44,712 nucleotides of DNA from Bacteroidales bacterium. GTDB lineage: Bacteria > Bacteroidota > Bacteroidia > Bacteroidales > UBA7960. The notes below the pieces were generated by a model. The model searched no databases, had not been told where the DNA came from, and saw only the letters and a list, made by a program, of their open reading frames with translations. The stretch lies in assembly GCA_003559475.1 (NCBI GenBank), contig PWLF01000268.1, forward strand, positions 1 through 44,712, given 5' to 3'. Position 1 is the first letter of the stretch. Each line of letters begins with the position of its first letter. Positions 1 through 44,712 of this stretch are shown piece by piece. Position numbers and translations under genes: made by a program.

Positions 1-558
1 TGCTGAAAAATATCCGCCTCCTCTGTCATTCCATTCAACACCAACAATAAGTTCTTCTGTGATATCAATTTGATAAGGGTCGTCTAAGTCAATCTCTATC
101 CATTGAGTACCCGAATCTATATCGTCAAATATATTCTGATTCCTGTATTCAGTAAGATTATTGCGGGATGGCCCCTGCCAAATGCGCAATTTAGCATCAG
201 ACGGCATATCGCCTTTATAAATTCGAAACTTAGAAATAACTCCATCCTCATAATCTTCTAAATCCTCAGGAGTGAAACGAATAGCCGAAACAATGGTGAA
301 ATAGTCTAAACCAATATCTATATTGTCAGGTCCTCCTGTGTACCAATATAGCCATTCGGTTTCATCTTTTTCATAACTTTTTTTACTTTTTTTATTAGAA
401 TATTCTTTTTTTTGCTCTTCAAAATCATATAAACTGTATTGTTCTTCGAGTGATTTAGTGTCTTGTATTATAATATTTTGAGATTCACTCGGAATGTATA
501 TTGCAGAGCTTAAAAAAAAGCTAATTAAAACAGCTAATTTAATTTTTTTTAAATACAT
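1..558 (-). CDS. Secreted adhesin-like protein, 3' part missing at the window edge
   Basis: A minus-strand reading frame opens with ATG at 556-558 and runs off the left edge with no stop, so only the first 186 residues are visible. It begins with MYLKKIK and a hydrophobic stretch ending near SSAIYIPS, a signal peptide. A charged Lys/Glu-rich segment follows, then one adhesin-like module marked by the motifs WLYWY, SAIRF, KFRIY, LRIWQGP, NLTEY and VGVEW. The same module occurs twice in the gene just upstream (580-2325), whose stop lies 21 bases from this start, so the two are probably co-transcribed paralogues. Similar modules occur in Bacteroidota secreted proteins that carry T9SS tails; a tail is expected here but lies outside the window. 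Export is well supported, while the ligand or function is unknown. Confidence 0.8.
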   Translation of the reverse strand, partial: MYLKKIKLAVLISFFLSSAIYIPSESQNIIIQDTKSLEEQYSLYDFEEQKKEYSNKKSKKSYEKDETEWLYWYTGGPDNIDIGLDYFTIVSAIRFTPEDLEDYEDGVISKFRIYKGDMPSDAKLRIWQGPSRNNLTEYRNQNIFDDIDSGTQWIEIDLDDPYQIDITEELIVGVEWNDRGGGYFSA

Positions 559-579
559 AGTCTTTTAGTTTTTAAATTT

Positions 580-2325
580 TTATTTTATGATCTGTATTTT
601 TTTATTAATAATTTTTTCGTTGCTAAATATTTTTAAAATATAAAACCCTTGGTCAATATTTTGTATATCTATGTTGACTTCATTATCATTTATTACATTG
701 CTTTTTATTACTCTGCCTGAAGTGTCAATTATTTTAATTTGGTCAACAATTGAGTTACTTTTTATGTTGATTTTTTTGTTAGCAGGATTAGGATATACTT
801 CAATTGAACTAACTAACTCTTCATTGATACTAGTATAATCTTTAACCAGAATAACCTCTTCAATAACATCTTCATTGATAACTCTAACATAGTCGTTAAC
901 AGCATTGTATCCGGCTTTAGATACGTTGTAATTGTAAACTCCCGGGAAATATCCTTGATCAAAGGTGTAATCTCCGGGGCTATTTGTAATATTTTCTAGT
1001 TTGATAGTAGCTCCGGTTATAGGATTATCATTAATGTCTTTTACATCAAAAGCGATATTATATATTTGAGGGTCTCCTTCTATAACAAGTATTTCTTTTA
1101 GCCAATCTCCTTGATGCCCTAATTGAGTTAAAGTAGTCCACTCGTCTTCTTTTCTAATCATATTGCCTTTTTCATCTGCATCAGTAGCGTTATCAAAAGA
1201 GGTTGGGTAAAATCCTTCACCCATATCAACCCATTCAACTCCAACAAAAAGTTCCTCGCCGGGATTAATTAGGTAAGGTGTGTTAAGTTCTATTTCTGTC
1301 CATTGTCCATCATTTAGTTCACTTGCAGGTATGTCTTGAGTCATAACCTCAGTTAAATTGCTTGCATCAGAACCTTGCCAAATTTTCATAGTAACGCCTA
1401 CAGGAATAATAATTATTCCTTGCTCTCTTCTCCATGGGGCTTCATTGATATACACGCGAAATTTTTCAATTGTCCAACCATTATAAGGAGTAAGGTCATT
1501 TGTATCAAATCTTATGCTACTGTGCCAACTTCTTGAAGCTATTCCAATTCTAACCAAATATGAGTCAAACTCATGCCAATAAAGCCAATCTCCGTTTACA
1601 TTAATTTCTTTAAGCCAGTCTCCTTTTATCTCTTGGTCTGATAAGATATTCCATGAGGAGGGTTCTTCTTCAAAAGTAAACAAATTGCCTTTTCCGTCTG
1701 CAGAGGTTAAACTGTCAGTTGGAGCAGGGTGATTAGCATCACCTCTGTCTTTCCACTTAACTCCAACAAAAAGCTTTTTTGTCCCATCTATCTCATAAGG
1801 AGTATTTAAGTCAATAGTCCGCCAAGCTCCACTTGTTAAATCTGCTAATATGTTTTGACTATAGACTTCTGTTAAATTTTCATCATCAGGACCTTGCCAT
1901 ATTTTAAGTTCGGCGTCTGCAGGAGTATCTCCACCATATACTTTGAACTGAGTAATTGACTCCCCATCATACTGGCTTATATCAGAAACATCAAATTTTA
2001 TAGCGGAAACAAAATTAAAATAATCAATTCCTGTTTCTCCGGCAGGACCACTTTCGTTATGATAATATAACCATTCTTCCTCCGGATCAGGTTTTGAATC
2101 TTTTCTGTCCTTTCTATCCCTGTTTTTATACTTGTCTGAATCTTGATTATTATTCATTAGATTGATTTCTTCAATATTTTGATTATAATTTGCAGATTTG
2201 TCAACCTGCAATTCATACTGAGAAAAAGCAACTCCGCCTAAGCACAAAGTTATTATGCTCAAAACAGAAATAGTTTTTGTAAATAAACAATTTTTAATTT
2301 TTAGTTTGATTTTTTTTCGTTCCAT
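580..2325 (-). CDS. T9SS-sorted secreted protein with two adhesin-like modules
   Basis: This 581-residue protein starts with a long basic segment and a signal peptide ending near GGVAFSQ (residues 1-36). An acidic/basic low-complexity linker rich in Asp, Lys and Arg follows (about 55-85). Two copies of an adhesin-like module come next (about 85-240 and 245-420), each with SAIKF or SSIRF, KFRVY or KVY, KIWQG, NLTEV, LNTPY and VGVEW or VGVKW. A short carboxypeptidase-regulatory-like or PEGA-like beta domain occupies about 425-495. The last 80 residues are a type A T9SS sorting domain, with VYPNPANKKINI near its start and FYILKI near its end. It should therefore be exported by the Sec system, carried through SprA and cleaved or anchored at the surface. 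It lies 21 bases before the partial paralogue at 1-558. Its ligand is not evident. Confidence 0.85.
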   Translation of the reverse strand: MERKKIKLKIKNCLFTKTISVLSIITLCLGGVAFSQYELQVDKSANYNQNIEEINLMNNNQDSDKYKNRDRKDRKDSKPDPEEEWLYYHNESGPAGETGIDYFNFVSAIKFDVSDISQYDGESITQFKVYGGDTPADAELKIWQGPDDENLTEVYSQNILADLTSGAWRTIDLNTPYEIDGTKKLFVGVKWKDRGDANHPAPTDSLTSADGKGNLFTFEEEPSSWNILSDQEIKGDWLKEINVNGDWLYWHEFDSYLVRIGIASRSWHSSIRFDTNDLTPYNGWTIEKFRVYINEAPWRREQGIIIIPVGVTMKIWQGSDASNLTEVMTQDIPASELNDGQWTEIELNTPYLINPGEELFVGVEWVDMGEGFYPTSFDNATDADEKGNMIRKEDEWTTLTQLGHQGDWLKEILVIEGDPQIYNIAFDVKDINDNPITGATIKLENITNSPGDYTFDQGYFPGVYNYNVSKAGYNAVNDYVRVINEDVIEEVILVKDYTSINEELVSSIEVYPNPANKKINIKSNSIVDQIKIIDTSGRVIKSNVINDNEVNIDIQNIDQGFYILKIFSNEKIINKKIQIIK

Positions 2326-2337
2326 GATTTAATTTTT

Positions 2338-2394
2338 TAAAAAAAGCTACCGCCTAGGTTATTTCTAATAAAATAAACCAGCAGTAGCTTTTTT
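2338..2394. terminator. Long hairpin between two T9SS genes
   Basis: The arms AAAAAGCTAC (2341-2350) and GTAGCTTTTT (2384-2393) are complementary. The inner bases GGTTATTT (2357-2364) and AAATAAACC (2371-2379) extend the stem with one bulge. T-runs follow on both strands, so it can terminate transcription in either direction. It lies after the 5025-to-2455 gene and ends about 13 bases before the ATG of the next gene at 2325, so it could instead act in the leader of that gene. Confidence 0.7.
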
Positions 2395-2454
2395 ATTTAA
2401 TTTTTTGTTTGCATAATTTTTAATTAAGTAAATGATAATAAAACTAATAATTTA

Positions 2455-5025
2455 TTACCTGACGATTTTTATTTTTACATTATCTACGTTATCGTTAGTT
2501 GAAATTTGTAAGATATAAAGACCATTATTAAACTCAGAAACATTAATTTTAATTTCCTTTGAATTAATGTTGTTGCTGTAAACAATTCTGCCCTTAACAT
2601 CTATAAGTTTAATATTGTTAATAATCTCATCATTTTCAATGTTTAAAACAGCATTTGCAGGATTTGGATAAACAACTAAGTTGCTTTCATAATGATTAGC
2701 AACAGAAGTTTCTTCTTCAAATTCAACCATAACTTCTACATTACCATCAAGAGAGCTAATAGTGTATGTTTCGTCAGTTGATCCTATAGCTGTTTCATCA
2801 ACATGCCAATCAGCAACTTGATATCCGTCTTCCGGGGTAGCTGTAAATATAACTTCTGCACCTTCTTCAACAGTTGCAGGAGAGGTTATTGATGTGCCGT
2901 CAGCAGTCGCTGTAATTGAACCCCCATCTTCTAAAACTCCGAAAACTACTTCGTAAGTTGTTGTTTGTATTTCTTCAAATTCAACTATAACTACTACATC
3001 ATCGTCAAGTGAATTAATTGTATAAGTTGCGGCAGTTGATCCTATAGCTGTACCATCAACATGCCAATCGGCAATTTGATATCCGGCATGTGGATTAGCT
3101 CCAAAATGAATAGTAGAGCCCTCATCAATTAAGTCGCCTGATGAAATTGGAGTAAAATCTCCTAGAGTAGCACCAATATCTCCACCTACCTCATTTAAAA
3201 CTCCAAAGACAACTTCATAAGTTGTTGTTTCCGGTATTTCTTCAAATTCTACAATTGCTTCAATGTTGGCAGTAAGATTATTAACTGTGTATGTTAAATC
3301 AGTAGAACCTGTAGCAGTACCGTCAATGTGCCAATCAGCAACTTGATATCCGGCATCTGGAGCAGCAGTGAAAATAACTTCAGAGCCTTCGTAAACCATA
3401 TCTCCTGAGTTTATCGAGGATCCATCATCAGTAGCTGATATTGTACCTCCATTATCCAGAACATCATAAGTTACTTCATATTCAGGTATTTCCTCAAATT
3501 CAACTTTCACATCTACATCGTCATCAAGAGAGTTTATAGTATATGTCAGTGCAGTTGACCCAACAGGAGTGTCATTTAAATACCAGTCAAGCACTCTGTT
3601 TCCCGGAAGAACAGGCTCGGCAGTGAAGATAATTTGAGAACCTTCAAGAATATCATCTCCTGAATCTATATTATCGCCGTCAGCTGTGGCAGTTATAATG
3701 CCATTCCCGTCCTGAACGCTAAAAGTTACAGTATAAGTATCAGGGTCAAGTATTTCATCAAACTCAACCATTACCTCAACATCATCATCTAATGAGCTGA
3801 TAGTGTATTCACTGTCGGTGTCGCCTGTGGCACTTCCATCAATATGCCAATTAACTATTTCATATCCACCTGCCGGATTAGCTGTAAAAATAACTTCCGC
3901 GCCTTCTTCAACCTCAGCAGGAGAAGTTATGGGGTCACCGTTTGCTGTAGCTGTAATAGTTCCACCGGTTCCGTTTTCAACTCCAAAAGTTACTGTAAAT
4001 GTTTCAGCTGGGGGATCTCCCTCTTCTGCCGTTGTGAAAGTCCAAATAGGAGTTCCTGCCTCATCTTCAAATTCATTTAAACTAACTATACCCCATTCGT
4101 ATGTTGTATTATATTTAAGTTCAATGTCATCTAATAAATCCATAATTCCTGCAAGAATATAAGATGCACGTTCTCCTTCATCTTGTAATGCAGCATCTCT
4201 TCCTGCTTGCCATTCCGTTTCACCATCTTCTCTTATAAGAAGCACAAATTCTTCTGTATTAGCTCCCCATGTCCATTCTAAATTAGCATCAAGTGGCACA
4301 TCAATTTCCTCGTTAGCAGGTGAGGGGTCATATACAGGTGTTGGTAGTTTTCCCAAATCATATACTTGAATAAAATCAAGTAAAAGGCCTACTAGATTTG
4401 TACAATCATGATGACGAAAAGCAATATATATATCTTCTCCTTCATAACTATCTAAGGGAATAACCCTCTCTTGCCATTCATAATTATCAAGTTCTTCAGT
4501 ATATATTTGATCCGTAAAATCAGAAATGTTTGTTCCGGTTGTTGATATATACACTGAATAATTTTCCTCATAAAAAGACATGTTTGCAGCAGCTCTCCAA
4601 AAACTAAGTTCGTAACTATCACTATCAATACTAAGTTGTTCAGTTATTAACCAATTGTCAGGTGTTAAAGGTTCTTGAGGGTCGGCATCAAGATCTCTTG
4701 AATATGAAACAGCAGAATATTCGACACCTCCAAAATGGTGTGTTTCCCAATAATGACCATCTCCATCTTCATCAATATTAAGCCAGCTTGCAGGTATATC
4801 ACCACTACTGAAATCTTCATCTATTAAGTATCCACTTTTTCCTCCGGTTTTATTTTTTTCGTCAAAATTAAAAAAGTTAGAGTTGATTTTTTCAGGCATT
4901 ACAGAACTTGACTTGATTGGTTCGACGTCAATGCCTACTTGTTCTTGTTTTTGATTTTTTGCATCTAATGTGCTGAATACAAAAAGCGCACCAATTAATA
5001 ATGTTAAAAAGTTAATTCGTTTCAT
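2455..5025 (-). CDS. T9SS-sorted secreted protein with cleaved-adhesin domain and five InlB-like repeats
   Basis: This 856-residue protein has a signal peptide (residues 1-22, ending near FSTLDA). A MAM/cleaved-adhesin-like jelly-roll domain spans about 68-225, with IDEDGDGHYW, LTPDNWLIT, LSFWRAA and IAFRHHDC. A fibronectin-like segment starting YDPSPANEEIDVPL follows (about 230-335). Five consecutive repeats of about 80-85 residues fill about 340-765. Each has a TVTF or EVVFGV opening, a GGTITAT core, EGAEVIFTA, GYQVADWHIDG and a closing VEVMVEFEE. They resemble the bacterial repeat family related to InlB B-repeats (Flg_new). The C-terminus (about 772-856) is a T9SS type A sorting domain (VVYPNPANAVLNI, GLYILQI). 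The architecture suggests a surface or secreted adhesin; no catalytic motif is visible. The repeats are close enough in sequence to allow recombination. Confidence 0.88.
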   Translation of the reverse strand: MKRINFLTLLIGALFVFSTLDAKNQKQEQVGIDVEPIKSSSVMPEKINSNFFNFDEKNKTGGKSGYLIDEDFSSGDIPASWLNIDEDGDGHYWETHHFGGVEYSAVSYSRDLDADPQEPLTPDNWLITEQLSIDSDSYELSFWRAAANMSFYEENYSVYISTTGTNISDFTDQIYTEELDNYEWQERVIPLDSYEGEDIYIAFRHHDCTNLVGLLLDFIQVYDLGKLPTPVYDPSPANEEIDVPLDANLEWTWGANTEEFVLLIREDGETEWQAGRDAALQDEGERASYILAGIMDLLDDIELKYNTTYEWGIVSLNEFEDEAGTPIWTFTTAEEGDPPAETFTVTFGVENGTGGTITATANGDPITSPAEVEEGAEVIFTANPAGGYEIVNWHIDGSATGDTDSEYTISSLDDDVEVMVEFDEILDPDTYTVTFSVQDGNGIITATADGDNIDSGDDILEGSQIIFTAEPVLPGNRVLDWYLNDTPVGSTALTYTINSLDDDVDVKVEFEEIPEYEVTYDVLDNGGTISATDDGSSINSGDMVYEGSEVIFTAAPDAGYQVADWHIDGTATGSTDLTYTVNNLTANIEAIVEFEEIPETTTYEVVFGVLNEVGGDIGATLGDFTPISSGDLIDEGSTIHFGANPHAGYQIADWHVDGTAIGSTAATYTINSLDDDVVVIVEFEEIQTTTYEVVFGVLEDGGSITATADGTSITSPATVEEGAEVIFTATPEDGYQVADWHVDETAIGSTDETYTISSLDGNVEVMVEFEEETSVANHYESNLVVYPNPANAVLNIENDEIINNIKLIDVKGRIVYSNNINSKEIKINVSEFNNGLYILQISTNDNVDNVKIKIVR

Positions 5026-5594
5026 AATTTTTTAATTTAGTAGTTTAAGTTTGATTAAGTAATAATAAATTAGCTTGTTAAGTGCTTTGTTTTAAGTTGT
5101 TAAAACCTTCTCTTTTTATAACAAACGATATGTCTGAAGATTAAAAGGTTTTATATAAATTTATTTGCATATTTTAGCCTGTAAATATAATAAAAAAAAT
5201 AATATTGGCAAAATTTTTTGTAAAAAATCACTTTTTTCAGTAGTTAAATAATTTTCAATATTTTTAAAACTTAGTTTATTTAAATATAATAATTTTAAAA
5301 TAAAGCCCTGTAAAACAGGTAATTGAAATTGTTTTAAAATATGTAATTTGTAGTACACTTAAACAATTTATACGGAATTTTAAAACGATTGTTTAGTTTT
5401 TTAATTAATTTTGTTTGTATGGCTAAATAATTTTGATATTTTTGCAAGTTGCCGATAAAAAGATTATGTTTATTTGATAGACAACGTAACTATATGTAAT
5501 TATAAGGAATCTAATACAACATTAACTTATAAAACAAATTTGCAGAAGTATAAATGCTTGATAATCAACAAAAATATAAATTAAACAAATAATC
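5026..5594. other. Divergent intergenic region between the repeat-adhesin gene and accD
   Basis: These 569 bases are very AT-rich. I see a 9-base perfect inverted repeat, TAAAACCTT at 5101-5109 and AAGGTTTTA at 5145-5153, in the leader side of the minus-strand gene. There is also a short hairpin CCTGT/ACAGG at 5307-5319, and the accD promoter at 5414-5444. A 65-codon open frame at 5161-5358 looks like chance because of its composition. No RNA gene was recognised. No exact TAnnTTTG box was found for the minus-strand gene. Confidence 0.6.
5414..5444 (+). promoter_or_regulatory. Bacteroidota-type promoter for the accD-accA-fusion operon
   Basis: TTTG at 5414-5417 is followed, after exactly 19 bases, by TATTTTTG at 5437-5444. 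This matches the TTTG and TAnnTTTG elements of the Bacteroidota primary sigma factor. Transcription would begin around 5450, leaving a leader of roughly 145 bases before the ATG at 5595. Confidence 0.75.
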
Positions 5595-6425
5595 ATGGGA
5601 TGGTTTGGTCAAAAAAACAAGCTAAAGCAAGATGTTAATGTAAAACCTTTATGGGTAAATTGTAAAAACTGTAAATCTCATATATATGAAAGTGAATGGA
5701 TAGAAAATTTGTATGTTTGTCCTAATTGTAATTATCATGGCAATATCCCTTCTCAAAAGAGAATAAAGCTTTTGTTTGATAAAGGTAGTTATAAAGAGAT
5801 GTTCTCGGGTATTGGTCCGGTAGATACACTAAATTTTGTTGATTTAAAGGGTAGCTACAAGGATAAATTTGAGGCAAACAAGAAAAAGACCGGGTTTTCA
5901 GAGGCAGTTATTACAGGAAGAGGTAAGGTAAATGGCATTTCGATTGTTGCAGCAGTTATGGATTTTCGCTTTTTAGGGGGTAGTTTAGGTAGTGCTACAG
6001 GCGAAAAAATTCTTAGGGCTACAAATTATGCTTATGAAAAAAATATTCCTTTAATTATTTTTTCTGAATCAGGTGGTGCCAGAATGCAAGAAGGGGTATT
6101 GTCTTTGATGCAAATGGCTAAAACATGCAATGGAATTGCAAAACTTAATAAGAAAAATATACCGTATATTTCTGTATTAGCAAATCCCACAACAGGAGGC
6201 GTTACGGCAAGTTATGCCATGATGGGAGACATTAATATAGCTGAACCTTTTTCAGTTATCGGATTTGCAGGAAGAAGGGTAATAGAACAAACCATAGGAG
6301 AAAAATTACCTGACGATTTTCAAACTGCAGAATATCTGCTAAAGCATGGGTTTGTTGATTCAATAGTCAACAGAAAAGATATGAAAAACTACTTAAGTAA
6401 TGTTTTAAGCTTTTATAACAGGTAA
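5595..6425 (+). CDS. accD: Acetyl-CoA carboxylase carboxyltransferase subunit beta
   Basis: This 276-residue protein is AccD, which with AccA transfers the carboxyl group from carboxybiotin to acetyl-CoA to give malonyl-CoA for fatty acid synthesis in the cytoplasm. The N-terminal C4 zinc ribbon is intact (Cys23, Cys26, Cys42, Cys45). The crotonase-like carboxyltransferase fold shows the expected glycine-rich turns GGSLGSATGEK, SESGGARMQEG and NPTTGGVTASYA, followed by IGFAGRRVIEQT. Length is slightly short of the usual 280-300, and nothing essential appears lost. It is the first gene after a strong promoter and is followed 27 bases later by accA, then by a carboxyltransferase-biotin carrier fusion, so the three are very likely one operon. 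Confidence 0.95.
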   Translation: MGWFGQKNKLKQDVNVKPLWVNCKNCKSHIYESEWIENLYVCPNCNYHGNIPSQKRIKLLFDKGSYKEMFSGIGPVDTLNFVDLKGSYKDKFEANKKKTGFSEAVITGRGKVNGISIVAAVMDFRFLGGSLGSATGEKILRATNYAYEKNIPLIIFSESGGARMQEGVLSLMQMAKTCNGIAKLNKKNIPYISVLANPTTGGVTASYAMMGDINIAEPFSVIGFAGRRVIEQTIGEKLPDDFQTAEYLLKHGFVDSIVNRKDMKNYLSNVLSFYNR

Positions 6426-6452
6426 ATATTAAAAAATCAAAAGAAATTTATC

Positions 6453-7319
6453 ATGAGTAAAGACAGTATAACATTAACCGATAAAGAAAAAAAAACAGGC
6501 AATTCTTCTGCGAATAAAAGCACTAAAGCATGGGAAGTGGTTAAAATAAGTCGTCATCCCAACAGACCTGTTTTTAAGGATTATATTGAGTTAATTTTTG
6601 ATAATTTTATTGAGTTTCATGGCGATAGGTGTTATGCTGATGACCCTGCAATTTCAGGAGGATTCGCAGAAATTGATGGGAAAAAAATTATGTTGATAGG
6701 GCATTATAAAGGTAAAAATACTACAGAAAATATTGAAAGAAATTTTGGGATGGCTAAGCCGGAAGGTTATAGAAAAGCATTAAGATTGATGCGTTTGGCT
6801 GAAAGGTTTAATGTTCCAATAGTTACTCTCATAGATACTCCCGGAGCTTTCCCCGGAATTGAAGCCGAAGAAAGAGGGCAGGCAGAATCAATAGCGAAAA
6901 ATATCACAGAAATGGCAAAAATTGAAGTTCCGATAATTTCGTTGGTTATTGGTGAAGGAGGAAGTGGAGGAGCTCTCGGTATCGGTGTAGGAGATAAAAT
7001 TCTGATGCTTTCTAATTCTATATATTCGGTTATATCGCCTGAAGGATGCGCTTCAATATTATGGAGAGATTCTAAATATGCTGCAGATGCAGCTGAAGCT
7101 CTGAATATTACAGCTGATGCTCTTATAAAAATTGGAGTTATAGACGAAATAATTAAAGAACCTCCGGAAGGAGCTCATAATGATTACAAGAAAACAGCAG
7201 AAAATGTTAAAAAAGCACTCCTTAAAAATTTAAAGGTTTTGAATAAAATGTCGGAAGGAAAGTTATTGAAACACAGAAGCGAAAAATATTCAAATATTGG
7301 TAAGTATTCTTTAAAGTAG
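6453..7319 (+). CDS. accA: Acetyl-CoA carboxylase carboxyltransferase subunit alpha, short N-terminus
   Basis: This 288-residue protein is AccA, the partner of AccD. The carboxyltransferase core is well conserved: SRHPNRP, GDRCYADD, RNFGMAKPEGYRKALRL, DTPGAFPG, GEGGSGGALGIGVGD and SPEGCASILWRD. The usual protein is about 317 residues and begins with an alpha-helical hairpin of roughly 60 residues. Here the hairpin is replaced by about 28 polar residues rich in Lys, Ser and Thr. The ATG at 6453 is the natural start, because only 27 bases separate it from the accD stop. The next gene (7384) follows after 64 bases with no visible promoter or terminator between them. Confidence 0.94.
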   Translation: MSKDSITLTDKEKKTGNSSANKSTKAWEVVKISRHPNRPVFKDYIELIFDNFIEFHGDRCYADDPAISGGFAEIDGKKIMLIGHYKGKNTTENIERNFGMAKPEGYRKALRLMRLAERFNVPIVTLIDTPGAFPGIEAEERGQAESIAKNITEMAKIEVPIISLVIGEGGSGGALGIGVGDKILMLSNSIYSVISPEGCASILWRDSKYAADAAEALNITADALIKIGVIDEIIKEPPEGAHNDYKKTAENVKKALLKNLKVLNKMSEGKLLKHRSEKYSNIGKYSLK

Positions 7320-7383
7320 TAAATAAAATTTTTTTATCACTTAACTATCAATAAGTATTTATATAACCAAACGTTTTCATAAA

Positions 7384-9315
7384 ATGGCAAAAAAAGAGAA
7401 TATTTTAAGAATAACAGATACAACTCTTCGTGATGGTCACCAGTCATTATGGGCAACACGAATGAGAACAGATGATATGCTAAAAATCATTGATACTATA
7501 GATAATGTTGGATATTATTCATTGGAGGCATGGGGTGGAGCTACATTTGATGTATGTTTGAGATATTTGTATGAGGACCCGTGGGAAAGGCTAAAGCTTA
7601 TCAAATCTAAGGTAAAAAACACGCCTCTTCAAATGTTAATGAGAGGTCAAAATATAGTAGGATATAAGAATTATCCTGATGATCTTGTTGAGCGATTTGT
7701 TAAAATAGCTTGCAAAAACGGAATAGATATTTTTAGGGTTTTTGATGCTCTAAATGATTCAAGAAATCTTGAAACCGCAATAAAAGCAATAAAGAAAACA
7801 GGTGCTCATGCGCAAGGAACGCTTTCATATACTATAAGCCCTGTTCATACTATAAAAAAATACGTTGAGGATGCAAAAGCACAATATGATCTGGGAATAG
7901 ATTCTCTTTGTATAAAAGATATGGCAGGTTTGCTTTCGCCTGTGATGGCAAAAGAGCTGGTTTCAGCTCTAAAGAAAGAGTTAAAAATTCCAATTCAGGT
8001 TCACTGTCATTCTACCAGCGGAATGGCTTTTTCTGCTTATTTTGAGGCTGTTAAAGCGGGTGCGGGAGCAATTGACTGTGCTGTTTCTTCTTTGGCAGGA
8101 TTTTCATCACAACCACCGGTTGAAACGATGATAGCAATGTTTAATGAAACAGAGTATAAAACAAATCTTGATATTGAAGCTATTAGAAAGGTTAATCAAT
8201 ATTATACCCAATTGAGCCCAAAAAGATGTAAAGGAAGAAGTTTTGAGCCGATTGTTGATTCAGAAATATTAAGTCATCAGATACCGGGCGGTATGATATC
8301 AAACTTTAGATCACAACTTGAGCAACAAGATTCAATAGAAAAACTTCCTGAAGCACTTGAAGAAGTTGTTAAAGTAAGGAAAGATCTTGGTTACCCTCCT
8401 CTTGTTACTCCAACAAGCCAAATAGTTGGAACTCAGGCGGTTATGAATGTTTTAACAGGCGAAAGATATAAAATGGTGCCTCAAGAAGTAAAAAATTATG
8501 TCAAGGGTATGTATGGTCGCCCCCCTTCACCCATTGACCCTAAAATTATAAAAAAAATACTTGGGAAAGAAAAACCTTTAGATCATAGACCGGCTGATGA
8601 TATTAAACCAATATTGCCTAAAGCTACAAAAGGAATATCTAATCCGAAACTTGTTAAAAATGAAGAAGATATATTGTCATATTGTTTATTTCCGGAAGTA
8701 GCAATGGAGTTTTTCAAATGGAGAGAAACACCGGAAACGGACAGATTGGAAACACCCGCGGAAATTGAATGCAAAGAAATTGAAAAACTACATAGTACGG
8801 GGAAAGATGATGAAGAAATTAGAAAGCCATTATTAAATAATGAAGATTATGACGGAATTAATGAAATTATTGATAAAGCTGCAAAAATGCAACTAAATGA
8901 AATAATCATTAAAAAAGGAGATTTTAATTTGGCGTTAAAATCAAGCAATGGAAGTAACTCGGATATATCATCTTCTGTATCAAATTATCAAACTGAAGAG
9001 TTTTCATTTAAGCAAGGTAAGAAAGAACAAAAAACGGATAGGGTATCGGTAAAAGAAAAAGATATTAAGAAAAATACGGAAACTATAGATGCGGTTATGT
9101 CAGGAACATTTTATCGCTCTCCGGCAGTAGACAAACCTCCGTTTGCAGTTGAAGGCTCCGTAGTTAAGCAGGGAGATAAAATTTGTATTTTGGAAGCTAT
9201 GAAGCTTTTTAATGAAATAGAATCGCCGTTTAAATGTAAAATAATTAAATTTTTAATTGATGATGGCGATAAAGTAACAAAGGGGCAACCTATTATGACT
9301 ATTGAAAAAATTTAG
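7384..9315 (+). CDS. Fusion of OadA/PycB-type carboxyltransferase with AccB-like biotin carrier
   Basis: This 643-residue protein has an HMGL-like TIM barrel (about 8-270) with RDGHQS at 16-21, a metal-ligand lysine in IKDMAGL (Lys178) and the His207/His209 pair in HCHSTSG, where Thr211 matches the catalytic threonine of pyruvate carboxylase. A conserved carboxylase (PYC_OADA) domain follows (about 290-460, with PGGMISNFRSQL). The C-terminal part is not the usual OadA biotinyl domain. It resembles acetyl-CoA carboxylase AccB: an AccB-like start near 485-520 (LNEIIIKKGDFNLAL), a charged linker, then SGTFYRSP (573-580) and EAMKLFNEIES with biotinyl Lys607. The family reaction is carboxyl transfer between carboxybiotin and pyruvate or oxaloacetate. 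Position after accD-accA suggests the same carrier may serve both reactions. Domain assignment is firm; the net reaction is inferred. Confidence 0.88.
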   Translation: MAKKENILRITDTTLRDGHQSLWATRMRTDDMLKIIDTIDNVGYYSLEAWGGATFDVCLRYLYEDPWERLKLIKSKVKNTPLQMLMRGQNIVGYKNYPDDLVERFVKIACKNGIDIFRVFDALNDSRNLETAIKAIKKTGAHAQGTLSYTISPVHTIKKYVEDAKAQYDLGIDSLCIKDMAGLLSPVMAKELVSALKKELKIPIQVHCHSTSGMAFSAYFEAVKAGAGAIDCAVSSLAGFSSQPPVETMIAMFNETEYKTNLDIEAIRKVNQYYTQLSPKRCKGRSFEPIVDSEILSHQIPGGMISNFRSQLEQQDSIEKLPEALEEVVKVRKDLGYPPLVTPTSQIVGTQAVMNVLTGERYKMVPQEVKNYVKGMYGRPPSPIDPKIIKKILGKEKPLDHRPADDIKPILPKATKGISNPKLVKNEEDILSYCLFPEVAMEFFKWRETPETDRLETPAEIECKEIEKLHSTGKDDEEIRKPLLNNEDYDGINEIIDKAAKMQLNEIIIKKGDFNLALKSSNGSNSDISSSVSNYQTEEFSFKQGKKEQKTDRVSVKEKDIKKNTETIDAVMSGTFYRSPAVDKPPFAVEGSVVKQGDKICILEAMKLFNEIESPFKCKIIKFLIDDGDKVTKGQPIMTIEKI

Positions 9316-9373
9316 ATAATAAAAAGAATAATTAGCTAAATATTGAATATTATTTTATTAAAGTAAATTTGGG

Positions 9374-10132
9374 TTAATTATTCCTTTTTATTGCAGCCGG
9401 CAATAATTCATTTTTTACGATGGTTAAATTTGGCTCAATTTCTAATATCCTGTTGTAAGTTTCAATTTCTAATTTATAATCGCCGGTATATTCATAGCTT
9501 TTGGCGAGACTTGTAAGTGTGTTTAAATAAAGCCAGCGGTAGTTATTATGCATATTTTTTTCAAAAAGGCTTATAGCTTTTTTGTAGTATTTTACAGCAT
9601 TTTCTTTGCTGCCACCAAAAGCGGAAGGTCTATAAAAGCTTGAATTACCCTTTTCCATCCAGGCAGTCGGATTGCTTGGATCGGCTTCAATAGCTTTTTC
9701 AATATAACTGTTGGCTTTATTGCCCAAAGTTATTGTGTTAAAAGGATTTAGGGAAATTCTAAAAGCGAAAAAAGTTCCTCTCATAGCATATGCTTTTGAA
9801 AGATAATTCCTGTAATTAAAAAGAACCTCTATTTCTTTTTCAGCTTTTTCTAAATGCTTCCTGGCAACATCATTATTCTTATTGCTCAAATTCATGGCAA
9901 TAAAGCCATATCTTGCTAGTAAAAGATCATATAATACTGAAGGCGTTGAAAAAGAATCATAATACTGCTCAATATTTTTTATTGTTTTTTCCCATTCATC
10001 TGTTTGACCTGTTACAAAATTATAATATAATTGGTCTTGCATATTTTTCCTTTCATTAGCAATCAAAAAAAATGTTTTTGTGCTTAGTATTAAAAGAACT
10101 ATTAACAAAAGATTTTTTTTACTTATGAGCAT
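9374..10132 (-). CDS. Exported TPR-like protein
   Basis: This 252-residue protein has a hydrophobic N-terminus (about 7-24, LLLIVLLILSTKTFFLIA) that is a signal peptide or membrane anchor; no lipobox cysteine is present. The rest is helical with tetratricopeptide-like repeats, clearest in YIEKAIEADPSNPTAWMEKG and AVKYYKKAISLFEKNMHN, and again near YKLEIETYNRILEIEPNL. The segment FYRPSAFGGSKENAVKYY fits a family of periplasmic TPR-like proteins common in Bacteroidota. It converges on the carboxylase operon (58 bases apart) and diverges from the giant T9SS gene. TPRs usually bind other proteins; no partner can be named from this context. Confidence 0.75.
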   Translation of the reverse strand: MLISKKNLLLIVLLILSTKTFFLIANERKNMQDQLYYNFVTGQTDEWEKTIKNIEQYYDSFSTPSVLYDLLLARYGFIAMNLSNKNNDVARKHLEKAEKEIEVLFNYRNYLSKAYAMRGTFFAFRISLNPFNTITLGNKANSYIEKAIEADPSNPTAWMEKGNSSFYRPSAFGGSKENAVKYYKKAISLFEKNMHNNYRWLYLNTLTSLAKSYEYTGDYKLEIETYNRILEIEPNLTIVKNELLPAAIKRNN

Positions 10133-10447
10133 AATTTATATTTTGTTTAAACCGACTGGTAGTTTTATTTTTATTTAAATTGAGTGTAAAAATAAACAAT
10201 TACTATTAAAAAAACATATAGTACCCCAAAAAGAATTAACAATAAAAATTATTTATTAAAAATATTTTTAAATATAAAAGAAAGTTTTGTTAACTTTGTG
10301 TGCTAATCTAATAGAGATATTTTGGTAATGTATTAAAAAAAATGCTTGAATTAATTGGAGTTTTAAGAGTTTAACATTCATTAATCATCTAATATTTTTT
10401 CGATATTAAAATTTTTATTAGTTAAAACAATTTAAAATTTTAAAAAA
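10133..10447. other. Divergent intergenic region before the giant T9SS gene
   Basis: These 315 bases are AT-rich. The only convincing signal is the TAACTTTG box at 10291-10298 for the plus-strand gene, which would give a leader of about 145 bases. I see no exact -7 box for the minus-strand TPR-like gene and no hairpin or RNA gene. Confidence 0.5.
10291..10298 (+). promoter_or_regulatory. Probable -7 box for the giant T9SS gene
   Basis: TAACTTTG matches TAnnTTTG exactly. No clear TTTG element is found 19-21 bases upstream, only a T-rich stretch, so the match is partial. Confidence 0.45.
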
Positions 10448-13400
10448 ATGAGAACAAAAAACAAAAATTTGTACTTAATGAAGACTGCTTTTATGGTTAT
10501 GACAGTAGTCTTTTTATTAACATCTGTTACGGCAGTTTGCTCAAGGGTGGTTGCACCCAATATCATGGTAAATGATGTAACTGCTAACATTTCAGCAAGC
10601 GCAAGCTCATTAGCTGTTGAGGGAGATAATGTATATGTGGTTTGGTCTGATGATAGATCAGGGGTGTCTAACATTTATTTCTCCAGATCAACAGATGAAG
10701 GAGAAACCTTCTCTACTGATGTATTATTATCAGGTGAAAATAGTGATAATGCTAATGTTTGGCCATCAATAGTAGCTGATGAGTCGGGTGGAGTTTATGT
10801 AGTATGGACAGGAGCTGACGGGCCATCCTTGGGCACTGGTGTGGGCGTAAATGTGTGGTTTGCAAAATCTGCAGATTATGGTGTTTCGTTTGACACGCCT
10901 ATACAGGTGACAACAAATGATGGATCCGTTTTTCCAAGTATAGGAGTATATAATAATTATGTTCATGTTTTTTATGCTTCAGTAGTACCGGGTAAGGGAA
11001 AGGGTATGCCGTTAGCAAATTACTTGCTTTCTACTTCTTCGGATGGAGGCGATAATTTTCAATCTCCTATACAGGTAAATAATCAAATCCCTGTTGAGAA
11101 TGTGTCAGGTAATAATAATACTTCCATAGACATAGATCCTTTAACGGGGTACATATACATGGTATGGATTGACGGAAGGAGAGTAGATGGAAATGATGAT
11201 ATTTATTTTGCAAAATCAACGGACAATGGTAGCTCTATAGACAATAATGTAAGAGTTAATGGGCTTGCCACAGTTTGGGCCGATTACAACAAGCCAAATC
11301 CTACTGTTTCGGTTGGATATAATGATACGGTATATGTTGCTTATCCCGTTTATAATGGCGATACCAGAATAATCCTTGCTAAATCAAATGATGGAGGTGA
11401 TAGTTTTACAACTGAAGAATTGCTTGCTCATAATGATAATTATTGCAGTCAAAATGGTTATGATATCATGGCTCTTGCTGATGGTACAATAGGTGCTGTA
11501 ATGATTACAGATTTTCATGGAGAAGGAGGGAATGTATGGTTTGTACAACCAAATTCACAACCTTTGATTTTAAATGATGTTGGTGCTGATTTTAAAGAGC
11601 CGAGTTTATTCTTAACAGATGACGGACATGCGCATGCCGTTTGGATTGATGATAGAAATACAAAAGGCAATGATTATAATTTATATTATGCAAGAACAAA
11701 AGATTTTGAAGTTGCTACGATTGATCCTGAATCGTTTCATTTTGATAATATGTACGAGTGGTATGGAGCAATTACCGGCGAAGGTATTGAAACAGAGGTA
11801 ACCTGGAATGATACAGAAGACGTTGAACAAGTGTATATGGTAATTGATATAATTGAAAATGGAATACCGGAAGCAGAAATTATATACTTGGATTTTGAAA
11901 TTTCCGAAGATGATGGTAATACTGCGAAACTTTTAATGTATTATTCAGAAGAAAAAGGGAATGACTTTTTTAAAAAGGGTTCAAGTTATACTATAAATGG
12001 GTATATAGGATTTAACGAAGGAGAAGAAGTTCCATTTTATTTTATCTTAGATAATCATGGTCATATAGCTGAGATTCATGTTTATGATAATGATTATCAC
12101 CATAGCATTCATAATGCTGAAGTTTATGTGCAGGAGTTAGATGAAACTTTCTATACAGATGGTGATGGAGAAGCATTGATTTCTTTCCCTGAAACAGGGG
12201 ATTATCATCTTGACATTTCTGCTCCGGGGTATGCTACACTTTATGGTTATCATATAGAAATTGTTGATGATGTTTTTGATCATATTTTTGATATTGGGCT
12301 TAGTCCGGAGTTTGTTCCATGCGATCCTTTTGCACTTCCTCACTTTGAAGATTTTGATCATCTTACACCAACAGAGCTTCCTAGTTGCTGGATGATGCTT
12401 GGGGAAGGACATTTTAATGTTACTACTGAAGATGAATTCAGTTACTCTTCGCCGAATAGTGTTAATATGTTTCACGATGAAGAGTCAACGGCTTTGTTAG
12501 TTTTACCTAATTTTGAAAAAGTTAATGTTTCAGATTTATTTATCGAATTCAAAGCATACTGGCATGGAGGTAATGATGTTCTAGAAGTAGGTGTTGTTAC
12601 AGATATTAATGACATTCACTCTTTCGAGCTTGTTGAAGCTTTAGATATTTCAATATTTAAAATTACACAGTTCTTTGATTACTCTGTGTCTTTTGACAGT
12701 TACCATGGAGAACACGGGCATATTGCTTTTAGATATGGCTCTGATGATAGCTGGGGAGGGGTGTTCATAGATGATATACTTGTTGATGTAGATTATGATA
12801 AGTTTTTTGCAGGAGGTTCAGGAACAAGCACAGAACCATGGCAAATTGCAACAATAGAACATCTTGATAATGTTCGACATTTTACAGGGCATGGTCATTC
12901 TGATAAATATTTTATTCAAATAGATAATATTGATTTTGAAGATGGTGGTACTAAGGATGATGAAGGATGGGAACCAATTGGAGATCCCTGGGATCCTTTT
13001 ACCGGTCATTATGACGGAAATGATAGTATTATTGAAAATTTGACTATAAACCGTCCTTCTGAAAGTTTTGTCGGATTATTTGGGTTTACTGAAGGGGCAA
13101 CCATTGAGAATGTTGGTCTTATTAATGCAAGTGTTAGTTGTGGCACAAATGTTGGGATACTTATTGGACAGGCACGCGGAAGCTCAGTTATTTCTGATTG
13201 TTATAGTAGCGGTGAAGTAGTAAATAGTGGTGAAGATGTTGGTGGTTTAATTGGTGTTATTGATAATTCATATATTTATCAGAGTTATAGTAAGGCGGAT
13301 GTTACTGCAAGCCACTATGTAGGAGGGTTAGTCGGGTTAAATGAAGAAGGTTCGATTGAAAATAGTTATAGTACGGGAAGTGTTTCAGGGTATGTGAGTA

Positions 13401-16400
13401 TTGGAGGTTTAGTAGGAGAAAATGCCGGAACAATTATTGATAGTTATTCAACAGGATATGTTTCAGGAAGTAATGATGTTGGAGGTCTTGTAGGAATGGA
13501 TGATTCAAAAGGAGTAACTAACAGCTTTTGGGATACTAATACATCAGGACAAGAAGAAAGCCAAGGAGGTGAAGGCAAATCAACCATTGAGATGGTTTCT
13601 GAAGCTACTTTTGGCGCATGGGATTTCACTGATGTGTGGGGAATTGAAGAAGGAGATTCTTATCCATACTTGCTATGGCAAGGGAATGCCGAAGACCATA
13701 ACTATCCGCCTTCATATACATTAACACTTGAGGTTTATCCTGACGAAACAGCAGGAACAGTTGAGAATCTATCAGGCGATGGTCCATTTATTGCAGGAAC
13801 TATGGTTGACCTTCTTGCTGAAGCAGAAGACGGATATGAATTCTTAAACTGGAGAAAAGATGGCTCGCAAATTAGTATTGAAGAATCATTTGAGTATCAA
13901 ATGCCTGCTGAAAATGTTACTTTGACAGCTCATTTTATTGCTGAAGGAACAGATATTTTTGAGGTATCTATTGCTGTTGAACCTGACGGTGTTGGGTATA
14001 CTGAAGGACAAGGCAGCTATGAAGAAGGAGACCCTGTTACTGTTAAAGCTTTTTCAGAAGACCCAAGTTTTGTTTTTGAAAACTGGATTGATGATGATAC
14101 TTTAGATGAAGAAACGGATAACCCATACTTATTCACTATGCCTGATAATGATGTTAATCTTACTGCCAATTTCAGACCTGCAATAAGTGCAACAATTGAC
14201 CCCGACAGCTGGAGTTTTCCAAGTTTCGATGACCTTGAACCTGTTGAAACAATTGTAACATGGAATGATGCAACTGAGGTAACGGCTGTTTATATTCAGG
14301 TAAATGGTCATCAAGAACATTTTACTTATGATGTGGAACCTATAAACGAAGAAACGGCAACTCTTTATATTGGAGGAAAACCTGATGAGAAATTTGGGCA
14401 TAAGTCAAAAGGAGAATTAGAGTTTGATGGCTTTGTTGAGTTTGATATTGGAGACCCTGCTCCTTTTACTTTAATTTTTACCGACCCTAAATGGGAGGTT
14501 GATATATGGGTTTATGATGAGGATACTAATGATGGTATTCCTTATGTTACAGTTCATGTTGTGGAAGAAGATGAAACGTATGTAACTGATCAATGGGGAG
14601 ATGTGGAATTCTCCTTAAGAGAAGGAAATTACAATTTAAATATTTCACAATTCGGGTATATTCCTCTTGAGAATTATCCTATTACTGTTGAAGAGAATTT
14701 ATTTGACGGAAATAAATTCGATATTCCTATGGAAAGGGATTATAATGCTTATGTTGAGGTAATAGACTCTGATCCTTATGAGGGAGAAATTGATGTTTCA
14801 ATTAATACTGAGTTTATTACAATAACATTTGAAAGAGATATTCAAGAGGGTATTGTTGGATTCGGATTTGGAGAAATAACATTTATAGATGAACATTCCA
14901 CAAATATTGGATTTAATGATATTTACATAACTGAGGGGAATGTATTAAATATTAATGTTTATGATCTGCTTGAATATGAAACAGAATATACTTTAACTAT
15001 CCCTGAAGGTGCAGTTAGAGATGCTGAAATTGAGGATATTGTCATGGAAAATGATTTTGTTCTTACTTTTACAACTGAAGAAGAGGAGTTTTTCTCTATT
15101 GAAATGCTTGATGGAAATATTGACTTTGTTTACCATGAAGGCGATTATTTTGAGGTAGAGTTTTTTATTCCTGATTTGCCTTCGATACTTGAAGGAATGA
15201 CATTTTCAGTTGATCAATATGTTATGATAGACGAGGAAACGTTTGTCCCGGAAACAGTAATCCCTGATATAAATGTAACTCCGATTAACGACAGAAGATT
15301 TCGCGTATTTGGAACAGTAGGAGATGTTACAAATCTTGGAGTAATCAGTTTTGATTTTTATATAGTAGATCCAACCGGAGAAGACCCCATAATGGTTCAT
15401 AGTACTTCTCATTTTGATCCGGGTAGCGGTTCACTTTTTGGTATTGCTTTTGTTGGTGTTAATATTCCTGATGGTGACATTGTTGAAAGTCCTCGCTTAA
15501 GCGAATTTGATAACTTATATGATACTGAGCAATCAATTAGCTTTATTAAAGCAGGAGAAGGTATGATAACTTATGAGCCGGGATTAGATATTATGAGCAG
15601 ATTTATGTATTTGCAAAATTTCCAAAGTTATGTGATAATTGAATCTGATGAAGAATATTATGCTGAAGTATATACTGATGCACTGAATTTCTTACATGAC
15701 AGAAGTGCTTTAGTTACTTTGTATGATGTAGATTATGATTATTTCAAAATATATCATACTGATTTTCTAACACCGGCAAATTACGATTCAAATATTGATC
15801 CTACTGCAAATTCAACAGCTGAAAAATCTAATGGAACTCTAACTTTTGAAGTTGATGGGTTTAGCAGATATACCGTTTTACAAAACTTGTATGAGTTAGC
15901 TCTTGAAGTTGATCCTATTGGTGCAGGTACTGCTGAAAACTTAACCGGTGATGGTCCTTTTGCTGCAGGAACTCAGTTAGATTTACTTGCTACGGCAGAA
16001 AGCGGATGGCAGTTTGCAAACTGGGAAAAAGACGGTGCCAATATCTACGGCAACGAATCTTTCCTTTACACAATGCCTGCGGAAGATGTTACGCTTACTG
16101 CAATATTTGTTGATGAAACAACAGATCTTTATAGCGTTAGTATTGATATAGATCCTGAGGGAGCCGGATATACAACAGGGCAAGGAAATTATGAAGAAGG
16201 ACAAAATGTATCTGTTGAAGCTTTTGAAAATGAAGGATATGTTTTTGTTAACTGGACTGATGATGGTATTTTAGATGAAACGGATAACCCATATTCTTTC
16301 TTGATGCCTGATGATGAGGTAAACTTAACAGCTAATTTCCGTGATTTTGAACATGCATCAATTGACCCCGACTATTTTGAGTATGATGATTTTGATGATG

Positions 16401-18013
16401 TAGAAGAAATTGAAACAGTTATTACTTGGTATGACGCTTCTGATGTCGAAGCTATATATGTATTTGTAGGGGAAGAAAGAGTGGATTTTACCTTCGATAT
16501 TGAGGATATTGATGGAGAAACAGCTGAACTTACGATGTATCCTCCTTCTGAAAAATCAAATAGTGGTTTCTTGAAAGATGGAAGTTTTATTATAACGGGT
16601 TATATTGAGTTTGATGCAGGAGATGATTCAGAGTTTACTATTGAAATAATTAATCCAACATGGTACGTGAGTATCAGGGTACGTGACAGCGAAACAGATA
16701 CGGGAATAGAAAATGCTGAAGTTTATATTCAGGAAACCGGTGAAACATTCTATACTGATATCAACGGACTCATTGATATATCATTGCCATCGGGAGACTA
16801 TACTCTGGACATTACGGCTTTTGGGTATATTGCTGAAATGGATTATCCTATAACTGTTGAAGAAGTTTTTGATAATAATTTCTATATAGAATTAGATAAA
16901 GACCCGAATGTGTTTGTTGAAGTCATAGAAACAGACCCTGTACATGAAGAAACAAATGTTTCTATTACAACTAATATCAGCATAACTTTTGAAAGAAATA
17001 TTATTGATATGGGATTTGGTGATATTACATTTGAGGATGAAGAATCTAATCCGCTGGGATATGAGGATATTTCAATTACAGATGGAAATGTACTATACAT
17101 TGAGCTTAATCATCCTCTTGAATATGAAACGGAATATACTTTAACTATCCCTGATTATGCGGTTGCGGATGCTGAGTTAGATTTTATCATTATGGAAGAG
17201 GATTTGGTTTTGATATTTACTACTATGATTAATCCGTTTAATGATGCAACTTTATCTGATTTAACTGTTGATGGTACAACTGTTGAGGGCTTTGACCCTG
17301 CGGTACTTGATTATATTGTTGAGCTGCCTTATGGTACTACAGATATACCTGTTGTAGGAGCAACAGCTAATAGCGCAGAAGCAGATGTTGAAATAGAGCA
17401 AGCTTCAGAACTGCCGGGAACAGCTTCAGTTGAAGTTACTGCAGGAGATGATGTGACTCAGAACACCTATACTGTTGAATTTATAATAGCAGACCCAGAA
17501 CCAAGTGATGATGCTACCCTTGCAGATTTGACTGTTGATGGTACAACTGTTGATGGTTTTGATCCTAATGTTCTTAGCTATTCAGTTGAGTTGCCTTATG
17601 GCACTACGGATATTCCTGTTGTTGGTGCAGAAGCTAATGATGATAACGCTTCAGTTGATATAACTCAAGCAACAGAAATACCAGGAACAGCAACCGTTTT
17701 AGTTACAGCAGAAGATGGGGAAACAGAAATTAATTATACAGTTGAATTCTCCATTGAAAGCGGGATAGAAGAATTTGATTCTTATATTACCCTCTTCCCA
17801 ATACCTGCAAGAGACTTTTTAAAAGTTTCATCACATCAAATAATTGAAGCTGTTAAATTATATAATATCAGTGGACAATTATTGATTGATAAAACGGTTA
17901 ATGATAATGATGTTGAACTTGATGTAAGCTATTTGAACTCAGGAGTGTATTTTATCCAAATACATACATTGAATGCGGTTGAAACAAAGAGAATACAGAT
18001 TTTGCGTCATTAA
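10448..18013 (+). CDS. Giant multidomain T9SS-sorted protein with sialidase-like, GLUG, InlB-like and cadherin-like domains
   Basis: This 2521-residue exported protein has a signal peptide (1-33; Met12 is an alternative start). Residues 35-420 form a sialidase-like propeller with five Asp-box motifs (STDEGETF, SADYGVSF, SSDGGDNF, STDNGSSI, SNDGGDSF). Then come an X2-like domain (about 423-535), a carboxypeptidase-regulatory-like domain (541-600), a MAM/cleaved-adhesin-like domain (624-782) and GLUG repeats (about 785-1090, such as VGGLVGLNEEGSIENSYSTG). A block of two InlB-like repeats, X2-like, carboxypeptidase-regulatory-like and Big_5-like domains occurs twice (about 1092-1535 and 1817-2258), with an unassigned region of about 280 residues between. 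Two cadherin-like beta-sandwich repeats (2264-2348, 2354-2436) precede a T9SS type A tail (2441-2521, LFPIPARDFLKV, GVYFIQI). No sialidase active site could be confirmed, so a binding or adhesion role is more likely than catalysis. Confidence 0.88.
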   Translation: MRTKNKNLYLMKTAFMVMTVVFLLTSVTAVCSRVVAPNIMVNDVTANISASASSLAVEGDNVYVVWSDDRSGVSNIYFSRSTDEGETFSTDVLLSGENSDNANVWPSIVADESGGVYVVWTGADGPSLGTGVGVNVWFAKSADYGVSFDTPIQVTTNDGSVFPSIGVYNNYVHVFYASVVPGKGKGMPLANYLLSTSSDGGDNFQSPIQVNNQIPVENVSGNNNTSIDIDPLTGYIYMVWIDGRRVDGNDDIYFAKSTDNGSSIDNNVRVNGLATVWADYNKPNPTVSVGYNDTVYVAYPVYNGDTRIILAKSNDGGDSFTTEELLAHNDNYCSQNGYDIMALADGTIGAVMITDFHGEGGNVWFVQPNSQPLILNDVGADFKEPSLFLTDDGHAHAVWIDDRNTKGNDYNLYYARTKDFEVATIDPESFHFDNMYEWYGAITGEGIETEVTWNDTEDVEQVYMVIDIIENGIPEAEIIYLDFEISEDDGNTAKLLMYYSEEKGNDFFKKGSSYTINGYIGFNEGEEVPFYFILDNHGHIAEIHVYDNDYHHSIHNAEVYVQELDETFYTDGDGEALISFPETGDYHLDISAPGYATLYGYHIEIVDDVFDHIFDIGLSPEFVPCDPFALPHFEDFDHLTPTELPSCWMMLGEGHFNVTTEDEFSYSSPNSVNMFHDEESTALLVLPNFEKVNVSDLFIEFKAYWHGGNDVLEVGVVTDINDIHSFELVEALDISIFKITQFFDYSVSFDSYHGEHGHIAFRYGSDDSWGGVFIDDILVDVDYDKFFAGGSGTSTEPWQIATIEHLDNVRHFTGHGHSDKYFIQIDNIDFEDGGTKDDEGWEPIGDPWDPFTGHYDGNDSIIENLTINRPSESFVGLFGFTEGATIENVGLINASVSCGTNVGILIGQARGSSVISDCYSSGEVVNSGEDVGGLIGVIDNSYIYQSYSKADVTASHYVGGLVGLNEEGSIENSYSTGSVSGYVSIGGLVGENAGTIIDSYSTGYVSGSNDVGGLVGMDDSKGVTNSFWDTNTSGQEESQGGEGKSTIEMVSEATFGAWDFTDVWGIEEGDSYPYLLWQGNAEDHNYPPSYTLTLEVYPDETAGTVENLSGDGPFIAGTMVDLLAEAEDGYEFLNWRKDGSQISIEESFEYQMPAENVTLTAHFIAEGTDIFEVSIAVEPDGVGYTEGQGSYEEGDPVTVKAFSEDPSFVFENWIDDDTLDEETDNPYLFTMPDNDVNLTANFRPAISATIDPDSWSFPSFDDLEPVETIVTWNDATEVTAVYIQVNGHQEHFTYDVEPINEETATLYIGGKPDEKFGHKSKGELEFDGFVEFDIGDPAPFTLIFTDPKWEVDIWVYDEDTNDGIPYVTVHVVEEDETYVTDQWGDVEFSLREGNYNLNISQFGYIPLENYPITVEENLFDGNKFDIPMERDYNAYVEVIDSDPYEGEIDVSINTEFITITFERDIQEGIVGFGFGEITFIDEHSTNIGFNDIYITEGNVLNINVYDLLEYETEYTLTIPEGAVRDAEIEDIVMENDFVLTFTTEEEEFFSIEMLDGNIDFVYHEGDYFEVEFFIPDLPSILEGMTFSVDQYVMIDEETFVPETVIPDINVTPINDRRFRVFGTVGDVTNLGVISFDFYIVDPTGEDPIMVHSTSHFDPGSGSLFGIAFVGVNIPDGDIVESPRLSEFDNLYDTEQSISFIKAGEGMITYEPGLDIMSRFMYLQNFQSYVIIESDEEYYAEVYTDALNFLHDRSALVTLYDVDYDYFKIYHTDFLTPANYDSNIDPTANSTAEKSNGTLTFEVDGFSRYTVLQNLYELALEVDPIGAGTAENLTGDGPFAAGTQLDLLATAESGWQFANWEKDGANIYGNESFLYTMPAEDVTLTAIFVDETTDLYSVSIDIDPEGAGYTTGQGNYEEGQNVSVEAFENEGYVFVNWTDDGILDETDNPYSFLMPDDEVNLTANFRDFEHASIDPDYFEYDDFDDVEEIETVITWYDASDVEAIYVFVGEERVDFTFDIEDIDGETAELTMYPPSEKSNSGFLKDGSFIITGYIEFDAGDDSEFTIEIINPTWYVSIRVRDSETDTGIENAEVYIQETGETFYTDINGLIDISLPSGDYTLDITAFGYIAEMDYPITVEEVFDNNFYIELDKDPNVFVEVIETDPVHEETNVSITTNISITFERNIIDMGFGDITFEDEESNPLGYEDISITDGNVLYIELNHPLEYETEYTLTIPDYAVADAELDFIIMEEDLVLIFTTMINPFNDATLSDLTVDGTTVEGFDPAVLDYIVELPYGTTDIPVVGATANSAEADVEIEQASELPGTASVEVTAGDDVTQNTYTVEFIIADPEPSDDATLADLTVDGTTVDGFDPNVLSYSVELPYGTTDIPVVGAEANDDNASVDITQATEIPGTATVLVTAEDGETEINYTVEFSIESGIEEFDSYITLFPIPARDFLKVSSHQIIEAVKLYNISGQLLIDKTVNDNDVELDVSYLNSGVYFIQIHTLNAVETKRIQILRH

Positions 18014-18035
18014 TTGTTTATTTTAATTAGATTTT

Positions 18036-18077
18036 TATCCCCGAATAATTTATTGAGTTATTCGGGGATATTTTTTT
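18036..18077 (+). terminator. Intrinsic terminator of the giant T9SS gene
   Basis: A 13-base perfect stem (18036-18048 with 18058-18070, core ATCCCCGAATAA and TTATTCGGGGAT) has a 9-base loop and is followed by seven T residues. It lies 23 bases after the stop codon. Confidence 0.92.
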
Positions 18078-18148
18078 ATTGCCGGATTTAAAATACCTGC
18101 AAAAGTTTATTCAACAATAATAATGTTATTATAAACATTGTTATTTAT

Positions 18149-18156
18149 TATCTTTG
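18149..18156 (+). promoter_or_regulatory. Probable -7 box for the RlmD gene
   Basis: TATCTTTG matches TAnnTTTG. It overlaps an in-frame TTG at 18154, which therefore cannot be the translation start of a transcript made from this box. This supports the GTG at 18175 as the start. The -33 element is weak. Confidence 0.5.
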
Positions 18157-18174
18157 CTCAAAAAATCCATAAAG

Positions 18175-19602
18175 GTGAGCAGAAAAAACAGATTAACAGG
18201 TCAAATTTTTGAAAAAATAAAAATTATAGATATTGGAGCAGAAGGGAAAGCTATAGCTAAAATAGAGGAGATGATCTTATTTATCCCTTTTGGAGCTCCC
18301 GGAGATGTTGTTGATGCCAGGATTGTAAAGCACAAGAAAAATTTTCTTGAGGGAAGAATTATTTCTTTTCATGAAAGATCAAATATAAGAACAGACCCAT
18401 TTTGTGAACATTTCGGAATATGTGGAGGATGCAAGTGGCAGCATATTGATTATAAGGAACAAGTTAAATTTAAACAACAGCAGGTAATTGACAATTTTCA
18501 AAGAATAGGAAAGATTTCATATCAGTTTAAAACAGATCCGATAATTGAATCACCAAAAATTGAATTCTACAGAAACAAACTGGAGTTCTCTTTTTCAAAC
18601 AAAAGGTGGTTGAGTGAAAATGAGATTTTACAAAATGAAAAGATTGAAGATCTCGAAGCGTTAGGTTTTCATGTTCCCGGATTTTTTGATAAAATTATCA
18701 ATATAAATAAATGTTGGCTACAACAAGAACCTTCCAATGAAATACGCAATGCAATCAGAAGTTTTGTTATTAGCAAAGGATATAGTTTTTTTAATATTAG
18801 AGAAAAAGTTGGGTTTTTGCGGAATGTCATAATAAAAAATAATTTAGCAGGTGATTTTATGATAATTTTGATAGTATCTGAAAAAGATGAAAAAGCTATT
18901 TTTTCAATTTTAGATTATCTAAAAAAAAGTTTCCCGCAAATAAAATCCTTGTATTATATGATAAATGCAAAAAAGAATGACTCTATTGATTATTTACAAC
19001 CTGTTTTATATAAAGGAGATCCTTATTTGAAAGAAGATATAGATAATTTGAGTTTTAAAATAGGACCTAAATCTTTTTTTCAAACAAATAGTCATCAGGC
19101 AAAAAATTTATATAAAATTGCCGCAGAATATGCAGATTTGGATGGAAGCCAGGTTGTTTATGACCTTTATACAGGTACTGGAACAATAGCAAATTATGTT
19201 GCAAGAAAATCAAAAAAAGTAATTGGAATTGAGTATATCGAAGATGCTGTGATAGATGCAAGGGAAAACTCTAAAGTCAATAATATTGATAATACTTTTT
19301 TTGTTTCAGGTGATATGGCTGAAGTTCTTAATGAAAAACTATTTGAAGAATACGGAAGACCGGATGTTGTAATAACAGACCCACCACGAGCAGGAATGCA
19401 TTCAAAAGTAATTGAACAATTAAAGAAGTGCGGCACAAGAAAAATTGTTTATATAAGTTGTAACCCGGCAACACAAGCAAGGGATATTGATTTAATGTCT
19501 GATGTTTTTAAAGTTGTGTCAACAAACCCCGTTGATATGTTCCCTCATACTCAGCATGTGGAAAATGTTGCTTTACTTGAAAGGAAAGAAAATAACGAAT
19601 AG
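18175..19602 (+). CDS. rlmD: 23S rRNA (uracil-5-)-methyltransferase, RlmD type
   Basis: Taken from the GTG at 18175 this is a 475-residue TrmA/RlmD-family enzyme, which methylates carbon 5 of a uridine in 23S rRNA (U1939 in E. coli) with S-adenosylmethionine. It has a TRAM-like N-terminal domain (IDIGAEGKAIAK). Iron-sulfur cluster cysteines follow at 77, 83 and 86 (CEHFGICGGC), with a likely fourth in INKCWLQ. The SAM-binding loop is DLYTGTGTIANY, then come DPPRAGMH and the nucleophile Cys429 in YISCNPATQARD. A TTG 21 bases upstream would extend the protein by seven residues, but it overlaps the predicted -7 box, and beginning at SRKNRL matches related proteins that begin with a short Arg/Lys-rich stretch. 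The family includes paralogues, so the exact uridine is inferred. It ends four bases before the convergent lipoprotein gene. Confidence 0.9.
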   Translation: MSRKNRLTGQIFEKIKIIDIGAEGKAIAKIEEMILFIPFGAPGDVVDARIVKHKKNFLEGRIISFHERSNIRTDPFCEHFGICGGCKWQHIDYKEQVKFKQQQVIDNFQRIGKISYQFKTDPIIESPKIEFYRNKLEFSFSNKRWLSENEILQNEKIEDLEALGFHVPGFFDKIININKCWLQQEPSNEIRNAIRSFVISKGYSFFNIREKVGFLRNVIIKNNLAGDFMIILIVSEKDEKAIFSILDYLKKSFPQIKSLYYMINAKKNDSIDYLQPVLYKGDPYLKEDIDNLSFKIGPKSFFQTNSHQAKNLYKIAAEYADLDGSQVVYDLYTGTGTIANYVARKSKKVIGIEYIEDAVIDARENSKVNNIDNTFFVSGDMAEVLNEKLFEEYGRPDVVITDPPRAGMHSKVIEQLKKCGTRKIVYISCNPATQARDIDLMSDVFKVVSTNPVDMFPHTQHVENVALLERKENNE

Positions 19603-19606
19603 TTTT

Positions 19607-20299
19607 TTAGTTGTCGTGAGTTTTATAATCAATAACTTTATACCTGTAGTCTATACCGCTAATGATTGAACCATCAACATCTTTTTTTAAATCAATATAT
19701 TCCTTATATATTAGACCTATATTTTTTGCATATTTTTCGGTTTGATATTTTTCGCTTATTAATGTTTTTTCATCTTTTTGCAATACTGTGGCTACAGAAT
19801 CAAAATTCAAATCATTTATTGAATAGGAGTGGTGCAGATCAGTTATAGTATATGTTTGCTCTTCTTTAAAATTATAGGCATTCCCATTCCATCTTTTGTT
19901 AATTCTTAAAGGGAAGGCTAATTTTATATATCTAATATTCTCTTCTACTTTTTCTGCACGTGAGGTTATTCGTCTTGCCATCCATACGTTTTTAATATCC
20001 CAGTCCTCATTTTCGTCATTGCGAATATATCTTTCAAGACGGATGGTTTCTTTTCCGGAATCATCTATAAATGTACTTTCGAAATATTCTTTTATTTGAT
20101 AATAAAAAGTATCAACAGTACCTGTAAAATCATCATGAACTATAGAATCAACTTCATAAATAACAGAATGTCCAACGTTTACCGGAAAGTATTCATGATA
20201 AAGTTCTTCATCAACAGTTGTTTCGTCTTTTTGACATGCTAAAACAAACAGAGTTAATATAAATAAACTGTAAATTAATGATTTATAGTACTTGGTCAT
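19607..20299 (-). CDS. Lipoprotein of unknown function
   Basis: This 230-residue protein has a signal peptide with a lipobox, LFVLAC, where Cys22 would be lipid-modified, followed by QKDETT. The mature part opens with YHEYFPVNVGHSVIYEVDSI, a start shared by many Bacteroidota lipoproteins of beta-rich type, and has alternating hydrophobic strands to the end. I do not recognise a catalytic motif. It is probably exported and membrane-anchored. Its stop lies four bases from the end of the convergent rlmD gene, with no terminator hairpin between them. It is 86 bases downstream of the Ste24-type protease gene and has its own possible -7 box, so it may be transcribed separately. Confidence 0.78.
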   Translation of the reverse strand: MTKYYKSLIYSLFILTLFVLACQKDETTVDEELYHEYFPVNVGHSVIYEVDSIVHDDFTGTVDTFYYQIKEYFESTFIDDSGKETIRLERYIRNDENEDWDIKNVWMARRITSRAEKVEENIRYIKLAFPLRINKRWNGNAYNFKEEQTYTITDLHHSYSINDLNFDSVATVLQKDEKTLISEKYQTEKYAKNIGLIYKEYIDLKKDVDGSIISGIDYRYKVIDYKTHDN

Positions 20300-20318
20300 T
20301 TTTTGCTGATATTTAATA

Positions 20319-20326
20319 CAAATTTA
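20319..20326 (-). promoter_or_regulatory. Possible -7 box for the lipoprotein gene
   Basis: CAAATTTA on the plus strand reads TAAATTTG on the minus strand, matching TAnnTTTG, about 20 bases before the ATG at 20299. No clear -33 TTTG was found at the expected distance. Confidence 0.35.
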
Positions 20327-20385
20327 ATTATTTTTTTTGTATTAAGATATTTATATATAAGTTGTTTTTAAGTTATACTACTTGT

Positions 20386-21633
20386 TTAATTATCCTCATA
20401 AGATTTCATATGTTCAAGTCTTTTTAAAATAGGAGGATGAGAATAATTAACAAAAACATAAGCCGGGTGTGGTCTTAAATTACTTAAATGGTTAACTGAC
20501 AATTTCTTCAGTGCTTCTTGTAATGGTTTGGGGTCAAATTTTTCTGCAGCAAACCTATCAGCCTCATATTCATAATGCCTTGATAAAACATTGCCGGCTA
20601 TTCCTAAAATAGTTGATATTGGCGAGTATAATAAGCCAAAAGCTAATATTCCAATATGAAAACTAGGATTTTCAACACCTAAAGCTGCTGACAAAACCGG
20701 GTTATCAATAAAAATTGACAGGATATAAAGCATTATTCCTGTATTTATTGTTGATAGTATTATTGATTTTAATGTATGTTTCTTTTTATAGTGACCGATT
20801 TCATGAGCAAGTATTCCAACTAGTTCATCGGTGCTATGATCATTAATTAAAGTGTCATAAAGTACTATCCTTTTTTTTGCTCCTAATCCGCTGAAATATG
20901 CATTGGCTTTTTTACTGCGCTTAGAACCATCTATCACATATATATTTTTTAATCGAAACCCCGCTTTTTCTGCAAATTTTTCTATTGCATTTCTCAACTC
21001 TCCTTCTTCAAGAGGTTTTTGTTTATTAAATAAAGGGACTATCAAAGTGGAATAAAACATTGACATAAAAATGGAGAATCCTGTAATGAAAGCCCATGCA
21101 TATAGCCAAAATAATGACCCGGCAATTTCATAAAACCAAACAAAAGCTGCAAGTATCCCGCCTCCTATTATTAGCGAAAGCATGTACCCTTTTAGTTTGT
21201 CTGATATATATGTTTTAGGGGTTGTTTGGTTAAAGCCATATTTTTCTTCAATAACAAAAGTATGATATATATCAAAAGGTGTTCCAAGAATATCAGATAA
21301 AAACCCAATTATCCCAAAAAATAATATAGCCATTAATATGGCATGTTCAGTATATTGTCTTATCCATTCATCAAGAAAAGCAAAACCTTGAAAAAACAGT
21401 ATCAGTAATATTGCTATAAAAGATAAAGAACTTGTAATCAAACCAAATTTCATGTTTTCTTTTGAGTAATTCTGTGATTTTCGATATTTGTCTTCATTAT
21501 AAATTCCCTTAAGTTCTTCCGGTAATTTGTTGCTCCATCTTGTAGAATTAAGATAATCCATAACTCTGTCAAAAACAAAGTCAAAAACAATTATCAAAAT
21601 AATAACATAAAAAAGGATTTGTTGAATTTCCAT
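20386..21633 (-). CDS. M48 family membrane metalloprotease, Ste24/CAAX protease type
   Basis: This 415-residue integral membrane protein matches the Ste24 (CAAX prenyl protease 1) branch of family M48. It has the characteristic N-terminal membrane region, the zinc site HEIGH (His277, Glu278, His281) in GILAHEIGHYKKKH, and a downstream glutamate ligand in HYEYEADRFA. Several hydrophobic segments are visible before and after the zinc site, consistent with a multi-pass fold that encloses the active site. The motif SKKANAYFSGLG and the C-terminal HPAYVFVNYSHPPILKRLEHM are also typical. Bacteria do not make prenylated CAAX proteins, so its role is probably membrane protein quality control, which is inference. 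It follows dnaE by 41 bases and may share its transcript. Confidence 0.9.
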   Translation of the reverse strand: MEIQQILFYVIILIIVFDFVFDRVMDYLNSTRWSNKLPEELKGIYNEDKYRKSQNYSKENMKFGLITSSLSFIAILLILFFQGFAFLDEWIRQYTEHAILMAILFFGIIGFLSDILGTPFDIYHTFVIEEKYGFNQTTPKTYISDKLKGYMLSLIIGGGILAAFVWFYEIAGSLFWLYAWAFITGFSIFMSMFYSTLIVPLFNKQKPLEEGELRNAIEKFAEKAGFRLKNIYVIDGSKRSKKANAYFSGLGAKKRIVLYDTLINDHSTDELVGILAHEIGHYKKKHTLKSIILSTINTGIMLYILSIFIDNPVLSAALGVENPSFHIGILAFGLLYSPISTILGIAGNVLSRHYEYEADRFAAEKFDPKPLQEALKKLSVNHLSNLRPHPAYVFVNYSHPPILKRLEHMKSYEDN

Positions 21634-21674
21634 GAAGTTTTGATTTTTAATTAATTTGCAAAAAAATGGTTGTG

Positions 21675-24600
21675 TTATTTTAAAGAAAAATTAAAATCGT
21701 ATTCATTTTTTAATTCCTTTATAAAGTTAACGGGGTCAATTTTTGATTTTTTGGAATTCATCTCTACAGAATAATTGTCCACTTTATCCTTAAAGCAAAG
21801 CTTTAGCTTGGTTTTGCCTTTATGTTTATCCATAAGAGAATCTATTGTGTTAATAAAATTTTCATCTACATCGTTAACAGGCACATATAATAATAATTGT
21901 TCAATATATTTTTCAGCGACGTTGCTTAAAAGATCGACACTTTTAACCTTAACTTCTAGTGCTTCTGATTTAAACCTGTTCTGAATTCTTGCTTTTATAA
22001 AAAGAAAGCTGTAGTCATTTAAATAATTTTTATGTTTAAGGTAGTCTTCTGAGAATAAAAATAATCTAATCGAATCAGAATAATCTTCGATAAAAAATGC
22101 TCCGTATGGCTTATTATTTTTGGTTGTTTTATGTGCTGCAGAGGTTACTATTCCTGCAAAAGAAATTTCTTTTTCTTTGATTTTTTCCAAGTCTTTAAGT
22201 TCGGAAACATTACAGTTGCAGAAATTGTCAATAATTAATTTGTAATCATCAAGCGGATGTCCTGAGATATACATTCCTGCAACATCTTTTTCTTTTTTAA
22301 GAAGTTCTAGTTTTGACCATTCTGAGCATTGTGGAAATTCAGGGTCAGGAATATTAATTTCTTCGCTATCACCAAATAAATTCATTTGTGATTGATTTTC
22401 GCGACTTTTAACATGTTGAGCATGCTTTATAGCTTTATCAATAAAGGTTGTTTCTTCGTTTTCCAATGAGCAAAAATATTGAGCTCTATGAGCTCCTTCA
22501 AAGCAATCAAAGGCTCCTGCCATACAAAGTGATTCCAGCACTCTTTTGTTAACTGCTCTAACGTTCACTCTTTTTATAAAATCAAAAAAGTCTTTATATT
22601 GACCATTTTCCAACCTTTCATTAACAATGCTTTCAACGGCTCCTTCTCCAACGCCTTTTATAGCTCCTAATCCAAAACGTATCTCCCCTTTATCATTTAC
22701 CACAAAGTTAAACAAACTTTCATTGACATCTGGGCCTAAAACCGGGATTTTTTGCCGGTTACACTCTTCCATAAAATAGGTTATCTTTTTTATGTCTTTG
22801 AAGTTATGTGTAAGAACGGCAGCCATATATTCAGGCTTGTAGTGCGATTTTAAATATGCTGTTTTATAAGCTAATACAGAATATGCAGCTGAATGACTTC
22901 TGTTAAAACCATAATTGGCAAATTCTTCCATTATACTGAAAATGCTCTCAGCTTTTTTCTTTTCTATACCTTTTTTAATTGCACCTTCAACAAACACAGA
23001 TTTTTGCTCTTCCATCTCAGCAGCTTTCTTTTTACCCATTGCTCGCCTAAGAATGTCGGCAGCTCCAAGTGAAAAGCCGGCCATTATTTGTGCAGCTTGC
23101 ATTATCTGCTCCTGATAAACCATAATCCCATAAGTAGGCTTAAGTATTTCTTCAAGCCAGGGGTGGGGATACTCAATAGTGTCAATACCTTGTTTTCGCT
23201 TTATAAAAGTAGGGATAAATTCCATAGGCCCAGGCCTGTATAAAGCATTCATTGCTATCAAATCTTCAATGTTTGTTGGCTTTAAATCCTTTAAATAACT
23301 TCGCATACCTTCTGATTCAAACTGAAAAGTGCCTATGGTTTCTCCTTTCTGGTATAGCTCAAAAGCTTTTGCATCATCTAAAGGGATATTATCAATGTCA
23401 ATTTCAATATTATGCCTTAAACTAATATTTTTAACAGCATCTTTAATTATTGAAAGAGTCTTAAGTCCTAAAAAATCCATTTTTAACATGCCTGCCGATT
23501 CAACATAATCGCCATCGTATTGAGTAACGGGCAATTCTGCATATTTTGAAGTACTTAAAGGTACGCAATCTATAAGACTGCTTGGGCCAATGATAACACC
23601 GCAGGCATGAACACCGGTGTGCCTGTTTACGCCTTCAAGGACTAATGCGTTCTGTAATGTGTCTTTTATTAAGGGATTGTCGCTTTTTGTTTCTTTTCCT
23701 AATTCCGGAACATCTTTATATGCTTTAGCTAATTTAATGTCTTGTCTTTCAGGCACCAATTTTGCCAACCTATCTGCTTCCGGCAAAGGTAGCTTCAATA
23801 CTCTAGCAACATCCCTTATAGCAGAACGGGCTGCCATAGTTCCAAAAGTAACTATTTGTGCTACTTTTTCAGAACCATATTTGCTTACTACATAATTAAA
23901 TACTTTTTCCCTGCCTTCATCATCAAAGTCAATATCAATATCAGGCATGGAAATTCTTTCCGGGTTTAAAAATCTTTCAAATAGCAGGTTATATTTTATA
24001 GGGTCAATAGCAGTTATTCCTGTGCAATAAGCAACGGCAGAACCTGCTGCACTTCCTCTTCCCGGACCAACAGCAACACCGTTTTTCTTAGCTTCCCGTA
24101 CCAAATCTTCAACTATCAAAAAATATCCCGGATAACCCATGTTTGAAATAACATCTAATTCCTTGTCTAACCTTTCTTCTATTTGCGGGGTTATTTTTTT
24201 GTATAGTTTTTTTGCTCCTTCATAAGTTAAATGTCGCAGATATTCATCTTCAGTACTGAACCCTTGTGGTAAAGGGAACTCCGGCAAGTATATCTTATTT
24301 GCTAATATATCAAAATCTTCAATTTTATTAACGACCTCTCTGGTATTTGTAATAGCTTCAGGAATATCTTTAAAAAGTTCAGCCATTTCTTCAGGTGTTT
24401 TCAGATACTCTTCACCTGTATATTTCATGCGATTTTCATCATCAAGGTCTTTGCCTGTTTGAAGGCATATTAGGATATCGTGTGCTCTTGAATCTTCAGC
24501 ATTAATAAAATGGCAATCATTAGTGGCTACTACTTTAAGATTATTTTTTTCGGCAAGTTTTAAAAGTGCAGAATTAACAGGTTCTTGTTCCGGTAATCCA

Positions 24601-25130
24601 TGTTTTTGCAATTCAAGATAAAAATTATCACCAAAAATTTCAATATATTCTTCAGTAACTTTTTGTGCTTCTTCTATATCTTTATTAATAATGGTTTGTG
24701 AGATTTCGCCACCAAGACAAGCGGACAATGCTATTAGACCTTCACTGTATTTTCTCAAAAGCTCTTTATCTACTCGCGGAGTATAATAAAAACCCTCAAG
24801 GAATCCTAAAGAGCTAAGCTTTGAAAGATTTTTATAACCTTCATAATTTTTTGCAAGTAGAACGAGATGAAATCCGCTTCTGTCTTCTGAGCCTTTTTTT
24901 TCAGTTCGATGACCTTCTGCTACATAAACCTCACAACCAATTATTGGTTTTATACCTTTTTTTTTTGCTTCTTTAAAAAACGACAAAGCTCCGCACATGC
25001 TTCCATGGTCAGTAATAGCCAAGGCATCCATGCCGGATTTTAGAGCTTTATCTATTAAAGCATCAATAGAAGCAATCCCGTCAAGTATAGAAAACTGGGT
25101 GTGAACATGTAAATGAGTAAAATCAGTCAT
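21675..25130 (-). CDS. dnaE: DNA polymerase III subunit alpha
   Basis: This 1151-residue protein is the replicative polymerase of the DnaE type, close to the 1160 residues of the E. coli enzyme. It opens with a PHP domain (HLHVHTQFSILDG, ITDHGSMCG). The polymerase core has GPGRGSAAGS and the catalytic aspartates in PDIDIDF (Asp397, Asp399), with the third in KMDFLGLKTL. The finger and tau-binding regions follow, including ALYRPGPMEFIP and YGFNRSHSAAYS. A helix-hairpin-helix motif (FGLGAIKGVGEGAVESI) and an OB-fold region (FAGIVTSAAHKTTKNNKPYG) close the protein. It acts in the cytoplasm at the replication fork. The gene lies 35 bases after the zinc-ribbon gene and 41 before the Ste24-type gene, within a minus-strand run with little intergenic space. 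Confidence 0.97.
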   Translation of the reverse strand: MTDFTHLHVHTQFSILDGIASIDALIDKALKSGMDALAITDHGSMCGALSFFKEAKKKGIKPIIGCEVYVAEGHRTEKKGSEDRSGFHLVLLAKNYEGYKNLSKLSSLGFLEGFYYTPRVDKELLRKYSEGLIALSACLGGEISQTIINKDIEEAQKVTEEYIEIFGDNFYLELQKHGLPEQEPVNSALLKLAEKNNLKVVATNDCHFINAEDSRAHDILICLQTGKDLDDENRMKYTGEEYLKTPEEMAELFKDIPEAITNTREVVNKIEDFDILANKIYLPEFPLPQGFSTEDEYLRHLTYEGAKKLYKKITPQIEERLDKELDVISNMGYPGYFLIVEDLVREAKKNGVAVGPGRGSAAGSAVAYCTGITAIDPIKYNLLFERFLNPERISMPDIDIDFDDEGREKVFNYVVSKYGSEKVAQIVTFGTMAARSAIRDVARVLKLPLPEADRLAKLVPERQDIKLAKAYKDVPELGKETKSDNPLIKDTLQNALVLEGVNRHTGVHACGVIIGPSSLIDCVPLSTSKYAELPVTQYDGDYVESAGMLKMDFLGLKTLSIIKDAVKNISLRHNIEIDIDNIPLDDAKAFELYQKGETIGTFQFESEGMRSYLKDLKPTNIEDLIAMNALYRPGPMEFIPTFIKRKQGIDTIEYPHPWLEEILKPTYGIMVYQEQIMQAAQIMAGFSLGAADILRRAMGKKKAAEMEEQKSVFVEGAIKKGIEKKKAESIFSIMEEFANYGFNRSHSAAYSVLAYKTAYLKSHYKPEYMAAVLTHNFKDIKKITYFMEECNRQKIPVLGPDVNESLFNFVVNDKGEIRFGLGAIKGVGEGAVESIVNERLENGQYKDFFDFIKRVNVRAVNKRVLESLCMAGAFDCFEGAHRAQYFCSLENEETTFIDKAIKHAQHVKSRENQSQMNLFGDSEEINIPDPEFPQCSEWSKLELLKKEKDVAGMYISGHPLDDYKLIIDNFCNCNVSELKDLEKIKEKEISFAGIVTSAAHKTTKNNKPYGAFFIEDYSDSIRLFLFSEDYLKHKNYLNDYSFLFIKARIQNRFKSEALEVKVKSVDLLSNVAEKYIEQLLLYVPVNDVDENFINTIDSLMDKHKGKTKLKLCFKDKVDNYSVEMNSKKSKIDPVNFIKELKNEYDFNFSLK

Positions 25131-25165
25131 ATTAAAAAAGCAACACTAATAAATTATTGGAGTCT

Positions 25166-26086
25166 CTATACAACTTCTTTGAAATTAACGCTTTCAGCAA
25201 TTTTGTCGTCTACTAAAATTCTGCCACAATATTCACAAACGTTAATTTTTTTGTACATTCTAATATCAAGTTGCCTTTGAGGAGGTATTTTATTAAAACA
25301 ACCTCCGCAAGCATCTCTTTCAACAGGTACTACGGCAAGACCATTTTTTGCGTTTTCTCTAATTCTTTTATAAGCGTTAAGAAGGCGTTCTTCTATATTA
25401 TTTTTTTGTTCTTTTGACTTTTCAATTAACTCGTCTTCTTCTTTTTTTGTCTCAGCAATAATATTATCAAGCTCATTTTTCTTTACCTCTAAATCTCCCT
25501 TTAACTCTTCAAATTTTTCTGATGAGTTTTTAATTTTTTCCTGATGTTTTTCAATAGCCGATTCCAACTCTTTAATCTTCTTTTCATTCAATTCAATTTC
25601 TAAACTTTGATATTCAATTTCTTTAGATAGAGAATCGTACTCACGGTTGTTTCTAACATTCATTTGCTGTTCTTCGTACTTTTTTATCAAGTCATGACTT
25701 TCTTTTATGCCAATTTTTCTGTTAGAAATGTCTTTTTCAAAATCTTCAATTTCCTGCAAGTATTTGTTTCTGCGAGTTTCCAAGCCTTTTGTTTCGTCTT
25801 CCAGATCCTGAACTTCTAAAGGTAATTCACCTCGCATTATTTTAATCTTATCAATTTGAGTATCTATTTGTTGTAATGTATATAATGCTAACAACTTTCT
25901 TTGAGTAATTCCTTCAATACTATCTTTTGAAAAAGTTTCTCCGGTATTAGGATTAACAATTTTAGAATTATCAGCACTTTTAGTTGTTTTTTTAGCTGTT
26001 TTAGTAGCTTTAGCAGCTTTTGTAGTTTTTGAAGCAGCTTTCTCTTTGGTTGTTTTAGAACTCTTTTTTGCTGAAGTTTTTGCCAT
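25166..26086 (-). CDS. Coiled-coil C4 zinc-ribbon protein with Lys/Ala-rich N-terminus
   Basis: This 306-residue protein belongs to the CT398/CdsZ-like zinc-ribbon family. A long coiled coil spans about residues 80-235, rich in Glu and Lys. The C-terminus has a C4 ribbon with Cys260, Cys263, Cys284 and Cys287 (DACGGC and VCEYCGR). The first 42 residues are unusual: a low-complexity string of Lys, Ala, Ser and Thr (AKTSAKKSSKTTKEKAASKT) that resembles the tails of bacterial histone H1-like proteins. The family is often found beside Nif3-family genes, as here, where the Nif3 gene is 20 bases upstream. The molecular role is unsettled; nucleic acid binding or a scaffold function is plausible from the basic tail and the ribbon. 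Confidence 0.85.
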   Translation of the reverse strand: MAKTSAKKSSKTTKEKAASKTTKAAKATKTAKKTTKSADNSKIVNPNTGETFSKDSIEGITQRKLLALYTLQQIDTQIDKIKIMRGELPLEVQDLEDETKGLETRRNKYLQEIEDFEKDISNRKIGIKESHDLIKKYEEQQMNVRNNREYDSLSKEIEYQSLEIELNEKKIKELESAIEKHQEKIKNSSEKFEELKGDLEVKKNELDNIIAETKKEEDELIEKSKEQKNNIEERLLNAYKRIRENAKNGLAVVPVERDACGGCFNKIPPQRQLDIRMYKKINVCEYCGRILVDDKIAESVNFKEVV

Positions 26087-26106
26087 ATCTATATCTGTTA
26101 TAAAAT

Positions 26107-27210
26107 TTATTGTGTTCGAAAATAATTTACAGGGTTAGAATTAATTTCTGAAACTTGAACTGCAAAGTTAATATTTTTTTTGCTAATAATTTCATATATT
26201 AATTCTTTTGTAAATTGTTCACTCTCATAATGTCCTATGTCTGCTAAAATTATTTTATTTTCTGCATCTAAAAACTGATGATATTTTATATCAGCTGTTA
26301 TAAATGCGTCTGCATTCTCTTGAATAGCTTTATTTATCAAAAAACTTCCTGACCCGCCACAAACAGCTATTGTTTTTATTTCATCTTTGTGAATATTTGA
26401 GTGTCTGATTATGCCTGTCTTGAATTGTTTTTCAAGTAATTTTAAAAGTTCTTCAGGATTAATTGCTTTTTCAAGCTGCCCAATCATCCCTGAGCCGATT
26501 TTATCAAAATAGTTATCAAGAGGGTAAATGTCGTAAGCAACTTCTTCATAAGGGTGGGCTTCAATCATTGACTTGATTATTTGCTCTTCAATATATGAAG
26601 GATAAATGGTTTCTATCCTGATTTCTTTTTCAAAATGAAGTTCCTTAACATTCCCGACAAATGGATTTGCTCCTTCTCCGGCTCTAAAGCTTCCTTCCCC
26701 CTCAATATTATAACTACACCAATCATAATCTCCAATTTTTCCGCCTCCGGCTTTAAAAATAGCCATTCTGACATTGTTTGCGTGATCAACAGGGCAAAAT
26801 ACAACAAGTTTTTTTAATAAGCCTTTTTTCTTATCTAAAATTTTCGTGTTTTTTAGACCTATCTTTTCGCAAATCTTTTTATTAACTCCCTCAGATATAT
26901 TATCAAGATTTGTATGTAATGAAATTATTGAAATATCGTTTTTTATTGCTTTAATAAGAATATTTTCAGTTTGGGTTTTTCCTGTTATTTTTTTTAATCC
27001 TTTGAATATTAAAGGATGATGGGATATAATTAAATTACAGTTCTTGTTAATAGCTTCATCCATTACAGATTCTGTTATATCTAAAGTGATAAGAGCTTTT
27101 TTTATCTCGTTGGATGAATCTCCAACTAGAAGTCCACTATTATCATAATCTTCCTGCATAGAAAAAGATGCTGTATCATTGAATATAGCAATTAATTCTT
27201 TAATAGTCAT
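26107..27210 (-). CDS. Nif3-family dinuclear metal centre protein
   Basis: This 367-residue protein is a YbgI/YqfO-like member of the Nif3 family, which forms hexameric rings with two metal ions per subunit. The metal-binding histidines are visible in ISHHPLIFKG (His64, His65) and near the C-terminus in DIGHYESEQF. The length, about 100 residues more than the shortest family members, fits the YqfO form, which carries an inserted CutA/PII-like domain (about 125-230, around VFCPVDHANNVRMAIFKAG). Some members are annotated as GTP cyclohydrolase 1 type 2, but the physiological reaction is not settled. Its ATG overlaps the TGA of the upstream DsbD-type gene (ATGA, 27207-27210), so translation of the two is probably coupled. 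Confidence 0.93.
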   Translation of the reverse strand: MTIKELIAIFNDTASFSMQEDYDNSGLLVGDSSNEIKKALITLDITESVMDEAINKNCNLIISHHPLIFKGLKKITGKTQTENILIKAIKNDISIISLHTNLDNISEGVNKKICEKIGLKNTKILDKKKGLLKKLVVFCPVDHANNVRMAIFKAGGGKIGDYDWCSYNIEGEGSFRAGEGANPFVGNVKELHFEKEIRIETIYPSYIEEQIIKSMIEAHPYEEVAYDIYPLDNYFDKIGSGMIGQLEKAINPEELLKLLEKQFKTGIIRHSNIHKDEIKTIAVCGGSGSFLINKAIQENADAFITADIKYHQFLDAENKIILADIGHYESEQFTKELIYEIISKKNINFAVQVSEINSNPVNYFRTQ

Positions 27211-29258
27211 AGGTTTGAATTTTTAAAATTTTCATATCCTTTATCTAAAAACTCAATATATTCATTAATATTGCTGTTATATCCGCGTGGTTCAACTAAA
27301 ATATTTTCATCGCTATCCATAATCACATAAAATGGTTGAGTATTGATTTGAAATCTTTCTGCTTGAAAAACGCTCCATTTTTGACCTACAGTTCTGATGG
27401 TTCTTTCTCTACCCATAGCGTCTGACACAAATTGCTCTTGCTCAGGCAGTTCAGTTCGGTCATCAACATACAAAGATATTTTTACAAAATTATTTTTTAA
27501 TCTTTCTAAGACTCTTGGATCAGACCAAACTATTGATTCCATTCTACGGCAATTAGCACATGCTAATCCTGTAAAATCTACAAAAACTGGCTTGTTTTTC
27601 TTTTTTGCAAAAGATAATCCTTCTTCATAATCTGTAAATGCCTTTAGCCCGTGAGGTCCTTCTTTAACACTTTCTCCCTCATAAACTATTCCTGTTTCTT
27701 GTATATGACCGGGTATATGTTTTTGTGAAATATCAAAACTTTGTTTTGTTAATGGAGGCAGAAAAGGGCTTACTGTTGTTAGAGGAGCTCCCCAAAGTCC
27801 GGGTAATAAATAAAAAACAAAAGCAAAGGTGCCAATAGAAAGAAACAATCGCGGGATTGATAAAAACTCTTGCTTGCTGTCATTTGCAAATCTTATAACA
27901 CCAATCAAATACAGCCCCATTAATGAGAAAATAGCTATCCAGATAACTATAAAACCTTCCCGGCTGAATAAATTCCACTGACCAACAGTATCCGCTGTTG
28001 ATAAAAATTTAAGTGAGAATGCAAGAACAATAAATCCTAAAACTACTTTTATGGCATTCATCCATCCACCTGATTTTGGTAAAGAATTGAGTGCTGCAGG
28101 GAAAATTGCAAATAAAGTAAAAGGAATAGCAAGTGCTATTGAAAATCCTGCCATCCCTAAAACCGGAGCGAGGATATTAAAACTCATAGCTGCCTCTACC
28201 AGCAATGTTCCAACTATTGGTCCTGTACAGGAAAATGATACAAGAACAAATATCAAACCCATAAGAAAAACGCCTATTACTCCACCTGTTTTATCAACTT
28301 TGCTGTCAAGCTTATTACTCCAACTTGTAGGCAAACGTAGTTCAAAAGCTCCAAAAAATGAAATAGCAAAAAATACAAGTAAAGCAAAAAAGAAAATATT
28401 GAACCCGGGGCTTGTAGCTAATGCATTAAGCCTGTCAGCTCCAAAAATTATTGAAACGGCTATCCCTATAACAACATATACAAAGATTATTGATAGCCCA
28501 TATATTAAGGCATCTCTTAGTGCTTTTCTTCTATTCTTTGAATTTTTAATAAAAAAACTAACAGTTAATGGAATTAATGGGAAAACACATGGTGTGAGAA
28601 GTGCTAACACTCCTCCCATTAATCCAAGTATAAAATTCCACCAAATAGATCGTTCTTCTTTAACATCAACGGGCTCATAATATGCCTCTTTTTTGTCAGT
28701 GTCTTTTTCTTCATCAATTTCTATATCAAATTTCGGTGTTATCTCTGATGATTCAGCATCCTGCTTATCGGTACCGGCTATTTTTTCAGTAGATATATCT
28801 TCATTTATTTTAAAAACAAAATCAATGTAATCCGGAGGCAAGCATGAAACATCATCACATGCCATATAAACTAATTCTCCTTTAATTTCAAAAAAATCAT
28901 CTGTTAAGACTTTAATAAGCTGCGTAAGTTTTACATTCTCGGAGTACACAGGAATTTCCATATCAAAATGCGGGTCATGATATATCTTTGCTTCAGGGTA
29001 ATTTAAATCTCCTTTTTTAGTATAGTGAGGGTTTTCTTCTAAAACAATATTTGTGGGAATAGGTCCTCCGGGATCAAAATCAACACCATAAATCAGCCAA
29101 TCGGCTTGAATTTCTGCTTCAAAAATAAGTTCGAATTTATTTTTATCAATTTGTTCTTTTGAAAAATCCCAATTTACCGGATTTTGAATTTGAGAAAAAA
29201 TACTGAAAACAAAGAATAATAATAAAGTACTTAAAAAAGATCTTTTTTTACTTATCAT
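27207..29258 (-). CDS. dsbD: Protein-disulfide reductase, DsbD type
   Basis: This 683-residue inner-membrane protein passes reducing power from cytoplasmic thioredoxin to the periplasm. All three DsbD modules are present. After a signal peptide (about 1-22) is an N-terminal domain with the Cys134/Cys139 pair (MACDDVSC). A multi-pass core carries the redox cysteines in LLTPCVFPLIP and SFSCTGPIVG. A C-terminal thioredoxin domain has the active site CANC (Cys567, Cys570) in DFTGLACANCRRME. An acidic linker around 165-200 separates the first two modules. Its last bases overlap the start of the Nif3-family gene. Upstream, 171 AT-rich bases separate it from the AddA/RecB-like gene, with no clear promoter box. 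Confidence 0.94.
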   Translation of the reverse strand: MISKKRSFLSTLLLFFVFSIFSQIQNPVNWDFSKEQIDKNKFELIFEAEIQADWLIYGVDFDPGGPIPTNIVLEENPHYTKKGDLNYPEAKIYHDPHFDMEIPVYSENVKLTQLIKVLTDDFFEIKGELVYMACDDVSCLPPDYIDFVFKINEDISTEKIAGTDKQDAESSEITPKFDIEIDEEKDTDKKEAYYEPVDVKEERSIWWNFILGLMGGVLALLTPCVFPLIPLTVSFFIKNSKNRRKALRDALIYGLSIIFVYVVIGIAVSIIFGADRLNALATSPGFNIFFFALLVFFAISFFGAFELRLPTSWSNKLDSKVDKTGGVIGVFLMGLIFVLVSFSCTGPIVGTLLVEAAMSFNILAPVLGMAGFSIALAIPFTLFAIFPAALNSLPKSGGWMNAIKVVLGFIVLAFSLKFLSTADTVGQWNLFSREGFIVIWIAIFSLMGLYLIGVIRFANDSKQEFLSIPRLFLSIGTFAFVFYLLPGLWGAPLTTVSPFLPPLTKQSFDISQKHIPGHIQETGIVYEGESVKEGPHGLKAFTDYEEGLSFAKKKNKPVFVDFTGLACANCRRMESIVWSDPRVLERLKNNFVKISLYVDDRTELPEQEQFVSDAMGRERTIRTVGQKWSVFQAERFQINTQPFYVIMDSDENILVEPRGYNSNINEYIEFLDKGYENFKNSNL

Positions 29259-29429
29259 AACTATGTAAATTTTTAAACATTTATATTTTTTATTGAAATT
29301 AAAAGGCGGATTTAATTATAATGCCAATCTGATATCTTAATTATTTAACAAATATTTCACGTAGTTTTTTAGAAATTATTATAATTTTTGAAGAATTTAT
29401 ACAAACTTTATTTTTTTAAATCTACTTGT

Positions 29430-32400
29430 TTAAAAAACTTCATCAATTTCATTCATATCTATATAAATAATAAACATTTTTATGTTTTTATAGTTCATTT
29501 CTTTTAATAATTCAGCATATTTTTTTATTTGTTTTTGATATTTGTTGCTGCGATTGCCTGTTTTATAATCTATAACAGCTGTTTCTTCATTGTTAAAAGC
29601 TATCATGTCAGGTCTGTAAAAATCTCCCTTGCTGTCAAATATTCCCGGCTCGGTTTTTTTGTAATATTTTTTAGAAAAAAAAGGTTGTATCAATGGGTTA
29701 TTAATAAGCGATTTTATATTATCTTCAAGTGTTTCTTTTTCTTTTATAAAGCCCTCGTGCAGAAGTTGATTTATAACAAAAGGCAGGTCTTCTTCCGAAT
29801 GAATTTGTTCCATTGCTTTATGCACAGCTTTCCCTCTGGTCAACTTCTGAATTTTATCATACTCATAAGGCTGGTCAGGAATTCTTGCTGAAATAATTGT
29901 TTCGCGTTGATTGTTTATATATTCCTTGAGCCACTCTTCACCGCTGTCTTCCTCTTCATTTTTTAATGATTTGCGGTCCTGCTCTTCTTTTATTTCTTTA
30001 TCAGGGAAAGAGTAATCCGACTTGTCATCCATCCATAAGTCTTTGTTTTTCAAATAATTGCAAATAATATTGTGTACGCTATCATTTGAGATACTTTTTT
30101 TAGCCTCTGGTTTTCTTGGCAAAATATATAACCTTTCTTCCGCCCGAGTTAGTGCAACATAGGTGTTGTTAACCATATCCATATACAAACTTTGAGATTC
30201 GTCTTCGTAAATTTCGCTATATGATGTTTGTTGTAAATTTTTTCTTGTTGAAAGGTATGCAACATCAAGGTCATAATTATTTATTTTAGAAAACCCTTTG
30301 TCTTTATTACTGATCCAAAATCCATCATTAATATTTGATTTTGCTTTTTCATTAGCAAAAGGAAAAATAACTACAGGGAACTGAAGACCTTTTGATTTGT
30401 GTATGGTAATTACTTTAACTGCATTAAGCTTATCAGGAACAACAATTGAAAGCTCATTTTTCTTATCTTCCCAGAGTTTTAAAAAATCATTTATATAGCT
30501 TTGTCTTTTAAGCTGGTAATCATAAACGAAGTCGAAGAAAAAAGTAATGTAAGGGTTAATTTTTTTATTAGATTTAAAAAACACCCTTACAATATTCTCC
30601 AGCAATTCATATATTGTATTCGAATGCTTTAAACACTCGGATATATCAATACTGTTATTAATCAAAAGGTTATCAAATCTGTCAAAGATTGTTTCAGAAT
30701 CATTATTAGAAAAAACTTCCTTTAAACATAAATGAAGATTATTTGGCTGAGTTATTAAGTTTTCATTAATGAGATATTTTAAACATTCTGCTAAAGCAAT
30801 ACTGTCATTTTTATTATTGATTACTTTCAAGAAAGAAATTAAGAAATTAATTTCCTTAGAACTACTAAGTAGGAGGGAGTCAGCAGAAACAACCTGCAGT
30901 CCTTTTCCTGCAAGGTGTTGTGCAACGGCAGCTGCTTCTTCTCTTTTTCTACATAAAATTGCAATATCTTTGTAATTATATTTCCCTTTTTCAAGTTTGG
31001 CAATTATTTCATAAACTTTTTCAACAGTATTATTGTAATACGTTTCTTTTTCCCCTTTTGTATACTCTATAAATGAAATATCAACTTTCCCTTTTCCATC
31101 TTTATTAAAAACTTTTTGTTCATGTCCTTTGTAAACATTTTTGATAAGGTCAGGCATATTCATTTTTACAAAATCAAAAAAGCTGTTATTAAAATTTACG
31201 ATATTTTCACTCGACCTGTAGTTGGTTGTTTTGTCTTCATCACTTTCCGGGAATTGTTTGTAGTTAGCTTTTAAGATATTTTCAATTTGTTGTTTGTTTG
31301 CTGAATAAATCTTGTCAGTAAGCTTTGGTAATTCGACAAATTGCCTTGCATCCCCTCCTCGCCATCTGTAAATAGACTGTTTTGCATCTCCTACAAGTAG
31401 TGAAAAATTGCCATTAGCAAGACTGTTTTCTAAAAGCGGGAGCAAGTTTTGCCATTGAAGTACAGAGGTATCTTGAAATTCATCAATCATAAAGTTTTGA
31501 TACTTTTCACCAACCCGTTCGTAGATATATGGTATTGGTTCTTTAGCAATAAAATCGGAAATTTTAAGATTAAAATCCGATATGAAAAGTATGCTTTCTT
31601 CCTTTCGGATATTATCCATTATTTTTCCCATTTCATTTATAAGAGCAAGAGGAAAGATATTATTATTAATATTTTTAAGTAAAATATATTTGTCCAAACT
31701 TTCTTCAAAAAGTTTAATAGCTTTTTCAGCTAATTCTTTAAGGTCAGGGAAGATTTTGTCTATAGCTTCTTTTTGTTCCTGAGAGGCACTACCTCCATAC
31801 AGTTTTTCCTCATATAAAAACTGGTTAACATATTTGTTTGGAGTTGCATTGTATTTAACATTTTTGCCGTTTTCATCAATTTCTTTAGTTATCTTTACAC
31901 TATCCTCAATCTCATCTTTGGTAAGTTTATTAAAGAATGAATATATACCCTTATTGCTTTGGTATAAAGATTTTACTTCTATTCCGGCGATTTTAATTTT
32001 TTTTATGGCTTCTTCACCGATACTTTTGATAGTTCCCTTGAAGTTGTCAACTTCTTTTTTAATATTTTTTTGAGCAATAACAAAGTCGCCAATATTTTTT
32101 TCTTTGAGTTTATTAACGAAGCTAATACTTTCTTCGTTAAGCATTTTTTTTGCCATATTTACAATTTCGCGTTCAATTGTAAAGCTACGTTCTTCATCGG
32201 TTCGTGATTCGATAAACCTGATTAGCAAGTCAGTAAGATCGTTACTGTTTTTTGTCCCGGCGTAGCTTATTAAAATTTCGGCGGCTTGTTCTATTGTTTG
32301 GTTGGTATCAAACTCCACATCAAAATTTACGGGAATTTTCAGGTCGAAGGCGAAAGATCGCAGGATTTTATTGGTAAAGCTGTCTATAGTGCTTATATTA

Positions 32401-32735
32401 AAGTCGTTATAATTATGAAGGATGTGAAAAAGCGCTTTTTCGGAGTTTTCTATCAATTTTTTTTCATCAATATTAACTTCTTCGGATATTTCTTTAATAA
32501 ACTGTTTTGTTTTTTTTAATTTGCTATTGTTGTTATTATTCTTTTTTAATTCTTTTATTTCAGCTAATGCTTTAATAATCCGTTCTTTCATTTCGTTAGA
32601 GGCAGCATTTGTAAATGTAATGGCAAGAATATTGCCAGCAAGGACAGGTTTTGGCAATACAAGCTTCAAATATTCTTTTACTAAGGTATAAGTTTTTCCA
32701 CTTCCTGCAGATGATTTATAAACGGTTAAAGACAT
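29430..32735 (-). CDS. UvrD-family helicase-nuclease, AddA/RecB-like
   Basis: This 1101-residue protein is a superfamily 1 helicase with a nuclease domain, like AddA or RecB in double-strand break repair. Motif I is SSAGSGKTYTL (residues 8-18), and motif Ia-like ITFTNAASNEMKERI follows. Motif II is MIDEFQDTS, with LLVGDAKQSIYRWRGGD after it. The later helicase motifs appear as VITIHKSKGLQFPVV and TYVALTRAEERLYI. The C-terminal PD-(D/E)XK nuclease is supported by RPDMIAFNNEETAVIDYKTG, which contains the Asp and Asp-x-Lys catalytic pattern. No AddB or RecC partner gene is in the window; in Bacteroidota it often lies elsewhere. Recognition of the family is firm, but the choice between AddA and RecB naming is not. 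Confidence 0.92.
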   Translation of the reverse strand: MSLTVYKSSAGSGKTYTLVKEYLKLVLPKPVLAGNILAITFTNAASNEMKERIIKALAEIKELKKNNNNNSKLKKTKQFIKEISEEVNIDEKKLIENSEKALFHILHNYNDFNISTIDSFTNKILRSFAFDLKIPVNFDVEFDTNQTIEQAAEILISYAGTKNSNDLTDLLIRFIESRTDEERSFTIEREIVNMAKKMLNEESISFVNKLKEKNIGDFVIAQKNIKKEVDNFKGTIKSIGEEAIKKIKIAGIEVKSLYQSNKGIYSFFNKLTKDEIEDSVKITKEIDENGKNVKYNATPNKYVNQFLYEEKLYGGSASQEQKEAIDKIFPDLKELAEKAIKLFEESLDKYILLKNINNNIFPLALINEMGKIMDNIRKEESILFISDFNLKISDFIAKEPIPYIYERVGEKYQNFMIDEFQDTSVLQWQNLLPLLENSLANGNFSLLVGDAKQSIYRWRGGDARQFVELPKLTDKIYSANKQQIENILKANYKQFPESDEDKTTNYRSSENIVNFNNSFFDFVKMNMPDLIKNVYKGHEQKVFNKDGKGKVDISFIEYTKGEKETYYNNTVEKVYEIIAKLEKGKYNYKDIAILCRKREEAAAVAQHLAGKGLQVVSADSLLLSSSKEINFLISFLKVINNKNDSIALAECLKYLINENLITQPNNLHLCLKEVFSNNDSETIFDRFDNLLINNSIDISECLKHSNTIYELLENIVRVFFKSNKKINPYITFFFDFVYDYQLKRQSYINDFLKLWEDKKNELSIVVPDKLNAVKVITIHKSKGLQFPVVIFPFANEKAKSNINDGFWISNKDKGFSKINNYDLDVAYLSTRKNLQQTSYSEIYEDESQSLYMDMVNNTYVALTRAEERLYILPRKPEAKKSISNDSVHNIICNYLKNKDLWMDDKSDYSFPDKEIKEEQDRKSLKNEEEDSGEEWLKEYINNQRETIISARIPDQPYEYDKIQKLTRGKAVHKAMEQIHSEEDLPFVINQLLHEGFIKEKETLEDNIKSLINNPLIQPFFSKKYYKKTEPGIFDSKGDFYRPDMIAFNNEETAVIDYKTGNRSNKYQKQIKKYAELLKEMNYKNIKMFIIYIDMNEIDEVF

Positions 32736-32771
32736 TGATAAAATAAATGTTAATAGTTATAAAGTTAACTA

Positions 32772-32779
32772 CAAAAATA
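32772..32779 (-). promoter_or_regulatory. Possible -7 box for the AddA/RecB-like gene
   Basis: CAAAAATA on the plus strand reads TATTTTTG on the minus strand, an exact TAnnTTTG match 37 bases before the ATG at 32735. The expected -33 element is not clear. Confidence 0.4.
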
Positions 32780-32805
32780 ATAAAGTATTTAATAAAATAA
32801 ATTAT

Positions 32806-32833
32806 AACACTTGCTTTAATAAAAGCTAGTGTT
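32806..32833 (-). terminator. Possible terminator of the barrel-like protein gene
   Basis: AACACT-T-GCTTT (32806-32817) pairs with AAAGC-T-AGTGTT (32822-32833), a 12-position stem with one mismatch and a 4-base loop. On the minus strand it lies after the stop of the 32870-33700 gene and is followed by AT-rich sequence rather than a clean T-run. Confidence 0.45.
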
Positions 32834-32869
32834 TAATTAAATAGCAAAACTTTATTTTTTAAGGATGGT

Positions 32870-33700
32870 TTAAAATCTTATAACAAACCCAATATCGAAA
32901 GCCGGCCTGATATTTTGTGTTTGTTCAGTATTTAAAATGTATGTGGCTCCAACAGCAGCATTAAATCCAAAACCTACACTTCTTCCCCAGTTCCAGTCTC
33001 CTCCAATCATAGCAGAAGGACCAAGAAGAATAGTTTCTTCTATTGAGCCGAAAGCTCTTTCTCTTCCAACTATCCCAAATTGAGTATTAATCAAATAAAA
33101 CCCTCTGAAAGGAAAGAATTTTAATCCTGCAGAAGCTCCAAATGAGTCTTCAACAACATTATATCCGCCACCCATATGAAAGCCAAATCCTACATTGCCA
33201 CCAACTCTAAACTGCATCCTTAAACCAACCCCGCCACCATAACTTGTGCCAAATCCTGTAGCTAGCATAAAATAGTTTGCTGCATATGTTGCAGGAGAAG
33301 GAGAAACTGTAACTGCATCATCATAGCTGTAATCCTCAACAACTTCTTCTTTTTCTTCTTCCTCTTCAATAATTTCTTTCTCTTCTATAATTTTTTCTTC
33401 CTCTTCTTCAACTTTAGGTTCCTTTTCTTCAATAATTTCCTCTTCTACAACTTCATCGAAAATTTCTCTCTGACCATTTTCGTAAATTATCATAAAAACT
33501 TCTGATATGTATATATTTCTGGTAGGACCGTCAATAAAATCAAAGTTTTTATATCTAATAGTTTCAGATGTGATTTCAATTACCTTAGATTCAATCTCAG
33601 TGCCGTCACGCTTAATAATTACATCCTGAGAAAAAACATTTACAGAAACTCCTGATATTAAAATAAAAAAAAGTAATGTAATAACTTTCATTGTTTTCAT
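32870..33700 (-). CDS. Probable outer-membrane beta-barrel protein with Glu-rich linker
   Basis: This 276-residue protein begins with a signal peptide ending near SVNVFSQ. A small domain follows (about 26-80: DVIIKRDGTEIESKVIEI, ISEVFMIIYENGQREIF). This domain is common at the start of Bacteroidota envelope proteins. A low-complexity linker of about 45 residues, almost all Glu with Lys, Ile and Val (EEEEEKIIEEKEIIEEEEEK), separates it from the C-terminal part. That part (about 130-276) has alternating glycine-rich strands such as YGGGVGLRMQFRVG and FGFNAAVGATYIL, and ends in phenylalanine (FVIRF), as outer-membrane barrels do. An 8-10 strand barrel is plausible. Function is not known. Confidence 0.78.
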   Translation of the reverse strand: MKTMKVITLLFFILISGVSVNVFSQDVIIKRDGTEIESKVIEITSETIRYKNFDFIDGPTRNIYISEVFMIIYENGQREIFDEVVEEEIIEEKEPKVEEEEEKIIEEKEIIEEEEEKEEVVEDYSYDDAVTVSPSPATYAANYFMLATGFGTSYGGGVGLRMQFRVGGNVGFGFHMGGGYNVVEDSFGASAGLKFFPFRGFYLINTQFGIVGRERAFGSIEETILLGPSAMIGGDWNWGRSVGFGFNAAVGATYILNTEQTQNIRPAFDIGFVIRF

Positions 33701-33802
33701 AGCAGTTATAATTTTTGTTTATAATGTATGTTCTTTAGAATAATAAGATTTAATAAATATAATATGCTTTAATTTTAATAAAATGATTGTTAAAGTTGCA
33801 AA

Positions 33803-33810
33803 CAAAAATA
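33803..33810 (-). promoter_or_regulatory. Possible -7 box for the barrel-like protein gene
   Basis: CAAAAATA on the plus strand reads TATTTTTG on the minus strand, an exact TAnnTTTG match about 105 bases before the ATG at 33700. No TTTG was found at the usual distance upstream. Confidence 0.35.
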
Positions 33811-34022
33811 ATATATTTAATATTAATGACCATATTTTATTGAAATTTAGTTTAATAAAAGCATATTTTAACCCTGCTTAATTAAATATATATAATTTGT
33901 TACAAAAAATTCCCTTAAAGATGAGCATGGTTTTCATTAGTGATATATATAAGGGCTAATGAAGGTTTTCTTATGGACGATTTGTAATTCAAAAAATATA
34001 AAAATTAGGGACGTTATTGATT

Positions 34023-34038
34023 ACATTTGTCCAAATGT
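34023..34038. promoter_or_regulatory. Perfect palindrome upstream of a promoter, possible operator
   Basis: ACATTTG and CAAATGT are exact inverted repeats with a 2-base centre (TC). The site ends about 90 bases before the -33 element of the 34205 gene. TGTCCAA, which overlaps its centre, occurs again at 34057-34063. A regulator binding site is possible but no regulator is known. Confidence 0.35.
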
Positions 34039-34128
34039 ATTACTTGACAAGCAAAATGTCCAACAAAATTATTTTGAAAAAAAACATTGAAAATCTTTTA
34101 ATTTATATTTTTAAGTAGGATATATTAT

Positions 34129-34159
34129 TTTGAAGTTCAGTAAAAAAAATATAATTTTG
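34129..34159 (+). promoter_or_regulatory. Bacteroidota-type promoter for the 34205 gene
   Basis: TTTG at 34129-34132 and TAATTTTG at 34152-34159 are separated by exactly 19 bases, a full match to the Bacteroidota consensus. The start site would be near 34165, giving a leader of about 40 bases. Confidence 0.78.
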
Positions 34160-34204
34160 TGTTATATTATTTAAAATTATTATTGTTAAACTAAACTAAA
34201 AAAA

Positions 34205-34843
34205 ATGAAGTATTTTAAAAAAGTAGTTATTTTATTAATAGCATTGTTATTAGTGCCAAATATTTCAAAATCACAATCTGTAGAAGATGTTTTTGAGTCT
34301 AATGAAGTAGTATGGTTTGGTCTTGACTTTTCTAATGCCAAAATGGTTGGACCTGAAGGATTTAGAGATCCGGATGAGGTTGTAAGAAGGTTCTTTCGCT
34401 CATGGAATAGTCTTGTGCCTAATGAATCAAACAAGTATGACATTAAAAAGTTTTTTAGAAAAGAAAATGTTGAGTATGATTTGAGTGTTGTTACAAAAAG
34501 AAATTCTGATGTTGATCCGGATGAATTAGTTATTGAGTCTTTTGAAACACATGAAATTTCTAAGGAGACGATACAGTCAATAATAAGTGAATATGAAACT
34601 GAAAAGAGCGGATTAGGGTTGGTTTTTATTATTGAAACTTTTAATAAAACAGAAGATATTGGAACGATGTATGTGACCTTTTTTGATATTGATACTAAGA
34701 AGGTGCTATTATCGAAAAAGATGTCCGGAGAAAGTGGAGGATTCGGGTTAAGGAACTATTGGGCACGTTCTTATTATAATGTGATGATGGATTGTGAAGA
34801 TGAGTATCTCAAATGGAAAGAAGAATATATATCTAAAGAATAA
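34205..34843 (+). CDS. Exported protein of unknown function
   Basis: This 212-residue protein has a clear signal peptide (MKYFKKVVILLIALLLVPNI, cleavage near SKSQS). The mature part begins VWFGLDFSNAKMVGP and has FRDPDEVVRRFFRSWN, then a mixed alpha/beta region with GLGLVFIIETFNKT-like strands and TMYVTFFDIDTKKVLLSKK, and ends with RNYWARSYYNVMM. There is no lipobox and no T9SS tail, so it is probably periplasmic. I do not recognise a named family, though the pattern of a strand-rich domain commenting on its own conversion of state (FDIDTKKVLLSKKM) recurs in Bacteroidota proteins of unknown function. It stands alone: its own promoter precedes it and a hairpin follows it. Confidence 0.8.
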   Translation: MKYFKKVVILLIALLLVPNISKSQSVEDVFESNEVVWFGLDFSNAKMVGPEGFRDPDEVVRRFFRSWNSLVPNESNKYDIKKFFRKENVEYDLSVVTKRNSDVDPDELVIESFETHEISKETIQSIISEYETEKSGLGLVFIIETFNKTEDIGTMYVTFFDIDTKKVLLSKKMSGESGGFGLRNYWARSYYNVMMDCEDEYLKWKEEYISKE

Positions 34844-34867
34844 TAAACAATAGTTGATTTTTTTGCT

Positions 34868-34898
34868 AAGGAGTTGTCTTTTTAAAGTCAGCTCCTTT
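34868..34898 (+). terminator. Probable terminator of the 34205 gene
   Basis: AAGGAGTTG (34868-34876) pairs with CAGCTCCTT (34889-34897), nine pairs including one G-T, with TTTT following on the plus strand. It lies 25 bases after the stop and just before the end of the convergent sprA gene. The minus-strand side lacks a T-run. Confidence 0.65.
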
Positions 34899-34904
34899 TG
34901 CATT

Positions 34905-37900
34905 TTATATAAGCATAAACCTTAAACTAATTCCTGCATGAATATTAGATGTGGGGAATTGTTCAGAGATAAATGGTTCAGATATTCTATGATCATAAAA
35001 TAGTCTGAGATTAAGTTGTGGGCTTAATTCATAATCCGCGGAGAAGTTGATTGACATGTTCTGTTGTCCTGCCGATGGGGTATTTTGGTCTTCATTAATT
35101 TTTCTTAGTACCGTTCTGTTATTTCGTATTGCTAAGTCTATTCTAAGTATTAAATCACTCTCAACTTGTCGGCTTCCGCTTGCTTGTCTAACAGTAAATG
35201 CCAGGTTTTCAAATCTATATCCGGAGCCAATAATCAGTTCTCTTGAATTAACATCAGTTATTTGATTATTGGCAAAGCTAAGTGAAATATTTCTGGATGT
35301 ACGATATTCAAATCTGGTTAGCAGGTTATTTTGCCATGTTAAATCAAAATTAATAAGAGGATTAAATTGTTCAGTTATAGATACTTGACCAATTTCATAT
35401 TCCGGTATAAAGTTCCCGGAAAATTCATCAAATGTTGATGATGCTCCATTGATTTCAAAATAGTCGTGGTTACTTTGAAAAGTTCCAATATTAAAACTTG
35501 ATCGGTAGCCGTGAGTAATAGTTGCGGAGCGTACGTACCTTGCAATAAAATCTATTTTAGTAAGGTCGCTGTATGTCACTTGCCAGTTTGGCATTGGAAT
35601 TTTCATAAATGGGCTGAGAGGAGAGTCTTTTGATGCGTCATAACCTCCATAAGTTGCAATAAATGAACTTATTAATACTTCTTGAGAGTTAGCGCCATAA
35701 CCTGTGGGAAATTCTGTAGTATCGCAATATGATCCATCCCAATTCGGGTTTTCCTCAGCAAGTCTTTGCGCAATGACATAGCGATTATCTTTAAAATTTT
35801 CAAAGTTTTCTGAAGTATGACGTCTTTCGTCAACTTCATCAAATATAGTTCTTATAGATAAAAAGGAAATGCTATAACTTCCGGTTTCCCTGGGGCTATA
35901 TGATCTTATATTTCCTTGCGAATCAGCCTCATAGTATTCGGAATATCCACTTGTTGAATTGCGCATAGCAGAAAAATCAACTCTTAATCCCGGCAGGGGC
36001 TCAAAAGTTGCTCTACCTGTGATATTTTCATTTTTATTTGTTAAGTATGCAGTATTTAATACTGTATCCATTTTGAGCCACCCGCTCATTGCAGCTTCAC
36101 TTCTTATGTCTTTTTGGCTGCCAAATATAAAACCTAATCCCGGAGCCCCTGAATCCCAATTTTGACCAATTATTTGTGGTGAAGGCTCAAATCCGGGTAA
36201 TCTAGTTCCATGACTTGCAGAGTAATTTATTCCAACATTTCTTAATCCCATCATAATTCTTAATGTGCGATCCGTTATTTCTTTGAAATAGTTTGTTGGT
36301 TCATCTTCCTCCTCCTCTTCATCTTCCTCATTTCTTCTAGCAGGGGTTTGCCTTTGCCCCCTTGATCTGTCTTTTTGGTTAATATCTCTAAGATAGTCTA
36401 TCTTGTTATAAAGGTTAACTAAATTTCCGTTAATATTTAGGTTCTTAGTGTTAGAGTTTTCAATAGTGTTTCCTAACTGTTGAGCTGATAGAGGAGCTGC
36501 CTCCCAATTGTAATTTGCAGAATATCGAGCATTTGCATTTACCCAGTCAAGAAGTGGAAGACGGTTTATGGGTATATTATAAGACAGGTCAACTTTTTGA
36601 TTGAAGAAAGTTGTTCTTCCGAAGTTTTTAATATTTTGCATTATAGAGTCCCTAATTATGTGATAATCTTCATCACCCCTGTCAACACGACCCTGAGGTT
36701 CATCAACTCTTGCATTATTTTGCGCAGAATAAACAAGTTCTAAATTTCTCGTGAGGTCCCATCTCATATCATAGAATCTGTCCCAATTAAAACTTTTTAC
36801 ATAATTTGGCTCAATAATAATAAAATGTTCACTTTTGTTACGCATTAAAGATTCATTATATCCCCTATCCATGTTAGTTCTAAAGCCAAGCATTTTAGGT
36901 TTATAGTAAAAATTAAAGTCTCTTATTAGCCTTAGGAAATCATGACTAAGGAATCCTATATCGGAGAAAGGAGTTATATTCTCAGGGGATGTAGTGTAAT
37001 TATATCCTATACTTCCTCTGTAGTGTTTATGTATATCATATTCAATATCAGGGCTTCTAAAAAATATTTCAGTATAAGCAAAACTTAAATCAAAATTATC
37101 AATACTCCAGAGTCGTATAGGCGTTTCTCTATCTAATCTTCTTTTAGATACGTTAGTAAAATTAATGCTTTTTCGTTGTTCAAAGTCTTGGGCTAATTCT
37201 CTTATTGAGTCTCTTTCAGCTTTTGTTTCATAAGATTCAAGGTCTTCTTCAAACAATAGATCAGGGTTAAGGGGATTATATTGAGGATTACTAACAGATT
37301 GACCGTAGTTAAAGTGCATAGGTATTCTTAATCCCATATCTTCAGGGAAGAATCTTCCTAGTTCTAAATTAGTTGATATATCGTATGTTGTATATTGTTC
37401 TTTTTGTCTTTCACTAACTCTTTGCTCAATAGATCCATATCCTGGAGTGCTCATCATTCCTGACAGAGAAAGATTTCCCAAATCAGCCAAATTTGTGTTT
37501 ATTCTACCTGAAGCTGCCCAACCGCTTTCATCATTAAACTCATACAATCTAAGCTCATTAACCCATATTTCGGCAGATTTTGGTAATCCGTCATTTCTGG
37601 GGTCATTCATAGTTTTTTTAGGATTTCTTACTCCAATCATTATAACTTTTACATCACTTAAGGTAGGATTTCCAATAATTGTAATTCTATTATTACCGTC
37701 TTCTCTGGTAAATGGTCTGTTAATATGGACGTTAGAGTTTGACTCGCGAGATAAAGTATTTCTTTCAATTTTTAAATTTTGAAGTTTTTCAAGATAAATA
37801 TCAAATTCATTTTCTCTTGGCCAAACATCTTCCGGGTGGCTTGCCCCCCAAGGAGTTGCTTTCATGGGTGCTTCATATTCATAGTAGTTTTGGGAGAAGT

Positions 37901-40900
37901 CAGAACCCATACGAATAAAAACTGTAAGGTCATCATCTTTTAATTCATCTTCATTTCCAACAGCTTCAGCGTGAGCGAACATCCTAACTCTTCTATATTG
38001 ACGCATGTCAAGGTCAGCTCTTTTATAAACAGCTCTAGCGTCTCCATCATCAAGATTTTGAACCCTCATTGCTAAAGATTGTTCGTTCCTTTGCTTTAAT
38101 GCTGTAGTTCCTAAATCTACTTCTCTTTCAACTCCCGGTGGTAGAACATAAGGTATAGGACTACGATGCGCATTTTCTTCAATATTTACAGTAAAAACAT
38201 CAAAAGCTGTCTGGTCATCATCAATAGGCACATATTCTCCCGGAGAAGTCAGTGAGCGGTCAAATATCCTCCAGTCACCTCTTATAAGTTCAAGTGTTGC
38301 AAAACGACAAACAATTGGATCTTCAAAATTTTTAAAAAACATTCGCATGAAACGAATAGATTGAAAGTTGTCTATTCCGTTAATAGCTTGTCTGTCGGGA
38401 TCTCTCAGAGGTATTTTAAATTGATACCAGGTAATTACATCCGTTTGTCCACTTTTCAAACGTACGGATGCTTCTCTTTTATCTGTAATATAATTTTCGC
38501 CGACAACCATATCTTCAGGTCTTAGACTAACTCTGTATTGAAAATATCTTTCAGATTCATTTAATGTTCCGTCTCTGTTTATATCTTCAGTATTTGGTCT
38601 GTTAGTTGCAGCTGTTGGATAATCTTCGGGGGATTGTTCAGATGTTGGACTATTCCCTTCCGGTGCATTAAATCGTTTATATCTTTCAAGAATAGTTGCT
38701 TCATTTGCATCGTGTACAGAGCTTCTGTAATACTTGAAATTATCAGCAGAAGGATCATCATAAGCTTGAATATATGCGGGGCTGTTAACACCATGAGTTG
38801 TAGCGATAACGTCAAGGAAGTCGGAAAAGAAATCCCTTTCATCTTCCGTACTCAATCCATCCAACCCAACATCTTGGTATTGTCTTGATTGAGGGTCGTT
38901 ATCAAATGCGTTGGTAATATCTTGTTGGGTTGGTACTCTACCCCAAATAGTTGTATCAACATTTACCACTTCTTCATCAATAGGAAGTCCGTTTTCGAAA
39001 CTTTTTCTTCCATCTCTCAAAACATCTTCAGAAATGTCTCCAAGGTTAAAATATAAGTCTCCTCCGGAATGATCTTCATCATATACGAAGGGGTCCATCA
39101 TCCAAAATTCAATATATTCAATATTAGCAGCTTCGAAGTCGGTATTTCTAAGACCTCTCATTATCCCACCCCACCTCGTTTCAGGAGCGTTAAGGTAACC
39201 ATCTTCACCAATACCTTGACTATATGCTGATGGGGTAGTATCATAGTTATAAGGGGCTCTTTCACTAGGATAATAAGCCATATTAAGCACAGGAATAGGA
39301 GCAGGCAAGCCTGTTGGACTTTCTTTATTTGGCCAAAGTTCGGTTTCCAATACTTCTCTTACAAAATGGTTAGATTGTTGGTCTTCATCGTTTCTGATAT
39401 GTGTTGGAGTTAGATTGTCATTTCTAACAAATAGAGGGTCAATAATGTACCATGCAAGAAGAGCAGCATTATATCTAAAAGCTAGTTCTGCTCCAGGAGC
39501 TCCTTCAGGAAACATATCAGGAGAAGTTTGATTTTGAGGTGTTGAAGCAAGATGCCATGATTGAACATCTTTTAAGTTTATTGCTGATTTGCTCGCTTCA
39601 AAATCATCAATATATGCAGTTCCTTTGCCTTCAATATATCTTGAAGTCCCGGGAATAAAATGCGCAAATTCTCCTTCAAATGTAACTCTTGAAGTCGTAC
39701 TTGTGCTGTAAAAAGGAATTCTGTCTAATAATCTGGTAATTTGCCTAGATTCGGTACTGTATGTAGTATTTAGCCCCCAAACAGTATTTGCTAATGGCTC
39801 ATCTCCGAAACTAACTTTTTGAGTTAATGGTCTTTCTGTAAGTCTTAAAATAGTTCCACCGATATTAAAGTTATCAGATATTCTATGGTCAACATGAGTT
39901 CCTATGAGTGTTTTGGTTTTCATGCCAAAAAGGTCACTACTTTCTAGGGATATTCTAATAGGCGCACCTGAATTTAGCACTCCTTCATTGATAATTTGTA
40001 CACGACCTAGAGAATAGTCAACTGTGTAGTCTACGTCTTCTGTTAATGTTCTTCCTCCGGCTGTAACAACAACTGAGCCTTCAGGAATATTCATAGCATT
40101 GAGGTTTATTTCGCTTCCGGATTCCGATTTGTATGTTCCTTCAATAAAAAATCTGTTTTGTTCAGGATATTGTTGAGCTCTGTATTTTGTTGTAGTGTAT
40201 AACGAGTCGAATGCATATTTGTCGCCCAAATCATCATCTTCAAGTTTTTTTCTCAAGTGAGAGCCAAAAGGCTCAACAACCGGAAAATAAATTCGTCCGT
40301 TTGAAGACTGTATTGTACCACCTTGAGTAGCGGCATTGTCAATAAAATCAAATACTCCATCCGGATGAGGGTCAAGCTGGGTGTTAAGTCTGTCAAGCCC
40401 CATAACTCTAATAAGTGGTTGCCCTTTTACAGGTCCTTCATTCAAAAACCCTACAGGAACGCCAAGCTCTTCGCAATTATATAAAATGTTTAATCTAAAA
40501 TCTTGTCTGTTAACTTGGAAAGCCCCAATATGATAAACGTTTTTCATCATCAAGTCCCACATTGGAATGTTAGTATTAACAGATGTGCTTTTAAGCATTT
40601 TTACAATAAGTGATTGAGGAGCTGAGATATCTTTAGAAAATTCACCTACTCTGAATGTTTCATCTTGACCTATAAGTGTATATTCAAAAGCTACCGCAAG
40701 TACTTGATCTGGGTTAAGTGTACGGTTTAAGGTAATAAAACCAAGTTTACTATTAAAAGAATATTCGTTTGGTTTTAGTCTTCGAGCGTTTTCAATGTTT
40801 TCATAATCAACTCCGGAGATAAAGTCGTGTTGTGATAAATAGCTGCTAACATTAGAAATATTTCTAATTGGGCTATCTCTCATCATTTGATATAAATTAT

Positions 40901-42101
40901 TAGCTTGATTAGAAGGAGCTCCTTCTCCGAGCCCGTTAAGCATGTCATTATAAGGGTCAGGTTCTCCTAAGTCAGCAAATGCTACAATATTTCTGTTTTC
41001 TTCTGTAGCTGCTCCAACGTCAGCTACCCATACTTCAATTCTTTCAATATTTATGTTTGAGCTGATAACAGGTAGTGTTGAAAGAGCATGGTCATAATGG
41101 TCTCTAAAATATTGAGCTAAAAAGAAATGTCGGTTTTCTTCATAATCATCAACGTTGACTTCAAATTCGCTAACTTGTGCGCCTCCCGTTACTTCTATAG
41201 TTTGAGATTCGGTTTTTTGCTGTGACAGTACGTTTGTTATGGTCGTATTTCCAAATTTCCATTGTGTCTTTATTCCAAATAATCCTTGACTCCCGGTAAT
41301 AAGTGAACCCGGGATAGGCAAAGTTATATCTCCGGCTTCAACAAGTTGAAGTATATCATCTTCAGTACCTCTATACTCTAATTTTAATTTATTTTCAAAA
41401 TCAAAAGTAGCCTCAGTATTATAGTTGCTACCAATATTTATTTTTTCTCCAATTTGGGCATCAACGCTAACCTGAATGTTTTGTTGAAAATCAAAGTTTG
41501 TTTGTCTCCTTCTTCTTTCATCAAGAGCCGGGTCTTCTCGTTTATTGGATAATACGCCGAAAGTAAGTTCTGCAGAACCTGTGGGTCTTATATCTATCGT
41601 GCTACCTCCAAAAATTCTGTCAAAAAGTTCGCTACTGATATAGAGTTCTGGTATAATTCCTTCGCGTCCTTGGAAATCTTGAGGTTTAGATTTTTCTTGC
41701 CAATACTTTCGCATGGCTTTGTCCATATCATAATCCATATAATCTTCGAAGCTCATCACGGTGGGGCGACCAACTATTCTATCTCCGACTTTACGAACTT
41801 TAAGATATTGATTAGTTTCGGGATCATAAATTATTTCAGTTGTAACGTTTGGTGGATCATCAAGCATCATGCTTGGATTAACCGGATTATTTTGAGGGGG
41901 TAGTTCGGAGCCACTTTCGTCTCCTTCATTTATTGGAGTTTCATTAGATGCATTTTCATAATATGCATAGTATATATAACCATCTTCAAAATTTTTGAAA
42001 GCATTATTTTTGCTATTTGCAAAAGTACATACTTGCAAAAAAAATGTAGAAATAATTAATATTGTAAAAAAAAGAATATGAGTTTGCTTTAATTTATGCA
42101 C
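34905..42101 (-). CDS. sprA: T9SS outer-membrane translocon protein SprA
   Basis: This 2398-residue protein matches SprA in length and pattern (Flavobacterium johnsoniae SprA is about 2400 residues). SprA is a very large single-chain beta barrel that forms the outer-membrane pore of the type IX secretion system. The N-terminus has a signal peptide (about 9-29). A segment with MSFEDYMDYDMDKAMRKYW, typical of SprA near residue 120, follows, then GSTIDIRPTGSAELTFG and DVSVDAQIGEKINIGSNYN-like strands. Conserved later parts include VTFEGEFAHFIPGTSRYIEG and KGTAYIDDFEASKSAI. The protein ends in aromatic, strand-like sequence (HAGISLRFMLI). An acidic low-complexity patch (EEDEEEEEDEP) occurs near residue 1935. 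At least three cargo proteins with T9SS tails are encoded in the same window. ruvA lies 88 bases upstream. Confidence 0.96.
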   Translation of the reverse strand: MHKLKQTHILFFTILIISTFFLQVCTFANSKNNAFKNFEDGYIYYAYYENASNETPINEGDESGSELPPQNNPVNPSMMLDDPPNVTTEIIYDPETNQYLKVRKVGDRIVGRPTVMSFEDYMDYDMDKAMRKYWQEKSKPQDFQGREGIIPELYISSELFDRIFGGSTIDIRPTGSAELTFGVLSNKREDPALDERRRRQTNFDFQQNIQVSVDAQIGEKINIGSNYNTEATFDFENKLKLEYRGTEDDILQLVEAGDITLPIPGSLITGSQGLFGIKTQWKFGNTTITNVLSQQKTESQTIEVTGGAQVSEFEVNVDDYEENRHFFLAQYFRDHYDHALSTLPVISSNINIERIEVWVADVGAATEENRNIVAFADLGEPDPYNDMLNGLGEGAPSNQANNLYQMMRDSPIRNISNVSSYLSQHDFISGVDYENIENARRLKPNEYSFNSKLGFITLNRTLNPDQVLAVAFEYTLIGQDETFRVGEFSKDISAPQSLIVKMLKSTSVNTNIPMWDLMMKNVYHIGAFQVNRQDFRLNILYNCEELGVPVGFLNEGPVKGQPLIRVMGLDRLNTQLDPHPDGVFDFIDNAATQGGTIQSSNGRIYFPVVEPFGSHLRKKLEDDDLGDKYAFDSLYTTTKYRAQQYPEQNRFFIEGTYKSESGSEINLNAMNIPEGSVVVTAGGRTLTEDVDYTVDYSLGRVQIINEGVLNSGAPIRISLESSDLFGMKTKTLIGTHVDHRISDNFNIGGTILRLTERPLTQKVSFGDEPLANTVWGLNTTYSTESRQITRLLDRIPFYSTSTTSRVTFEGEFAHFIPGTSRYIEGKGTAYIDDFEASKSAINLKDVQSWHLASTPQNQTSPDMFPEGAPGAELAFRYNAALLAWYIIDPLFVRNDNLTPTHIRNDEDQQSNHFVREVLETELWPNKESPTGLPAPIPVLNMAYYPSERAPYNYDTTPSAYSQGIGEDGYLNAPETRWGGIMRGLRNTDFEAANIEYIEFWMMDPFVYDEDHSGGDLYFNLGDISEDVLRDGRKSFENGLPIDEEVVNVDTTIWGRVPTQQDITNAFDNDPQSRQYQDVGLDGLSTEDERDFFSDFLDVIATTHGVNSPAYIQAYDDPSADNFKYYRSSVHDANEATILERYKRFNAPEGNSPTSEQSPEDYPTAATNRPNTEDINRDGTLNESERYFQYRVSLRPEDMVVGENYITDKREASVRLKSGQTDVITWYQFKIPLRDPDRQAINGIDNFQSIRFMRMFFKNFEDPIVCRFATLELIRGDWRIFDRSLTSPGEYVPIDDDQTAFDVFTVNIEENAHRSPIPYVLPPGVEREVDLGTTALKQRNEQSLAMRVQNLDDGDARAVYKRADLDMRQYRRVRMFAHAEAVGNEDELKDDDLTVFIRMGSDFSQNYYEYEAPMKATPWGASHPEDVWPRENEFDIYLEKLQNLKIERNTLSRESNSNVHINRPFTREDGNNRITIIGNPTLSDVKVIMIGVRNPKKTMNDPRNDGLPKSAEIWVNELRLYEFNDESGWAASGRINTNLADLGNLSLSGMMSTPGYGSIEQRVSERQKEQYTTYDISTNLELGRFFPEDMGLRIPMHFNYGQSVSNPQYNPLNPDLLFEEDLESYETKAERDSIRELAQDFEQRKSINFTNVSKRRLDRETPIRLWSIDNFDLSFAYTEIFFRSPDIEYDIHKHYRGSIGYNYTTSPENITPFSDIGFLSHDFLRLIRDFNFYYKPKMLGFRTNMDRGYNESLMRNKSEHFIIIEPNYVKSFNWDRFYDMRWDLTRNLELVYSAQNNARVDEPQGRVDRGDEDYHIIRDSIMQNIKNFGRTTFFNQKVDLSYNIPINRLPLLDWVNANARYSANYNWEAAPLSAQQLGNTIENSNTKNLNINGNLVNLYNKIDYLRDINQKDRSRGQRQTPARRNEEDEEEEEDEPTNYFKEITDRTLRIMMGLRNVGINYSASHGTRLPGFEPSPQIIGQNWDSGAPGLGFIFGSQKDIRSEAAMSGWLKMDTVLNTAYLTNKNENITGRATFEPLPGLRVDFSAMRNSTSGYSEYYEADSQGNIRSYSPRETGSYSISFLSIRTIFDEVDERRHTSENFENFKDNRYVIAQRLAEENPNWDGSYCDTTEFPTGYGANSQEVLISSFIATYGGYDASKDSPLSPFMKIPMPNWQVTYSDLTKIDFIARYVRSATITHGYRSSFNIGTFQSNHDYFEINGASSTFDEFSGNFIPEYEIGQVSITEQFNPLINFDLTWQNNLLTRFEYRTSRNISLSFANNQITDVNSRELIIGSGYRFENLAFTVRQASGSRQVESDLILRIDLAIRNNRTVLRKINEDQNTPSAGQQNMSINFSADYELSPQLNLRLFYDHRISEPFISEQFPTSNIHAGISLRFMLI

Positions 42102-42189
42102 TCAAAAAATATTTTTAATACTACCAATAAATTAATTTAGTGAATGAGTACATATATGCATAAACAAAAATTTTAGTTATTAATAAATT

Positions 42190-42780
42190 TTATAGTCTCT
42201 TTAATGCTTCTTTAACGAGATTTTCAGCAGAAAGGTTTTGCATTTCCTGAGCATTCATTAATTTGTTTAGTACTTTTTCAGCTGAGTTTTTAGCAAAACC
42301 AAGCATTACTAAAGCAGATAACGCTTCATTACGAATGGTATTGTTTAAAGCAGGAAAAAATTCCTCTTTTAGGTCAGACTCCTTCTTTAATTTATCCTTA
42401 AGGTCAACAACAACTCTTTGTGCTGTTTTTGCCCCAATTCCTTTAACAGATTGCAAAACCTCTGCTTGTCCTGCTAATATTGCTTCATTTATCTCATTTG
42501 GTGAATATGATGATAGAATTACTCTTGCAGTATTAGGACCAACGCCGGATACAGATATTAAATGCTTAAAAAGTTCTTTTTCTGATTCAGAAATAAAACC
42601 ATATAATGAAAAGGCATCTTCTCTTACTGAAAGGTGAGTGTATAATTTTAAATCACCACTTTCAGGAATTTTTGAGTGAGTATATAATGATATGTTTATC
42701 ATGTACCCTATGCCATTACAATTAATTATAACATAAGCAGGATTCTTTTCGCTAATTTCACCTTCAATGTATGAGATCAT
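42190..42780 (-). CDS. ruvA: Holliday junction branch migration protein RuvA
   Basis: This 196-residue protein is RuvA, which binds four-way DNA junctions as a tetramer and directs the RuvB motor. The N-terminal OB domain begins MISYIEGEISEKNPAYVIIN. Two helix-hairpin-helix motifs follow, visible as SVSGVGPNTARVIL and SVKGIGAKTAQRVV. A charged linker then leads to the C-terminal RuvB-binding domain (NEALSALVMLGFAKNSAEKVL). Length is normal. It sits between the malic enzyme gene and sprA, an order I recall from several Bacteroidota genomes. The ATG at 42780 is the only sensible start, since MISYIEG is the usual opening of the protein. Confidence 0.95.
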   Translation of the reverse strand: MISYIEGEISEKNPAYVIINCNGIGYMINISLYTHSKIPESGDLKLYTHLSVREDAFSLYGFISESEKELFKHLISVSGVGPNTARVILSSYSPNEINEAILAGQAEVLQSVKGIGAKTAQRVVVDLKDKLKKESDLKEEFFPALNNTIRNEALSALVMLGFAKNSAEKVLNKLMNAQEMQNLSAENLVKEALKRL

Positions 42781-42825
42781 TATTCTGTAAGTTATTTAGT
42801 TTTCCAAAACACTGAAAAAACCATT

Positions 42826-42904
42826 CTTTTCTCGCAAAGTGCCTAAAAAATCAGAACTTTGCATAATTATTCGTACAAATATTTAGTGCGCTTTGCGAGA
42901 AAAG
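42826..42904. repeat. Intergenic palindromic element (long inverted repeat)
   Basis: CTTTTCTCGCAAAG (42826-42839) and CTTTGCGAGAAAAG (42891-42904) are exact 14-base inverted repeats, extended inward by three more pairs including one G-T. The 45-odd bases between arms are AT-rich. It lies between the end of the malic enzyme gene and the start of ruvA. Similar TTTGCG-type palindromes recur between genes in some Bacteroidota, so it may be a dispersed repeat or a transcript-end structure. It has GC-richer arms than its surroundings. Confidence 0.75.
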
Positions 42905-42973
42905 ATGTACTTTAAAATTTTAAGTTAATATCTTGTTTTTTAAACTATTAAGTTATTTTTATTTATTATTTTC

Positions 42974-44431
42974 TTATTGTTTTACTTTATCAACAGCATT
43001 TTTTATAGCATCATTAATAATTTCATCAGGGGGTTGTTTTATAAATCCGCCATCTACAAGTGCTTTAGTTGATTCTCTGGCATTTTTTATATCAGCTGAT
43101 GCCCAGTCATAAGCTTCTTGCCATGTAAGTTTTTTCCTGGCAACGCCATCTTCAATAGCTTGCATTGCAACGTCAGCGGCTTCAAACGGAAAAACTTCAG
43201 ATTCATCCATTTTAGCTATGATATCATCATGAGTTATTCCTCTTTTTTCCGAAAATTTTGCAATAGATTTTGCAGCTGCAATAGCCATATTGTCAGTAAT
43301 TTTAGTAGCCCTAGCCATTAAAGTTCCTTTTAATATTCCGGGGAAGCCAACAGAGTTGTTTACTTGATTTGGGAAATCTCCTCTTCCTGTTGCGACAATT
43401 TTTGCTCCTGCTTCTTTTGCGGCATAAGGATATATTTCAGGCACAGGGTTAGCACAAACAAATACAATAGGGTCTTTTGCCATGGATTTTATCCATTCAG
43501 GCTTGACAACATCAGGTCCCGGTTTTGCCATAGATATCAATACATCGGCTCCTTTCATAGCTTCTTCAATGTCATTAATATTATCCGGATTTGTAGCTTC
43601 GCAAAGCTCCCATTTTCTATAAAATCTTTTGTCTTTTTTGATATCCTCGCGATTTTTATGAAGGCCACCTTTTGAGTCAAACATTATTGTTTTAGTCGGG
43701 TCAGCTCCGTATGCATTAATAACTCTTGCGATGGTTGCATTTGCTGCGCCTGCACCGTAATATACAATTTTAACATCTTCGATTTTCTTGTCTACCAACT
43801 TTAAAGCATTAATAAGACCTGCTAAAGTTACACAAGCAGTCCCTTGAGCATCATCGTGCCAAACAGGAATAGAGCATTCTTCTTGCAAAACATCTAATAC
43901 TTTGTAGCAGTTTGGTTGTGAAATATCTTCAAGGTTTATCGCTCCATAACTGTGTTGTGACATTTTAACAAACTCAATTAGTTTGTCAGGATCATTCTCC
44001 CCTTTTTCATTTTTGCTGTCAACGCAAACAGCAATCCCATCAACTCCTCCAAGATATTTCATAAGAAAAGCTTTTCCTTCCATTACACCCATTCCTCCCG
44101 GAGGTGTGCAATCACCATCACCTAAAACTCTTGTTTAATCACTGACTACAGCAACTAGATTTCCTCTGTTTGATAATTCAAATGACGTGTCATTATTGTC
44201 TCGAATGCTAGTAGATATGTTAGAAACTCCCGGAGTGTACCATGCATTAAACCAATTAAAACCTAAAACAGGAGCTTTTGGTAATGTTTGCATTTTTCCT
44301 CCATAAAACTTATGCGCTTTTAATGCTAACTCTTTGTAAAATAGCGTTTTAGCTTTAGCTTTTTGTTCCTGAGTAAGATCATCAGGCAATAAAGAATCTA
44401 GATTTTCGAGAGCGAGATTATTTTTTTTCAT
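42974..44431 (-). pseudogene. Malic enzyme gene with an in-frame stop at codon 99
   Basis: The 486-codon frame encodes a malic enzyme (malate to pyruvate and CO2, with NAD or NADP), but codon 99 is TAA (44135-44137). The frame continues on both sides without a shift: VVSD, stop, TRVLGDGDCTPPGG, then MGVMEGKAFLMKYLGG. Relatives have a Ser or Gly codon here; one change from TCA would give TAA. Upstream parts hold HKFYGGK and WYTPGV with the catalytic tyrosine. Downstream parts hold the catalytic lysine region (GKAFLMKYLGG), VWHDDAQGTA, the Rossmann motif YYGAGAANATI and ATGRGDFPNQVNNSVGFPG. A restart at the ATG at 44092 would omit the tyrosine. Apart from the stop everything is intact, so a recent mutation, a base-calling error or readthrough are all possible. 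I call it interrupted, not decayed. Confidence 0.85.
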
Positions 44432-44461
44432 GTTTAAATAAATTTAAAGTTAAACAATTGA

Positions 44462-44493
44462 TTTTAAGATAAGTATGGATGGATATCTTAAAA
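44462..44493 (-). terminator. Possible terminator between the OmpA-like and malic enzyme genes
   Basis: TTTTAAGATA (44462-44471) pairs with TATCTTAAAA (44484-44493) over ten bases with a 12-base loop. It lies 14 bases past the stop of the OmpA-like gene on the minus strand. The stem is AT-rich and no long T-run follows, so it could equally be a regulatory site for the malic enzyme gene. Confidence 0.4.
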
Positions 44494-44506
44494 ATAATTT
44501 TCAGTT

Positions 44507-44712
44507 TTAATATGAATATGATTCAATTATTTCGAATAATTCATCAAGTTGTGGAGTTAAAATTATCTCTGTTCTTCTATTTTTTCTTCTAGCTTCAGGT
44601 GTTTTTGCGGGATCAATTGGCATGTACTCACCTCTTCCGGCTGCTATAAGTCTTTGTGGTTCAATATTTCCATGTTCAAGCAATATTTTAATTATTGAAG
44701 TAGCTCTTAAAA
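44507..44712 (-). CDS. OmpA/MotB-like protein, C-terminal end only
   Basis: The last 68 codons of a minus-strand gene are visible, ending in TAA at 44507-44509; the rest lies beyond the right edge. The fragment has the peptidoglycan-binding OmpA C-terminal pattern: LRATSIIKILLEHGNIEP, QRLIAAGRGEYMPI, then TPEARRKNRRTEIILTP, with the Asn-Arg-Arg that contacts peptidoglycan. The ending LDELFEIIESYSY is typical of a Bacteroidota subgroup of OmpA/MotB-like proteins. It should anchor an envelope protein to the cell wall. The N-terminal part, and so the specific function, cannot be seen. Confidence 0.85.
   Translation of the reverse strand, partial: LRATSIIKILLEHGNIEPQRLIAAGRGEYMPIDPAKTPEARRKNRRTEIILTPQLDELFEIIESYSY

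Follow-up and report, generated by a model that had tools for sequence, protein, structure and literature searches.

Bacterial fatty acid synthesis is taken to begin with acetyl-CoA carboxylase, whose reaction is the committed step and spends ATP; the enzyme is also regarded as an antibiotic target. The methylmalonyl-CoA carboxytransferase of propionibacteria comprises 12S, 1.3S and 5S components and contains no biotin carboxylase (BC). King Jordan et al. (2003) reportedly predicted a transcarboxylase in Giardia intestinalis and proposed for it the same reaction as that considered here for a bacterial operon. The Giardia enzyme reportedly resembles the operon in combining acetyl-CoA-type and pyruvate-type carboxyltransferases with a biotin carrier in the absence of a BC, and this predicted enzyme may serve as a precedent, the likeness being drawn from descriptions. 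It differs in being one large eukaryotic protein, whereas the bacterial unit is a three-gene operon with heteromeric AccD and AccA and with AccB fused to PycB. One account gives the Giardia protein a length of 1338 aa, in which a carrier domain accompanies the joined ACC and PC parts (PMC8700996).

The operon occupies positions 5595-9315 of the window, the whole stretch of 44,712 nucleotides that was analysed, which derives from a Bacteroidales bacterium. Judged from its sequence, the operon probably (probability of about 0.7) encodes an ATP-independent acetyl-CoA:oxaloacetate carboxytransferase that would supply malonyl-CoA for fatty acid synthesis. A literature search by titles and abstract openings, mainly outside subscription journals, revealed no bacterial AccDA-PycB::AccB transcarboxylase. 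The features of the locus are:

5595..6425, plus strand: accD, acetyl-CoA carboxyltransferase beta subunit, 276 aa (TIGR00515 profile)
6453..7319, plus strand: accA, acetyl-CoA carboxyltransferase alpha subunit, 288 aa (PRK05724 profile)
7384..9315, plus strand: pycB::accB fusion, 643 aa (PRK09282; TIGR00531 at residues 491-642)
7384..8763, plus strand: PycB/OadA-type carboxyltransferase domain, residues 1-460 (HMGL-like and PYC_OADA domains)
7432..8010, plus strand: stretch with the metal-site residues D17, K178, H207 and H209 (aligned to chain 2nx9_A)
8854..9309, plus strand: full-length AccB-type carrier (TIGR00531 positions 5-156; AccB grouping in the carrier tree)
9202..9204, plus strand: codon of the biotin-accepting Lys607 (EAMK, kept in 32/32)

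Like the propionibacterial transcarboxylase, the locus joins a 5S-type carboxyltransferase (432.5 bits with chain 1rqb_A), a carrier and a CoA-ester carboxyltransferase in an operon without BC; it differs in having AccD-AccA rather than 12S, a full AccB rather than 1.3S, fused to the 5S-type half, and acetyl-CoA as the predicted acceptor. AccA and AccD are shared with heteromeric AccABCD, and a carrier that matches AccB over its full length is present; AccC is neither in the operon nor found in the genome, and the AccB-type carrier forms the C-terminal part of PycB, with a score below the model cut-off. The two-subunit pyruvate carboxylase (PycA and PycB) likewise has a PycB with a C-terminal carrier, and the Na+-pumping oxaloacetate decarboxylase (OadA-OadG-OadB) an OadA-type carboxyltransferase with carrier. 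In contrast to this pump, the window operon contains no detected OadB or OadG, its carrier is of AccB type, and the fusion scores 708.2 bits against TIGR01108, under the cut-off of 756.5. A Bacillota pycB::accB-accC operon also has this PycB-AccB fusion, at 51% identity in Ammonifex, with accC directly behind it; the window has accD-accA in place of this accC.

The three genes are separated by 27 bp (accD-accA) and 64 bp (accA-pycB::accB). The initial annotation had read them as AccD, AccA and an OadA/PycB-type enzyme with an AccB-like carrier, and profile scores confirmed all three: AccD reached 366.7 bits against TIGR00515 (curated cut-off 317.45), AccA 433.7 bits against PRK05724 (curated cut-off 357) and the fusion 802.1 bits against PRK09282 (PycB; cut-off 402). 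The zinc-ribbon cysteines 23, 26, 42 and 45 of AccD are all kept in 30/30 aligned AccD sequences; the AccD sequence of G215 includes a run of N. Motifs GEGGSGGAL and SPEGCA of AccA are kept in 32/32 aligned proteins, and alignments reveal an AccA N-terminus ~31-40 residues shorter than in AccA of E. coli and S. aureus.

The solved chains nearest to the carboxyltransferase domain of the fusion are 5ks8_C, 2nx9_A and 1rqb_A. Residues D17, K178, H207 and H209, the metal-site residues with a catalytic role in OadA, are at the same positions as in 2nx9_A, and each is kept in 32/32 aligned proteins. Orthologues of the fusion in the window's family are full-length in 16 other genomes, with 62-75% identity, and two more are cut by contig ends. 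A PycB tree of the "quick" kind, which kept 68 of 77 rows (five "other" and four "5S" rows were left out), unites the window clade with the Bacillota fusions at 90%, at a fork that holds two long branches.

Residues 491-642 of the fusion correspond to positions 5-156 of the 156 positions of TIGR00531, with 92.5 bits, under the cut-off of 115.2. This extent means that the carrier spans the entire AccB, N-terminal region included, beyond a mere biotinyl domain. SGTFYRSP, EAMKLFNEIES and Lys607 are present as that annotation had claimed, and Lys607 is kept in 32/32 aligned proteins. On the AccB model the fused carriers score 91-114 bits (18 proteins including that of the window; two more at 105 and 108), and one scanned Bacillota cousin with adjoining accC scores 163 bits. 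The carrier tree places the fused carrier with AccB (100/96 split) and apart from carriers of the PCC, MCC, Mmd and 5S types and from the few OadA-type ones included. The motif filter used for this tree dropped four of six OadB-partnered carriers, the AccB-like ORFs of L227, L228, L229, L231 and L232, and a few Mmd and 117-aa-type carriers. The separation of AccB plus Bacillota from the window clade, based on few columns, is weakly supported (88/44). Contig-cut fusion proteins of G217, G228 and G245 (3/35) were left out of the trees. AccB-type carriers are also found on OadA-like proteins adjoining OadB and, in Bacillota, adjoining accC; the carrier type alone is thus no proof of malonyl-CoA synthesis, and it was rejected as proof of acetyl-CoA use.

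Window-type pycB is present in 35 genomes, and accD, accA and pycB lie together on one strand in 30 of these. In G228, one of the 30, the contig stops ahead of the carrier part, and in the remaining five genomes the contig stops before accD or accA. These counts treat 15 of 60 loci, on contigs equal in length to contigs already included, as duplicates of the latter, each counted once. Together, the profile scores and the gene order conserved in other genomes exclude a chance arrangement. Neighbourhood genes were identified by BLASTP only, with 18 biotin-enzyme proteins and the other ORFs of the window as references, and no BC gene was found in any operon neighbourhood examined. Of the 35 genomes in the window's family, 18 have AccA at E below 1e-50, and all 18 bear the fusion (18/19 fusion genomes, 0/16 others); the sole family fusion genome without AccA is G217, whose contig begins inside the fusion. 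No AccB-model match above the cut-off was found in the 35 family genomes, which would leave AccDA without an ordinary AccB partner.

The initial annotation had noted that AccC was absent from the window and might be encoded elsewhere. A genome-wide search also gave none in the window's genome, which is 93.8% complete: PF02786 and TIGR00514, with E values up to 10, matched only two other ATP-grasp proteins, presumably PurD and Ddl judging from their ORFs, and an AccC overlooked by the search was therefore rejected. The same genome has three biotin carriers, and neither a free AccB nor PycA, the BC partner of two-subunit pyruvate carboxylase, was found in it. The initial annotation had itself set two genomic findings against its proposal, a separate accB with accC and a carrier that groups with those of OadA; neither gene was detected in the window's genome, and the carrier instead grouped with AccB. 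At completeness values of 93.8% and 89%, a BC of this genome or of G198, respectively, could lie in a gap.

The locus thus comprises two carboxyltransferases and a carrier with conserved residues, the carrier being of AccB type, in a conserved three-gene unit. We infer the substrates and the direction of the reaction as follows. In a complex of the three proteins, the PycB half would convert oxaloacetate to pyruvate and load the carboxyl group onto biotin, presumably attached at Lys607 of the AccB part fused to it. Carboxybiotin would then swing to the AccD-AccA site, where acetyl-CoA would be converted to malonyl-CoA for fatty acid synthesis, giving the net reaction oxaloacetate + acetyl-CoA -> pyruvate + malonyl-CoA without ATP. 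That one carrier could link both halves in this way had been suggested initially, and the suggestion gains support from the conserved synteny, from the restriction of AccA to fusion genomes within the family and from the genomes without BC.

Alternatively, ATP-dependent carboxylation of the fused AccB might be performed in trans by a PCC-type (or MccA-like) BC; acetyl-CoA carboxylase and pyruvate carboxylase would then share one carrier. BC sharing between carboxyltransferases is known in other systems. A stand-alone, PCC-type BC is encoded by 26 of the 35 fusion genomes, five have only a long MccA-like BC and four (G000, G198, G231 and G233) have no BC. The same-genus relatives G199 and G200 carry their BC inside a PCC-type operon; a clade-wide lack of AccC was hence rejected, and the claim is narrowed to an operon without its own BC gene. 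Within the family, stand-alone BC is missing in 6/19 fusion genomes versus 3/16 genomes without the fusion (none in G201, a contig-edge fragment only in G213 and G227), so that its absence is not tied to the fusion and fits assembly gaps equally well. The accC right behind the same fusion in the Bacillota cousins also favours a BC acting on this carrier. However, one of the four fusion genomes without any BC, G233, is well assembled (50-59 contigs, the largest seen being 1.45, 0.77 and 0.50 Mb), and the stand-alone BC adjoins its own carrier and/or PccB in 25/26 genomes, the contig of G219 ending inside BC. The fused carrier, moreover, deviates at nine columns, chosen after the fact, that are conserved in 13 rows of AccC-served carriers. 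On balance, a shared BC appears unlikely.

Two further readings retain the proteins and change their roles. The halves could be uncoupled: PycB::AccB would be a subunit of an oxaloacetate decarboxylase or of a pyruvate carboxylase, and AccD-AccA would draw carboxybiotin from another carrier. Such a role would agree with the OadA-like proteins with an AccB-like carrier that adjoin OadB in 7/20 neighbourhoods from AccC-less genomes (one OadB being cut by a contig end) and with the OadB of the window's genome, which sits with an OadG-like ORF and MmdA on contig C224. The operon neighbourhoods themselves gave no match to the OadB and OadG references, and an OadA/OadB pump was rejected for the window operon because no OadB is nearby; the confinement of AccA to fusion genomes and the lack of an above-cut-off AccB in the family also speak against uncoupling, for which we see a slim chance. 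A transcarboxylase of the same build might also use another acyl-CoA, such as propionyl-CoA, or run in reverse, from malonyl-CoA and pyruvate to oxaloacetate. Transcarboxylation is a near-equilibrium reaction, and MmdA-type enzymes are also encoded in the genome. Those enzymes, however, would already handle other acyl-CoAs, and AccD and AccA, which exceed their acetyl-CoA carboxylase cut-offs, score far lower on the MmdA model; this reading is highly improbable.

If the acetyl-CoA:oxaloacetate carboxytransferase is real, it would give bacteria a way to malonyl-CoA in which a keto-acid carboxyltransferase takes the place of the ATP-using subunit. One ATP would be saved per malonyl-CoA when PEP carboxykinase supplies the oxaloacetate, lipid synthesis would be tied directly to the PEP-pyruvate-oxaloacetate node, and the operon would offer a ready-made engineering part. 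Across the order, 74 of 198 genomes were classed as AccC-less by eye (best E above 1e-30), 63 of the 74 having a completeness of 90% or more and a contamination of 5% or less, and 72 of the 74 also lack true AccA. The window operon is therefore not the sole way of living without BC, and its use by all AccC-less relatives was rejected; the 72/198 genomes with neither AccC nor true AccA pose a testable question as to the source of their malonyl-CoA. There is perhaps an even chance that some anaerobic Bacteroidota, and a Spirochaete, dropped the ATP-dependent acetyl-CoA carboxylase, the operon having arisen by PycB-AccB fusion and exchange of accC for accDA with malonyl-CoA made only from oxaloacetate, and that the many BC-less Bacteroidales would all supply fatty acid synthesis by transcarboxylation, storing carboxyl groups in oxaloacetate made by PEP carboxykinase.

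A promoter scan gave no more matches than shuffled sequences, and terminator-like sites numbered four versus a mean of 1.9. The flanks of loci L177 and L223 yielded two matches to large secreted proteins of the window, at 30-32% identity.

The three genes lie on the forward strand of the window and encode the following proteins:

5595-6425, + strand: accD, 276 aa, above the NCBIfam acetyl-CoA carboxylase cut-off
6453-7319, + strand: accA, 288 aa, above the NCBIfam acetyl-CoA carboxylase cut-off
7384-9315, + strand: pycB::accB fusion, 643 aa, 802.1 bits on the PycB model PRK09282

The genes are separated by 27 bp (accD/accA) and 64 bp (accA/fusion), and the nearest long ORFs on both sides lie on the opposite strand, so that accD, accA and pycB look like a single unit. 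Residues 491-642 of the fusion match AccB-model positions 5-156 of 156 (92.5 bits, below the 115.2 cut-off); a whole AccB, including its N-terminal part, is thus predicted to be fused to a pyruvate/oxaloacetate-type carboxyltransferase. The NCBIfam scores and the AccB-model match bear out the initial annotation of AccD, AccA and a 643-residue OadA/PycB-type enzyme with an AccB-like carrier.

The operon is built like a transcarboxylase, the activity being predicted from its domains. The most economical reading, with a probability of about 0.7, is an acetyl-CoA:oxaloacetate carboxytransferase, in which PycB would convert oxaloacetate and biotin-AccB to pyruvate and carboxybiotin, and AccDA would use carboxybiotin and acetyl-CoA to form malonyl-CoA. 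PEP carboxykinase conserves ATP when making oxaloacetate, and one ATP would be saved per malonyl-CoA if this enzyme is the supplier. The mechanism would resemble that of the propionibacterial transcarboxylase, in which 12S and 1.3S take the places of AccDA and AccB. The predicted Giardia transcarboxylase combines acetyl-CoA and pyruvate carboxylase parts with a carrier domain in a single 1338-aa protein (PMC8700996), in contrast to the three genes of the operon. No bacterial AccDA-based transcarboxylase was found in the literature searched.

Among the other members of the window's family, 16 genomes encode full-length fusion orthologues (62-75% identity) and two encode orthologues truncated by contig ends. 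A scan of named genomes returned 60 loci, including 16 additional fusion genomes (15 Bacteroidota, judged by title, and one Spirochaete), bringing the genomes with this pycB to 35. In 30 of them accD, accA and pycB stand side by side in the same orientation; among these is G228, whose contig breaks off ahead of the carrier part. In the remaining five (G205, G226, G217, G242 and G245) the contig runs out before accD or accA is reached. A 136-aa ORF separates accA from the fusion in G206. BLASTP against a small reference set revealed no biotin carboxylase (BC) beside the operon, and no other recurrent neighbour from that set, in the neighbourhoods taken. Within the family, of which 35 genomes were searched, AccA (E < 1e-50) was found in 18, every one a fusion genome, and in 0 of the 16 that lack the fusion. 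The one remaining fusion genome, G217 (the nineteenth), gave no AccA, its contig starting inside the fusion. No AccB above the cut-off was detected in the 35 family genomes.

Residues D17, K178, H207 and H209 of the fusion align with the same-numbered residues of OadA chain 2nx9_A, where they serve in catalysis. These residues, and the EAMK motif with Lys607, are invariant in 32/32 fusion proteins. Four cysteines of AccD are conserved in 30/30 sequences, and GEGGSGGAL and SPEGCA of AccA in 32/32. Alignment of the clade's AccA to the AccA model begins only at about position 15-52 (at least 85 where a contig end cuts the protein), and compared with two solved AccA chains the window's AccA starts 31-40 residues further in; another solved chain, 9m70_B, is also short (273 aa), so the short form is not unique to this clade.

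The assembly to which the window belongs, as contig C272, spans 3.18 Mb (298 contigs, 93.8% complete) and contains only three biotin carriers (PF00364, E <= 0.001): the fusion, a 149-aa protein on contig C224 within an MmdA-OadG-like-carrier-OadB operon, and a 117-aa protein on contig C287 behind a second MmdA. Contig C287 also encodes a carrier-less PycB-type protein of 584 aa; together with the second MmdA and the 117-aa carrier it falls within 9 kb (locus L153, 3847-5846 and 10784-12538), a set reminiscent of the propionibacterial transcarboxylase parts. No BC was found in this genome (PF02786; TIGR00514 to E = 10), the only two other proteins matched (34.6 and 17.5 bits on TIGR00514) being, as we read their ORFs, PurD and a D-Ala-D-Ala ligase. 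The initial annotation had left room for an AccC outside the window; this assembly shows none, and the operon falls outside the AccABCD definition because AccC is lacking.

The main alternative, which we regard as unlikely, is that a BC is shared in trans wherever a PCC-type BC exists. In 26 of the 35 fusion genomes there is a stand-alone BC (about 500 aa), accompanied by its own carrier and/or PccB gene in 25 (in G219 the contig ends inside the BC). The 26 include G199 and G200, of the same genus as the window's genome, so the BC missing from the latter could be an assembly gap. Five fusion genomes have only longer BC proteins: in G212, G214, G217 and G228 the open frame spans about 650-680 aa, with an MccB-type gene adjoining in the three neighbourhoods viewed, while the Spirochaete G244 has a 671-aa protein and a match within a 1954-aa frame. 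A control inside the family speaks against the carboxytransferase reading: a whole stand-alone BC is missing from 6/19 fusion versus 3/16 non-fusion genomes (G201 has no BC; G213 and G227 have only contig-edge fragments), and BC loss is thus not shown to accompany the fusion there. A shared BC cannot apply to genomes without any, provided the absence is real, and no BC was found in four of the 35 fusion genomes: the window's genome, G198 (only 89% complete), G231 and G233. A gap is less likely to hide a BC in G233, which is well assembled (50-59 contigs in 4.8 Mb, of which the three longest observed measure 1.45, 0.77 and 0.50 Mb).

In a carboxyltransferase-domain tree (68 rows, quick method), the 32 fusion rows form one clade (support 100), in which the Spirochaete RBG_16_49_21 branches off first; the closest rows outside this clade belong to Bacillota proteins and to two unfused PycB on long branches (fork 90). 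Seven Bacillota loci carry the same fusion directly followed by accC (448-470 aa), with no accD or accA found in the flanks examined; they (L203-L208 and L224) include Desulforadius tongensis, Ammonifex thiophilus strains and Desulfotomaculum. This pair would make up a pyruvate carboxylase whose carrier is a true AccB, one perhaps shared with acetyl-CoA carboxylase. A tree of the carriers, built from 85 rows and 87 columns, places those of the clade with free AccB and Bacillota fused AccB, apart from PCC, MCC, Mmd, 5S-type and a few OadA/PycB-type carriers (100/96), in agreement with the AccB-like motifs of the initial annotation; the AccB side also takes in two carriers from other Bacteroidales that are partnered with OadB. 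It is likely that a pyruvate carboxylase of the pycB::accB-accC type lost accC and gained accDA. Nine carrier columns, chosen after the fact, are invariant or almost invariant across 13 AccC-served rows (seven Bacillota fused, five free AccB, two of them the same protein, and E. coli) and hold other residues in the fusion clade, for example Gly to Cys in 31/32 and Glu/Asp to Pro in 30/32. Against the AccB model the Ammonifex carrier reaches 163 bits, versus 91-114 for the fusion clade (18 rows), with two more at 105 and 108. This divergence fits a release from AccC, although drift of other cause would look alike.

At the order level, selection by eye picked out 74 of 198 genomes whose best AccC-like match, if any, did not pass E = 1e-30, and BC absence is thus common. 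A true AccA occurs among these 74 only in the window's genome and G044 (433 and 488 bits; next best 58.8), and G044 may have a gap since its family mate G155 has AccC. The other 72, which have neither AccC-type BC nor true AccA, show MmdA/PccB-type matches only, so that the accD-accA-pycB operon is one among several arrangements; no AccB exceeded the cut-off in the 74. In two AccC-less genomes, G015 (locus L152) and G096 (locus L273), a PccB/MmdA-type gene directly precedes one for PycB::carrier (41-42% against the window), possibly a second transcarboxylase, made of two genes. At L264-L270, seven of the 20 neighbourhoods taken from AccC-less genomes, a divergent OadA-like protein of Bacteroidales (~28% identity) whose carrier most resembles AccB adjoins OadB (truncated at the end of the contig in L266), in a sodium-pump-like pair. 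Elsewhere in the window, a malic enzyme gene (42974-44443, - strand) is apparently split by one in-frame stop codon, either a sequencing error or a sign of a pseudogene, into adjoining same-frame open frames at 44135-44443 and 42974-44134, the second providing the Pfam basis.
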